Positions 1-47,545 of a stretch of DNA of 47,545 bases are shown here, one piece after another. The position numbers were made by a program, and so were the translations under genes. Position 1 is the first letter of the stretch. Each line of letters starts with the position of its first letter. Source of the stretch: a bacterium HR19 (lineage in GTDB: Bacteria; Calescibacteriota; Calescibacteriia; Calescibacteriales; Calescibacteriaceae); contig BEHV01000014.1 in the NCBI GenBank assembly GCA_002898315.1, positions 1 to 47,545 of the forward strand, given 5' to 3'. The notes under the pieces are model-generated. The model made no database searches, was not told where the DNA came from, and was given only the letters and a program-made list of their open reading frames with translations.

Positions 1-768
1 GATAGTAATGCTTCTATATACCCTGGTGCTCCTCTGAACTGCAACAACTCACAAGATAACGACTGTGATGGCAATGTTGAGAAGTGGTTCTTCCAAGACC
101 AAGACAGTGATACTTGGACTACATCTATATCCCAGTGTGCTAATACTATGCCCTCTGGTTTTACATCAACTTCTAAACCTCTTGACTGCAACGATAGTAA
201 TGCTTCTATATACCCTGGTGCTCCTCTGAACTGCAACAACTCACAAGATAACGACTGTGATGGCAATGTTGAGAAGTGGTTCTTCCAAGACCAAGACAGT
301 GATACTTGGACTACATCTATATCCCAGTGTGCTAATACTATGCCCTCTGGTTTTACATCAACTTCTAAACCTCTTGACTGCAACGATAGTAATGCTTCTA
401 TATACCCTGGTGCTCCTCTGAACTGCAACAACTCACAAGATAACGACTGTGATGGCAATGTTGAGAAGTGGTTCTTCCAAGACCAAGACAGTGATACTTG
501 GACTACATCTATATCCCAGTGTGCTAATACTATGCCCTCTGGTTTTACATCAACTTCTAAACCTCTTGACTGCAACGATAGTAATGCTTCTATATACCCT
601 GGTGCTCCTCTGAACTGCAACAACTCACAAGATAACGACTGTGATGGCAATGTTGAGAAGTGGTTCTTCCAAGACCAAGACAGTGATACTTGGACTACCT
701 CTGTTTCTCAATGTGCTAATACTATGCCCTCTGGTTTTACATCAACTTCTAAACCTCTTGACTGCAAT
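1..768 (+). repeat. 192-bp tandem repeats, four copies, coding MopE-like units
   Basis: Units lie at 1-192, 193-384, 385-576 and 577-768. The first three appear identical base for base. The fourth differs only near 697-714, where it encodes TTSVSQ in place of TTSISQ. A fifth unit begins at 769 and diverges at once. The period is 64 codons, so gain or loss of units keeps the frame. The array continues off the left edge, so the true copy number is unknown. Confidence 0.97.
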
Positions 769-3663
769 GATTTTAGTCCATTAATAAATCCGGGTCAGCC
801 AGAGATATGCAACGGAGTAGATGATAACTGCGATGGGGTAATAGATGATGTAGCTTGCGGGGTTCCTGTATGCCCAACCTCTCTCACTGCCACCTACTTT
901 TTCCGCTCATCCACAGGCGATATAAGTATTAAGTTGGAGTGGAACGACCCCGCAACAAATGAAACCGGATTTGTAGTAGAAAAAAGTAAAAAATCAAGCT
1001 TCTTCCCGTCTATAACCTATGTGATAAATTCACCAAACACAACAACCTTTACTCTTGATTTTGAAGAGCCACTCACGAGATTCTGGTTCAGGGTTTGGGC
1101 TTTCAACTCAACCGTTCCATGCACTCCAATAGCTATAAGCTCGGTCTTCACCCCACCCGGATTACTATGGGCTTACTCTCTCACATCAATAGCACGAGAC
1201 CAAAACAACTACCCCATACATCCAAAGATATTTGACCTGAACGGAGATGGCAAGAAAGAAGTTATAATGTCAGATTCCGGAGGAAGAGTTTATGCTATTT
1301 CAACGACAGAATTCAACCTTGAAATAAGCGCTATACCGCTGTGGATAATAAGACCGGCTGGAAATAAAAAATTCACAACAAATTCAATAGCTGTTTTCCA
1401 AGGGAACGCAACAGTTATAGCAATAAATCAGCAAGATTCCAGGTCTTACATCATAGATAAAAACGGGAATGTCACAAAAAACATAGCATTAGGAACAACA
1501 CCTCCATACCACGCTGTAATAACAGATATAAACTTTGACCTACTTCCAGATTTTATTGTATCACTTCAAAATCAAGTAAAAGCTTTTGATTTCTTCGGGA
1601 ACAATCTATTTACTGCTGACCCGCCAGGAGCTGAAGTCATCGGCACTCCCACCGCACTAATTGAATACAAAGGGAAAACAACAACTTATGTCGTTGGAAC
1701 AAATACTAGGAAAATAAGATTTTATGAAGGAAATAACCAGATTTCAGTGATTGATCTCACGCTTCAACCCTTTTCAGGTGGGGTACCGTCTTTTATCTCA
1801 ACATTCAAGAAAGGAGCTCTATCACGAGCAGTTGTTGGAACAGATACCGATATATTCATCACAAACCTGATAAAAAACCCTTTGCTAACTTTCAACACCA
1901 ATGCTCAAGTTATAGCAACACCTCTATTTTTTGATTTTTCCGGAGATGGAATAACAGATGTGGCAATAACTTCGGGCAACTTCCTCAGAATTATAAATGG
2001 TGCTACAGGACTTGAAATATGCAGTTTCAATCTTGGAGCAAATACCGATTCCTCACCTGTTCTGCTTCCAACAACACCAGTACAAATACTGGTCGGAGCA
2101 AACAATGGAATCCTATATTCAATCTCTCCAAGTTGCACTCAGAACTGGCAGTATAATGCAGGGCTTGGATTTCAAATAAAAAGCACCCCGCTTTCTGCAA
2201 ACTTAGATAGCAACAGCAGCATTGAGATTATTTTCACTGCAACCTCAGCAACATCTGGGAAAATAGTTATATTAGATAGTTCAGGAAACCTGATAAAAGA
2301 ATTTTCCGATCTCGTAAATATAGGACCTACTGTTTCTTCACCGAGAGCAGGAGACATAGATGGCAATGGGGTCACAGATGTAGTCATAGGGGGTTCAAAG
2401 GTCATAGGAACACAAGGCGGAATATATATAGTGACATGTGGTACAGATTGCTCAAGCGCAAATCCGAAAAAATTTTCTAAAAGTGGATGGAGCGAAATCA
2501 AAACAACACCTCTCCTCTATGACCTTAACTCAGATGGATATTTAGACATAGTAGTAGCAGACACAGGCAACAACATGTATGCTATATCTGGAACATCTAT
2601 CAATTATTCAGAACCATATCTGCTCTGGCAAGATAATCTTACTAAAATAGGCGAAACCCCACCAGGAGTGGTCTTCCCATCCTCCCCCACAGTATTTTTA
2701 AAAGGTTCAATACCATACATAGCAATAGGTTCAAATGGTCAAGGCATTTACATAATAAGAGGAAATGACGGAAGTGCGCAAAATATAGGTATATGCAACA
2801 AAACTTTTTCCTCCCCCGCAACTTTTGATTATAACAGAGATGGAATAGCCGACTTAGTTTTCGGATGTGATAATAAATTTGTATATATCATTTCTGGAAG
2901 CGATTTCTCTGTTCTCCGGAAGGAGAAGGTGGGAGATAAAGTAAGAGGGAGCCCGAAGATTTATGACTTTGACGGAGATGGTGTCCAAGATATAGGAATA
3001 GGGTCAGATGACAAAAATATATATGTTTTCAACGGGGAAAGAACCTTTATCTGCTCTTTTCCCACTCCTGTTCAAAATCAGCCTGCAATATTCCGAGATA
3101 AAATCATTTTTTCCGATAGTTCAAATTTGTATGTGCTGAATTCTGATAACTGCATTGCTGTAGCACAGAAAAACGGAGTCAGTTTATCGCCCAGCTCTTC
3201 TTGTGGAGTTTTCTATGAGACAGCGGGCGGGAAAGAGATATTGATATGCGGAGACGAGACAAATGGGGAAATTCTCGTTATGGATTCAGCTCTCAACGAC
3301 ATATTTCCTTTCCCTTTCACATTCGCTTCGGCAACATTCTTCTCCTCACCAGCAATAGACGATATAGACGGAGATAGTTCGCTTGAATTCGTAATCTCTT
3401 CTCAGGATATGGTGTTCGCATACAGATTAACCAACTCAGAATTTGAGCGACTTTGGGGAGAGTTCTCACACGATAGATATAATTCATCTTTTAAGGAGCA
3501 AAAAGAAGTTTCTTACCTTTCGCCAAACATTTCGGTTTCAAAAATAAAAGTTCCTGATCTCCACGAGAGCGAAAGTAAAGGATGTTCAACAAGTATGCCT
3601 TACTTTTCAACTATGATTATAACTTTATCTTATCTGATATTTAGAAGGAGGAAAAATTTATGA
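1..3663 (+). CDS. Large surface protein with MopE-type repeats and FG-GAP propeller (5' partial)
   Basis: The frame is open from base 1, so the N-terminus and any signal peptide lie outside the window; the ATG at 148 is an internal repeat Met. Codons 1-256 are four 64-residue repeats with the MopE-like pattern DCND...YPGAP...C...DNDCDG...FQDQDSD, four Cys each. A fifth, diverged unit follows (PEICNGVDDNCDGVIDD). A fibronectin-III-like segment lies near bases 870-1155. Seven or more FG-GAP/VCBS-type Asp loops follow (DLNGDGKKEV, DFSGDGITDV, DIDGNGVTDV, DLNSDGYLDI, DYNRDGIADL, DFDGDGVQDI), which normally bind Ca2+ in beta-propellers. The C-terminus has KGCSTS, a hydrophobic stretch and RRRKNL, resembling Cys-containing sorting/anchor tails of myxobacteria. 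The role is probably an exported, surface-anchored adhesin or metal-binding protein; this is inferred. It overlaps the next gene by ATGA. Confidence 0.85.
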   Translation, partial: DSNASIYPGAPLNCNNSQDNDCDGNVEKWFFQDQDSDTWTTSISQCANTMPSGFTSTSKPLDCNDSNASIYPGAPLNCNNSQDNDCDGNVEKWFFQDQDSDTWTTSISQCANTMPSGFTSTSKPLDCNDSNASIYPGAPLNCNNSQDNDCDGNVEKWFFQDQDSDTWTTSISQCANTMPSGFTSTSKPLDCNDSNASIYPGAPLNCNNSQDNDCDGNVEKWFFQDQDSDTWTTSVSQCANTMPSGFTSTSKPLDCNDFSPLINPGQPEICNGVDDNCDGVIDDVACGVPVCPTSLTATYFFRSSTGDISIKLEWNDPATNETGFVVEKSKKSSFFPSITYVINSPNTTTFTLDFEEPLTRFWFRVWAFNSTVPCTPIAISSVFTPPGLLWAYSLTSIARDQNNYPIHPKIFDLNGDGKKEVIMSDSGGRVYAISTTEFNLEISAIPLWIIRPAGNKKFTTNSIAVFQGNATVIAINQQDSRSYIIDKNGNVTKNIALGTTPPYHAVITDINFDLLPDFIVSLQNQVKAFDFFGNNLFTADPPGAEVIGTPTALIEYKGKTTTYVVGTNTRKIRFYEGNNQISVIDLTLQPFSGGVPSFISTFKKGALSRAVVGTDTDIFITNLIKNPLLTFNTNAQVIATPLFFDFSGDGITDVAITSGNFLRIINGATGLEICSFNLGANTDSSPVLLPTTPVQILVGANNGILYSISPSCTQNWQYNAGLGFQIKSTPLSANLDSNSSIEIIFTATSATSGKIVILDSSGNLIKEFSDLVNIGPTVSSPRAGDIDGNGVTDVVIGGSKVIGTQGGIYIVTCGTDCSSANPKKFSKSGWSEIKTTPLLYDLNSDGYLDIVVADTGNNMYAISGTSINYSEPYLLWQDNLTKIGETPPGVVFPSSPTVFLKGSIPYIAIGSNGQGIYIIRGNDGSAQNIGICNKTFSSPATFDYNRDGIADLVFGCDNKFVYIISGSDFSVLRKEKVGDKVRGSPKIYDFDGDGVQDIGIGSDDKNIYVFNGERTFICSFPTPVQNQPAIFRDKIIFSDSSNLYVLNSDNCIAVAQKNGVSLSPSSSCGVFYETAGGKEILICGDETNGEILVMDSALNDIFPFPFTFASATFFSSPAIDDIDGDSSLEFVISSQDMVFAYRLTNSEFERLWGEFSHDRYNSSFKEQKEVSYLSPNISVSKIKVPDLHESESKGCSTSMPYFSTMIITLSYLIFRRRKNL
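3589..3663 (+). other. C-terminal Cys + hydrophobic + Arg anchor/sorting tail
   Basis: The last residues of the surface protein run GCSTS, then about 17 mostly hydrophobic residues (PYFSTMIITLSYLIF), then RRRKNL. The order Cys, transmembrane helix, basic cluster is that of tripartite C-terminal sorting signals such as MYXO-CTERM. Assignment to that exact family is inference. The conserved Cys would be the candidate processing or lipidation site. Confidence 0.5.
3645..3651 (+). promoter_or_regulatory. Shine-Dalgarno AAGGAGG of the EAL gene, inside the upstream Arg codons
   Basis: AAGGAGG lies 8 bases before the ATG at 3660 and falls within the codons AGA AGG AGG, which encode the three Arg of the upstream protein's tail. 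The same bases serve the anchor and translation initiation of the next gene, whose ATG overlaps the upstream TGA. Confidence 0.8.
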
Positions 3664-5237
3664 GCTATAATATAAAGAACCCGCTAAAAATCTTTTTTTC
3701 CCTGAGTCAGGAAGAAAAAGACAAAATTAAATCTTTTCTCAAAAAATTTTTTCAGGAAGTATTAGAAGTGGAAAATCCAGAGAAATCTGATTTCATTCTC
3801 ACAAGTACAGAAAACTTAACAGATGTTGAGCTAAAAGGTAAAGGAAAAATAGTTCTCTACAAGAATCTTTCGCCCGAAGAAATGATTGAACTTGGGAAAA
3901 AAGGAGTGATAGATTTTATAAAAATGGACGAAATTCAAAAGCTCCCATTCATAATAGAAAGAGAAATAAGAAAAACAGCACAGGATAAATTCAATAAATT
4001 CTATATCAACTGGTTGAAAAAGCACGATATAGAAACAGATTTTCTCAAAGAAAGTGAATTTATCGCTCTGGCAAATTCAAGGTTAAAAGAAAACCCTCTC
4101 TCCCCCTTTGCCTTATTCATAATTCAAATAAATTTCTTTGATCTACTTGTAGTCCATCTCGGAAGAAATGTGGTGTATGAAATTATTGATATCATAGCTG
4201 AAAAAACAAGAGAGATAACCTCCGAAGAAGATATTTTAGGAAGAATAACAGAGAGGAAATTTGCGGTCCTGAAACCTATTCAGAGTGTGAAAGACGCAGA
4301 TGAGTTCGCAAAAGAGCTTATAAATAGATTTTCAAAATCAACACAACAAAGACAAATAAAAGCGTCCATCTCCATAGGAATCAGTATATTTCCACAAGAT
4401 GGACTCAGCATCAGCGAGCTATTCCAAAAAGCCGAAAATTCGGCAGGAAAAATTGAAAGAAAAGGTTCATCAGAATATATCTTCTATTCAGACATACAAC
4501 AAAAAGAAGGACAAAACTTCTTCAAAGATATATTTGTTGCACTCAAAGAAAAAAGGTTTTCCATAGTATATCAACCAATATTTGATATAAAGACAAAAAA
4601 AATAACGATGTTTGAAGCCCTTTTGAGATCAAAAGACAGAATCATAAATCCAGAAATCATAATAAAGACAGCAGAAATAACCGGAACAATATATGAACTC
4701 ACAAAGTTTATTTTCGAAAATGTATTTGAAACCGCAAAAAGATTGGAAAAATTCCCTTTCTCAATCAATATCTCTCCAAAACACCTTCTCATTCCAGAGA
4801 TCTGTGAAGAGCTAAAAAATATCTTCAAGAAATTTGATTTAGGAAAGGAGAAAATCTATCTTGAAATAAGTGAAAAATCCTCATTTGAAGAGTTAACGGA
4901 AGGGAAAAGAGTAATTCAGGAACTAAAAAATTTAGGGATAGGAATATCAATAGATGATTTCGGGGCAGGACAAAGCTCTATTGCTCTTCTCAAAGAAGTG
5001 CCGTCAGAAATAGTAAAAATAGATATAAGCATGTTAAAAGGTCTTGAAGAAGACGACTTTTCAAAATATCTTGTAGAAAGCCTGATATTCCTCTGCAAAA
5101 ACACACAGAAAAAAATAGTAGCAGAAGGTGTGGAAACAGAAAGAGAACTGAAAATAATAGAAATACTTGATTTTGATATGGGGCAAGGTTTCTTTCTCTC
5201 ACCCCCTCTCCATCCAGAAGAAATCTACGGAGTATAA
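3660..5237 (+). CDS. EAL-domain protein with degenerate GGDEF (c-di-GMP phosphodiesterase type)
   Basis: 525 residues and no membrane segment, so probably cytoplasmic. Residues about 1-105 look like a degenerate receiver fold. Residues about 130-280 align with a GGDEF domain, but the signature is GRITERKF (194-201), so cyclase activity is unlikely. Residues about 290-525 form an EAL domain with expected catalytic positions: FEALLR (E319), NIS (N370), LEIS (E402), DDFG (D432/D433), VKID (K453), AEGVE (E489) and MGQG (Q509). It is therefore probably able to hydrolyse c-di-GMP, with the GGDEF remnant possibly acting as a GTP sensor (known for such fusions, inferred here). The ATGA overlap and embedded Shine-Dalgarno couple it to the surface-protein gene, suggesting c-di-GMP control linked to surface or biofilm behaviour. 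Confidence 0.92.
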   Translation: MSYNIKNPLKIFFSLSQEEKDKIKSFLKKFFQEVLEVENPEKSDFILTSTENLTDVELKGKGKIVLYKNLSPEEMIELGKKGVIDFIKMDEIQKLPFIIEREIRKTAQDKFNKFYINWLKKHDIETDFLKESEFIALANSRLKENPLSPFALFIIQINFFDLLVVHLGRNVVYEIIDIIAEKTREITSEEDILGRITERKFAVLKPIQSVKDADEFAKELINRFSKSTQQRQIKASISIGISIFPQDGLSISELFQKAENSAGKIERKGSSEYIFYSDIQQKEGQNFFKDIFVALKEKRFSIVYQPIFDIKTKKITMFEALLRSKDRIINPEIIIKTAEITGTIYELTKFIFENVFETAKRLEKFPFSINISPKHLLIPEICEELKNIFKKFDLGKEKIYLEISEKSSFEELTEGKRVIQELKNLGIGISIDDFGAGQSSIALLKEVPSEIVKIDISMLKGLEEDDFSKYLVESLIFLCKNTQKKIVAEGVETERELKIIEILDFDMGQGFFLSPPLHPEEIYGV

Positions 5238-5280
5238 AAGAAGAAAAAACATCAGGTGAAAACAAGCATAAGATAAAAAA

Positions 5281-5730
5281 TTATGATTTTAACCTATCCA
5301 GAGATTCCTTCAACGCTTGACCTTCATCTCTGACAATTATTTTCCTCAATTCCTTTGCTCTCTCATAATGCTTGTGAGCATCTTTTACAACTCTTATAAC
5401 TTCATCCATTTCAAATGGTTTTTTCAAACAAGTATAAGCTCCCGATTTTATGGCTTCCCTGAACGCCTCAGCAGAAGGATACCCGGTGACCAAAATAATC
5501 TGAGCATAAGTTTTTATCTCCTCCTTTGCTTTTTTCAGAAAATCAAGACCACTCATACCCGGCAGGTTCTTGTCAAGCAAGACAACAACTATATCTTTAT
5601 CAAACTGAAGTTTTTTCAGCCCAATCTCAGCAGTAGGAGCCCAATCTGTCTCATACCCCTCAAGTTTGCATATTTCAGAAAGAACCTCCGCAACATCTCT
5701 TTCATCATCTACTATCAGCACCTTTGCCAT
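5281..5730 (-). CDS. Response regulator, receiver domain only
   Basis: 149 residues. A canonical receiver domain has acidic pocket D8/D9, phosphoacceptor D53 (LLDKNLPG), T82 (VTGYP) and K104 (LKKPF). After about residue 120 only a short charged helix remains (KHYERAKELRK...), with no DNA-binding output domain. It overlaps the end of the histidine kinase gene by 26 bp, so the two are a cognate pair. It probably acts by protein-protein contact or phosphotransfer. The gene converges on the EAL gene with about 43 bp between them and no evident hairpin terminator. Confidence 0.93.
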   Translation of the reverse strand: MAKVLIVDDERDVAEVLSEICKLEGYETDWAPTAEIGLKKLQFDKDIVVVLLDKNLPGMSGLDFLKKAKEEIKTYAQIILVTGYPSAEAFREAIKSGAYTCLKKPFEMDEVIRVVKDAHKHYERAKELRKIIVRDEGQALKESLDRLKS

Positions 5731-6439
5731 AACTTAATTCCACCATAAATATTGTATTGAGGTCATTCAAATTTTCTTTTTTTTGAATCTTTTTCATTTC
5801 TATCTTGTCAAGAAGTTTTATTCTCCCTCCAGACCTCTCCAAAATTCTTTTTACTATAAATAATCCTAAACCTGTTCCTTTATCTTTTGTTGTGAAGAAT
5901 GGCTTAAAAATCTTTTTTCTGATTTTGGGAGGAATACCGCTTCCTGAATCCCCCACAAAAATACGAAGCTTACTCTTTTTATTTTCAATCTTCTCAACCC
6001 ATATTCTTATTATTTTTTTATCTGAGTTCAAAAGCGCATCGGCAGAGTTTGAAAGCAAATTTATAAAAACCTGCGTCAAAAGCGATTTATTACCATCTAT
6101 AAATACATCAGCACCCTTTATATCTATATCTATACCCGCAAGTTTTTCACGGAGGAGAGAAACAGCAAAATTTAAAATATCTGCTAAAACAAACCTTTCT
6201 TTCTCCGACTCCCCTTTGTAGAATTTTCTGAAACTCTCTATCATATCAGTTGCTCTATCAACCAGTTCAACAATTTTCCGAAACCTCCCTGACGAATTAG
6301 GGTCATTTGATAACTTCTCGCCAATCTGTGCGTTTCCTTTTATAGCTGTAAGATAACTTCTTATGTCGTGAATGATAGATGGAGTAAGAAGCCCAACATC
6401 AGCTAAAAGCTGAACTCTTTCAAGCTCCGATTTTCTCAT
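5705..6439 (-). CDS. Soluble sensor histidine kinase
   Basis: About 244 residues. The upstream TTG at 6448 gives 247, but the ATG at 6439 is the more usual start. The H-box is IIHDIRSYLTAIKG, with phospho-His near residue 24. It is followed by an N-box (NLLSNSADALL), G1 (GDSGSGIPP) and G2 (GTGLGLF) of a HATPase domain. There is no transmembrane segment and almost no N-terminal region, so the input must come from another protein or from a lost sensor domain. It is the upstream partner of the overlapping receiver protein. Confidence 0.92.
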   Translation of the reverse strand: MRKSELERVQLLADVGLLTPSIIHDIRSYLTAIKGNAQIGEKLSNDPNSSGRFRKIVELVDRATDMIESFRKFYKGESEKERFVLADILNFAVSLLREKLAGIDIDIKGADVFIDGNKSLLTQVFINLLSNSADALLNSDKKIIRIWVEKIENKKSKLRIFVGDSGSGIPPKIRKKIFKPFFTTKDKGTGLGLFIVKRILERSGGRIKLLDKIEMKKIQKKENLNDLNTIFMVELSYGKGADSR

Positions 6440-6544
6440 TTCAAACAAAAAAATTTATTATTTTGTGGTAAAGTTTTCAAAAATAAAATGAAAACTTTTC
6501 AGCTTAATTTATCTTTTAATTTTTAAGCTACGAGGTGAAATAAT
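6440..6544. promoter_or_regulatory. Divergent intergenic region between the kinase and permease genes
   Basis: About 105 bp of very AT-rich DNA between divergent genes must hold both promoters. I see no confident -35/-10 pair. A good Shine-Dalgarno, GAGGTG at 6532-6537, sits 7 bases before the permease ATG at 6545. Confidence 0.5.
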
Positions 6545-7978
6545 ATGAAAGACATTCTGAGAAAGAAAACATACGATGTTGAAAAGACACAATTTGCAAG
6601 GAAGTTAGGTCTGATTGACCTGACATCAATAGGTATAGGGGCAATCATAGGTGCAGGAATATTTGTTATAACAGGGCAGGTCGCCGCGAATTACACAGGT
6701 CCTGCCATAGTTCTTTCCTTCGCTCTCGCTGGACTCACAGTAGCAGTGAGCGCTCTTGTATATGCAGAACTCAGTTCAAGATTCCCAGTTGCAGGAAGTT
6801 CTTACAGCTACGCATACGCATCTCTCGGAGAGTTCCTCGCTTGGATAGTCGGATGGGACCTGCTTTTAGAGTACGGTGTCTCAACAGCAGCGGTAGCAAG
6901 CGGTTGGTCTGGATACTTCCGCTCCCTCCTTGAAAAAAACTTCGGAATCCAGCTTCCTGATATAATAAGCGGGAAAGTCAAAATTTTCTGGCACTTCCAC
7001 TTTGACCTCATCGCAATGCTAATAGTAATCGCAATATTTATCCTCCTATTCATAGGTATAAAAGAGAGCTCAAATGTGAATATCTTTATTGTCTTTGTAA
7101 AACTTTTTACCCTCACACTATTTCTTGTGATAAGTTTGATATTTATAGGTATAAACAAAGAAAACCTTTCACCATTTATACCCCCAGAAGGAACAAATTT
7201 CAAAGGAGAAAGAGCTTTTGGATTGTTCGGCATACTCCGAGGAGCAAGCATAATTATTTTCGCCTACCTCGGATTTGACGCCGTCTCCACAGTAGCAGAA
7301 GAAACAAAAAACCCAAGAAGAACAGTCCCCCTCGGAATAATTCTTTCACTTCTCATAAGCACAGTTTTTTACATACTCGTAAGCTTTTCACTCACAGCAA
7401 TAGTCCATTACACAGAGCTTAATGTGAACGACCCCCTCGCAAAAGCAATGTACATACACGGATACAACATCATAGGAAACATAATAGCAATCGGAGCAAT
7501 AATAACAATAACAAGTGTTATGATAACTATGGGAATAGGTTTCACACGAGTCGCATACGCTCTCGCAAGAGATGGACTATTGTTCTCACATTTCGCAAAG
7601 GTTCATCCGAAATTCAAAACCCCATATGTATCTACTCTGTTCGGTGGAATATTTTTGAGCATACTTGCAGGAACTGTGCCACTCATAGACCTCGTAGAAC
7701 TCGTAAATGTCGGAACGCTTTTTGCATACTTTATAGCAGGCGTCTCTGTGCTATACCTCAGAGTGAAGAAAGTTCCCGGCGGAACATATAAAGTTCCCAT
7801 GCCATTTTTACTCATACCCGTAAACTTAGCCCTCATAATCTTCGTCCTTTCAGGATTACCAAAAATAACATGGATAAGGGTGGTTGTATGGCACGCAATA
7901 GGTTTTATGATATACTTCTTTTATGGATACGGAAACTCCCGAAAGCTCCAGAAAGAAATAGAAGAAATTCAGGATTGA
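6545..7978 (+). CDS. APC-family amino acid permease
   Basis: 477 residues with about 12 hydrophobic helices. The first helix carries the APC substrate-binding signature GAIIGAGIFVITGQ near residues 32-45, followed by LSFALAGL and the conserved YAELSSRFPVAGSSY segment. Length and pattern fit the cationic/neutral amino acid transporter (YfnA/CAT-like) branch, which imports amino acids across the inner membrane by ion coupling. Substrate cannot be assigned. It is monocistronic and convergent with the downstream lipoprotein gene with only 15 bases between. Confidence 0.93.
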   Translation: MKDILRKKTYDVEKTQFARKLGLIDLTSIGIGAIIGAGIFVITGQVAANYTGPAIVLSFALAGLTVAVSALVYAELSSRFPVAGSSYSYAYASLGEFLAWIVGWDLLLEYGVSTAAVASGWSGYFRSLLEKNFGIQLPDIISGKVKIFWHFHFDLIAMLIVIAIFILLFIGIKESSNVNIFIVFVKLFTLTLFLVISLIFIGINKENLSPFIPPEGTNFKGERAFGLFGILRGASIIIFAYLGFDAVSTVAEETKNPRRTVPLGIILSLLISTVFYILVSFSLTAIVHYTELNVNDPLAKAMYIHGYNIIGNIIAIGAIITITSVMITMGIGFTRVAYALARDGLLFSHFAKVHPKFKTPYVSTLFGGIFLSILAGTVPLIDLVELVNVGTLFAYFIAGVSVLYLRVKKVPGGTYKVPMPFLLIPVNLALIIFVLSGLPKITWIRVVVWHAIGFMIYFFYGYGNSRKLQKEIEEIQD

Positions 7979-7993
7979 AAAATCATTTATAAA

Positions 7994-9313
7994 TCACTGA
8001 AAAAGCGATATTAATGGAAAAATTTCAGGAACCGCTCCCTCACACATCATAACAACATAAGAGTTGAAAATAGGAAAAGCACAGCCAGAAAATTTTGGCG
8101 GAAAAGATAGCTCTATACCACTATCTGAAAAGAAGCAATCCCTCATCAGCTCTACCTTAAAAACAGGAAGTCCATTCATCTTCTTTCCCCCAACCACAAT
8201 CACATTACCAAAAACCTCAAATGCAGAAAAGTTAACTCTTGGCTCTACCATTTTTCCTCCAATCTCAAACCTTTCTCCATCTATATCAAATGATTCGCAG
8301 TCCGGAATCTCAATCCGATCGTCTGAATAACCCCCGAAGGCAAAAACTTTCCGCCCCACTTTTACAACTGCCCCTTCCCTCCTCTTGATTCCCAAAATCT
8401 TCTCCCTATACGATACCTTAAATCTGTTCCCCTCTCTTATGATGTATAAAATCTCATAATCTCCTTCCTCTGGATAATAAACTAAAATTTTTGCTAACCC
8501 TTCCGAAAAATCTAAAACAACCGAGTGCGAATTCAGAGTAATTCCACAAGGAAAAGAGATGAAAGGTCTGTTCTCGTAATTTGCCAGAACTTCGCAATAA
8601 CCCTTATCTTCCCCGCCGACAATTAAGACATCTTCACCCCAGAAAATAGCGTCCCCACCAGCTCTTGAAATGTTCAACGGATAGAAATTGAAAGTACCAC
8701 TTACAGGGTCAAAAAATTCAACGATATTGACCTTACCATAAGCATTCTCACCACCGGCAATAAAAATTCTACCTGATTTTGCAAAGAGCAAAAAGTTCCT
8801 CCTTGGAGTAAAGTTTCCAACTCTATCAACCTTCCAAGTGATGTAGTCAAGTTTAAATATCTCTCCGAACTCGGTAAATACAAAGAGATTGTTCTCCATC
8901 TCAACGAGCGAAACGTAGGTATCGGTTCTTATACTCGGTCTGAAAAGAGGGAAAAGAACAGATTTTTTAGGAATGACAAGAACCGAAATACTGTTATTTT
9001 TTTTGACAGAAAAGATAGGGCTAACCCCTTCTGCAATGAATGAGTTATCTTTTTTTGCTCTCAATAGAACTCTCATTTTTTCGGGATAGTTTTTCAGCTC
9101 AACGCTCTGATAAGGTTGAAGCTGAGATGCATAGAAAATCCTTCCGCTTTCGTCTTGAACAATAAGATCTACACTATCGTAAAAGACCGGAAAAATCTTC
9201 TCTATCTTTATATCAAGATTGAGATTGCTATTTTCAGAACATGAAAGAGAGAAAAAAATAAGCAGAGGGAATATGCAAAATCTTATCTTCTTCAAAATTT
9301 TTTCTTCTACCAT
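7994..9313 (-). CDS. Predicted lipoprotein with kelch/propeller-like repeats
   Basis: 439 residues. The N-terminus has a basic stretch and hydrophobic core ending FSLSC, a type II (lipoprotein) signal cleaved before Cys25. The mature part starts with a beta-rich domain (about 30-125), followed by Gly-Gly blades such as RIFIAGGENAYGKV, VLIVGGEDKGY, VFAFGGYSDD and VIVVGGKKMNG, typical of kelch-like beta-propellers. No catalytic residues are evident; a cell-envelope binding or scaffold role is likely but unproven. It follows the PEGA-like gene by 10 bases, suggesting co-transcription. Confidence 0.75.
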   Translation of the reverse strand: MVEEKILKKIRFCIFPLLIFFSLSCSENSNLNLDIKIEKIFPVFYDSVDLIVQDESGRIFYASQLQPYQSVELKNYPEKMRVLLRAKKDNSFIAEGVSPIFSVKKNNSISVLVIPKKSVLFPLFRPSIRTDTYVSLVEMENNLFVFTEFGEIFKLDYITWKVDRVGNFTPRRNFLLFAKSGRIFIAGGENAYGKVNIVEFFDPVSGTFNFYPLNISRAGGDAIFWGEDVLIVGGEDKGYCEVLANYENRPFISFPCGITLNSHSVVLDFSEGLAKILVYYPEEGDYEILYIIREGNRFKVSYREKILGIKRREGAVVKVGRKVFAFGGYSDDRIEIPDCESFDIDGERFEIGGKMVEPRVNFSAFEVFGNVIVVGGKKMNGLPVFKVELMRDCFFSDSGIELSFPPKFSGCAFPIFNSYVVMMCEGAVPEIFPLISLFQ

Positions 9314-9323
9314 ATCTTAATGT

Positions 9324-10034
9324 TCACTCGTAAATTGTTATTTTCAGAACTGCTGAAGGTTTATTCTTCAACAAGAAAAAGGTGATCACTCCTGATGTTA
9401 TCACCAAACCCCCAACTGCACCCCATATCAGAGGATTTTTCATAAAGGAGTTTTTCTTCTCATCGTGAAAGTCAAAAGTTATCAGTTCATCTTTTGTTAT
9501 AAATCTCTCCACACATTCCTCGCCGATACAGATTATTTTGAATCCATAGCTTATTTTCTCTTTGCAAGGAGCCCTACAAAATTTTTCACCATTTATGAAT
9601 ACATCTTCTCCACTCCGAGAAACTATCGCAATTTCAAAAAACCTGTTTTCTCTTTTAAGCTCTTCTCTTATGCTTTTTACAAAATCTTTTATTTTCTGTG
9701 GAATATACATATCTTTATCTATGCTGTCTGCTATTTCAGGTAAGATGGAAACTGCTTTTGAAAAACTCTCTCTTGCGTATTCGGTTTTTCCTTCCATGAA
9801 AAAAGAGATACCATCAATAAGGAATGTTTTTGAATAAATTTCTATGGCGTCTCTATTGCGGAGAGATTTTACGATTCTTTTTCTTATTCTTTCTGTGATT
9901 TCTCTTGCTTTTTCTCCTTCAAATGTTATAGCTAATTTTTTTGCGTTTTCAATTTCAAAATCCAACAAATCAGCCGAATACGCCCTTACAAATATGAAAA
10001 ACAGAAAAAGAAAAAAAATAAAAGATCTCATCAT
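9324..10034 (-). CDS. Exported protein with helical repeat, PEGA-like segment and C-terminal membrane helix
   Basis: 236 residues. It has an N-terminal signal peptide (FIFFLFLFFIFVRAYSA) and an alpha-helical region (about 20-130) suggestive of TPR-like structure (TEYARESFSKAVSILPE). A beta segment with VFINGEKFCRAPCKEKISYG resembles a PEGA repeat (a short domain found in bacterial envelope and kinase proteins). A single transmembrane helix (PLIWGAVGGLVITSGVITFF) lies near 200-222, followed by a short tail. Proteins of this architecture are common in myxobacteria. Function unknown; it probably works with the adjacent lipoprotein in the envelope. Confidence 0.6.
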   Translation of the reverse strand: MMRSFIFFLFLFFIFVRAYSADLLDFEIENAKKLAITFEGEKAREITERIRKRIVKSLRNRDAIEIYSKTFLIDGISFFMEGKTEYARESFSKAVSILPEIADSIDKDMYIPQKIKDFVKSIREELKRENRFFEIAIVSRSGEDVFINGEKFCRAPCKEKISYGFKIICIGEECVERFITKDELITFDFHDEKKNSFMKNPLIWGAVGGLVITSGVITFFLLKNKPSAVLKITIYE

Positions 10035-10095
10035 AAATTCAGCTCAACAAAAAAGATTAAATTTTAAAAACAAAAAATCAAATCTGGAAGATATT

Positions 10096-10851
10096 TTATA
10101 CAAGGTCTACAAAAAGGTCAAAGATAGAAAGCAAACCTTTGACAAAAACCCTTTGGGGAATCTTGAACCCATAAAGATTTTTAAGCTCAAGCTCCGCAAA
10201 AGAGAAAGATTCCTTTATATCTTCCGATGGGAGGACTTTCAGTTTATCCTCAGAAACGTAATTTATGTGAAACATCTTTTCAGAAAAATCTTCATCATCT
10301 CCAAATAAATCTTTTTTATCTGCGCTCAGAAAATCAAGAAAGAGAGCAACAGGGTCTTTGAACTGCTCGTCTTCCGAAAAATCATCTTCTCTCTTGAACT
10401 CTCTTCCATCTGTTTTAGCTTCTAAATACTTTGTCTGGCGAGTTATATAGCCACTGCTCTGATCAAAAACAACAGAAGAAAAATAAGAAAACCTGCTGTG
10501 CTTTGTGATAAGTTTCAAAATATATGACGGCTCAAATTCAACCTCAACTTCATATAGCTCTCCCGACGAATAAGTTGAAAGTTTTATACTTCCTATCGGA
10601 ATTTTCCCAAGAGATAATAAAGATGAGATGAACTGTGGAATTGATACCTCCTTCAAAATCTCCCTGACCGCATCTTTATCTATGCTGAAATGAACTTTAT
10701 AGATCGCTGATTGATTTGGCAGATCGATTTTTCTGAACTTTATCTTTTTCTCTTTTTTTCTTGTTCTTTCAACTTGGGCAGGAGAAGTTTTTGCTCTCAC
10801 CTTTGAGCTTCCTGCGCTCGCTCCTCTCTTACCTCTGATAAGCTTCGCCAT
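10096..10851 (-). CDS. Hypothetical protein with basic N-terminal tail
   Basis: 251 residues; I do not recognise the family. The first 40 residues are Lys/Arg/Ser-rich and look disordered (KLIRGKRGASAGSSKVRAK). The rest alternates beta strands and acidic loops (EDDFSEDEQ, FGDDEDFSE) and includes DPVALFLDFLS. That element loosely recalls the DP...LFYLR element of DUF3108 envelope proteins, but there is no signal peptide, so I do not claim homology. The gene lies 61 bases upstream of the PEGA-like gene on the same strand. Even hydrophobic spacing and coding-like composition support a real gene. Confidence 0.6.
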   Translation of the reverse strand: MAKLIRGKRGASAGSSKVRAKTSPAQVERTRKKEKKIKFRKIDLPNQSAIYKVHFSIDKDAVREILKEVSIPQFISSLLSLGKIPIGSIKLSTYSSGELYEVEVEFEPSYILKLITKHSRFSYFSSVVFDQSSGYITRQTKYLEAKTDGREFKREDDFSEDEQFKDPVALFLDFLSADKKDLFGDDEDFSEKMFHINYVSEDKLKVLPSEDIKESFSFAELELKNLYGFKIPQRVFVKGLLSIFDLFVDLV

Positions 10852-10965
10852 AAAAGAAATTATAAAATATTCTCAAAGAGAAATATAGGCATTCTGCTTA
10901 AAAATTAAAGCGTTTTCTCAAATATTATCAAATCTCTCTCCTCAACGAGTAATTTTTATGAAGAT

Positions 10966-11823
10966 ATGAGAGAGGTGTTTTGTGAAGCGATAGGGAAAAT
11001 AGTCAAACTACCGGAAAAATGCGAGAAAATAGTAAGTTTTTCTCCATCAATAACAGAAGCGCTTTTTGAAATGGGAATTGGCTCAAAAATCATCGGAGTC
11101 AGCGTGTACTGTGTCAGACCCGAAGAAGCAAGAAAAAAAGTTATAGTCGGCTCTTACTCAACTTTCAAAAAAGAAAAGTTGAAAGACCTGAACCCAGACC
11201 TCGTATTCACTACAACAGGATACCAACTCGAATTTGCTAAAAAACTATCAGAAGAGTTCCCTGTGTATGCGATAAGATTGCCCACCACACTCGCAGATAT
11301 AGTATCAACCTGCTGTGAAGCAGGTCTTGTAGCCGGATACTACAAACAAGCAAGAGAACTAGAAAAAAAACTTCTTTCAAAAATACAAGAAAATATTTCA
11401 AATCTGAAAAACGATGAAGAAAATAAAATTTCAGTATATGTTGAGATTGACCTCGGAGGACCTATAACATTCGGAGCTTATAGCTATATCACAGACACCC
11501 TTGAAATCATCGGATTCAAAAATATATTTGGAGAAATAGGTAAAGAATGGCTAAAACCAGATGAAGAATATATAAAAGAAAAAAATCCAGAAATTATAAT
11601 ATATGAACCGAAGATGTTCTCAAAAAGAAGAGACAAAAACGAAATAATTGAAAAACTCACAAAAAGATTCGGAAAAATAAAGGCAATTGAAAATGGAAAC
11701 GTATTTATTACCCCGGGAATATACGATTTTTTGGCTCACCACGGACCCTCTCTGATAAATGAAGCAATACCATGGCTGAAAGAGATAAAAAGAACTTTCC
11801 TAAATCAAAAACAAAAAGAATGA
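10966..11823 (+). CDS. BtuF-like cobalamin/iron-siderophore-binding fold protein without signal peptide
   Basis: 285 residues spanning a whole PF01497-type periplasmic-binding fold. KIVSFSPSITEALFEMGIG and IIGVSVYC at the N-terminus match BtuF hallmarks (VSLSPS...TELLFALG, VGVSDYC), followed by LKDLNPDLVFTT. The protein starts directly at the fold: no signal peptide, lipobox or membrane helix is visible and no upstream in-frame start adds one. It may be cytoplasmic, or exported by an unseen route. No BtuC/BtuD transporter is adjacent. The 3' end abuts cbiD on the other strand with zero bases between, a gene pair consistent with cobamide handling (inference). Confidence 0.8.
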   Translation: MREVFCEAIGKIVKLPEKCEKIVSFSPSITEALFEMGIGSKIIGVSVYCVRPEEARKKVIVGSYSTFKKEKLKDLNPDLVFTTTGYQLEFAKKLSEEFPVYAIRLPTTLADIVSTCCEAGLVAGYYKQARELEKKLLSKIQENISNLKNDEENKISVYVEIDLGGPITFGAYSYITDTLEIIGFKNIFGEIGKEWLKPDEEYIKEKNPEIIIYEPKMFSKRRDKNEIIEKLTKRFGKIKAIENGNVFITPGIYDFLAHHGPSLINEAIPWLKEIKRTFLNQKQKE

Positions 11824-12942
11824 CTAACTCGCATAAGCAAGTATGTTATCTCCTGAAAAATCAAATATGATAACTTCTGTATGTACTCCGAACTCGTTGC
11901 ACTTTTTCTTTGCAAGTTCAGCAACTTTTTGAAAAACACTCTTCAATCCGTATGATTTGGCAAGTTCTGCAAACTGCCTTGCGGTATTTGACTTCCTCAG
12001 CTCACTACAAATCTCATCACTCGCTTCCTCCCTCGCAAGAGATACGAGAAAATCTATATCTACACTTGATTTTTTAGCATGAGTGAACTCTTCTCCCTTC
12101 GCTACCTTTGATATTTTAGCCAGAAAGCCAGCGATTATAACTCGTGAGATGTTTTTCTGCTTTGCGTATTTTAAAGTAAAACCGATAAAGTCCCCCACAT
12201 CAACAAAAGCAACATCTGGAAGATGAGGGAAAAACTTTTTAGCTAGGTCTTCACTTTGGCGACCTGTGGTACATACTATTGTATCACAGCCAGATTCTTT
12301 CGCAACAGATATCTGACGGGCTATTGATGCTTTCCAAGAACCGGTAGAATATGGGACAACAATTCCCAGAGTGCCGAGAATTCCTATTCCACCTATCACT
12401 CCGAGACGCTCAAGCATTGTTTTTTTCGCTCTTTCTCTGCCTTCGGGAGCGAATATTTCAACTTCAAGAGCTACTTCATCTTCTTTAAAACCAAGCTCAA
12501 GCGCCGCTGATATTACAGCTTTTTTTATCATCTTGCGGGGGATAGGAGTTATATCGGGCTCTCCAACATCAATGCCAAGTCCTGGTTTTGTGACACGCCC
12601 TATACCTTCTCCCCCTATTATCTTTATTCCTTTTTCTCTGGAAAACCTTACGATCGCTCCTATTTCAGCACCGTGAGTGACATCAGGGTCATCTCCCGCG
12701 TCTTTTATGGTAGAAGCAATTGCCTCACCGTTTAACTTATCTGCTCTGAATATCTCAAGACAAGCGGTTCTATCTTTGATAGGAAGCTCAACTTCAACCT
12801 TTTTTACTTCTTCTAAATTTTTTCCGAGCAAAATATATGTCGCAGCTTTGGCAGAACAGGAAGCACATGTCCCAGTAGTCCATCCTTCCCTCAACTTACC
12901 TGCCTTTATTCTCTCAGCTCTTTCTTCTCTCGTCTCCTCCAT
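11824..12942 (-). CDS. cbiD: Cobalt-precorrin-5B C1-methyltransferase
   Basis: 372 residues from the ATG at 12942; a TTG at 12948 is a possible alternative start. CbiD adds the C1 methyl group of cobalt-precorrin-5B from S-adenosylmethionine in the anaerobic cobalamin pathway, in the cytoplasm. The hallmark N-terminus LREGWTTGTCASCSAKAA, the DPDVTHGAE segment and GGEGIGRVTKPGL are present, and the length is typical. No other cbi gene lies in the window, so it is detached from the rest of the pathway. Confidence 0.96.
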   Translation of the reverse strand: MEETREERAERIKAGKLREGWTTGTCASCSAKAATYILLGKNLEEVKKVEVELPIKDRTACLEIFRADKLNGEAIASTIKDAGDDPDVTHGAEIGAIVRFSREKGIKIIGGEGIGRVTKPGLGIDVGEPDITPIPRKMIKKAVISAALELGFKEDEVALEVEIFAPEGRERAKKTMLERLGVIGGIGILGTLGIVVPYSTGSWKASIARQISVAKESGCDTIVCTTGRQSEDLAKKFFPHLPDVAFVDVGDFIGFTLKYAKQKNISRVIIAGFLAKISKVAKGEEFTHAKKSSVDIDFLVSLAREEASDEICSELRKSNTARQFAELAKSYGLKSVFQKVAELAKKKCNEFGVHTEVIIFDFSGDNILAYAS

Positions 12943-12970
12943 CTGCAATAGTAACTGAAAAACGAAAAAG

Positions 12971-13489
12971 TTATCTCTTGCTTTCTACAATAACTTCTTC
13001 AAGATAGTTTTTTATCTTCATCATTGATGAGTTTATGTCTTCCACTATCACTTTTGAATTACCGCATGTTGACATAAAGTTTGTATCACCTGCCCACCTC
13101 GGAACAACGTGAATATGTATATGTTCTTCAAGTCCCGCTCCTGCTATCCTTCCGATATTTATACCTATGTTAAATCCATGTGGTTTTATCGCTTTTTTCA
13201 AAGCTTTCATAGAGAGTTCAAGAAGCTCTAAAAGTTCAACCTTTTCTTCAAAAGGAATATTTTCAAGTTCAGCAGTATGGGTTTTCGGGCAAATCATAAT
13301 ATGACCCGAATTATAAGGGTATTTGTTCATTATCACGAATGCATTTTTCCCTTTGTAGACGACTAATCTGTCATCTTCTCCTCTCCACGCCTCACACAAA
13401 AAACATTTCTCCTTCTCATCTTTCTGAGAACCCTCTTTTGCCTTTTCTATATACTCAATCCTCCACGGAGCCCAGATTATCTTCCTCAT
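12971..13489 (-). CDS. HIT-family nucleotide phosphorylase/hydrolase (Ap4A phosphorylase type)
   Basis: 172 residues from ATG 13489; the frame extends to a GTG at 13516, but MRKIIWAPWR is the classic start of this subfamily. The histidine triad is EEHIHIHVVPRW. A CFLC pair near residue 30 matches the metal-binding Cys of HIT proteins, and NKYPYNSGHIMICPKTH is the conserved nucleotide-binding stretch. It cleaves dinucleoside polyphosphates or adenylated compounds; the exact substrate is not deducible. It lies 28 bases upstream of cbiD and is likely co-transcribed with it. Confidence 0.93.
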   Translation of the reverse strand: MRKIIWAPWRIEYIEKAKEGSQKDEKEKCFLCEAWRGEDDRLVVYKGKNAFVIMNKYPYNSGHIMICPKTHTAELENIPFEEKVELLELLELSMKALKKAIKPHGFNIGINIGRIAGAGLEEHIHIHVVPRWAGDTNFMSTCGNSKVIVEDINSSMMKIKNYLEEVIVESKR

Positions 13490-13565
13490 AATGTAAAAGT
13501 AAAAATTAATCAACACAAAACAATTTTATGTTTTAGCTCAAAGAATGCTCAAAAATGTCCTAATA

Positions 13566-14267
13566 TCAGAACTCCGGCTCTCTGATTATTTTGAAACCAT
13601 CAAAAGAAAAATCAATCCTCTCATCTTTGAAAGATACATTTTTTATCTCCAACCTCACTCCGAACTTTCCTCTGATAACTTCAACTTTCCTTATAGGAAA
13701 AGCAACTGGATTGAGATATAACCTTATCAAACTGACATCTTTGATGACATTTTTTTTGGGATAAAGCTCAAAAACATCTTCTTCAACTTTTTTCACGATG
13801 AAGAAATCAAAAACCTTGTCCGACCCCCTGAGAAGTTCAAAGAGAAGATTTTGAGAGACCTCATCTTTCAGCTCCTTCGCATAAACCTTATTTTTATTTT
13901 TCATAACGAAATAGATAAGAGTTCCATCTGATAGAACCTCTTCTTCTCCGCGATATGATATTTTGAAGTTAAACGGCTTTGAAAAAATAATTCTCCCCTC
14001 TCTTCTTTTTATTGGACCAGAGTATTCAAAAATCTCCTCATCAAAGTCCGCCTGCCAATTTTTAATTTTCTGCAAAGAAAAAAACTTCTGTTTCAGCTCA
14101 TCTTGAAAAGAAGAGAGAACATTCCCCCCAAAGAAAAAGGCGGAAAATAAGAAAACAAAAAAAGATAAAGGCAAAAAGTATGAGAACAAGAGAGCAGATA
14201 CTTTGCTTGGACTAAATCTCCTTTCAGACGATAACTTGCTATCTTTAAGAAGACATGTACATCTCAT
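13566..14267 (-). CDS. LolA-like outer-membrane lipoprotein carrier
   Basis: 233 residues from ATG 14267. The N-terminus has an unusually long polar stretch (about 20 residues) before a strong hydrophobic segment (LLFSYFLPLSFFVFLFSAFF), a signal peptide or anchor. Mature features match LolA: a KxFxxLQKIKNWQADF start, GRIIFSKPFNFKISYRG, then SDGTLIYFVMKNKNKVY, the typical SDGKxLWxYDxxxxQV block. LolA shuttles lipoproteins across the periplasm. The start codon lies 23 bp inside the acyl-CoA synthetase gene, suggesting translational coupling. Sequence divergence leaves room for a related LolA-superfamily role. Confidence 0.72.
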   Translation of the reverse strand: MRCTCLLKDSKLSSERRFSPSKVSALLFSYFLPLSFFVFLFSAFFFGGNVLSSFQDELKQKFFSLQKIKNWQADFDEEIFEYSGPIKRREGRIIFSKPFNFKISYRGEEEVLSDGTLIYFVMKNKNKVYAKELKDEVSQNLLFELLRGSDKVFDFFIVKKVEEDVFELYPKKNVIKDVSLIRLYLNPVAFPIRKVEVIRGKFGVRLEIKNVSFKDERIDFSFDGFKIIREPEF

Positions 14268-16065
14268 CAATAATATTTTTATACCTCTGCATTATTGTTT
14301 TTCTTTTTACCTTTAAAGTTGGTGTCAAAGAACCGTCTTCCACAGTGAAATCCTCAGGAATTATCTTGAACTTCTTTATCGTTTCAAAAGAAGCGAGATT
14401 CTTATTCACTTCATCCACAACCTTCTGTATTTCGTCATATATTTCTTTACTTACAACGAGCTTCTCGTAGTTCTTCTCCAAACCCCTTGATTCAGCAAAC
14501 TTTAAAACCTCATCTTTATTAAGAGTTATAAGAGCAACGCAATATGGTCTCATATCTCCTATAACGACCACCTGACTTATAAGAGGGGACTTTGCCTTTA
14601 TGGAGTTCTCTATTGGTTGCGGAGCAACATATTTACCCCCTGCTGTCTTTATAAGGTCTTTTTTTCTGTCTGTTATCTTCAAGAAGCCATCTTCATCAAA
14701 CTCTCCTATATCGCCCGTGTGGAACCAGCCGTCTTTTGTGAATACCTCTTCGGTCTCCTTTGGTTTCTTCCAGTATCCTTTTGCAATGTTAGGTCCTCTC
14801 ACAACAATTTCGCCATCCTCTGCTATCTTCACCTCAACCCATTTTAAAGGTTTCCCAACGGTTCCAAACTTGAACTCTTTTATGGTGTTTATAGATATAG
14901 CAGGAGTCGTTTCGGTAAGCCCGTATCCTTCAAGTATAAGGAGTCCCGCCTTCCAGAAGAATTCAGCAATCTCTTTTGAAAGGGGAGCTCCGCCAGATAT
15001 GAAAAATCTTATCCTACCGCCTAACCTTTTGTGAATCTTTGAGAAAACAAGCTTGTGCGCAATTTTGTGCTTCAAAGACAGAAAAACCGGTAACTTCTCT
15101 CCTCTTTTCCTATATTCTCCCACCTCCCCTCCAACCCTCAAAGCCCAATCAAATATTTTCTTTTTGACTGGACTTGACTCAACATCAGATTTAACTCTTG
15201 CATATACTTTTTCAAAGACCCTCGGCACAGATGGGAATACAGTGGGAGCAACCTCTGGCAAATTCTCCACGACTTTATCTATACTCTCCGCAAATGCGAT
15301 TTTCACTCCAAATCTCGGATGAACATACTCAACCGCTCTCGCAAAAGAATGAGCAAGAGGCAAAAACAAAAGAACAACATCATCAGAGACAATATCTCGC
15401 AGGTCGTAAAGCATCTCAACCATAGAAAGATGATTGAGATGAGTTTGAATAACTCCTTTGGGAACACCAGTTGTGCCAGATGTATAAACCAAAGTGGCTA
15501 TATCATCAAGTTTTATCTTCTCTATATTATCGCTTATCTCTTTTTCGTATTTGGAGATATTTTCTCTTCCGATTTTCTCAAAGGTGCTGAACCTCATCAC
15601 GAAGTCATCTTCCTGAACGCTTTCATCAAAAGATATTATATGAGAAACGAGCGGAATTTCTTTCCTCTTTGACCTCATCTCTTCAATTATGCTTTTGCTC
15701 TCAGCAAATACAAAAACAGAGTCAGAATCGTTGATTATGTATGAAGATTGATTAAAAGGTAGCGAGTGATATATCGGGACAGATATACCACCTGAAAGCT
15801 GAATTCCAATATCTACAATAACCCACTCCAATCTATTATACGAATATATAGAAGCTCTTTCGCCTTTTTTGAACCCAAGATGTATCAGCGCAGAAGCTAC
15901 CACCTTAGCTCTCTCAAAAAAGTCCCTCCATGTTATATCTTTCCAATGACCATCTTGTTTCCAAGAATAAGCTACCTTATCTGGCGTCTCCTCTACTCTC
16001 CACCTGAAAAGGTCAGGAATGTTTCTGAAAGGTATTTTTATCACTCCTTCTATTTCTGCACCCAT
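14245..16065 (-). CDS. Long-chain fatty acyl-CoA synthetase (AMP-binding)
   Basis: 606 residues. It activates fatty acids to acyl-CoA through acyl-AMP. The P-loop TLVYTSGTTGVPKGV (about 191-205), A5 block EGYGLTETTP, A7 GWFHTGDIGEFDEDGF and A8/A10 block ITDRKKDLIKTAGGKYVAP are all intact. The N-terminus (IPDLFRWRVEETPDKVAY) is the usual one for the FadD15-like family. A Shine-Dalgarno GGAGGA at 16075-16080 is 9 bases before the ATG. It is first in a likely transcript with the LolA-like gene. Confidence 0.95.
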   Translation of the reverse strand: MGAEIEGVIKIPFRNIPDLFRWRVEETPDKVAYSWKQDGHWKDITWRDFFERAKVVASALIHLGFKKGERASIYSYNRLEWVIVDIGIQLSGGISVPIYHSLPFNQSSYIINDSDSVFVFAESKSIIEEMRSKRKEIPLVSHIISFDESVQEDDFVMRFSTFEKIGRENISKYEKEISDNIEKIKLDDIATLVYTSGTTGVPKGVIQTHLNHLSMVEMLYDLRDIVSDDVVLLFLPLAHSFARAVEYVHPRFGVKIAFAESIDKVVENLPEVAPTVFPSVPRVFEKVYARVKSDVESSPVKKKIFDWALRVGGEVGEYRKRGEKLPVFLSLKHKIAHKLVFSKIHKRLGGRIRFFISGGAPLSKEIAEFFWKAGLLILEGYGLTETTPAISINTIKEFKFGTVGKPLKWVEVKIAEDGEIVVRGPNIAKGYWKKPKETEEVFTKDGWFHTGDIGEFDEDGFLKITDRKKDLIKTAGGKYVAPQPIENSIKAKSPLISQVVVIGDMRPYCVALITLNKDEVLKFAESRGLEKNYEKLVVSKEIYDEIQKVVDEVNKNLASFETIKKFKIIPEDFTVEDGSLTPTLKVKRKTIMQRYKNIIDEMYMSS

Positions 16066-16270
16066 AATGTTCTATCCTCCGTTATCTGAAAAGTTTAATA
16101 ATTCCATAAAAATTTAAGCAATTCTTCTCCGTTTTTCAAAAATAGGAATAATCTAAAATGCATCAATTATACACACTATTCCTCGCTGAACTCAAATTCC
16201 TTTACATTGATCTTTTGCCTATCTCGCAGATTTAGTGCATCTCCTCTAAAAATAACTCGGGCCTTCCTTA
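16066..16270. other. Largest gene-free gap, with a possible coding remnant
   Basis: 205 bp between the acyl-CoA synthetase start and the nuclease stop. The part near 16066-16150 is AT-rich and should hold the synthetase promoter. On the minus strand a frame is open from 16319 down to a TAG at 16176-16178, overlapping the nuclease 3' end. It encodes coding-looking sequence (RKARVIFRGDALNLRDR, then INVKEFEFSEE) but has no ATG, GTG or TTG start. It could be a gene remnant, a frameshifted extension of the nuclease, or chance. Confidence 0.35.
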
Positions 16271-17521
16271 TTATGATTCTACTGCTCCAAGGAACTGGAT
16301 AATATCTGCAAGGTATTCTTCACGATCTCTTTGAGGTGGACATAAATCAGTGCGAAATTCGGATGAGTATTTTGCCATTAACAGATTTACAAGATCAACA
16401 AGAATTTTTTCATCACCTTCCTGTTCTATAAACTCACTATAAAGGTTTCTTATCTCAGAATCACGAAGTCGTATGTTTTCAAAAATTTTTATAAAGTTGG
16501 TACCGTATTGCAGTAAAAATGCTCTTTCCCATATGCTTGTAAGCTGTGAGAGCCATATATCGTCATATCTCAGAAAAAGCAAATCGGAGATAGAGTATTG
16601 CTTTCTGAACAATTTCGCAGGTATCTGATTTCCGTATAAAGCTCCAAAGGCTATATCTATGCCATTAATGTTAATGGTTAAATTTAAATCTTCCTCATCT
16701 TCATTTACAAGAGGAATTTTTTCTTTCGTTATATAATTGAGCAAGTCCTGAAATCCTTCCTTATTTGATGAGAAAAATCCATATCTTTGATCCCCTTCGG
16801 GTGTAGCAGGTATTCCATCTACATTAAATAGTATTCCGATATAAATTTCAACTTTTTCATAACCGTGTTCTTTTAAAACATCTATCAGAGAATATGTTTG
16901 AGCATCTTTCTCAAATAAAGCGTTAATTCTGAACAGGTCAAGGATAGCTTTAAATTTTTTCGTCCATATTTCTCTTCTTGCTGCGGTACCGCCGGAGTCA
17001 ACCCTGTTTTTTAACTCTAACAGAACTATTGTTTTATGATTCGGCAATAGATTTCCAATATCTGTGGTTTCGTCTTCCCGTCCGTGATAATTCCAGGGAT
17101 AGGTTCTAATTATTCTTTTTTCCTCGGCAGTTAATCCATTCAGTGTAAAAATTCCTTTCTTTCTGTGCAGTGAGGGATTTTCAAGCCATAAGGGGAATTC
17201 ACTAATTTTTATATTTATTGAGCATGATTCAGCCAGTGAAGAGAAGCGTTTTTCAATATATTTTCCTTTTCCTCCCTGACTATGTTGATAGTAGGAAGTA
17301 ATTCCAAGAAGAGCTTCATAATAGTATTTAAATTCGTCGGATACACTTTCAAGTCCATCAAATATCCTTGAAACAGGATCAAAGTCAATTGCCTGTGGAT
17401 CTGTTGAGAGTTCGTAAAAATTTGAAAGGATATTTTTATAAGGTTCATAAAGAATTATATGTCCGATGTCAAGATTTTCTTTCCTTTTCAGGCACAACAA
17501 ATTTCTTTTCTTTATCGGCAT
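16271..17521 (-). CDS. Probable type II restriction endonuclease (PD-(D/E)XK type)
   Basis: 416 residues; I do not recognise the family. It is called a nuclease for two reasons. It starts 4 bp after a DNA methyltransferase gene on the same strand, and it contains a plausible PD-(D/E)XK core: D154 in ETTDIG, then the hydrophobic strand TIVLLELKN with E169 and K171, preceded by a possible helix acid E90. The remainder is alpha/beta with no helicase or phospholipase motif. No signal peptide or membrane segment. The recognition sequence is unknown. A possible continuation in another frame downstream is noted under the intergenic entry. Confidence 0.6.
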   Translation of the reverse strand: MPIKKRNLLCLKRKENLDIGHIILYEPYKNILSNFYELSTDPQAIDFDPVSRIFDGLESVSDEFKYYYEALLGITSYYQHSQGGKGKYIEKRFSSLAESCSINIKISEFPLWLENPSLHRKKGIFTLNGLTAEEKRIIRTYPWNYHGREDETTDIGNLLPNHKTIVLLELKNRVDSGGTAARREIWTKKFKAILDLFRINALFEKDAQTYSLIDVLKEHGYEKVEIYIGILFNVDGIPATPEGDQRYGFFSSNKEGFQDLLNYITKEKIPLVNEDEEDLNLTININGIDIAFGALYGNQIPAKLFRKQYSISDLLFLRYDDIWLSQLTSIWERAFLLQYGTNFIKIFENIRLRDSEIRNLYSEFIEQEGDEKILVDLVNLLMAKYSSEFRTDLCPPQRDREEYLADIIQFLGAVES

Positions 17522-17525
17522 TTTA

Positions 17526-18851
17526 TTAACTACTTTTTTCGCATATTATTATGCTCTCGCCTCTAATTGCCCTGTTCCTCGCCCCTAAAAGCGGATTAAA
17601 TATCAATTTTTTAAACTTAAATCCCGCTTCTTCGCAGAATTTTTTAGTCATCATTGTCGTTGGTATTTTTCTGCCATTTACCGTGCTATCACCCACTATT
17701 ATTGCGATTTTACCACCCGGTTTTAATGCCCAGAACATATTTTCTATGGATGCTTTAAGGTCTTCGTAATAAAGGGCAACTCTGGAAGGCACATTTCCGT
17801 ATTTCCCGATGGGTAAAGAATTTTTCATCCCGAGATATTTTGCTTCAATCTTTTTCATATCTATGCCAAAGTATTCATAAGCGATTTTATCTTTCCCGAC
17901 ATAGTCAATTGAAAAATAATAAGGCGGGCTTGTTATTATCGCGTCAAATTTTTCACGAAAATGGGGATAGTTATTTTTGATGTCCAGAACATCTCCCTCA
18001 TAAATTTCAGCATCAGCAAAATTTAATCCCCAATTTTCTTTTATCTGCATTAATTTTTCATAACATTTTTTCATGTATGTAAATTTCTCAACAAACAACC
18101 CCTCTTTCCCCTTTCTGTTATACCTGCTGGTTCTGGCAAAAGCGTCAATTGTATCAAAATAAATTACAAGCATTAGATTTTCTATTGTCTTATTCGGGTG
18201 TGTCCAGCTTTTGTTCCGAATGGAACTTATTATGTCAACAAGATCGTTAAGAGAAAAATCAAAATCATTTGGAGATAGATGGGGGAGTTCATTTTTTAAC
18301 TTTGCCAGCATAACACCCATCGGGGTTATATCAATTCCAACGCTTTTAACACCCATAAGAGATGCTTCGTGCGTGGTGGTTCCCGAACCGTTGAAAGGAT
18401 CAAGTATCAAATTACCCTCTTTTAAGCCAAATGCATTTATAAGTGTTCTCACAACCCGGGGGTAAAATTTGCCCTTATACGGATATAAATTATGGAATGC
18501 ATAAGCGTTCGTGTCGCCGTAAAGGTCTATGAACTCGGTATATAGTGTCTTTTTCTTTTTCACGGTTTCCAGATGTGCAATCCTCTTTCTGATAAACTCA
18601 AAGTCCCCTTCCATTTCAACGACTCTGTTTACGGGGTCAATGTTGTAGCTATCTGTAAGCCCCTGGAGTTCAAGATCAAGGAGTTCCAGATCAGCCAGAG
18701 TTTGCATCCAGAAGCCAAAAATGTTCTCACCTTTCGGGACGATATATCTTTTAAATTCTTTTGAATACTCTTCCAAAATTTCCTCGTATGTGGGGGATTC
18801 GTATATGCCAAACAAAGTTTGTTTCCTCTGCTCCAATTTTTCTTTCGCCAT
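17526..18851 (-). CDS. Site-specific DNA methyltransferase (TSPPY motif)
   Basis: 441 residues. S-adenosylmethionine motif I is LDPFNGSGTTTHEAS (150-164), with acidic GID at 172-174. Catalytic motif IV TSPPYY is at 307-312. A TSPPY motif indicates amino-methylation, most often N4-cytosine and sometimes N6-adenine. Motif I precedes motif IV with about 150 residues between, and an unusual 110-residue N-terminal region comes first, so the target-recognition region probably lies between the motifs or at the N-terminus. It is the modification half of a two-gene system with the downstream nuclease. Confidence 0.88.
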   Translation of the reverse strand: MAKEKLEQRKQTLFGIYESPTYEEILEEYSKEFKRYIVPKGENIFGFWMQTLADLELLDLELQGLTDSYNIDPVNRVVEMEGDFEFIRKRIAHLETVKKKKTLYTEFIDLYGDTNAYAFHNLYPYKGKFYPRVVRTLINAFGLKEGNLILDPFNGSGTTTHEASLMGVKSVGIDITPMGVMLAKLKNELPHLSPNDFDFSLNDLVDIISSIRNKSWTHPNKTIENLMLVIYFDTIDAFARTSRYNRKGKEGLFVEKFTYMKKCYEKLMQIKENWGLNFADAEIYEGDVLDIKNNYPHFREKFDAIITSPPYYFSIDYVGKDKIAYEYFGIDMKKIEAKYLGMKNSLPIGKYGNVPSRVALYYEDLKASIENMFWALKPGGKIAIIVGDSTVNGRKIPTTMMTKKFCEEAGFKFKKLIFNPLLGARNRAIRGESIIICEKSS

Positions 18852-18911
18852 GGATTTAAATTAAATTTTCTAACAAGTTCAAGGTTAGGTTAAGAAAATT
18901 ACCAATCAAAA

Positions 18912-19367
18912 TCAAAATCTCTGTAATTTGTGAACAAATCTGCAATAGGGACCTCCCTCTGAGAGAAGTTTTCCGTCTATTTGAAGAGAGTAGTTTTTAT
19001 TCAACCTTTTGAAGGTAGATAACTCAAACTCTTTTACGAGAACGTGGCAGAACTCTGAATGTCTGTTCAGAACCCGAGCGAAAGGGCAAAACATCTCAAA
19101 CTTTTCCGCATGCTCTTTTTCTTTTATCTCCCATCTGCCTTTCACTCCGAAAATTTTATCTTCCATATCTTGAATCTTTGAAAGATCGCGCATATCATCA
19201 TATCGGTTTATTTTCAGGAGTTTAGCCATAATAGGTGCTCTTACAGACCCCAAAAACCTAATAAATGGAGTCATAATCTTTATGGCTTTCTCCTTGCCTA
19301 AAAAAATTTTCAAGGTTATGTAAAACCTCACAATAAAAAACGCAAAGTTCTTCAGAAAAAAGTCCAT
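18912..19367 (-). CDS. Small Cys-containing protein, possibly ATC-hydrolase-like
   Basis: 151 residues. The N-terminal 50 residues are hydrophobic/basic and may contact the membrane. The C-terminal half has Cys in the pattern MFCPFA, SEFCHVL and GGPYCRFVH. That spacing, with a final C-x-F-x-H, resembles the L-2-amino-thiazoline-4-carboxylic acid hydrolase family (PF14196), a poorly characterised group often of unknown function. This is a tentative pattern match. It lies between the R-M genes and the kinase-like gene, same strand. Confidence 0.5.
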   Translation of the reverse strand: MDFFLKNFAFFIVRFYITLKIFLGKEKAIKIMTPFIRFLGSVRAPIMAKLLKINRYDDMRDLSKIQDMEDKIFGVKGRWEIKEKEHAEKFEMFCPFARVLNRHSEFCHVLVKEFELSTFKRLNKNYSLQIDGKLLSEGGPYCRFVHKLQRF

Positions 19368-19420
19368 GAGTATATTTTAATGCATAACGATATTTTTTTG
19401 TGTTCGCAAAGCTCGTGCGA

Positions 19421-20743
19421 CTATTTTACTTTGATCTCAACTCTATTATTTATAAGGTCGGCAAATATGAAAATCTTTCTGTCTCTTTCTACCTTTATAG
19501 GAATTTCTTTTTCACCAGTAAAAGTAACGCCTTCTGATGTAGGGCTAATCTCTTCCCGCCTCGCAACTTTTAACTTTATTACATTTTCTCCTTCCTTTGC
19601 TTTGAAATTTACAACAGGTGTCTTACCTATAAAAGTTCCGTTCAAAAAAACATCGCAATCTGGCAGTGAGTTTACCGATATGTATCCGTAAAATTTTGAT
19701 TCCGCTTTGGAACTTTTATCTTTTGCCAGCTCAACTCCTTTCACCTTCTCCTCTCTTGCCTGAAATCTCTCTTTCACAGAACTAATATTCTTTTCTTCTG
19801 ATATGATACCTTCTCTTTCACCTTTCTCATTCAGTTTATCACTTGTTATGCTTTCTCCTTGAAGATCGGAAAAAGTTTGAGAGATGTTTTGAGAAAATCC
19901 CTCACCTGAAATTCTGCCAACTTCATTATTTTTAATCATACCGCTCCTTTCTTTTTCTCCTGCTCTCATAAGAAGAAAGGCAGAGATAGTTCCAAGAATA
20001 ACGAAAGATGCTACCCAAGATAGAGCTATAAGATTTCGTTTTGTTCCATCTCGTTTTTTCTCATATAAACTGAACTTCGGTTCATACAAAATGAACTGAG
20101 CGATGTCTTTTTCTGTGATAATTTTGAAGGAGTTAATGATTTTGTAAAGTTCGCGCAAAAAATCTTCCGGCTTACTGAACCTATCAACTCTTTGAGCGAT
20201 TTTTCTCAACCTTTTGTCATCTGTCATCTCAAGAATGATTTTTGAAAGCGCCTTCATATCAGATTTTATACTCTTCTTCTCGTCTGCTGAGTAATACGAG
20301 GGAGTAATAAAATTGTGGCTTTTCGCACAGTCAAGAACCTTAACCTCGCCATCATAAGTTATAACTATGTTAGACGGAGTGATGTCTCCGTTATACTCTC
20401 CTTTTGACAATATGAAATCAAGAAATCTCAAAATTTCAAGAGAAATAAAGAGTGAGACCTCGGGAGGCAAAACTCCTCGCTCAGAAATAATATCTCTCAA
20501 AGTTTTTCCGGCAATATACTCTTTAACTATGCATACGTTTCCTTCTTCATCTTCAAAAAAATCATAAATCTGCGGTGTCTTATACCTTATCTTAGAGAAA
20601 AACTCATACTCCTCTTTGGCTATATCGGCATTTTCTCTGCCGTAAATTTTCAGTATAACATTTTTCCCTATAACTTTGTCGTAGCAAAGATAAACTCTGC
20701 ATATATCACTTTCAGAGAAAAGGACTTTATCTTGAAACCGCAT
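19421..20743 (-). CDS. Membrane Ser/Thr kinase-like protein with PEGA domain (probable pseudokinase)
   Basis: 440 residues. Residues 1-205 form a protein-kinase fold: K32 in VILKIY, E44/E45, catalytic-loop equivalent NGDITPSN (D120, N124) and SDMKALSKIILEM of the F-helix. The Gly-rich loop is replaced by FSESDICRVYL with no Gly, and DFG is shortened to DCA (D138). Catalysis is therefore doubtful. A transmembrane helix follows at about 238-260, then a charged linker, then a C-terminal PEGA domain (about 350-440; FLNGTFIGKTPVV). The PEGA side would be periplasmic and the kinase side cytoplasmic. It is divergent from an FHA-sigma54 activator gene 99 bp away. Confidence 0.85.
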   Translation of the reverse strand: MRFQDKVLFSESDICRVYLCYDKVIGKNVILKIYGRENADIAKEEYEFFSKIRYKTPQIYDFFEDEEGNVCIVKEYIAGKTLRDIISERGVLPPEVSLFISLEILRFLDFILSKGEYNGDITPSNIVITYDGEVKVLDCAKSHNFITPSYYSADEKKSIKSDMKALSKIILEMTDDKRLRKIAQRVDRFSKPEDFLRELYKIINSFKIITEKDIAQFILYEPKFSLYEKKRDGTKRNLIALSWVASFVILGTISAFLLMRAGEKERSGMIKNNEVGRISGEGFSQNISQTFSDLQGESITSDKLNEKGEREGIISEEKNISSVKERFQAREEKVKGVELAKDKSSKAESKFYGYISVNSLPDCDVFLNGTFIGKTPVVNFKAKEGENVIKLKVARREEISPTSEGVTFTGEKEIPIKVERDRKIFIFADLINNRVEIKVK

Positions 20744-20842
20744 TAAAATAGCAAAATAAAAATTAAGTCATCTGCAATATTTTTCAGCTTTACTGATAAA
20801 GTTAAAGTTCCATAATAAATCCAAAAGATTAACTTTTATATC

Positions 20843-22177
20843 ATGGAGAGAACGATAAAAATAGAAAAAAAATTCCTTGAAATTCCTGTTGGAGAGTTCA
20901 TAGTTATCAAAGGTAAAGATAAAGGCAAAGTTTTCAAGCTTGCTTCACGAGAAGCTTTGGTAGGCACATCGCCATCATCTGATATAAGGTTATCTGACCC
21001 AACAGTATCAAGAACACACTGCAAAATATTCTGGAACGATGAAGCGAAAATGTTTCAGGTTCAGGACCTCGGAAGCACAAACGGAACACTTATAAACAAA
21101 ATTCCCGTAGTGAATGCTTTCTTACCACCAGAATCCATAATAACTTTGGGAGAAACCGAAATTGTTTTCAAGCAATCTGGCAAAAAAAGACAAATAGAGC
21201 TTTTTCCTGAGGAGAACTTCTTCGGATGCGTCGGAGTGAGTCAAGCTATGAGAGAGATATTCTCAATAGCGCTAAAATCTGCTCAAACAGATATGAACAT
21301 ACTTATTGAAGGAGAGACAGGAGTAGGTAAAGAAGAGCTTGCGAAAGCCATACATAAAGCAAGTCCAAGAAAAGAAAAAAACTTTGTCGTATGCGATGTC
21401 ACAACTATTCCAAAAGAACTTTTTTTGACCGAACTTTTCGGCTATGAAAAAGGTGCCTTTACAGGAGCAGATAAAAGCAAAAAGGGGCTCGTTGAACTGG
21501 CTGACGGAGGAACCCTATTTATAGACGAAATAGGTGAAATACCACCACAAGACCAAGTGCATCTTCTGAGATTTGTTGAAAAAAAAGAACTAAGACCCAT
21601 AGGTTCAAATACAATAAAGAAAGTTAATGTGAGAATAATCTCTGCTACTTCAAAAAATATAGACGAAGAGGTTGAAAAAGGAAATTTCAGAAGCGACCTT
21701 TTCTTCCGACTAAGTCAGTTCAGAATAAAAATCCCACCACTCAGAGAAAGAAAAGAAGATATATTCCCGCTGATATTAGATACTCTGAAAAAACTGACCG
21801 ACGATGAGAAAAAAATAAATATGCTCTATGATTTTCTGCAAAAAAATTCATCTTTTATACTGAACTACAACTGGCCGGGAAATGTAAGAGAACTTAAAAA
21901 CTTCACCGAAAGGTTTTACAGAATATGGGAAATAACAGGAGAGATGAAAGTTGATATTCCCTTTATGTCAATAAGAAACGAAACAGCTCAAGATAAATAC
22001 GATTTCAAATCTCAAAAAAGAAAGATAATTGAAGATTTTGAAAGAACATATGTCATAGAGCTGTACCAGAGGTGCAAAGGAAACATTTCAGAGTGCGCAA
22101 GATTAGCAAAAGTAAACAGAAAATACATGGAAAAGCTCATAAGAAAATACATAAAGAACGAGACAGAAAATTTATGA
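20843..22177 (+). CDS. Sigma-54-dependent transcription activator with N-terminal FHA domain
   Basis: 444 residues. The FHA phosphothreonine-binding domain spans about 20-110 (GTSPSSDIRLSD, SRTHCKI, LGSTNGTLIN). The AAA+ domain spans about 125-355, with Walker A GETGVGKE (157-164), GAFTGA (204-209), which contacts sigma-54, and Walker B LFIDEI (225-230). A Fis-type helix-turn-helix ends the protein (GNISECARLAKVNRKYMEKL). It drives sigma-54 promoters. Input is by binding a phosphorylated partner rather than by a receiver domain, an arrangement expanded in myxobacteria. Its targets are unknown; no clear sigma-54 promoter was spotted nearby. Confidence 0.96.
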   Translation: MERTIKIEKKFLEIPVGEFIVIKGKDKGKVFKLASREALVGTSPSSDIRLSDPTVSRTHCKIFWNDEAKMFQVQDLGSTNGTLINKIPVVNAFLPPESIITLGETEIVFKQSGKKRQIELFPEENFFGCVGVSQAMREIFSIALKSAQTDMNILIEGETGVGKEELAKAIHKASPRKEKNFVVCDVTTIPKELFLTELFGYEKGAFTGADKSKKGLVELADGGTLFIDEIGEIPPQDQVHLLRFVEKKELRPIGSNTIKKVNVRIISATSKNIDEEVEKGNFRSDLFFRLSQFRIKIPPLRERKEDIFPLILDTLKKLTDDEKKINMLYDFLQKNSSFILNYNWPGNVRELKNFTERFYRIWEITGEMKVDIPFMSIRNETAQDKYDFKSQKRKIIEDFERTYVIELYQRCKGNISECARLAKVNRKYMEKLIRKYIKNETENL

Positions 22178-22190
22178 GCAAAAACAGAAA

Positions 22191-22961
22191 TTAAAGATAG
22201 GTTTTCTTCTTCTCTCTCTCAAAAAATATCGCTCTTCCTATTCTCAAAATTGTAGCTCCCTCTTCAACAGCTACTTTGAAATCATCAGACATACCCATAG
22301 AAACCTCTCTCAAAAGAGTTTCGCTTATCCCTCTTTTTATGCATTCTTCTCTTATCTTCATAAGTTTCCTGAAATATTTGCGTGAATCTTCTTGGTCTTT
22401 GGGGGGACTTGGAATTACCATCATTCCCACAACCTCAACATACAGAAGATTTATTTTCTCCTGAACCTCTGAAAAGAAGCGAAAAACATCATCTGGATGT
22501 ATTCCATACTTTGTTTTTTCTTCGCTTATATTCACCTGAACAAGCGCTTTTATTTTTGCTCCTGATTTTTCGCACCTTTTTTCAAGCTCCCGAAGAAGTT
22601 CAAGAGAATCAACAGAATGAATGAAATCAAAGTTGCCCGGAATAAACTTCGCCTTATTGCTTTGCAGATGTCCTATAAAATGCCAGGAGATTTTGATGTC
22701 TTGAAGTTCTTGCTTTTTGCGGAGCGCTTCCTGAACATAATTTTCCCCGAATTTATCTATTCCTGCCTCATAAGCAAACCTGATAAAGAACGATGGAAAT
22801 GTCTTTGAAACAGCAACTATTTTTATTTCATCGGGATTTCTGCCAACCTTCACACACGACTCAAAAACCTCATCTTTCACTCTCCTTATATTATCAAAAA
22901 TCTTGCGCTTGACCTCTTCCGATGCTCCGAATTCCTGAAAACTTGAAAGTTTTTCTAACAT
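22191..22961 (-). CDS. yggS: PLP homeostasis protein (YggS/PROSC family)
   Basis: 256 residues. It binds pyridoxal phosphate through the Lys in VAVSKTFP and carries the family blocks FGENYVQEAL, WHFIGHLQSNK, IHSVDS, SMGMSDDF and ILRIGRAIF. There is no separate catalytic activity; the family buffers PLP and affects amino acid pools. An N-terminal extension of about 20 residues precedes the usual start. The gene converges with the sigma-54 activator gene (13 bases between) and diverges from recJ. Confidence 0.96.
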   Translation of the reverse strand: MLEKLSSFQEFGASEEVKRKIFDNIRRVKDEVFESCVKVGRNPDEIKIVAVSKTFPSFFIRFAYEAGIDKFGENYVQEALRKKQELQDIKISWHFIGHLQSNKAKFIPGNFDFIHSVDSLELLRELEKRCEKSGAKIKALVQVNISEEKTKYGIHPDDVFRFFSEVQEKINLLYVEVVGMMVIPSPPKDQEDSRKYFRKLMKIREECIKRGISETLLREVSMGMSDDFKVAVEEGATILRIGRAIFFEREKKKTYL

Positions 22962-23000
22962 ATAATTTGCAAGAAATTAAATATAATATAAAATTAAACG

Positions 23001-24692
23001 ATGAAGAAAATCTGGAGGAAAAAAGTAATAAACCAGAAATTAGCAAAAGAAATCGCAGTGAATCTGAATATACCCAATTTTCTTGCAGAAATACTTGTAG
23101 GAAGGTCAATAGATACTCCGAGCAAAGTGGAGAAATTTCTGAACCCGAAAATAGAACATGCGGAAAATCCGTATATCTTTCCTGACATGAAAAAGGCATC
23201 GCAACGACTCGCAGAAGCTATAATGAAAGGAGAGATAATTGGAATTTTTTCAGATGCAGATGCAGATGGAATAACAGCAGCAGCAATAATATCTAATTTC
23301 ATAAAAGATTGCGGAGCAGAAAAAAACCTCATCGTAAGAGTCCCTTCAAGAGATAAAGAGGGATACGGACTTACAAAAGATTTCATAGAAGAGGTGAGAA
23401 AAAAAGGAGGAAAACTGATAATAACCGCTGATTGCGGAATAAGAAACCACGAAGAGATAAAATACGCAAAGATTTTAGGCATAGATGTTATAGTATGCGA
23501 CCACCACCACGCAGATTACTACCTACCACAAGACGCATACGCAATACTCCACCCCATAACAATTTCAGAAGAAAGCTCGGCAAAATTTCTATCAGGAGCA
23601 GGAGTATCATTTGAACTCGTAGCTGCAACAAGAAATGAACTCAAAAAAGCAGGAAAAGAACTACCACGACCGAGAAATTACCTTGACCTCGTCTCAATAG
23701 GAACAATAGGAGATATGGTCCCACTCATAGGAGATAACAGGATATTTGTAAAACACGGAATAGAAAATATAAGAAACGGGAACGGAAGATTGGGACTGAA
23801 CACCTTAATTCAAAAAATAAATATAAAAAAAGAAAAAATAACCTCGCAAGACATACAGATGAGAATAGTCCCCAGAATAAACTCATCTGGAAGAGCGGGA
23901 AGACCCGAAGTGTCTTTCAGATTGCTCGTAGAAGAAGACATAAGAGAAACAGAGAAAATATCAAACGAGATAGAAATTATGAACTCGTGGAGAAAGGAAG
24001 CTGTGCAAAATATACTTGAAGAAATAGAGTTTTACGGGTTCATAGATGAATTCAGTTTTTCATGCGTAGCATGGGGAAAAGATTGGCACGAAGGAGTTTT
24101 AGGTCTTGTCGCAGCAAAAATCCTTGAAAAAACAGGGAAACCAACATGTGTAATTTCAGTAAGAGAAGATATAGCAAGGGGCTCGCTCCGTTCGCCAGAA
24201 TTCCTAAACATAATGGGAGTACTTGATAAACTATCTCACCTCCTTCTAAAATACGGAGGACACTCACAGGCAGCAGGAATAGCTCTACTCCCAGAAAAAG
24301 TTCAAGAATTTGCCGAGTCCTTTGAATCAGAAGTGAAAAAGAGCTTGAAAAACTCCATACCTCAAATCATACTTGAATTCGATCAATACCTGAACCTTGA
24401 AAATGTAAAATTAGCAGAACTCTCTCAGGTTCTACTGCTTGAACCATTCGGTGAAGGCAATCCTAACCCTATATTTTTCGCAGAAGGAGAAATAGTAGAA
24501 GGCAGGTTAGTTGGAAAAGATGAAAACATACTCAAAATGCTCGCTAAAACGAAAGATGGCCTTGTTGAGATTGTTTCGTTCAATAATAAAATAGAGCCGT
24601 TTTTAGGAAGAGCAAAGTTCCTTGCCAAAATCAGAAGCTCACATTGGAGCGATATTGGATTTGAATTTGAGCTGATAGAAATCCAAAAGTAA
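23001..24692 (+). CDS. recJ: Single-stranded-DNA-specific exonuclease RecJ
   Basis: 563 residues. It is a 5'-3' ssDNA exonuclease of recombination and mismatch repair. DHH-family metal motifs are present: DADADG (85-90), ADCGIRN and CDHHHAD in the N-terminal half, then the DHHA1 motif GGHSQAAG and a C-terminal OB-like region. The length is normal. It is first in a plus-strand run recJ, DAHP synthase, dehydrogenase, nadK. Confidence 0.97.
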   Translation: MKKIWRKKVINQKLAKEIAVNLNIPNFLAEILVGRSIDTPSKVEKFLNPKIEHAENPYIFPDMKKASQRLAEAIMKGEIIGIFSDADADGITAAAIISNFIKDCGAEKNLIVRVPSRDKEGYGLTKDFIEEVRKKGGKLIITADCGIRNHEEIKYAKILGIDVIVCDHHHADYYLPQDAYAILHPITISEESSAKFLSGAGVSFELVAATRNELKKAGKELPRPRNYLDLVSIGTIGDMVPLIGDNRIFVKHGIENIRNGNGRLGLNTLIQKINIKKEKITSQDIQMRIVPRINSSGRAGRPEVSFRLLVEEDIRETEKISNEIEIMNSWRKEAVQNILEEIEFYGFIDEFSFSCVAWGKDWHEGVLGLVAAKILEKTGKPTCVISVREDIARGSLRSPEFLNIMGVLDKLSHLLLKYGGHSQAAGIALLPEKVQEFAESFESEVKKSLKNSIPQIILEFDQYLNLENVKLAELSQVLLLEPFGEGNPNPIFFAEGEIVEGRLVGKDENILKMLAKTKDGLVEIVSFNNKIEPFLGRAKFLAKIRSSHWSDIGFEFELIEIQK

Positions 24693-24778
24693 AACCAGAA
24701 AATAACAAAAGACCAAGGAAAGAGTAAAAAAACAGCAAAAAGGAAATACCCATAAGCAAAGATAAAAAATTATAAGGT

Positions 24779-25795
24779 ATGATAGTAGTTCTCAAACCAG
24801 ACATAAAAGAAGAAGAAATAGAAAAAATCGTAAAAAAAATCAAGGAGCTTGGATTAGAGCCAAAAATACTCCAAGGAGAATTTCTCAAAGTCATAGCCTG
24901 TATAGGAGAAGAAAGAATAGAGGGATTGAAAGAAACAATTGAATCACTCTACGGAGTTGAAAAAGTTCTACAGGTGATGCATCCCTACAAATTAGCTGCA
25001 AAGGAGACAAACCCACAAGGCACAAAAATAAGAATAAAAGATGTGGTAATAGGTGGAGAAGAATTCGTGGTTATGGCTGGTCCGTGCTCAGTAGAAAATG
25101 AAGACCAGATAATGAAAACAGCAGAACAGGTGAAAAAAGCAGGAGCAAAAATTCTCCGCGGAGGTGCTTTCAAACCCAGAACATCTCCCTACTCTTTCCA
25201 AGGGCTCGGCGAAGAAGGATTGAAACTTCTGCGAAAAGCAGCGGATAAATACGACCTCCTTGTGATAACAGAAGTGCTTGACCCAAGAGATGTAGAAACA
25301 GTAGCAGAGTACAGCGATATTTTGCAGATAGGAACCAGAAATGCTCAGAACTTCCCCCTCCTCAGAGAGGTAGGTAATACAAGAAAGCCAGTTCTACTCA
25401 AAAGAGGTATGTACAATACCATTGAAGAGTGGTTGCTCGCAGCAGAATATATACTCTCCGGTGGAAACCCGAATGTAATACTATGTGAAAGAGGAATAAG
25501 AACTTTTGAAACCGCTACAAGAAATACTCTTGACCTGTCAGCAGTACCGGTGCTGAGAGAAAGAACTCACCTTCCCATAGTTATAGACCCATCTCACGGA
25601 ACCGGCAAGAGAAATTATGTTCCTCCGATGGCTTATGCAGCACTTGCAGCAGGAGCAGACGGGCTTTTAATAGAAGTACATCCCCAACCAGATAAAGCTC
25701 TTTCAGATGGAGCTCAATCACTTACCCTTGAAATGTTCTCCGAGATGATGGAAAAACTCAGAAAATTAGCTCCTGTTGTAGGTAGAAAATTATAA
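24779..25795 (+). CDS. aroF: 3-Deoxy-7-phosphoheptulonate synthase, type I-beta with ferredoxin-like regulatory domain
   Basis: 338 residues, the same length as the Thermotoga-type enzyme. It condenses PEP and erythrose-4-phosphate, the first step to aromatic amino acids. Residues 1-70 form the ferredoxin-like domain that confers Tyr/Phe feedback inhibition in this subtype. The barrel carries GPCSVEN, the [11 protein letters not shown] loop, [14 protein letters not shown] and DPSHGTGKR, covering PEP and metal ligands. It follows recJ by 86 bases. Confidence 0.96.
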
Positions 25796-25820
25796 AAAGC
25801 CGGAGATAAATAAAAAAAAT

Positions 25821-26723
25821 ATGGAGGTCGCCTTTTTAGGTCTTGGGAACCTCGGGAGAGCAATAGCAAAAAGGTTAAAAGATGTCTTCGGAAAAGAAAT
25901 CACCCTGTATGTATGGACAAGAGATATCTCAAAAGCAGAACTTGTATCATCTGAGCTGGGAGCTATAAGATTGCTTTCACCTTCAAAAATTCCAGAAAGC
26001 GTGAGATTTGTTTTTTTATGCCTATTTGATAGCAATGCGGTAGAAGAAACAATTAAAAAAATCTCAACAAAAAACAAAATACTGATTGACCTTACAACAA
26101 ATTTTCCAGATAAAGTTTTGATTTTTGAATCTTACACAAGAGAAAACGGAGGAGAATATGTAGAATCGCCTGTTTTAGGTAGTGTTATTCCGGCTTCTCA
26201 GGGAAAGCTCACAGCAATTGTAGCATGCAGAAAAAACATATTTGATGAGTCAGAAAAACTTATAAAAGCAATAGCTGAAAAAATATTTTTCATCGGAGAA
26301 GAATTTTCAAAGCCATCAATTTTGAAGCTTATAAACAACCTTGTTCTTGGAAGTTTTATGTTAGCTATCGGAGAGGCAGTAGCTATCGGAGAAAAAATGG
26401 GGTTCACACCTGAGCTTATCGTAGATATTCTCTTGTCGGGAGCTGGAAAATCTGCAATTCTTGAAGCGAAAAAATCAAAAATTATCTCAAAGGAGTTTTC
26501 TCCACATTTTTCTGTATCTCTAATAGCAAAAGACCTAAAATATCTTGAAGAATTTTTAAAAGAGAAAATGGGAGAGCGAGATTTTTTCTTCTCAAAGACA
26601 AAAGAGATATTTGAAAGAGCAAAAAACAATCACTTCGCACAGCTTGACTTCTCATCTGTATATGCCTTCATACTCAAAAATCTGGAAGATAAGAAAACAA
26701 ATAAAGAAAATCACAAAAAATAA
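25821..26723 (+). CDS. NAD(P)-dependent beta-hydroxyacid dehydrogenase (3-hydroxyisobutyrate dehydrogenase family)
   Basis: 300 residues. The N-terminal Rossmann motif is FLGLGNLGRAIAKRL. The substrate-binding block is ESPVLGSVIPASQGKLTAIV, equivalent to DAPVSGG...GTL. The catalytic Lys lies in ILKLINNLVLGSFMLAIGEA. It oxidises short beta-hydroxyacids or reduces semialdehydes (glyoxylate/succinic semialdehyde reductase type); the exact substrate is not resolvable. It is close to the genes on both sides (about 25 and 8 bases). Confidence 0.9.
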   Translation: MEVAFLGLGNLGRAIAKRLKDVFGKEITLYVWTRDISKAELVSSELGAIRLLSPSKIPESVRFVFLCLFDSNAVEETIKKISTKNKILIDLTTNFPDKVLIFESYTRENGGEYVESPVLGSVIPASQGKLTAIVACRKNIFDESEKLIKAIAEKIFFIGEEFSKPSILKLINNLVLGSFMLAIGEAVAIGEKMGFTPELIVDILLSGAGKSAILEAKKSKIISKEFSPHFSVSLIAKDLKYLEEFLKEKMGERDFFFSKTKEIFERAKNNHFAQLDFSSVYAFILKNLEDKKTNKENHKK

Positions 26724-26731
26724 AAAGGTAT

Positions 26732-27601
26732 ATGAACTTTGAAAAAATACTCCTGTTTTTCAAACCAGGGTTAGATATAAGAGAAATTCTCTCCATAGCG
26801 GGAAAGCTCTCAAAATTCGGAAAAAAAATATACATATTGAAAGAACCATACAGCCAAGAATTCCTCAAAATAGCAGAAAAAAACAATATCAAAATAAATG
26901 TCATTGAAAGTGAAAAACTGAAAGAAGAAGGTATAGAACTCATCACAGTTTTAGGTGGTGATGGAGCAATTTTAAGAGCATTTCACAAAATAATAGAGTC
27001 AAAAACAAATATCCCTGTTCTCGGAATAAACATGGGAAGAGTTGGGTTTCTCTCCTTCGGAACAGAAGAGAAGTCAGACGATGTTATTCAAAACATTTTT
27101 GAGGGAAAATTCAGAATAGAAAAAAGAAAAACATTAGAAGGAGAAATTCTCGGAAAGAAAATATACGCGGTAAATGATTTCGTCATAAAAAGTTCAGATG
27201 GATTAGCTGATTTTGAACTTAAAACAGAAAAAGAGTATATCGGATCAGTAAGAGCAGATGGTGTAGTTATATCATCTCAGATCGGCTCAACAGCTTACAA
27301 TATATCAGTAGGCGGTCCAGTAGTATATCCTGACCTTGAAGTGATAATCGTATCTTTTATCGCTCCCTTCTCACTTTCAGCAAGACCAATAGTACTTTCA
27401 GAAAAGAACAAAATATTTGTTGAGGTGAAAACCAGCTTCGTCGTTTTTGCAGATGGGAAGAAAATGGAACTCCCTCAAACCAAAGAAGAAAAAAAAGTCC
27501 TTTCTTTTCAATTATCTGATTTCCAGATAAAACTTGTAAAAGGAGAAAAATCAAGCTTCTTCCAATCTTTGAGAACCAAACTCAAATGGCTTGAACAATA
27601 A
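26732..27601 (+). CDS. nadK: NAD kinase
   Basis: 289 residues. It phosphorylates NAD to NADP. It carries TVLGGDGAILRAFH (the GGDG motif), GINMGRVGFLSF, VNDFVI and the active-site loop ADGVVISSQIGSTAYN...GGPVVYPD. It is the last gene of the plus-strand run and is next to an NAD(P)-dependent dehydrogenase. The run converges on the ligase/TPR gene with 30 bases between and no hairpin seen. Confidence 0.96.
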   Translation: MNFEKILLFFKPGLDIREILSIAGKLSKFGKKIYILKEPYSQEFLKIAEKNNIKINVIESEKLKEEGIELITVLGGDGAILRAFHKIIESKTNIPVLGINMGRVGFLSFGTEEKSDDVIQNIFEGKFRIEKRKTLEGEILGKKIYAVNDFVIKSSDGLADFELKTEKEYIGSVRADGVVISSQIGSTAYNISVGGPVVYPDLEVIIVSFIAPFSLSARPIVLSEKNKIFVEVKTSFVVFADGKKMELPQTKEEKKVLSFQLSDFQIKLVKGEKSSFFQSLRTKLKWLEQ

Positions 27602-27631
27602 CCGCTCAAAATCTATATCAAAAGCAAAATT

Positions 27632-30106
27632 TCACATCTCCTTATCAAATAAAATTGACTTCAAAAATTTGTCTCTATAAGCTCTATCTATCAAAGAAGG
27701 GTCAACTTCTGTGGCAAGAGAAAGATATTCCATAGCTTTATCTTTATCACCTTTCGCAGCGTAAAGAGAAGCTAAATTGAAAAACTTAGCGCCTTTTTCT
27801 TTATAGTCCTGAGGTTCTATTGAGTTCAAAATGCTCTCCGCTAAATCAAATTTTCCAAGGTTTATATAAACAGTGGAGAGATTTACAAGTATTCTTGTAT
27901 CTTGCGGCCTTATGCTTTTTGCTGCTTCAAGAAAACCCTTCGCTTTTTCATAATCTTTAAGTTGGGCATAGCTCAGCCCAATAGCAGAAAGAGCTAAAAA
28001 CCTCACCTCGTTCTCATCAAATATCCTCTCCGGAATCTTCAATTTGTAATCTTTCACAGAAGGAGAATTTTCTATTTCAGCAATAGCCCTTTGACCATAT
28101 TCTATCGCCTTTGCATAATCTCCCTTCATATAGTATGCGTTCGCAACAATAGCATAAGCTTCGGGAATATTCGCTGGATTAGAATAAGTTGAACTCATAA
28201 CATATTCAATACCCTTATCTATTTGACCAAGCTGAATGTACATTCTTCCAAGCTCTCTTCTGCCTTTCCCAAAATACGGAACATATTTCAGCGTCTCCTC
28301 AAGAAGAGCAAGAGTTCTGGGATTGAGCATACCACCGTTTTTCCCAAGATAAAGATATGCAAGGTCGTAGTACGTTCTTTCAGCGGGATTATCAAATTGC
28401 AAGGAAGCCAAGTAATACTTTTCAGCTACATCAAAGTTTCTGAACCTCTTCTGCCACTGAGCAATTCTGTAATATATTTCGGCTAACATAAGGTTTCTAG
28501 ATGCAAAGAATCCTATGCTTGCCCTGCAAGGGAACCTTCTTATATCGCAAGACAACTTATCAAAGCCCTTTTTGCCCTGACATACAGGTATTCCGTTAAT
28601 ACACGGAAACCCCAAAGAGCCAGCAAAAATCAGCAAAGATACCCCTGCTGTAACCCACTTAGAAGTATGAGTATCAAACTCAATATACTCTTCTCCTCTG
28701 ATTCGGGAGTGGAAGAGTTCAATAAATCCGATGTAGAACCAGAACATGATAACAGACCCCGGCCACTGCAAAGAAAAATTAAAAGACGCCCCCGCAAGAG
28801 TAGAAAAAATTCCCAGAAACAACCCCGTTGATACGAAAAAAAATTCTTCGTTCTCTTTTTTTCCACCAGCGTTGAAAATCTCAAGATACATCTTGAAAAC
28901 CAAAAATATTATGGAGATAAAGAGGGCAAAACCTATTATGCCCAAATCAGCGAAAATCTGGAGATATTCGTTATGAGCTTTATCTACTCGTGTGTTGGTG
29001 TACATCGTCGCCTCGTCTAAAAGTCGCGGAGCATATCTCCACGAAAATATCTCAAAATTACCCCCACCGACACCGATAACTGGATTTTGTTTTATCATCT
29101 CAATACCACCAGACCAAGCCAAAACCCTTGTAGAAACAGAGGAACCAGGTCCAAGCTCAACAAAAGTTTTAAATCTCTCTATTATGCTTCTCCCATAATC
29201 AGTGTAAAACAGGAGTAGTACTATTATAACAACGCTCGCAGAAAAAGAAGGAATAAAATACTTCAAAATTTTCCTCCAATCTGCTTTCCTTGAAAAGTGA
29301 AGGAGTAAAATCATTGTTAGAGTTATAAGGAAGACAATAGTTCCAACCCAGCCCGCTCTATTTTTTGCTCCAACAATATAACCAAAAGTAATAGCAGAAG
29401 AAATAATAAATATGGTCTTCAAAATCGGATTTTTCTCTACTATTGCAAAAGCAACAGTAAGAGGGAAAGCTAAAAGGAGATACTCCACAGCAAAATTAGA
29501 AAGTCCAAAAGTCGTTATGGGGTTTGGATTACCATACTGATCAGGTGGCATAGGAAAAACTCCAAGAAGCTGTAATATACCGTACCCAGAAACCACCGAA
29601 GATGTGAAAGATGTAAAAATAGCAATAACTTTCAGTTCTCTTTCCGAAAGAGAAAGGAATTGCAAAGCTAAATAAGATAAAATCCCCGGAGCTATCATAA
29701 CTGCGAGATTCTGCGTCTTATAAGGGTTATAAGCCCAAAAAGCAGATACAATACCCCAGATGATAAAAGCGGAAACAGGAATAAGAGTATGAGGGAAATT
29801 AAAAGAAATCTTTCTATCGTTCTTGAAGTAAAGATATATCAGAGCAGGGACCGAAAGAAGTATAGATAAATACGCTACTGATATCTTTGACCACACAAAC
29901 TCTATCTCATATTTGAAAAGTGGAGGAACTGAAACAAACAGAACAAAAGGTAAGACCTTCAGGAAAAAGGTAAGAGAAAAGAAGTTCTCTTGAGCGACTT
30001 CGGCGGAGACACTCTTCTTATCAATCGCTCCTTTAAAATCTCCCTTCTTTTCCTTCTCAACCGCTCTCTTCTGCAAACTCTTTACTTTCCCTTGATCACC
30101 TTTCAT
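27632..30106 (-). CDS. O-antigen ligase/Wzy-family membrane protein with C-terminal TPR domain
   Basis: 824 residues. After a charged cytoplasmic start (about 45 residues) there are about 11-12 membrane helices to residue 510. The Wzy_C core includes GVGGGNFEIFSWRY and KAHNEYLQIFADLG, with the family's periplasmic His. Residues about 545-820 form TPR repeats (AEKYYLASLQFDNPAERTYY, YAKAIEYGQRAIAE, YEKAKGFLEAAKSI, KDKAMEYLSLATEVDPSL). It links or polymerises sugars on lipid carriers at the periplasmic face, or modifies secreted glycoproteins. The TPR part should be periplasmic or extracytoplasmic. No adjacent glycosyltransferase genes define a pathway. Confidence 0.88.
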   Translation of the reverse strand: MKGDQGKVKSLQKRAVEKEKKGDFKGAIDKKSVSAEVAQENFFSLTFFLKVLPFVLFVSVPPLFKYEIEFVWSKISVAYLSILLSVPALIYLYFKNDRKISFNFPHTLIPVSAFIIWGIVSAFWAYNPYKTQNLAVMIAPGILSYLALQFLSLSERELKVIAIFTSFTSSVVSGYGILQLLGVFPMPPDQYGNPNPITTFGLSNFAVEYLLLAFPLTVAFAIVEKNPILKTIFIISSAITFGYIVGAKNRAGWVGTIVFLITLTMILLLHFSRKADWRKILKYFIPSFSASVVIIVLLLFYTDYGRSIIERFKTFVELGPGSSVSTRVLAWSGGIEMIKQNPVIGVGGGNFEIFSWRYAPRLLDEATMYTNTRVDKAHNEYLQIFADLGIIGFALFISIIFLVFKMYLEIFNAGGKKENEEFFFVSTGLFLGIFSTLAGASFNFSLQWPGSVIMFWFYIGFIELFHSRIRGEEYIEFDTHTSKWVTAGVSLLIFAGSLGFPCINGIPVCQGKKGFDKLSCDIRRFPCRASIGFFASRNLMLAEIYYRIAQWQKRFRNFDVAEKYYLASLQFDNPAERTYYDLAYLYLGKNGGMLNPRTLALLEETLKYVPYFGKGRRELGRMYIQLGQIDKGIEYVMSSTYSNPANIPEAYAIVANAYYMKGDYAKAIEYGQRAIAEIENSPSVKDYKLKIPERIFDENEVRFLALSAIGLSYAQLKDYEKAKGFLEAAKSIRPQDTRILVNLSTVYINLGKFDLAESILNSIEPQDYKEKGAKFFNLASLYAAKGDKDKAMEYLSLATEVDPSLIDRAYRDKFLKSILFDKEM

Positions 30107-30175
30107 AAAAACAAAATTTAAAACAAATTTTCAATTGATATTTTTCTATTAAGTTTCTATGATATAAAATTAAAA

Positions 30176-30811
30176 TTACCTTTGCGGAGTTATAATCACA
30201 CCTTTTCCCCCAATTATATCTTTATGCCTTACTTCAACTATCATTCTGAGTTTTCTGGTTTTATCTCTGCCGTATTTAAATTCTGCGTTTATCTCTAAAA
30301 ATTTTGGTACTCCATCCTGCTGATTCCACCTTTCCTGCCATCCCTTATCTCCAAAAACCCTCACATCAAATGTTTTTATCCCTTCAACAACCTTTACAGC
30401 AACACCTCCTGTTTTCAAGTCGCCATCTAATTTCAAATCAACTCTTTTGAACATAACAGCTGTATCACTACCCTTTTCTGGCTCAAAAAAGTACTCAATC
30501 TCTTTATGTCCCCCATAATAAGTAGTAAAAGCAATATCATCAAACGGTCTCCCGAAATAACCGACCTCTTGAAGTATAAAACCGCATTTTATTCCACAAT
30601 AATAAAGTGATTCAATCTCTCTTTTCAGTTCATTCATAACAAAAAGAACCGAAACCTCCCTATCTGCTCCCTTCTCTATAAACTCCCTTGAATTCAGAGT
30701 ATTTATAACAATCCCGAAAAGAACTGCAAGAGAAAAAGAAACGATAAATATAGATACCAGAACCTCAACGAGCGTAAAAGCTCTTTTCATCTGTGAGAAA
30801 ATTTTAATCAT
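30176..30811 (-). CDS. Type II secretion/type IV pilus pseudopilin (GspJ-like)
   Basis: 211 residues. The prepilin signal MKRAFTLVEVLVSIFIVSF carries the methylated Phe and the Glu at +5; cleavage would follow Ala. It could start at ATG 30811 or, more in keeping with short leader peptides, at ATG 30790. The globular part (SLYYCGIKCGFILQEVG, GWQERWNQQDGVPKFLEI) matches minor pseudopilins of the GspJ/PulJ type, which cap the pseudopilus. No other secretion genes are in the window. Confidence 0.82.
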   Translation of the reverse strand: MIKIFSQMKRAFTLVEVLVSIFIVSFSLAVLFGIVINTLNSREFIEKGADREVSVLFVMNELKREIESLYYCGIKCGFILQEVGYFGRPFDDIAFTTYYGGHKEIEYFFEPEKGSDTAVMFKRVDLKLDGDLKTGGVAVKVVEGIKTFDVRVFGDKGWQERWNQQDGVPKFLEINAEFKYGRDKTRKLRMIVEVRHKDIIGGKGVIITPQR

Positions 30812-30894
30812 AAAACCATAATCTATTGGAAACAGAGAGAAATCAAAAGTGAAGAAAACAAAGGTGACTTACAGGATGCGAGAAAAATAAAAAT

Positions 30895-31821
30895 TCAATC
30901 CACAAACTTAACAACTTCTTCTTGAAGGGTTAATTTCTTCTGTTCCTTCACTTTTTCTTTGACATAGTTTATCAGGTCATCTGCTTCCTGGAAGCAAGCT
31001 CCTCCTTCATTCTCAATAAAATTAGCGTGTATTGAAGATATTTTTACTCTTTTTGTCATTTTAAAACCTTTCAGACCGACTTCTTCTATTATTTTCCCGG
31101 CAGATTCTCCGTTGCTTGGATTCTTGAATATGCAACCGAATGTTTTTGAATTCACAGGTTGCGTCTCAAATCTCTTTTTGAGATATTTTGAAACCTTATC
31201 TCTAACATCTCCTGGCTTTGCCTTCCCGAAACGGAAAGAAGCAGAAAGAATAACCTGATTATTCTGTATGCTACTCCATCTATAACCGAAGGTAGGTTTT
31301 AAGTTTTCTATATTCATCTCGCCGTCGCTTATAGTTATGACTTCAACATTTTGGACAAATTCAGAAATGCACCCGAGGCGAGTTCCGGAATTCATCTTAA
31401 TAGCTCCACCAATACAACCGGGAATACCCGAAATCTTCTCAACACCTTCAAAACCTTTCTTTATTCCGAGAGCAACAAGAAACTGAAGAGAAACACCAGA
31501 ACCAAGACGGACATAAAAGTAGTTCCCGTCCTCCCACTCTTTACAGAACTCAAATCTGTGAAGGGAAACAACGACACGCGGAATCTTTCCATCTCTCACA
31601 AGAAGCTTTGAACCATTACCAACTATCCAGAAAGGGATCTGATTTTTATGAATATACTCCAAGACCTTCTGAATATCTTGCAATGTTTTTGGAAATACAA
31701 AACAATAAGGTTCTCCACCTATTCCTACCGTTGTTATATCAGAAAATCTGAGAATTTTTGAATCAACACCGAGGTTTTTCAAGTCACACAAAATACCCCG
31801 TCTCTCCTCGTCAAACCGCAT
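30895..31821 (-). CDS. murB: UDP-N-acetylenolpyruvoylglucosamine reductase
   Basis: 309 residues from ATG 31821; a TTG at 31827 is a possible alternative. It makes UDP-MurNAc in peptidoglycan synthesis, using FAD. It has TTVGIGGEPYCFVFP, the FAD-binding IVGNGSKLLV, SGIPGCIGGAIKMNSGT, the GCIFKNP block with catalytic Ser in GESAGKIIEEVGLKG, and the C-terminal HANFIENEGGA. The length and the absence of the E. coli extra loop suit the type II enzyme. Confidence 0.96.
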   Translation of the reverse strand: MRFDEERRGILCDLKNLGVDSKILRFSDITTVGIGGEPYCFVFPKTLQDIQKVLEYIHKNQIPFWIVGNGSKLLVRDGKIPRVVVSLHRFEFCKEWEDGNYFYVRLGSGVSLQFLVALGIKKGFEGVEKISGIPGCIGGAIKMNSGTRLGCISEFVQNVEVITISDGEMNIENLKPTFGYRWSSIQNNQVILSASFRFGKAKPGDVRDKVSKYLKKRFETQPVNSKTFGCIFKNPSNGESAGKIIEEVGLKGFKMTKRVKISSIHANFIENEGGACFQEADDLINYVKEKVKEQKKLTLQEEVVKFVD

Positions 31822-31924
31822 ACGCAAAATTTTATAATCAAAATTAAATTTTTGATTTTTGTAAAAATATTTTCTGAAAACTGAAAAAATAAAAAAAGAA
31901 AAAAATTTCTTCCTATCTCATAAA

Positions 31925-33700
31925 ATGAAGGAACTGGAAAATTGGGTTGAAGAGCAGGCGAAAATCCTGAAACCAAAAGAAATAGTTTGGATAAGTGAAG
32001 GAGAAGGAAAAGAATTAGAGAATTTGGTGACACAAGCCCTGAAAGAAAATTTTATCGGAGGAAAAGTTCTTTATGAACTGAATCAAACACCTTTTCCGCA
32101 CTCGTTTCTGCATAGGTCCCATCCTGAAGATGTTGCAAGAACCGAACACAGAACCTTTTTATCTTTCAAAGATAAAAACCTCGCAGGTCCCACCAATAAC
32201 TTCATGGGAATTCAGGAAGCAAAAGAGCTTATCTACAACCTATCAAAAAACGCTATGGAAGGCAGAAAAATGTATGTTATTCCTTTCATAATGGGGAACC
32301 CTGATTCTCATTATTCTCTTCCCTGCGTGCAAATAACCGACTCAATATATGTCGCAATATCAATGTGCATAATGACAAGAGCTGGAAAAGTAGCATTGGA
32401 AAAAATAAAAGAGAGAGGGAAGTTTATAAAAGGTATCCACTCTCTTGGAAATCTTGATAAAGACAAAAAATACATAATCCATTTTCCAGAAGAAGAGCTT
32501 GTTGTATCTTTAAATTCTGGTTATGGTGGAAATGCTCTTTTGGGGAAAAAATGCATTGCATTGAGAATTGCATCTTATAAAGGATGGTGCGAGGGATGGC
32601 TTGCAGAACACATGCTCATCATAGAAGTTGAAAATCCAGAAGGGAAAAAATTTTACTTTGCAGCAGCAGCACCTTCTGCATCCGGAAAAACAAACCTCGC
32701 CCTCCTCTCGCCAACACTTCCTGGCTGGAAAGTGAGAACTTTGGGCGATGACATAGCATGGATACACATCGGAGATGATGGTAAACTATATGCTCTAAAC
32801 CCCGAGGCGGGTTTCTTCGGAGTCGCTCCCGGAACCTCTTCAAAAACAAACCCAAACATGATAAAGACGCTAAAATCAGGCAAACACCTTGTGACAATAT
32901 TCACAAATGTCGCTCTTGACCCTGAAAACCTTATACCATGGTGGGAAGGATTAGAGCCAGACATTCCCAAACCCAAAAAGCTTCTTGACTGGCAGGGAAA
33001 ATACTGGGATTCATCTTCTGGCTTACCCGCAGCTCATCCGAATTCAAGATTCACAGTATCTATAAGAAACTGCCCCATTCTCTCGCCAGAATACGATAAC
33101 CCGAAAGGAGTCCCCCTAGATGGTATAATCTTTGGCAGTAGGAGAAGTAGCACAATTCCCCTCGTGTTTGAAGCAAAAGATTGGCAAACAGGAATATTCT
33201 TTGCCGCAACAATGGGAGCAGAAACCACCGCAGCAGCCGAAGGAAAAGTAGGAATTGTGAGACGAGACCCGTTTTCAATGCTCCCTTTCTGTGGATACAA
33301 CATGGCGTATTACTTCAAGCACTGGCTCAAAATAGGTAAAATAGCCAAAAACAAACCAAAAATATTTTTCGTCAACTGGTTCAGAAAAAAAGATGGCTAC
33401 TTCGTATGGCCCGGATTTGGAGAAAATATAAGAGTGATAAAATGGATGATAGATAGAATAGAAGGCAAAGCAAAAGGCGTAGAAAAAGAAATAGGAATAA
33501 TCCCAAAAGAAGAAGAAATAGACCTTTCAGGTTTAGAAATGAAAAGAGAAGATGTTGAATTTGCTCTTTCTCTGAAAAGAGACGAATGGGAAAAAGAAAT
33601 ATCTGATATTGAAGTGTTTTTAAAGTCCTTTGGAGACGAACTTCCAGATGAAATAAGAAAAACTCTTCATTCCATCAAAAAAAAGTTCAAAAATATTTGA
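31925..33700 (+). CDS. pckG: Phosphoenolpyruvate carboxykinase (GTP)
   Basis: 591 residues. It interconverts oxaloacetate and PEP with GTP/GDP. The kinase-1 P-loop is AAAAPSASGKTNLALLSP (about 247-264), the metal/kinase-2 block TLGDDIAWIHI, and NFMGIQ...GRKMYVIPFIMG and GYNMAYYFKHWL are typical. The reactive Cys that most GTP-PEPCKs carry in PSACGKTN is Ser here. It is first in a plus-strand run with a lipid-kinase-like gene, an M50 protease and frr. Confidence 0.96.
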   Translation: MKELENWVEEQAKILKPKEIVWISEGEGKELENLVTQALKENFIGGKVLYELNQTPFPHSFLHRSHPEDVARTEHRTFLSFKDKNLAGPTNNFMGIQEAKELIYNLSKNAMEGRKMYVIPFIMGNPDSHYSLPCVQITDSIYVAISMCIMTRAGKVALEKIKERGKFIKGIHSLGNLDKDKKYIIHFPEEELVVSLNSGYGGNALLGKKCIALRIASYKGWCEGWLAEHMLIIEVENPEGKKFYFAAAAPSASGKTNLALLSPTLPGWKVRTLGDDIAWIHIGDDGKLYALNPEAGFFGVAPGTSSKTNPNMIKTLKSGKHLVTIFTNVALDPENLIPWWEGLEPDIPKPKKLLDWQGKYWDSSSGLPAAHPNSRFTVSIRNCPILSPEYDNPKGVPLDGIIFGSRRSSTIPLVFEAKDWQTGIFFAATMGAETTAAAEGKVGIVRRDPFSMLPFCGYNMAYYFKHWLKIGKIAKNKPKIFFVNWFRKKDGYFVWPGFGENIRVIKWMIDRIEGKAKGVEKEIGIIPKEEEIDLSGLEMKREDVEFALSLKRDEWEKEISDIEVFLKSFGDELPDEIRKTLHSIKKKFKNI

Positions 33701-33712
33701 TTGCCCGCTAAA

Positions 33713-34666
33713 ATGAAAATAGGAGTGATATGTAATATAAACGCTCAAAGAGTCCCCCAAGGAATATCCGCAAGAATAAAAGCCATACTGAAAGACAGCA
33801 TAGAAGTAATTGAGGAGACAAAAAAACTCAAAGATATGAAAGAAATTATTGATGATTACTTTGATAAAGTTGATGTTTGGTGCTTCGTAGGTGGAGATGG
33901 GACTGTAAACCAAGGTCTAACCTATCTCTGGTATAAAACAGGCATGAAAGACGAATTAGATATTCCTGTACTTCACGGGAAAGCCGGCTCTCTGAACGCA
34001 ATTCCAGATAAAATACCTCTCAAAGGAGACCTAGATGACATACTTATTCGGTTCAAAAACTTCCTTGAAGAAAAAAAGGGAATAAGAAAAATTCCAAGAG
34101 ATAATCTGAAAAAACTTAACACAATCAAGTTAAGTATAAAAGGGTATGAAACACCAAAAATATGCTTCAATTTCTTTCTCGGAGTCCCTTTTCTCATCTC
34201 AAAAAAAGTCGTAGAAATGAGGTTGGGGACAAAAAGCAGTATTCTTCAGACAATTTACTCAACAATAGCTAAATTTGTAGTCAGCGGAGGAAGAGAAAAA
34301 CTCATAAAAAAAATAAAAGCGGAAATTGAAATAGAAGGAGCAAAATACCCTTATAAATTCCACTATGTTATAGTCGGCTCAACTTTCAGAGAACCGGCTC
34401 TGTTTTTCAGACCTTTTACAGAAATAGATAAGTATAAATCTGGATTTTTCTTCTTTGTGTACTCCGGCGATGCTTGGACCGCGATAAGAAATTTCAGAAC
34501 TTATGCTCGGGGCAAAAAAAGACCTCCTCACTCTTTCAACGACATAACAAGCAAAGTGTTAATAAAAGCTTGGAGCGGACTGAACTACGATGGAGAAATT
34601 GAAGATAGGGATTTTATTGAGTTCAAAGCCGAAATCGGACCTATTGTCAACCTGATAAAAATATAA
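33713..34666 (+). CDS. Diacylglycerol kinase-family lipid kinase
   Basis: 317 residues from ATG 33713, giving MKIGVICNINAQRV; a TTG at 33701 abuts the PEPCK stop and is less likely. The catalytic nucleotide motif is WCFVGGDGTVNQGL, followed by PVLHGKAGSLNAIP, equivalent to the PLGTxNxxA block. The C-terminal half has the beta-sandwich of the DAGK/LCB-kinase fold. Family members phosphorylate diacylglycerol or sphingoid-like lipids at the membrane. Substrate unknown. Confidence 0.82.
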   Translation: MKIGVICNINAQRVPQGISARIKAILKDSIEVIEETKKLKDMKEIIDDYFDKVDVWCFVGGDGTVNQGLTYLWYKTGMKDELDIPVLHGKAGSLNAIPDKIPLKGDLDDILIRFKNFLEEKKGIRKIPRDNLKKLNTIKLSIKGYETPKICFNFFLGVPFLISKKVVEMRLGTKSSILQTIYSTIAKFVVSGGREKLIKKIKAEIEIEGAKYPYKFHYVIVGSTFREPALFFRPFTEIDKYKSGFFFFVYSGDAWTAIRNFRTYARGKKRPPHSFNDITSKVLIKAWSGLNYDGEIEDRDFIEFKAEIGPIVNLIKI

Positions 34667-34744
34667 AACCAAAACCAAACCATCAAAAAAACTAAAAACA
34701 TAAAAAATCTCCCATCAGAGATAAAAAAGATAAAAATATAAATT

Positions 34745-35359
34745 ATGGTTGAAAAAATCGGCGTTCTTCTTATAGTCATACCTGTTCTTCTTTTTTCTCT
34801 TTCGGTTCATGAGTATGCACACGGATACGTAGCGTGGAAACTCGGAGACCCTACCGCAAAGAGAATGGGAAGATTGACACTCAATCCTCTTTCACATCTT
34901 GACCCTATCGGAGTTCTCTTTGCAGTGTTTTTCCATTTCGGCTGGGCTAAACCTGTTCCCATAAACCCTTTTTATTTCAGAAAACCACTTATGCATCTCG
35001 CAATAGCATCCGCAGCAGGACCGATTTCAAATCTCTTACTATGCTTCGGATTCGCGCTCATTTACAAAATCTCCGAGAAAGCGATCGGTCCCCAAGATTT
35101 TTTACAGAACTTCTTCCTCACCGCATCCTTCATAAACTCTGCTCTTTTTTTCTTCAATTTCATACCTATACCTCCCCTTGATGGTTCAAGAATACTTTTC
35201 GCACTCCTGCCCGGGATGACCCTTGAAAAATCAATGAGATACGAAATCTTGGGTTTTTTAGGAATTTTCATACTTGTACTTTTGAGTAATCTCGGCTTCC
35301 CGATTTTCAACTACATAGTGGTAAAGCCATCGTATATGCTTATTTCCTTCCTCTACTGA
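34745..35359 (+). CDS. Site-2 protease family membrane metalloprotease (M50)
   Basis: 204 residues, five to six hydrophobic segments. The zinc motif HEYAH lies at 21-25 in the first helix (SLSVHEYAHGYVAWKLGD). The second ligand motif is NFIPIPPLDGSRIL with Asp. It is a small M50B type without a PDZ domain, unlike RseP later in this window. It cuts peptides within the membrane; substrate unknown. Confidence 0.92.
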   Translation: MVEKIGVLLIVIPVLLFSLSVHEYAHGYVAWKLGDPTAKRMGRLTLNPLSHLDPIGVLFAVFFHFGWAKPVPINPFYFRKPLMHLAIASAAGPISNLLLCFGFALIYKISEKAIGPQDFLQNFFLTASFINSALFFFNFIPIPPLDGSRILFALLPGMTLEKSMRYEILGFLGIFILVLLSNLGFPIFNYIVVKPSYMLISFLY

Positions 35360-35413
35360 AAAATTTATTGAAATGAAACAAAAAGTGTCCGCCAAAATAA
35401 TTATTCATTAATT

Positions 35414-36010
35414 ATGAAAGAGAAAAAATCTGACGATAAAAAACAGGAAAAGGAAGACAAAACCCCGGAGCAGATTCTTTCTGAGTCAAAAGAAGAGATG
35501 AAAAAAGCGGTTGAGAAGTTTGAAGAAGAGATAAGGAAAATAAGAACAGGGAGAGCTCACCCATCACTGCTTGATGGAATAAAGGTCTTCGCATACGATT
35601 CGGAAGTACCCCTCAATCAATTAGCGATAATTTCTGTTGTATCTCCATCAGAACTCACTATTGAGCCGTATGACCCGAACATAAAAACCGCAATAGAAAA
35701 AGCAATTTTACAATCAGGAAGAGACCTCATACCTTCAAGCGAAGGCAAAATCATAAGAATAAAAATACCACCTCTTACTCAGGAAACCAGAGAAAACCTC
35801 ATAAAACTTGTCAGAAAAAAAGCAGAAGAATTCAAGGTATCTATAAGAAACATAAGAGATAAGGCGAGGAAAGAAATAAAGGACATAAAAGGCAAAATTT
35901 CAGAAGACAAAATGAGAAAAATAAACGATGAGATACAAAAAATCGCAGATGAACACATAAAAAAGATTGACTCAATCACTCAGGCAAAAGAGAAAGAAAT
36001 TATGGGCTGA
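35414..36010 (+). CDS. frr: Ribosome recycling factor
   Basis: 198 residues against the usual 185. It splits post-termination ribosomes with EF-G. It carries KIRTGRAHPSLLDGIKV, the YDPNIKTAIEKAIL block and the C-terminal RNIRDKARKEIKDIKG helix. The surplus is a highly charged Lys/Asp/Glu N-terminus (about 15 residues). The 3' end converges on the HDOD gene with 2 bases between. Confidence 0.97.
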   Translation: MKEKKSDDKKQEKEDKTPEQILSESKEEMKKAVEKFEEEIRKIRTGRAHPSLLDGIKVFAYDSEVPLNQLAIISVVSPSELTIEPYDPNIKTAIEKAILQSGRDLIPSSEGKIIRIKIPPLTQETRENLIKLVRKKAEEFKVSIRNIRDKARKEIKDIKGKISEDKMRKINDEIQKIADEHIKKIDSITQAKEKEIMG

Positions 36011-36012
36011 AT

Positions 36013-36915
36013 TCAAATGTGAGTTCTTATCTGAAAAGTATCTTTTATCTTATCAACTTCTGGAAGAACCATCTCATAGACCTTCTCTAAGACATAGTCA
36101 GAATTATCAAGTTGAAGAACCGAAAAAGCGGTCTTATCAACGGACTGCATCATAGAATCTACCGGGGCGCCTTCACCTATCTGCATTGCTACAACATCTC
36201 CGAGATGGACACAGGAAATAATTTTGAGCGTTGTTTTATCTCCCACAAACTCTGATGGATATGGATAGTAATCAACAACAACCGCAAGCTCTTCTGGTAT
36301 TCCCCACTTCCTCAAAGCATAAGCTCCAAGTTCATTATGAGAGAAACCAAATATGTTCTTTGTAGCCCTGTGAAAAGATATTTTCTTTTCTAAAATTTCT
36401 CTCAACACCTGGTTTATAGCAGATGCTCCAAGACCATCCATTATAACTCTCCCTATCGTTCTCAAAGCTCCGGCCGTGAAAATAACATCACTGAGAAACC
36501 TCAAACCTGCCATCTCTCCGAACTTCACTGCTGCAAAGGCACCAGTTATTGAGAAAATCACAAGCTCACCTTCTGATAACCTGAAACTTTTCAGCTCTCT
36601 TGAAGCTATTTTCTTAGCCCACGCAGCAATAATAAGTCGCAAAAGCGATTTTTTGCCCAGAACCACAATAGCTTGTTCCAACGACCTTATCTCCTGCGAA
36701 AAACCATAATAAGCAGAGTTAGCCATTCGTATGGTGTCAGCAGTTATCACAGGGTCCTTTGCAAGCTCCAGAGCTATCTTTGAAACGCTTATTTTATCAT
36801 CTTCGCTTTTCAGCATATTTATAAGGTTTGTAAGGTATTGCGGAGGTGGGGAAGCGTATTTTTCTATTAGCTCGTCCATCTTCGCTTTTATTTTCTGGTC
36901 AAACTCCCTCGCCAT
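36013..36915 (-). CDS. HDOD domain signalling protein
   Basis: 300 residues from ATG 36915; a TTG lies at 36924. HDOD core: KIALELAKDPVITADTIRMANSAYYG, RSLEQAIVVLGKKSLLRLII and FSHNELGAYALRKWGIPEELA. HDOD proteins resemble HD phosphohydrolases but usually lack full metal sites and act as signalling adaptors. No extra EAL or GGDEF domain is present. It is 47 bases downstream of the CheD-like gene on the same strand. Confidence 0.92.
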   Translation of the reverse strand: MAREFDQKIKAKMDELIEKYASPPPQYLTNLINMLKSEDDKISVSKIALELAKDPVITADTIRMANSAYYGFSQEIRSLEQAIVVLGKKSLLRLIIAAWAKKIASRELKSFRLSEGELVIFSITGAFAAVKFGEMAGLRFLSDVIFTAGALRTIGRVIMDGLGASAINQVLREILEKKISFHRATKNIFGFSHNELGAYALRKWGIPEELAVVVDYYPYPSEFVGDKTTLKIISCVHLGDVVAMQIGEGAPVDSMMQSVDKTAFSVLQLDNSDYVLEKVYEMVLPEVDKIKDTFQIRTHI

Positions 36916-36962
36916 ATCCTTCAAAACAAATCGGTAAATTTTTTATTTGCTTGACAGAAAAC

Positions 36963-37385
36963 CTATATCTCCCTCTGCCCTCCTATAAGATAAGAGATAA
37001 CACATCTGCCGGTAACTGGGTCAAAACTCACCGTTCTTGTGACATTACCACCAATATCGTAACCCCCTACGGGTAGCTTCAATTTTCTTATAGCATTTAC
37101 CACTGCTGCGGAAAATTTCTTTCCTATTTGCAGACCGGCAACATCTGCACCTCCTGCGAGTTTCACCCTTAACTTCTCAAAATCGTGGTCTTTCACTCCC
37201 AATGCGTTGAGAAGTTCTCTTATTTTTTCTTCAACTCTGCTCTCATCAGAGGAGAAAAAGTGTGTAGCAGCACACCTTCTTGCGAAAGGGTCCCAGATTA
37301 TTATCGCCATACCTGTTGCGACTTTTTCTATTTTTATTTTTTCTTTTCCAACCCAGGTTTGGAGAAGCTTCAAACTGACTTCCAT
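36963..37385 (-). CDS. CheD-like protein lacking the catalytic Cys
   Basis: 140 residues. The pattern matches CheD, the receptor glutamine deamidase/CheC partner: AIIIWDPFARRCAATHFF, then KLAGGAD, IGKKFSAAVVNAIRKLKLPV, YDIGGNVTRTVSFDPVTG and a GGQREI end. Counting back from the shared Asp-Pro, the position of the catalytic Cys (GSCVAV...DP in CheD) is Gly in ATGMAII. The catalytic His survives (ATHFF). Deamidation is therefore unlikely, while binding remains possible. It is upstream of the HDOD gene, with no other chemotaxis gene in the window. Confidence 0.78.
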   Translation of the reverse strand: MEVSLKLLQTWVGKEKIKIEKVATGMAIIIWDPFARRCAATHFFSSDESRVEEKIRELLNALGVKDHDFEKLRVKLAGGADVAGLQIGKKFSAAVVNAIRKLKLPVGGYDIGGNVTRTVSFDPVTGRCVISYLIGGQREI

Positions 37386-37515
37386 AATGAAACCACCCCC
37401 GCCAAAAACTGTCTAAATTTTAAAGTTAAAAAAATTTGAAAAAATTTCCTCAAAAATGAACAACTTTCAAAATCAAAGATGAACCCTGTATTCTCAAATT
37501 TTAATTTAATTCAAA

Positions 37516-38538
37516 TCACCAGTTCCTGATTTTTTCTTCGGCTTTTTTCCCACGCGGAGTATAGCCGAGCTTATCTACGTCATCTCGGTAGAACTCCCAC
37601 TCCCACCAGAATATTCCTTTTATATACGGGAAAGCAAATTGAAGTGCAGATTCGTATAGCAGTGCCTGCTCTTCCTCATCTCTTTCGGCATTCAGAGTAT
37701 AGTCCCAAGGTCTCGCACAGGTCCCTCTTCTGCTGAGATAGCCGAGCTCTGTAAAGACCACTTCTTTCTCCCTGGCAAAATCTCTTATATCTCTTATTAT
37801 GCTCTCCCATCTTGATTTTATCTTTGATTTTTCTGCCACCTCGCCTTCGGAACATAGAGAAAAATAAGCATCTATTCCAATAAAGTCAAGTTCATCCCAG
37901 AAACTCACTTTTTTATACTCTGTGAAGTTAGCAGAATAAATAAGCTTTCCCGAAAAAAATCTTTTCAACTTTTTTATAAGCTCCACGAAAATATCTGGGT
38001 AAGAAACAGAAATATATTCAAGTTCTGTTCCAACAGAAAAAATCTCCACCTTATATCTTTCAGCAATTTCGGCGTAAGATAGCATAAAACGAATGTAATC
38101 TTCTTTCCAGGTTTTTACGTCTTGTGGAGATATTAAACCTCTATATGTGAGTGGTATGGGGTCAATATGGGGTTTGAGCATAACGCAGAATCCTCTCTTT
38201 TTAGCTTCTGAAAGAGCGAGTTCAACCTCAAAGTCATCTGGGGTTTTCTCTGTCTTTATTATATGAGAAGATGTCAGTCCGTCTTGATATAGCGTGATAA
38301 CTATGGCCACTGAGTTCAATCCGAGTGATTTCAGCTCATCAAGCGCCTCTAAAAATCTTTGAGAAGAGAGCTCTCCTTTCATCCAAGAAGGCAAGCTCAT
38401 TCCTTTGAACTTCTGGCAGCTCTTCCAGCTTCTTCCATCACCTCTTTCAGAACTTATATTATTCCCACACGAAATCCAAAAAACCAGAAATAAAGCACTG
38501 AGACCAAAAATAGCAAAGCTGCGAAATGACCTGAACAT
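37516..38538 (-). CDS. Lipoprotein glycoside hydrolase, GH113-like
   Basis: 340 residues from ATG 38538. The lipoprotein signal peptide ends VFWISC. The TIM-barrel pattern matches GH113 (beta-mannanase and relatives): FKGMSLPSWMKGE near the start, LKPHIDP, the presumed acid/base Glu in SVGTELEYIS, FIGIDAYFSL, the presumed nucleophile Glu in VVFTELGYLSRRG and the aromatic IFWWEWEF. It would be anchored in the envelope and act on a beta-linked polysaccharide; the substrate is inferred only from family. Confidence 0.82.
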   Translation of the reverse strand: MFRSFRSFAIFGLSALFLVFWISCGNNISSERGDGRSWKSCQKFKGMSLPSWMKGELSSQRFLEALDELKSLGLNSVAIVITLYQDGLTSSHIIKTEKTPDDFEVELALSEAKKRGFCVMLKPHIDPIPLTYRGLISPQDVKTWKEDYIRFMLSYAEIAERYKVEIFSVGTELEYISVSYPDIFVELIKKLKRFFSGKLIYSANFTEYKKVSFWDELDFIGIDAYFSLCSEGEVAEKSKIKSRWESIIRDIRDFAREKEVVFTELGYLSRRGTCARPWDYTLNAERDEEEQALLYESALQFAFPYIKGIFWWEWEFYRDDVDKLGYTPRGKKAEEKIRNW

Positions 38539-38599
38539 TCTCAATTAAAATATATCCCAAAAATCAAATTTCCCGAAAAATATAAATAAAATAAAGAAA

Positions 38600-39352
38600 A
38601 TGAGAGAAGAAGAGTTCAAAAGAGTCATAGCAAAGGGTAAGAAGAAGGAGTTCTTTCAAGATAAAATATACGAGCTCGGCGAGAGATTATTTGATATACT
38701 TGCAGAAAGATGGAAAGAAGCGATAGCCGTAGTATTAGCTTTATCTCTTGCTATATTTTTGGTATGGGCTGTAAGAGAACGAGAGAAAAATAAAGAAAAG
38801 GAGGATTTTTTGAAGTTTGAAATAGCAAACCAGTACATAAACACTTACGATTTATCTCGTGATAAATCAGCTCTGGAGAACGCAATTAACACGCTATCTC
38901 AAATAGATAAGAAACCAAAACACATCTCAAAAATACTTCTCGCATGGGCGTTTTCAAAAAACGGCGAAATAGATAAGGCAACCCAAACCCTCAACTCGGT
39001 AATAGAAGACCAATCAGCAAATGAAAAACTCAAAGACCTCGCAAGAATAATGAAAATAAATATACTCGGAGATAAAAACTGCAACGAAGTCATAAAAACA
39101 TGGGAACAAATCAAATCAAAAAACAAAGAGAAAATCACTCTGGGAAAGGAAGGAGATAAAAGCGGTTTCCCAATTCCACTCAGAACCTACTTTGAGGTCT
39201 CAAAATGTGCAAAAGATAGAAAAGATATTCTCAACGAAATCATATCAGAACTCAACTTCGCATACTCAATAGAACAATTTATATCCCCAGAAAAAGCAAA
39301 ATACATACTTGTTATAAAAAAGTTCGCACAAGACAAAATGAACGAAAAATGA
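38600..39352 (+). CDS. YfgM-like membrane protein with periplasmic TPR region
   Basis: 250 residues. A cytoplasmic N-terminus of about 35 residues is followed by one membrane helix (IAVVLALSLAIFLVWAV), then a helical region resembling TPR repeats (ISKILLAWAFSKNGEIDKATQTLNSVI). This is the architecture of YfgM, an inner-membrane protein linked to SecYEG and periplasmic chaperones. It overlaps the following propeller gene by ATGA, as yfgM precedes bamB in E. coli, which supports the assignment. Confidence 0.65.
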   Translation: MREEEFKRVIAKGKKKEFFQDKIYELGERLFDILAERWKEAIAVVLALSLAIFLVWAVREREKNKEKEDFLKFEIANQYINTYDLSRDKSALENAINTLSQIDKKPKHISKILLAWAFSKNGEIDKATQTLNSVIEDQSANEKLKDLARIMKINILGDKNCNEVIKTWEQIKSKNKEKITLGKEGDKSGFPIPLRTYFEVSKCAKDRKDILNEIISELNFAYSIEQFISPEKAKYILVIKKFAQDKMNEK

Positions 39353-40458
39353 AAATCAGAAATCAAAATTTTCTCGTTATATTCTTGCTTTTGAGCTTTG
39401 CCGAACCACGAGTATCCGGAGCAGAAATTGATTTATTTCTTGACTTTTTTTCTCAGCCATCAAAAGGAAACTACTTTTTCTTCTCAACTCCCTTTTTCAT
39501 ATCAGATGATATAGGAATAAGCTTGAACAACTTAATAATAATCTACACCCCACAAAAAAAAGAGATAAAAATAAATTTAGGAGAAACCGCTATAAGTGAA
39601 GTGAAAAGAGAAAAAGATTATCTCCTTTTCTGCTCTCAAAAGAGCAAAATCGTCAAAGTAGGTTTATACTCCGAAACCAAAAGTTTTGAGCTTGATTATC
39701 CTTGCGTAATCCCCCCGATAGAGACAGGAAACAAAAAAATATTAGCTATTGATATGAAGGGGACTTTATGCACATTTGAAGAAGAAGGAGCGAAAAACTG
39801 CATAGACCTTAACGAAGAAAAAGAAAAAATAACATTTCTCTACTTTTCTTTGCCAGATATTATAGCGTTAAGCGAGAGAGAAATTTTGGTCCCATATGAG
39901 AACACAGTTTTTTCGGTTTCAGAAGACCTGAAAGTGAAATATCCCGTAATAGAATTTTCAAATTCAAGTTTTATAACTTTTTTGGCTCTGAAAGAAAATA
40001 AGCTCGCTATATCAACAGAAAACAGCTCACACATATATGAAATAGAAAATCAAAATCCTCTAAAGCTCAAAGAGCTGGCAAAAATCTACGAAGAGGAAAT
40101 ACTCGGAACAGATTTTGATGGACAAAAACTTGTGATAACATCAAAAAACGGAATAAGCATTCTTGACACGAGCAGAAAAAAAATACTGAGAAAAAAAATT
40201 CAAGGAATAGTTGAAATATCGGCACCAAAAATATTCGGAGACAATATAATTTTCTCTGTTAGTTTCGGCAAATACATGGGAAAAGTTCTACCTCTGAAAA
40301 ATTCAATAGTAATTGCAGAATACAAAGACGGGAAATTGAAGTTCAGAAAAGAAATAATTATAAATTCGTTTGCAAGAAGAATAAAGTTAGAGCAAAACAA
40401 GTTAGCTTTTATCACAGATTCAGGAACACTGTGGGTTTTTAAAATAAGAGAGAAATAA
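39349..40458 (+). CDS. Exported beta-propeller protein, possibly BamB-like
   Basis: 369 residues. It has a signal peptide (NFLVIFLLLSFAEPRVSG) without a clear lipobox. The remainder is beta-strand-rich with propeller-like repeats (KILAIDMKGTLCTFEE, KLVITSKNGISILDTSRK, KLAFITDSGTLWVFKI) of the PQQ/WD-like type. Its position directly after a YfgM-like gene suggests the outer-membrane assembly factor BamB, but similarity by eye is low and the lipobox expected of BamB is absent. Confidence 0.6.
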   Translation: MKIRNQNFLVIFLLLSFAEPRVSGAEIDLFLDFFSQPSKGNYFFFSTPFFISDDIGISLNNLIIIYTPQKKEIKINLGETAISEVKREKDYLLFCSQKSKIVKVGLYSETKSFELDYPCVIPPIETGNKKILAIDMKGTLCTFEEEGAKNCIDLNEEKEKITFLYFSLPDIIALSEREILVPYENTVFSVSEDLKVKYPVIEFSNSSFITFLALKENKLAISTENSSHIYEIENQNPLKLKELAKIYEEEILGTDFDGQKLVITSKNGISILDTSRKKILRKKIQGIVEISAPKIFGDNIIFSVSFGKYMGKVLPLKNSIVIAEYKDGKLKFRKEIIINSFARRIKLEQNKLAFITDSGTLWVFKIREK

Positions 40459-40464
40459 AGTAAA

Positions 40465-41307
40465 ATGATTGAGATATTTTTTCATATTGGACTTGGGAAA
40501 ACAGGGACAAAATATTTGCAGAGTGAATTCTTTCCAAAACTAAACGGTATAAAATACATAAGACCTCAACTTTACAAAGATGCGATAGAAAAAATATCCG
40601 ATGAAATCATAAAAAGCCCGAAAGGTAAAACAACCAAAATTCTTCTTTCACGAGAGTTTGACAAACAGCTTGAAAAAGAAACTCTAAAATTCTCAAAATT
40701 TTTCCCGAACGCCAAAATAATAGTTGTTTTCAGAAGACACGATGAATGGATTCTTTCTCAATTCAAGCGAACTCTGAAAAACGGATACCATATCAAATTC
40801 TCTGAATTTTTCAACTTTGAAAATACCGGTATCTTCAAAATCCAAGACCTTTTGTACAGAAAAAAGATTGAGCATATAAAAAACATCTTTTCAGAACCAC
40901 CTCTTATACTAATATACGATGAGTTCAAAAATAATCCTTCAAAATTTCTCAGAAAAATAGAAGAGTATGTGGGAGCAAAATTTAAGGAAAACTCAATACC
41001 TAAAAAATTCATTCATAGGTCTTACGGAGAAAAAGAGCTGAAATACTCCTTCGTAATCTCAAAGTTTATAGATTACAAACCAAGAGATAACCTGATACAG
41101 AAATATCTTTATGTCTTTCCCATAAGATACTCTATACTTTACCTCGGGAGATTTCTTCCGGAACCGAAAATAAAAGAGAAAGTATTTCCAGAAAAAGAAG
41201 AGCTTGAGAAAATAAGAGAGTTTTTCAAAGATGACTGGGATTTTTGTGTTCATGAATCTCTGAACTTTGAAAAGTTAAATCTAAAACATCAAAAATCTCA
41301 CGAATAA
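40465..41307 (+). CDS. Sulfotransferase-family protein
   Basis: 280 residues. The 5'-PAPS-binding loop is HIGLGKTGTKYLQ (about 7-19). The 3'-phosphate motif fits VVFRRHDEWILSQFKR, with Arg and a Ser eight residues on. It would transfer sulfate from PAPS to a carbohydrate or other hydroxyl acceptor; acceptor unknown. The last 83 bases overlap the 3' end of hemW on the opposite strand. It follows the propeller gene by 6 bases, so it may be co-transcribed. Confidence 0.85.
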   Translation: MIEIFFHIGLGKTGTKYLQSEFFPKLNGIKYIRPQLYKDAIEKISDEIIKSPKGKTTKILLSREFDKQLEKETLKFSKFFPNAKIIVVFRRHDEWILSQFKRTLKNGYHIKFSEFFNFENTGIFKIQDLLYRKKIEHIKNIFSEPPLILIYDEFKNNPSKFLRKIEEYVGAKFKENSIPKKFIHRSYGEKELKYSFVISKFIDYKPRDNLIQKYLYVFPIRYSILYLGRFLPEPKIKEKVFPEKEELEKIREFFKDDWDFCVHESLNFEKLNLKHQKSHE

Positions 41308-42448
41308 TAAAATCTGCAATACTCAAAAATTTCTTTTTTATTTTTATCTTCCCATCGCAAAAATCAAGAAACTGCATAAGACCTCTTTCAAAAAGCAGTT
41401 TAAGAAATTCTTCAGTATCAATATTGAGATTGAAAATATCTACTCCCTGGCTCACTTTTCTGAGCCCAAGAAAAATCATCTCGTATAACTCCTCTTTTTT
41501 TGAAATATGGTGTATCTCAACAACAGGAAAGATTTCTCTTTCAATTTGTGAAAGATACAATTTCAGATTTCTGGTGTTTGCAAATCTTACGTTCCCCAAC
41601 TTTGACCATGAAGAGACACCTATTCCGAGAAAATCATCTCTGTTCCAGTAAAGAAGGTTATGCTTGCAAAAATTTCCCTCAAAAGCAAAATTAGAAATCT
41701 CATACCTTATCATACCAACTTCTTCAAGATATGATTGAACTTCAAAGAAAGGTTGCACATCTTCAGGGAGTTTAACTAATCCTCTCTTCACCTTAACCCC
41801 CAAAGGAGTGTTCTCGTAAGGAGTTAGAAGATAAGCAGAAATATGTCTCACACCAGAATTCAGAGCTATTTTCAGGTCTCCAAGGTGTTCAGAAGGAGAT
41901 TGTTCAGGAATTCCGAAAATAAAATCGGCGTTAACAGAAAAGTGAGGAGAAAAATTTTCAAGGCAAGATATAGAGTCGTAAAAACTATGATTTCTTCCAA
42001 GAAACATAAGGTGCTTTTCATTAAATGTCTGAATCCCAAAAGAAATTCTTGTCGCAAAAGAAAAATCAGAAGGCAAAAGACGAGAAGAAGGATTCACCTC
42101 AACAGAAATCTCTTCAAAATCTGTAAATTTCCTCAAAAATTCAGTGAATTCAGAAAGATATGAAGGGAAGAGTCCAGGAGTTCCGCCTCCGAAATACAAA
42201 GTTGAGCATTCAGAAAAATCAAGAAACTCTGAATACATTAAAAACTCTTTTTTGAGAGCGAAGAAGTATCGTTTAACAAGCTCATCTTCCGGTGGTATGC
42301 CCGATAGAAAATCACAGTATGGACATTTTATCTGGCAAAAAGGAATATGAACATAAATACCTTTTGGCTTAAAGCTTTTTTCTATCAGAGAAGATAAAAA
42401 CGAAGAAGATTTTCCTTCAACTTCCACCACACTATTATCTGAAATCAT
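41225..42448 (-). CDS. hemW: HemW-like radical SAM haem chaperone
   Basis: 407 residues. Radical SAM Cys motif YVHIPFCQIKCPYCDF (CxxxCxxC), then STLYFGGGTPGLF, VNADFIFGIPEQSP and ISAYLLTPYENTPLG, diagnostic of the HemW/oxygen-independent coproporphyrinogen-oxidase-like family. HemW binds haem and hands it to cytochromes; true HemN activity is unlikely with this Cys spacing and no HemN N-terminal extension. About 30 extra residues precede the domain and about 16 follow the usual end. It overlaps rseP by ATGA. Confidence 0.93.
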   Translation of the reverse strand: MISDNSVVEVEGKSSSFLSSLIEKSFKPKGIYVHIPFCQIKCPYCDFLSGIPPEDELVKRYFFALKKEFLMYSEFLDFSECSTLYFGGGTPGLFPSYLSEFTEFLRKFTDFEEISVEVNPSSRLLPSDFSFATRISFGIQTFNEKHLMFLGRNHSFYDSISCLENFSPHFSVNADFIFGIPEQSPSEHLGDLKIALNSGVRHISAYLLTPYENTPLGVKVKRGLVKLPEDVQPFFEVQSYLEEVGMIRYEISNFAFEGNFCKHNLLYWNRDDFLGIGVSSWSKLGNVRFANTRNLKLYLSQIEREIFPVVEIHHISKKEELYEMIFLGLRKVSQGVDIFNLNIDTEEFLKLLFERGLMQFLDFCDGKIKIKKKFLSIADFIIREIFDVLDLTFQSSEIHEHKNPSHL

Positions 42449-43599
42449 ATCTTTTTCATTATTATGCCTTTTATATCGTTGAAAGTCGCGAGAGCTGCTA
42501 CCGCGAGCAGAATAAATAAACCAAAAATCGCTATCGCTCCCCTTACCCTGTAAGACAACCTTCTCCTCACGAGTGATTCAACAAAGAAAATCAATATGTT
42601 TCCTCCATCAAGCACAGGTATAGGTAAAAGATTAAGTACAGCAAGATTTATGTTCATAAAGAAAGATATCATGAGAACAGATGATATTCCTTCGCTCACA
42701 GCATCTGCGGTAAATTTTGCAATAGATATAGGTCCCCCTATACTCTCAACACCCTCACGGGAGAACAAAAGCGGTATAGATTTCAAAAGAGCGGTCATAA
42801 AGTCGTATGAGAACTTCAAACTTTCAGGCAGAGCAGAGAAAACAGAGTATTTCAGCATAATCTTTGAATTCTCATCAGGAAGTATTCCTATTACTTTTCT
42901 CCCGTTCCTGAATTCTGGTTCAGCAGTAAATTCAATTATCTCTTCGCCTCTTTTTACCTTTATTATTACCTTATCGCGTGAAATAGCTATGTTTCTTCTG
43001 ACATCGTCCCATGTTTTCACTCTTCTCCCGTTTATCTCAATAACCTCATCGCCTGGTTTTACACCGATTCTTTCAGCAGGAGAGTTTTCCATAACTTTCC
43101 CAACCTTCGTTCCGAGCGAAGGAAGCCCAACCAAAAGCAGAATATAAATGGAGAAAAAGGCAAGAATAATGTTAAAAAGAGGACCGGCAAAAACAACCAA
43201 AAACTTTTGCCAGAAAGGTCTTGATTCAAGAGAATGTTTTTGAATATCTTCTCTGCTGAAACCGAAATTTTTCTCAATTTCTTCCCAAACAAGCAAATCA
43301 ATGTATTCTTCTTTCAAAGATGAGATAAGCTTATCTTTTCTTAACCTCTCTTTTACCTCTTCTGCTAATATATCTATTTTTGTTCTTTCAAGCGGGGAGA
43401 CATATCCGCCGAAAGGAATAGCAGATATTCTATACTCTGTTCCTCCTATATTTTTTCTCCATATAGCAGGTCCGAACCCAACCGAAAAACTCAAGACCTT
43501 CACCTTGAACATACGAGCAAAGAGAAAATGCCCGAGCTCGTGGAAAAATATGATAAACCCTAAAATCAAAACAGCAACTATAACATATAGAACAGTCAT
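42445..43599 (-). CDS. rseP: Site-2 protease RseP with PDZ domain
   Basis: 384 residues. Zinc site FHELGHFLFARMFKV in the first helix, PFGGYVSPLE, a PDZ domain (about 165-235; VMENSPAERIGVKPGDEVIEINGR) and the second active-site block NLLPIPVLDGGNIL. It cleaves anti-sigma factors and signal-peptide remnants within the inner membrane. A charged insertion of about 55 residues separates GGYV from RPFWQKFLVVFAGP. It is upstream of hemW. Confidence 0.95.
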   Translation of the reverse strand: MTVLYVIVAVLILGFIIFFHELGHFLFARMFKVKVLSFSVGFGPAIWRKNIGGTEYRISAIPFGGYVSPLERTKIDILAEEVKERLRKDKLISSLKEEYIDLLVWEEIEKNFGFSREDIQKHSLESRPFWQKFLVVFAGPLFNIILAFFSIYILLLVGLPSLGTKVGKVMENSPAERIGVKPGDEVIEINGRRVKTWDDVRRNIAISRDKVIIKVKRGEEIIEFTAEPEFRNGRKVIGILPDENSKIMLKYSVFSALPESLKFSYDFMTALLKSIPLLFSREGVESIGGPISIAKFTADAVSEGISSVLMISFFMNINLAVLNLLPIPVLDGGNILIFFVESLVRRRLSYRVRGAIAIFGLFILLAVAALATFNDIKGIIMKKI

Positions 43600-43717
43600 A
43601 AAAGAAAATTTTAGTCCAAAAGACCCGGAAAAACTATTTTTTGAAAGTGTTTTTAACCCTTAATTACTTTTTAGGCATTGTGCAAATAAAAACTTGCGAT
43701 GTTCTCCAAAAATAAAC

Positions 43718-44056
43718 CTATATTTTTCCTTGAAGGAAGAAAGCTATAACGAGTGTGTAAATAACGAGTGATTCTATAAATACAAGACCGAGAATAAGAG
43801 GGAGGAACATTCTGTCGGAAGCTTGTGGATTTCGCGATATTCCTTCCATAGCACCAGCGACTACTCTTCCTTGAGCTAATCCTCCTAATCCTGCTGCTAA
43901 TCCGAGACCTAAACCAGCACCTATTGCTGAACCGAACTTTGAAAGTTCAGTTAAAGAATTACCTGCAACTTCCTCTGCTGCAAAAAGGTCTCCAGCTACA
44001 AAGAAAAATACCACAGAAAGAAAAAGCATTCTCATCAAAAGATTTACCATTCTCAT
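43718..44056 (-). CDS. atpE: F-type ATP synthase subunit c
   Basis: 112 residues from ATG 44056; a GTG at 44059 also fits. Residues about 1-28 form a signal-like leader ([20 protein letters not shown]) before the usual two-helix hairpin: [18 protein letters not shown], the polar loop ISRNPQAS, then [17 protein letters not shown]. The ion-carrying Glu is E95, followed by Ser96, with Gln62 in helix 1 and Tyr100. It forms the rotor ring of the synthase. No other atp gene is adjacent. Confidence 0.94.
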
Positions 44057-44063
44057 CACCCAT

Positions 44064-44072
44064 AACCTCCTT
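44064..44072 (-). promoter_or_regulatory. Strong Shine-Dalgarno of atpE
   Basis: On the minus strand AAGGAGGTT precedes the start. The core AGGAGG (44071-44066) is 6 bases from the GTG at 44059 and 9 bases from the ATG at 44056. It is among the strongest ribosome binding sites in the window, as expected for a subunit needed in many copies. Confidence 0.75.
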
Positions 44073-44161
44073 TTTGTAAAAATTGTTGGTATATTAAGGA
44101 GATGAGATAAAAAGATATGAAAATCAAAAAAATTTCATTTCTGGGAGTTTTGATTTCAGAA

Positions 44162-44392
44162 TCAAACCTGAACGAATATTTCGGTAAAATCTCTGAGATC
44201 GGTTATTGATAGAATCTTGTGACCGTCTCTTTGCAAACTTCGCGGCACATCTTCTTTTGCAGCTGGAAAATCAACTATTATCTTTACCACATCTCCTCTG
44301 CTCAATTTTTCAAGCTCTTTTTTCGCAATTATTATGTTCATCGGACACTCAACTCCACGCAAATCTAAAACTTTCTTGACAGAATAACTCAT
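44162..44392 (-). CDS. TusA/SirA-family sulfur carrier-like protein
   Basis: 76 residues. VLDLRGVECPMNIIIAKKELEKL is the family start, with the persulfide-accepting C16. The usual CPxP is CPMN here. The fold continues through GDVVKIIVDFPAAKEDVPR. Family members relay sulfur to tRNA modification, cofactor synthesis or respiratory sulfur pathways. It lies 32 bases downstream of folE. Confidence 0.9.
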   Translation of the reverse strand: MSYSVKKVLDLRGVECPMNIIIAKKELEKLSRGDVVKIIVDFPAAKEDVPRSLQRDGHKILSITDLRDFTEIFVQV

Positions 44393-44423
44393 AGGGAAGT
44401 AAATAATTTAATCACTCACAGAA

Positions 44424-45083
44424 TCAAATTTCAATCTTTCTATCTTCTCTTATCTGTTTGAGAAAAAAGTTTTTCAGGTTGTCATCGTGCTGGAATTTTC
44501 CTGAAAAGAAGACCGTATCCATTTTCACTCCTTCTTTTTTTACTCCTCTCATCGCAAGACAGAGGTGATAAGCAGATACATATATTGCAACACCGCGAGG
44601 TTTCAAGACCTTTTCTATGAATTTTCCTATATCTTCTGTAAGTCGTTCCTGAACCTGTAATCTTCCCGCAAAAAATTTCACAACACGTGGCAACTTTGAA
44701 AGACCTATTATCTTTCCATCTGGTATATAAGCTATTGAACAGTTGCCAAAAAATGGCAGAAGATGATGCTCACACATGCTGAAAAATTTTATGTGTCTCA
44801 CAAGAACAATTCCTGAATAATCTTGCTCAAATATCGCATCCCCTATAATATCCTCTGGGTCTGCAAAGTATCCCCACAAAATCTCTAAAATAGCTTTTGC
44901 ATATCTTTGAGGTGTTTTCAAAAGCCCCTCCCTTTTCGGGTCATCACCGAGAGCATATATTATGTTCTCAACACTTTTTTTTATTATCTCTACTCGCTGG
45001 TCAAGTGATAATGTTTCTTCTATGCTTCTCACTTTTCCATCTGCTGAATTCTCCAAAGTATCTTTTGAGTTTCCTTTACTCAT
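44424..45083 (-). CDS. folE: GTP cyclohydrolase I
   Basis: 219 residues. It converts GTP to dihydroneopterin triphosphate, first step to folate. Zinc and catalytic residues are visible in FSMCEHHLLPFFG and HLCLAMRGV, with IPDGKIIGLSKLPRVV and the LQVQERLTEDI block. The N-terminal 30 residues are charged and variable. Confidence 0.96.
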   Translation of the reverse strand: MSKGNSKDTLENSADGKVRSIEETLSLDQRVEIIKKSVENIIYALGDDPKREGLLKTPQRYAKAILEILWGYFADPEDIIGDAIFEQDYSGIVLVRHIKFFSMCEHHLLPFFGNCSIAYIPDGKIIGLSKLPRVVKFFAGRLQVQERLTEDIGKFIEKVLKPRGVAIYVSAYHLCLAMRGVKKEGVKMDTVFFSGKFQHDDNLKNFFLKQIREDRKIEI

Positions 45084-45158
45084 ATAGCGAAATCATCAAA
45101 ATTTATCTCAAATATATAAATGTTGCGTAAAAATCAAGAAAATTGAAAACAAACAGAA

Positions 45159-45809
45159 CTACCTTTCTAAGTCAAACAGAGCAAGAGAAAGAAAAAAATT
45201 AGTCAGATCAAAACCAAGAATAATTTTCAGAGAAGAAAAAGCTCCATCAGAAAAAGAAATAGCTCCCACAATCACAGGTATAAAAAAAGGAAAGAGGAAA
45301 ATCAAAATGGGTATATTTATGTTCTCTTTGACAAAAAATGAACTGAAAACAACAGATAGAGAAACGATTCCAATTCCTCCCAATACGAAAGATAAAAAAG
45401 CGTATAGAGAAAGGTTCATGTTGGCAAAGAAAACAAAGAAAAGAAAAAGAGCAGTTCCAACACTGATAAAAATGAAAAACACAGCAAAAAATTTTGAAAT
45501 GAAAAAAACCTCTTTTCTTACGGGAGAATTTAAAATACCAAGAATAACTTCTTCCCTCTCCTCATACTTCATAAGCTCTTGAGCTGGAAAAACAGATGAG
45601 AAGAGAAGAACTATCCAAAATATTGAGTAAGAATGAGAAGAAAGAACTTCATAAGGCAATCCGAATGATAGAAAAACCGCAGAAGAAAAACCAAATATAA
45701 ACGGAACAAAAAAAGAGTATTTTTCTCTTGTAATAAAAAGAAAATCTTTTTTGAGAAGTTGAAGAATTTGAGATAACGGATTTGGTTTCCGAAGGGGGTT
45801 TTCAGACAT
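45159..45809 (-). CDS. ccmB: CcmB-like haem exporter membrane subunit
   Basis: 216 residues, six hydrophobic helices. The order fits CcmB: a short cytoplasmic start (LLKKDFLFITREKYSF), EEREEVILGILNSPVRKEV (equivalent to ED.....L..SP....V), and FLFPFFIPVIVGAISF (equivalent to PL.IPVLIFG). CcmB works with the ATPase CcmA in cytochrome c maturation. No ccmA, ccmC or ccmE is in the window. Assignment rests on pattern, so other ABC permeases remain possible. HemW, a haem chaperone, is on the same strand nearby. Confidence 0.78.
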   Translation of the reverse strand: MSENPLRKPNPLSQILQLLKKDFLFITREKYSFFVPFIFGFSSAVFLSFGLPYEVLSSHSYSIFWIVLLFSSVFPAQELMKYEEREEVILGILNSPVRKEVFFISKFFAVFFIFISVGTALFLFFVFFANMNLSLYAFLSFVLGGIGIVSLSVVFSSFFVKENINIPILIFLFPFFIPVIVGAISFSDGAFSSLKIILGFDLTNFFLSLALFDLER

Positions 45810-45824
45810 AACTTAAAAAAATCT

Positions 45825-47354
45825 TTAAGAGAAAAAATTTTCAAGAATAAATTTTGCGTTTTTGAGTGAAAAAGCCATTATAGTCATCTGAGGATTTACA
45901 CCAAGAGGAATAGGAAATATAGAACCATCTGATATGAAAAGTCTCTCAACAAAGTGGTGCTGACAGTTCTCATCAACAACAGAGGAATACCTATCTTTAC
46001 CCATCCTGCAAGTGCCGAGAGGATGGAAAGCCATAGGCTCAAGATGAGATGGTTTCACATCCAAATCCTTCACCCTTTCTATATCATCTGGGAGAACTTC
46101 ATCTAAACCGAATATGTGCGGGAAGATTTTTTTTGCTCCCGCTTCCCTGAAAATCTTTGCTGCATAGTATATAGCCATCTTGAACTTCTCAGCATCTTTT
46201 TTAGAAAGATTATAAATCATCAGAGGTTCATTGCCAAAAGTCAAGACCCTGCCATATCCCGAATCTGAAACCATAACACCAGTACTCATTATTTTCTCAT
46301 AACTTTCAATAAGTTCTTTGAATTTTCTCCCTACGAAAGGTAATGTCATAGCTCCAACAACCGGGGGAACAGAAACTCCCTCTATCATTATACCATATTT
46401 TTTAAATTCATCAACGAAGTATCCCTGAGGGACACCGAGCCACTGGTTTATGTCAAAATCAAAAAACGCTGAAACCCTTATTCCGGGATGAATTGTGAGA
46501 AACTTCCCGCAAACGGGAGTACTAATACCGCTTTTTGATAGTATATAAGGAGTATATATTGCTCCCGCTGCGATAACAACACATCGTCCAAAAACCCGAA
46601 ATCTTCTTTTACTTCTATCAATATCAGATAACTTTACTTCCCCCTCAACTCCAATTGCTCTTCCATTATGAGTCAAAACTCTCATAACTTTTGATCTTAC
46701 GATAAACCTCGCTCCAAATTTTATCGCTGCTGGTATATAAGATATGTGCATAGCGAGCTTTGCATTTTCAGGACAGATATATTGACACAACCCACACCCC
46801 TTACACCCCCTTATATTCCGAGTAAGCGGTCCAGATGAGTATCCTAACCTCTTTGAAGCAGAAAGGAAAATCTTTCCGTGAGTGCCTAAAATAGGTTCAG
46901 AAACAGGAGAGACATTCAAAAATCTCTCCACCTCCTCGTAGAAAGGTTCAACATCATCGTAGGTTATATTTATTCCGAAATCGCGAAACTTTTCAAATGT
47001 TTCTGGCTCCGCTCTCAAACATGTTCCAGAATTTACTAAACTTGAACCCCCTAAACCAATCCCTAACGGAACAGGTATAGGAGGTTTTCCCGGCAAAGTT
47101 CCGTAAGCAACTGTAAGCCCTCCATTCCTATAAACTCTTTCAAATGCATAAAGAGGTCTTTCGTGCCTGCTCCTTGGAAGGTCTTCTGCCTTAACATAAT
47201 CTCCTTCTTCTAAAACCACAACTTTCAAACCATTTTCAGCGAGCTTATAAGCTAATACTGCCCCTCCTGGACCTGAGCCTACTATCACAACATCAGAATC
47301 CATTTCAAAACCTTCATACGGAATAAGAACTCCATCTCTTTGATGAAAAGACAT
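45825..47354 (-). CDS. GMC-family FAD oxidoreductase with ferredoxin-like Cys cluster
   Basis: 509 residues. FAD-binding Rossmann motif VVIVGSGPGGAVLAYKLAE near the N-terminus, GIGLGGSSLVNSGTCLR (the GMC GGSS block), and the C-terminal catalytic segment HPLGTCRMGKD plus NPQMTIMAFSLKNA. Near residue 185 the run GCKGCGLCQYICPENA has ferredoxin-like Cys spacing, as in a subgroup of bacterial GMC enzymes. It oxidises an alcohol or sterol-like substrate; substrate and electron acceptor are unknown. No signal peptide is evident. Confidence 0.92.
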   Translation of the reverse strand: MSFHQRDGVLIPYEGFEMDSDVVIVGSGPGGAVLAYKLAENGLKVVVLEEGDYVKAEDLPRSRHERPLYAFERVYRNGGLTVAYGTLPGKPPIPVPLGIGLGGSSLVNSGTCLRAEPETFEKFRDFGINITYDDVEPFYEEVERFLNVSPVSEPILGTHGKIFLSASKRLGYSSGPLTRNIRGCKGCGLCQYICPENAKLAMHISYIPAAIKFGARFIVRSKVMRVLTHNGRAIGVEGEVKLSDIDRSKRRFRVFGRCVVIAAGAIYTPYILSKSGISTPVCGKFLTIHPGIRVSAFFDFDINQWLGVPQGYFVDEFKKYGIMIEGVSVPPVVGAMTLPFVGRKFKELIESYEKIMSTGVMVSDSGYGRVLTFGNEPLMIYNLSKKDAEKFKMAIYYAAKIFREAGAKKIFPHIFGLDEVLPDDIERVKDLDVKPSHLEPMAFHPLGTCRMGKDRYSSVVDENCQHHFVERLFISDGSIFPIPLGVNPQMTIMAFSLKNAKFILENFFS

Positions 47355-47436
47355 AAGAAAAAATTATTTTCTGCTGAAAAAGCTTTCAGATAAAACAAAA
47401 AACACTCAAAATAAAAAGATTGACCAGAAAATAGTT

Positions 47437-47545
47437 TTATTTCACAGCGTTTTGTCCTTCGTTCAACCTGTAATATCTCCACCATATCTTCCCTGAACCT
47501 GTCCCCTCTCCAAACTCAAACACCCTAACACATAACCCATCCATA
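47437..47545 (-). CDS. C-terminal fragment of an unidentified protein (partial)
   Basis: A minus-strand frame open to the right edge encodes 35 residues (including VFEFGEGTGSGKIWWRYYR) and stops at TAA 47437-47439. A second minus-strand frame is also open from the edge but shorter. The composition is less AT-rich than the adjoining gap at 47355-47436, which suggests coding. No family recognised. Confidence 0.35.
   Translation of the reverse strand, partial: MDGLCVRVFEFGEGTGSGKIWWRYYRLNEGQNAVK

Follow-up and report, generated by a model that had tools for sequence, protein, structure and literature searches.

Genes and features of the locus

Sequence analysis of the window, i.e., the whole stretch of 47,545 nucleotides, revealed two ORFs that diverge start to start and encode a kinase-like membrane receptor and a sigma-54 activator (Table 1). 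The host, an uncultured hot-spring bacterium of the Calescibacterota, is represented by a 1.88-Mb draft genome (82% complete), which contains one copy of rpoN, five complete sigma-54 activator domains (that of the window included), one fragment and weaker AAA+ matches, and one further Ser/Thr protein kinase (STPK), which is canonical. Genome-wide, sites of the -24/-12 type are in excess, with 68 sites against 17 in a reversed control when one mismatch is allowed. The segment 19421-22177 had been singled out in an earlier note on this DNA, which described kinase-like and activator genes diverging across 99 bp; no -24/-12 sigma-54 site was found within this intergenic region.

Table 1. Coordinates of the receptor and activator genes and of their features within the window.
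Feature	Positions	Strand	Remarks
Membrane kinase-like receptor, 440 aa	19421-20743	-	cytosolic protein-kinase domain at the N-terminus, then one TM helix, a linker and an extracytoplasmic PEGA-like domain at the C-terminus
Reduced kinase domain, residues 1-210	20114-20743	-	Pfam, AlphaFold2 model, structural comparison
Gly-rich loop position, residues 10-15	20699-20716	-	SESDIC (no glycine)
K32, beta-3 Lys in VILK	20648-20650	-	usual partner, alpha-C Glu, is E45
Catalytic loop NGDITPSN, residues 118-125	20369-20392	-	D120 and N125 retained; Arg and Lys gone
DCA in place of DFG, residues 138-140	20324-20332	-	metal-binding D138 retained; activation loop shortened directly after
TM helix, hydrophobic core, residues 238-256	19976-20032	-	
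PEGA-like beta domain, residues 352-440	19424-19690	-	Pfam, hhalign, model
Divergent intergenic region	20744-20842		99 bp exactly between start codons; well conserved in same-genus genome
FHA-domain sigma-54 enhancer-binding protein, 444 aa	20843-22177	+	
FHA domain	20900-21175	+	SRxH and STNGT present; GR Arg replaced by Thr (VGTSPSSDI)
AAA+ sigma-54 activation domain and lid	21230-21922	+	Walker A GETGVGKE
GAFTGA loop, residues 204-209	21452-21469	+	sigma-54 contact, intact
Fis-type helix-turn-helix region, residues 396-436	22028-22150	+	weak Pfam match

Directly downstream of the kinase gene lies a gene for a 151-aa protein with weak ATC_hydrolase likeness (18912-19367, minus strand), which is kept beside the kinase gene in the related genome G002 and not in G004. 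A sigma-54-like site just past the kinase gene (19406-19420, minus strand), considered as a promoter of the next gene, is not conserved in G002 and is therefore treated as a chance occurrence. Positions 16271-18851 (minus strand) encode two proteins, one a type II-like DNA methyltransferase, the other of 416 aa and without clear family, which probably form an inserted restriction-modification pair; the genes flanking this segment are direct neighbours in G002 (L072).

The receptor and its reduced kinase domain

The N-terminal part of the receptor matches the Pfam Pkinase profile above the cut-off (E=6.1e-12), although only profile positions 14-143 of 263 are covered. In the AlphaFold2 model, computed from an input alignment of 33 sequences, residues 1-210 form a two-lobe kinase with most blocks at pLDDT >90, followed by a TM helix (residues 233-265), a linker with little order and a beta domain (residues 352-440). 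Structural comparison with VIA-align listed 50 matches, all of them standard-fold protein kinases, with PknB best among the matches listed (Z 21.8, 204 residues aligned, rmsd 2.4 A); structures of EssB or MviN were not among these 50 listed matches, which says nothing against a likeness. Both fold and profile thus assign the domain to the protein-kinase superfamily. The C-terminal PEGA match remains below the Pfam cut-off (E=0.0049), but is upheld by hhalign comparison with the PEGA domains of the activator-paired kinases described below (94.7%, E=5.8e-08) and by the beta fold modelled beyond the single TM helix, in agreement with the tethering of a kinase domain to PEGA proposed in the earlier note.

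Reading of the kinase motifs confirmed the previously noted loss of the Gly-loop glycines, the DCA in place of DFG and the retention of K32, D120 and D138, while the conserved Asn, present as claimed, is N125 rather than N124 (it is preceded by S124). Beyond these points, HRD is changed to NGD and the catalytic-loop Lys to Thr (DLKP to DITP), and the domain has lost about 12 residues directly after DCA, 4 more before helix F and about 36 after helix F, including the G-helix. Of the canonical Ser/Thr kinase motif set (Gly loop, HRD, DLKP, DFG, activation segment, APE and G-helix), the catalytic core residues alone remain. Such a combination of changes or losses (Gly loop, HRD His/Arg, catalytic-loop Lys, DFG Phe/Gly, activation loop, G-helix) would be uncommon among active protein kinases. 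The catalytic loop resembles that of a Bud32-like kinase of the same genus (HGDLTTSN, likewise without Arg and Lys), and Bud32, the KEOPS kinase, has a similarly small kinase fold and is an enzyme. A Bud32 origin was nevertheless rejected, as both the profile (Pkinase 6e-12) and the PknB-like fold mark the window protein as an STPK; it differs from Bud32 also in carrying a TM helix and PEGA.

The residues left are strongly constrained. In the window protein and its orthologues in G002 and G004, the Gly-loop position varies (SESDIC, SESNIC and WEGNLS, respectively) and the DFG position reads DCA or DFA, whereas K32, E45, D120, N125 and D138 are the same in each of the three proteins. Taking as reference the 53 kinase-domain columns conserved at ≥90% in the activator-paired family of the phylum of G011 (see below), the three orthologues keep 5 of 5 catalytic columns against 12 of the 48 others (p=0.002). 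Between the window and G002, dN/dS amounts to 0.13 over the kinase domain and 0.06 over the shortened C-lobe within it, 0.22 for the PEGA part, 0.55 for the linker and 0.08 for the activator, the value for the TM segment being unreliable at a dS of 0.08; the shortened C-lobe is under strong purifying selection. Bacterial pseudokinases are defined by the loss of at least one of the beta-3 Lys, HRD Asp and DFG Asp (PMC12599244, PMC6791715), and by this K/D/D test the window domain is not a pseudokinase, because K32, D120 and D138 are present and, with E45 and N125, invariant in the three orthologues.

The FHA activator and the linkage of the two genes

The divergent gene encodes a sigma-54 enhancer-binding protein (Pfam FHA 2.2e-15, Sigma54_activat 2.8e-62); its AAA+ domain carries the Walker motifs and GAFTGA, and rpoN is present in the genome. 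Alignment of its FHA domain with that of GarA (VGTSPSSDI vs AGRHPDSDI) places Thr, in the window and in both orthologues, at the position of the GR Arg, which contacts phosphate in canonical FHA domains; the phosphothreonine-site Ser and Asn are present. The FHA input described in the earlier note is therefore real as a domain, but its reading of phosphothreonine is possible and not to be assumed, and the missing Arg weakens the case for a phospho-readout. Among the eight FHA-activators compared (L002, L004, L005, L036, L037, L038, L101 and L118), the Arg is absent in six, three of which are the window protein and its two orthologues; among six other FHA proteins (one entry occurring twice) it is absent in one. 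The six of eight raise the question whether that class of FHA domains reads phosphothreonine at all. Another FHA sigma-54 activator, in G037, lacks a kinase neighbour and has directly upstream an 895-aa ORF without Pfam match (L076, 3507-6194).

The pair was compared with four genomes of the same family, which are drafts 84-86% complete, so that single absences mean little. In G002, both genes are divergent and 98 bp apart, with 78% (kinase) and 94% (activator) identity; in G004, they stand in tandem, activator first, less than 90 bp apart, with 41 and 67% identity, respectively, and no other nearby gene in common with the window neighbourhood. Neither full-length orthologue is present in G001 and G003. 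In all three genomes with full-length orthologues the two genes are thus neighbours, across two different arrangements and two different contexts. That G004 has them together again at another location and differently arranged is good support for a functional link. Conservation of the pair, on which the earlier note had made its proposal depend, accordingly holds in two relatives. The second STPK of this genome family, a canonical one, has an activator as neighbour in 0 of 4 cases. A genome-collection scan for the kinase returned the two known orthologues, from one MAG labelled "bacterium" and one Candidatus Calescibacterium MAG, and one distant Acidobacteria kinase, nothing more; a search of viral contigs gave no match.

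Activator-kinase pairs of similar build recur in other phyla. The best kinase match outside the family, in G005, is an STPK-TM-PEGA protein directly behind a GAF-type sigma-54 activator, and the match in G011 is likewise an STPK-TM-PEGA protein in tandem with a sigma-54 activator. In the phylum of G011, 35 of 39 genomes contain a long relative of the kinase, and an activator lies directly upstream on the same strand in 27 of the 30 loci read, mostly overlapping or within 45 bp (two of the three remaining loci end at a contig end). This near phylum-wide tandem with a glycine-poor nucleotide loop (L131-L160, and L074) was not found described in the literature searched, nor was any paper found there on PEGA-domain Ser/Thr kinases. 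All 30 activator-paired kinases have Lys, Glu, HRD, DLKP, Asn and DFG intact, yet Gly is absent from the first and third positions of the loop motif in every one of them and occurs at the second in only two, with Ser or Ala in its place otherwise (e.g., SRSSIASVYE); the loss of the glycines in otherwise canonical kinases is thus no sign of a dead kinase. Elsewhere, an FHA-GAF-AAA-HTH activator of G028 is divergent from a canonical STPK gene across 67 bp (L118, 6410-8338 and 4183-6342), i.e., the layout of the window in an unrelated genome with the kinase domain intact, and an FHA-activator of G032 is convergent with an STPK gene at 3 bp. Among about 40 other STPK loci sampled, immediate activator neighbours are rare.

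The GAF activator pairs of G005 and the G011 phylum and the window pair have in common the adjoining sigma-54 activator, the kinase-TM-PEGA order and a glycine-poor nucleotide loop (AHSNICTVYR vs SESDICRVYL in the window), next to a similar beta-3 motif (VLIK/VLVK vs VILK), which would suggest a common origin. They differ in that the GAF-paired kinases keep HRD, DLKP, DFG, the activation loop and the G-helix, and in that their activators carry GAF, not FHA. Constraining the window kinase with the activator-paired family gave a likelihood 0.70 higher than that of the free tree (AU p=0.50), other placements gave p=0.30 and 0.45 and are not rejected, and the branch that bears the three orthologues has a length of 2.9 changes per column, with several placements equally allowed; moreover, an HMM of the family scores the window kinase no better than a general STPK HMM. 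Tree and HMM do not settle the placement, and the window kinase is therefore taken to work like the activator-paired family, with no claim of membership.

A candidate envelope-to-sigma-54 signalling pair

On balance, and with modest confidence, we consider the two genes a probable dedicated envelope-to-sigma-54 pair, in which a reduced, predicted ATP-competent kinase domain would act on the activator through its FHA domain, a reading that draws on the three available orthologues. The PEGA domain outside the membrane would sense the state of the envelope, and the presumed signal would cross the membrane by the single TM helix and reach the kinase domain in the cytosol, of which the core for ATP/Mg binding and phosphotransfer is left. 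This domain would act on the neighbouring activator via the FHA domain, the input of which may release or assemble the AAA+ ring at the sigma-54 promoters of a putative regulon. Most likely, the kinase domain has remained ATP-using and phosphorylates itself or the activator, the latter as its single dedicated substrate; phosphotransfer is favoured because the activation loop and G-helix that were lost contribute mainly to the selection of substrates and to switching, and less to the chemistry itself. The envelope-to-sigma-54 pair had been put forward in the earlier note, and is backed by the adjacency in three genomes and two arrangements and by the like pairs in other phyla.

Known systems resemble the pair in part. 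FHA-domain enhancer-binding proteins were reportedly described in Myxococcus xanthus by Jelsbak et al. in 2005; the window activator shares with them the FHA, sigma-54 AAA+ and HTH architecture, and its partner is a reduced kinase with PEGA. In Mycobacterium tuberculosis, PknH is likewise a membrane Ser/Thr kinase with an extracytoplasmic sensor that acts on a transcription factor, EmbR, through FHA; however, EmbR is a SARP-family activator, is phosphorylated by PknH and has an FHA domain that binds phosphothreonine (PMC4601284). MviN-FhaA and EssB/YukC resemble the window receptor in having a kinase fold that is joined to a TM segment and whose activation loop is reduced, and one of them recruits an FHA protein, but their catalytic triad is lost (PMC12599244).

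The main rival to an ATP-using dedicated kinase is a nucleotide-gated docking switch, a rather unlikely but serious alternative, in which the domain would bind ATP/Mg without phosphate transfer and its occupancy would alter the hold on, or release of, the activator, following an RNase L-like logic. The ATP/Mg residues are indeed retained while the activation loop, the G-helix and the catalytic-loop Lys are lost, and with the FHA Arg also gone both halves of the pair lack phospho-specific elements. RNase L provides a described case, with nucleotide bound and a non-canonical, inactive C-lobe, and reminds that a filled nucleotide site does not prove phosphate transfer (PMC4718504). Against this stands the catalytic D120, which persists at identities as low as 41% and would not have to be retained for nucleotide binding alone; besides, the Arg loss in six of eight FHA-activators may be a trait of the FHA class rather than of this pair. 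It is rather unlikely that the pair works free of phosphorylation altogether, i.e., that with substrate-handling parts and phosphate-gripping Arg both lost, and the two proteins nevertheless still linked, the envelope signal is passed by ATP-gated docking alone.

The version of the earlier note seems improbable; under it, the receptor would be a pseudokinase without catalysis that serves only as a scaffold for the activator, comparable to MviN with FhaA or to EssB in type VII secretion. In its favour, bacterial pseudokinases typically depart from several motifs and have a shortened activation loop; a deletion affects this loop in ActPs3, the G-helix is missing from many ActPs1, and an FHA protein is recruited by MviN (PMC12599244). 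Those families, however, degrade the triad itself, which is exactly what the window kinase conserves, and the MviN-FhaA contact depends in turn on phosphorylation by another kinase (PMC12599244). With the K/D/D triad intact, the five catalytic columns kept and the Gly loop absent also from otherwise canonical kinases, the label "probable pseudokinase" is premature and weakly supported. Divergent genes, finally, need not share function, and a conserved intergenic region alone could hold them together within the genus, with the activator answering to another input; an association of this kind, in which unrelated neighbours have no more than a promoter region in common, is nonetheless very improbable, since in G004 the pair is still adjacent in tandem and in a different context, and activator-STPK pairs recur in other phyla.

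What is unusual in the window kinase is the shortened C-lobe, not the loss of the Gly loop, and a missing Gly-rich loop alone should not be equated with a dead kinase in bacteria. The tandem module of the G011 phylum, apparently undescribed in the literature searched, is perhaps of wider interest than the window pair itself. Ser/Thr kinases feeding sigma-54 activators one-to-one, in a manner resembling two-component systems, are suggested to be common and largely undescribed, none having been found in that literature. For the Calescibacterota, a phylum without genetics, the pair offers a kinase domain that is trimmed to the catalytic core, stands under strong selection and is tied to a sigma-54 activator.
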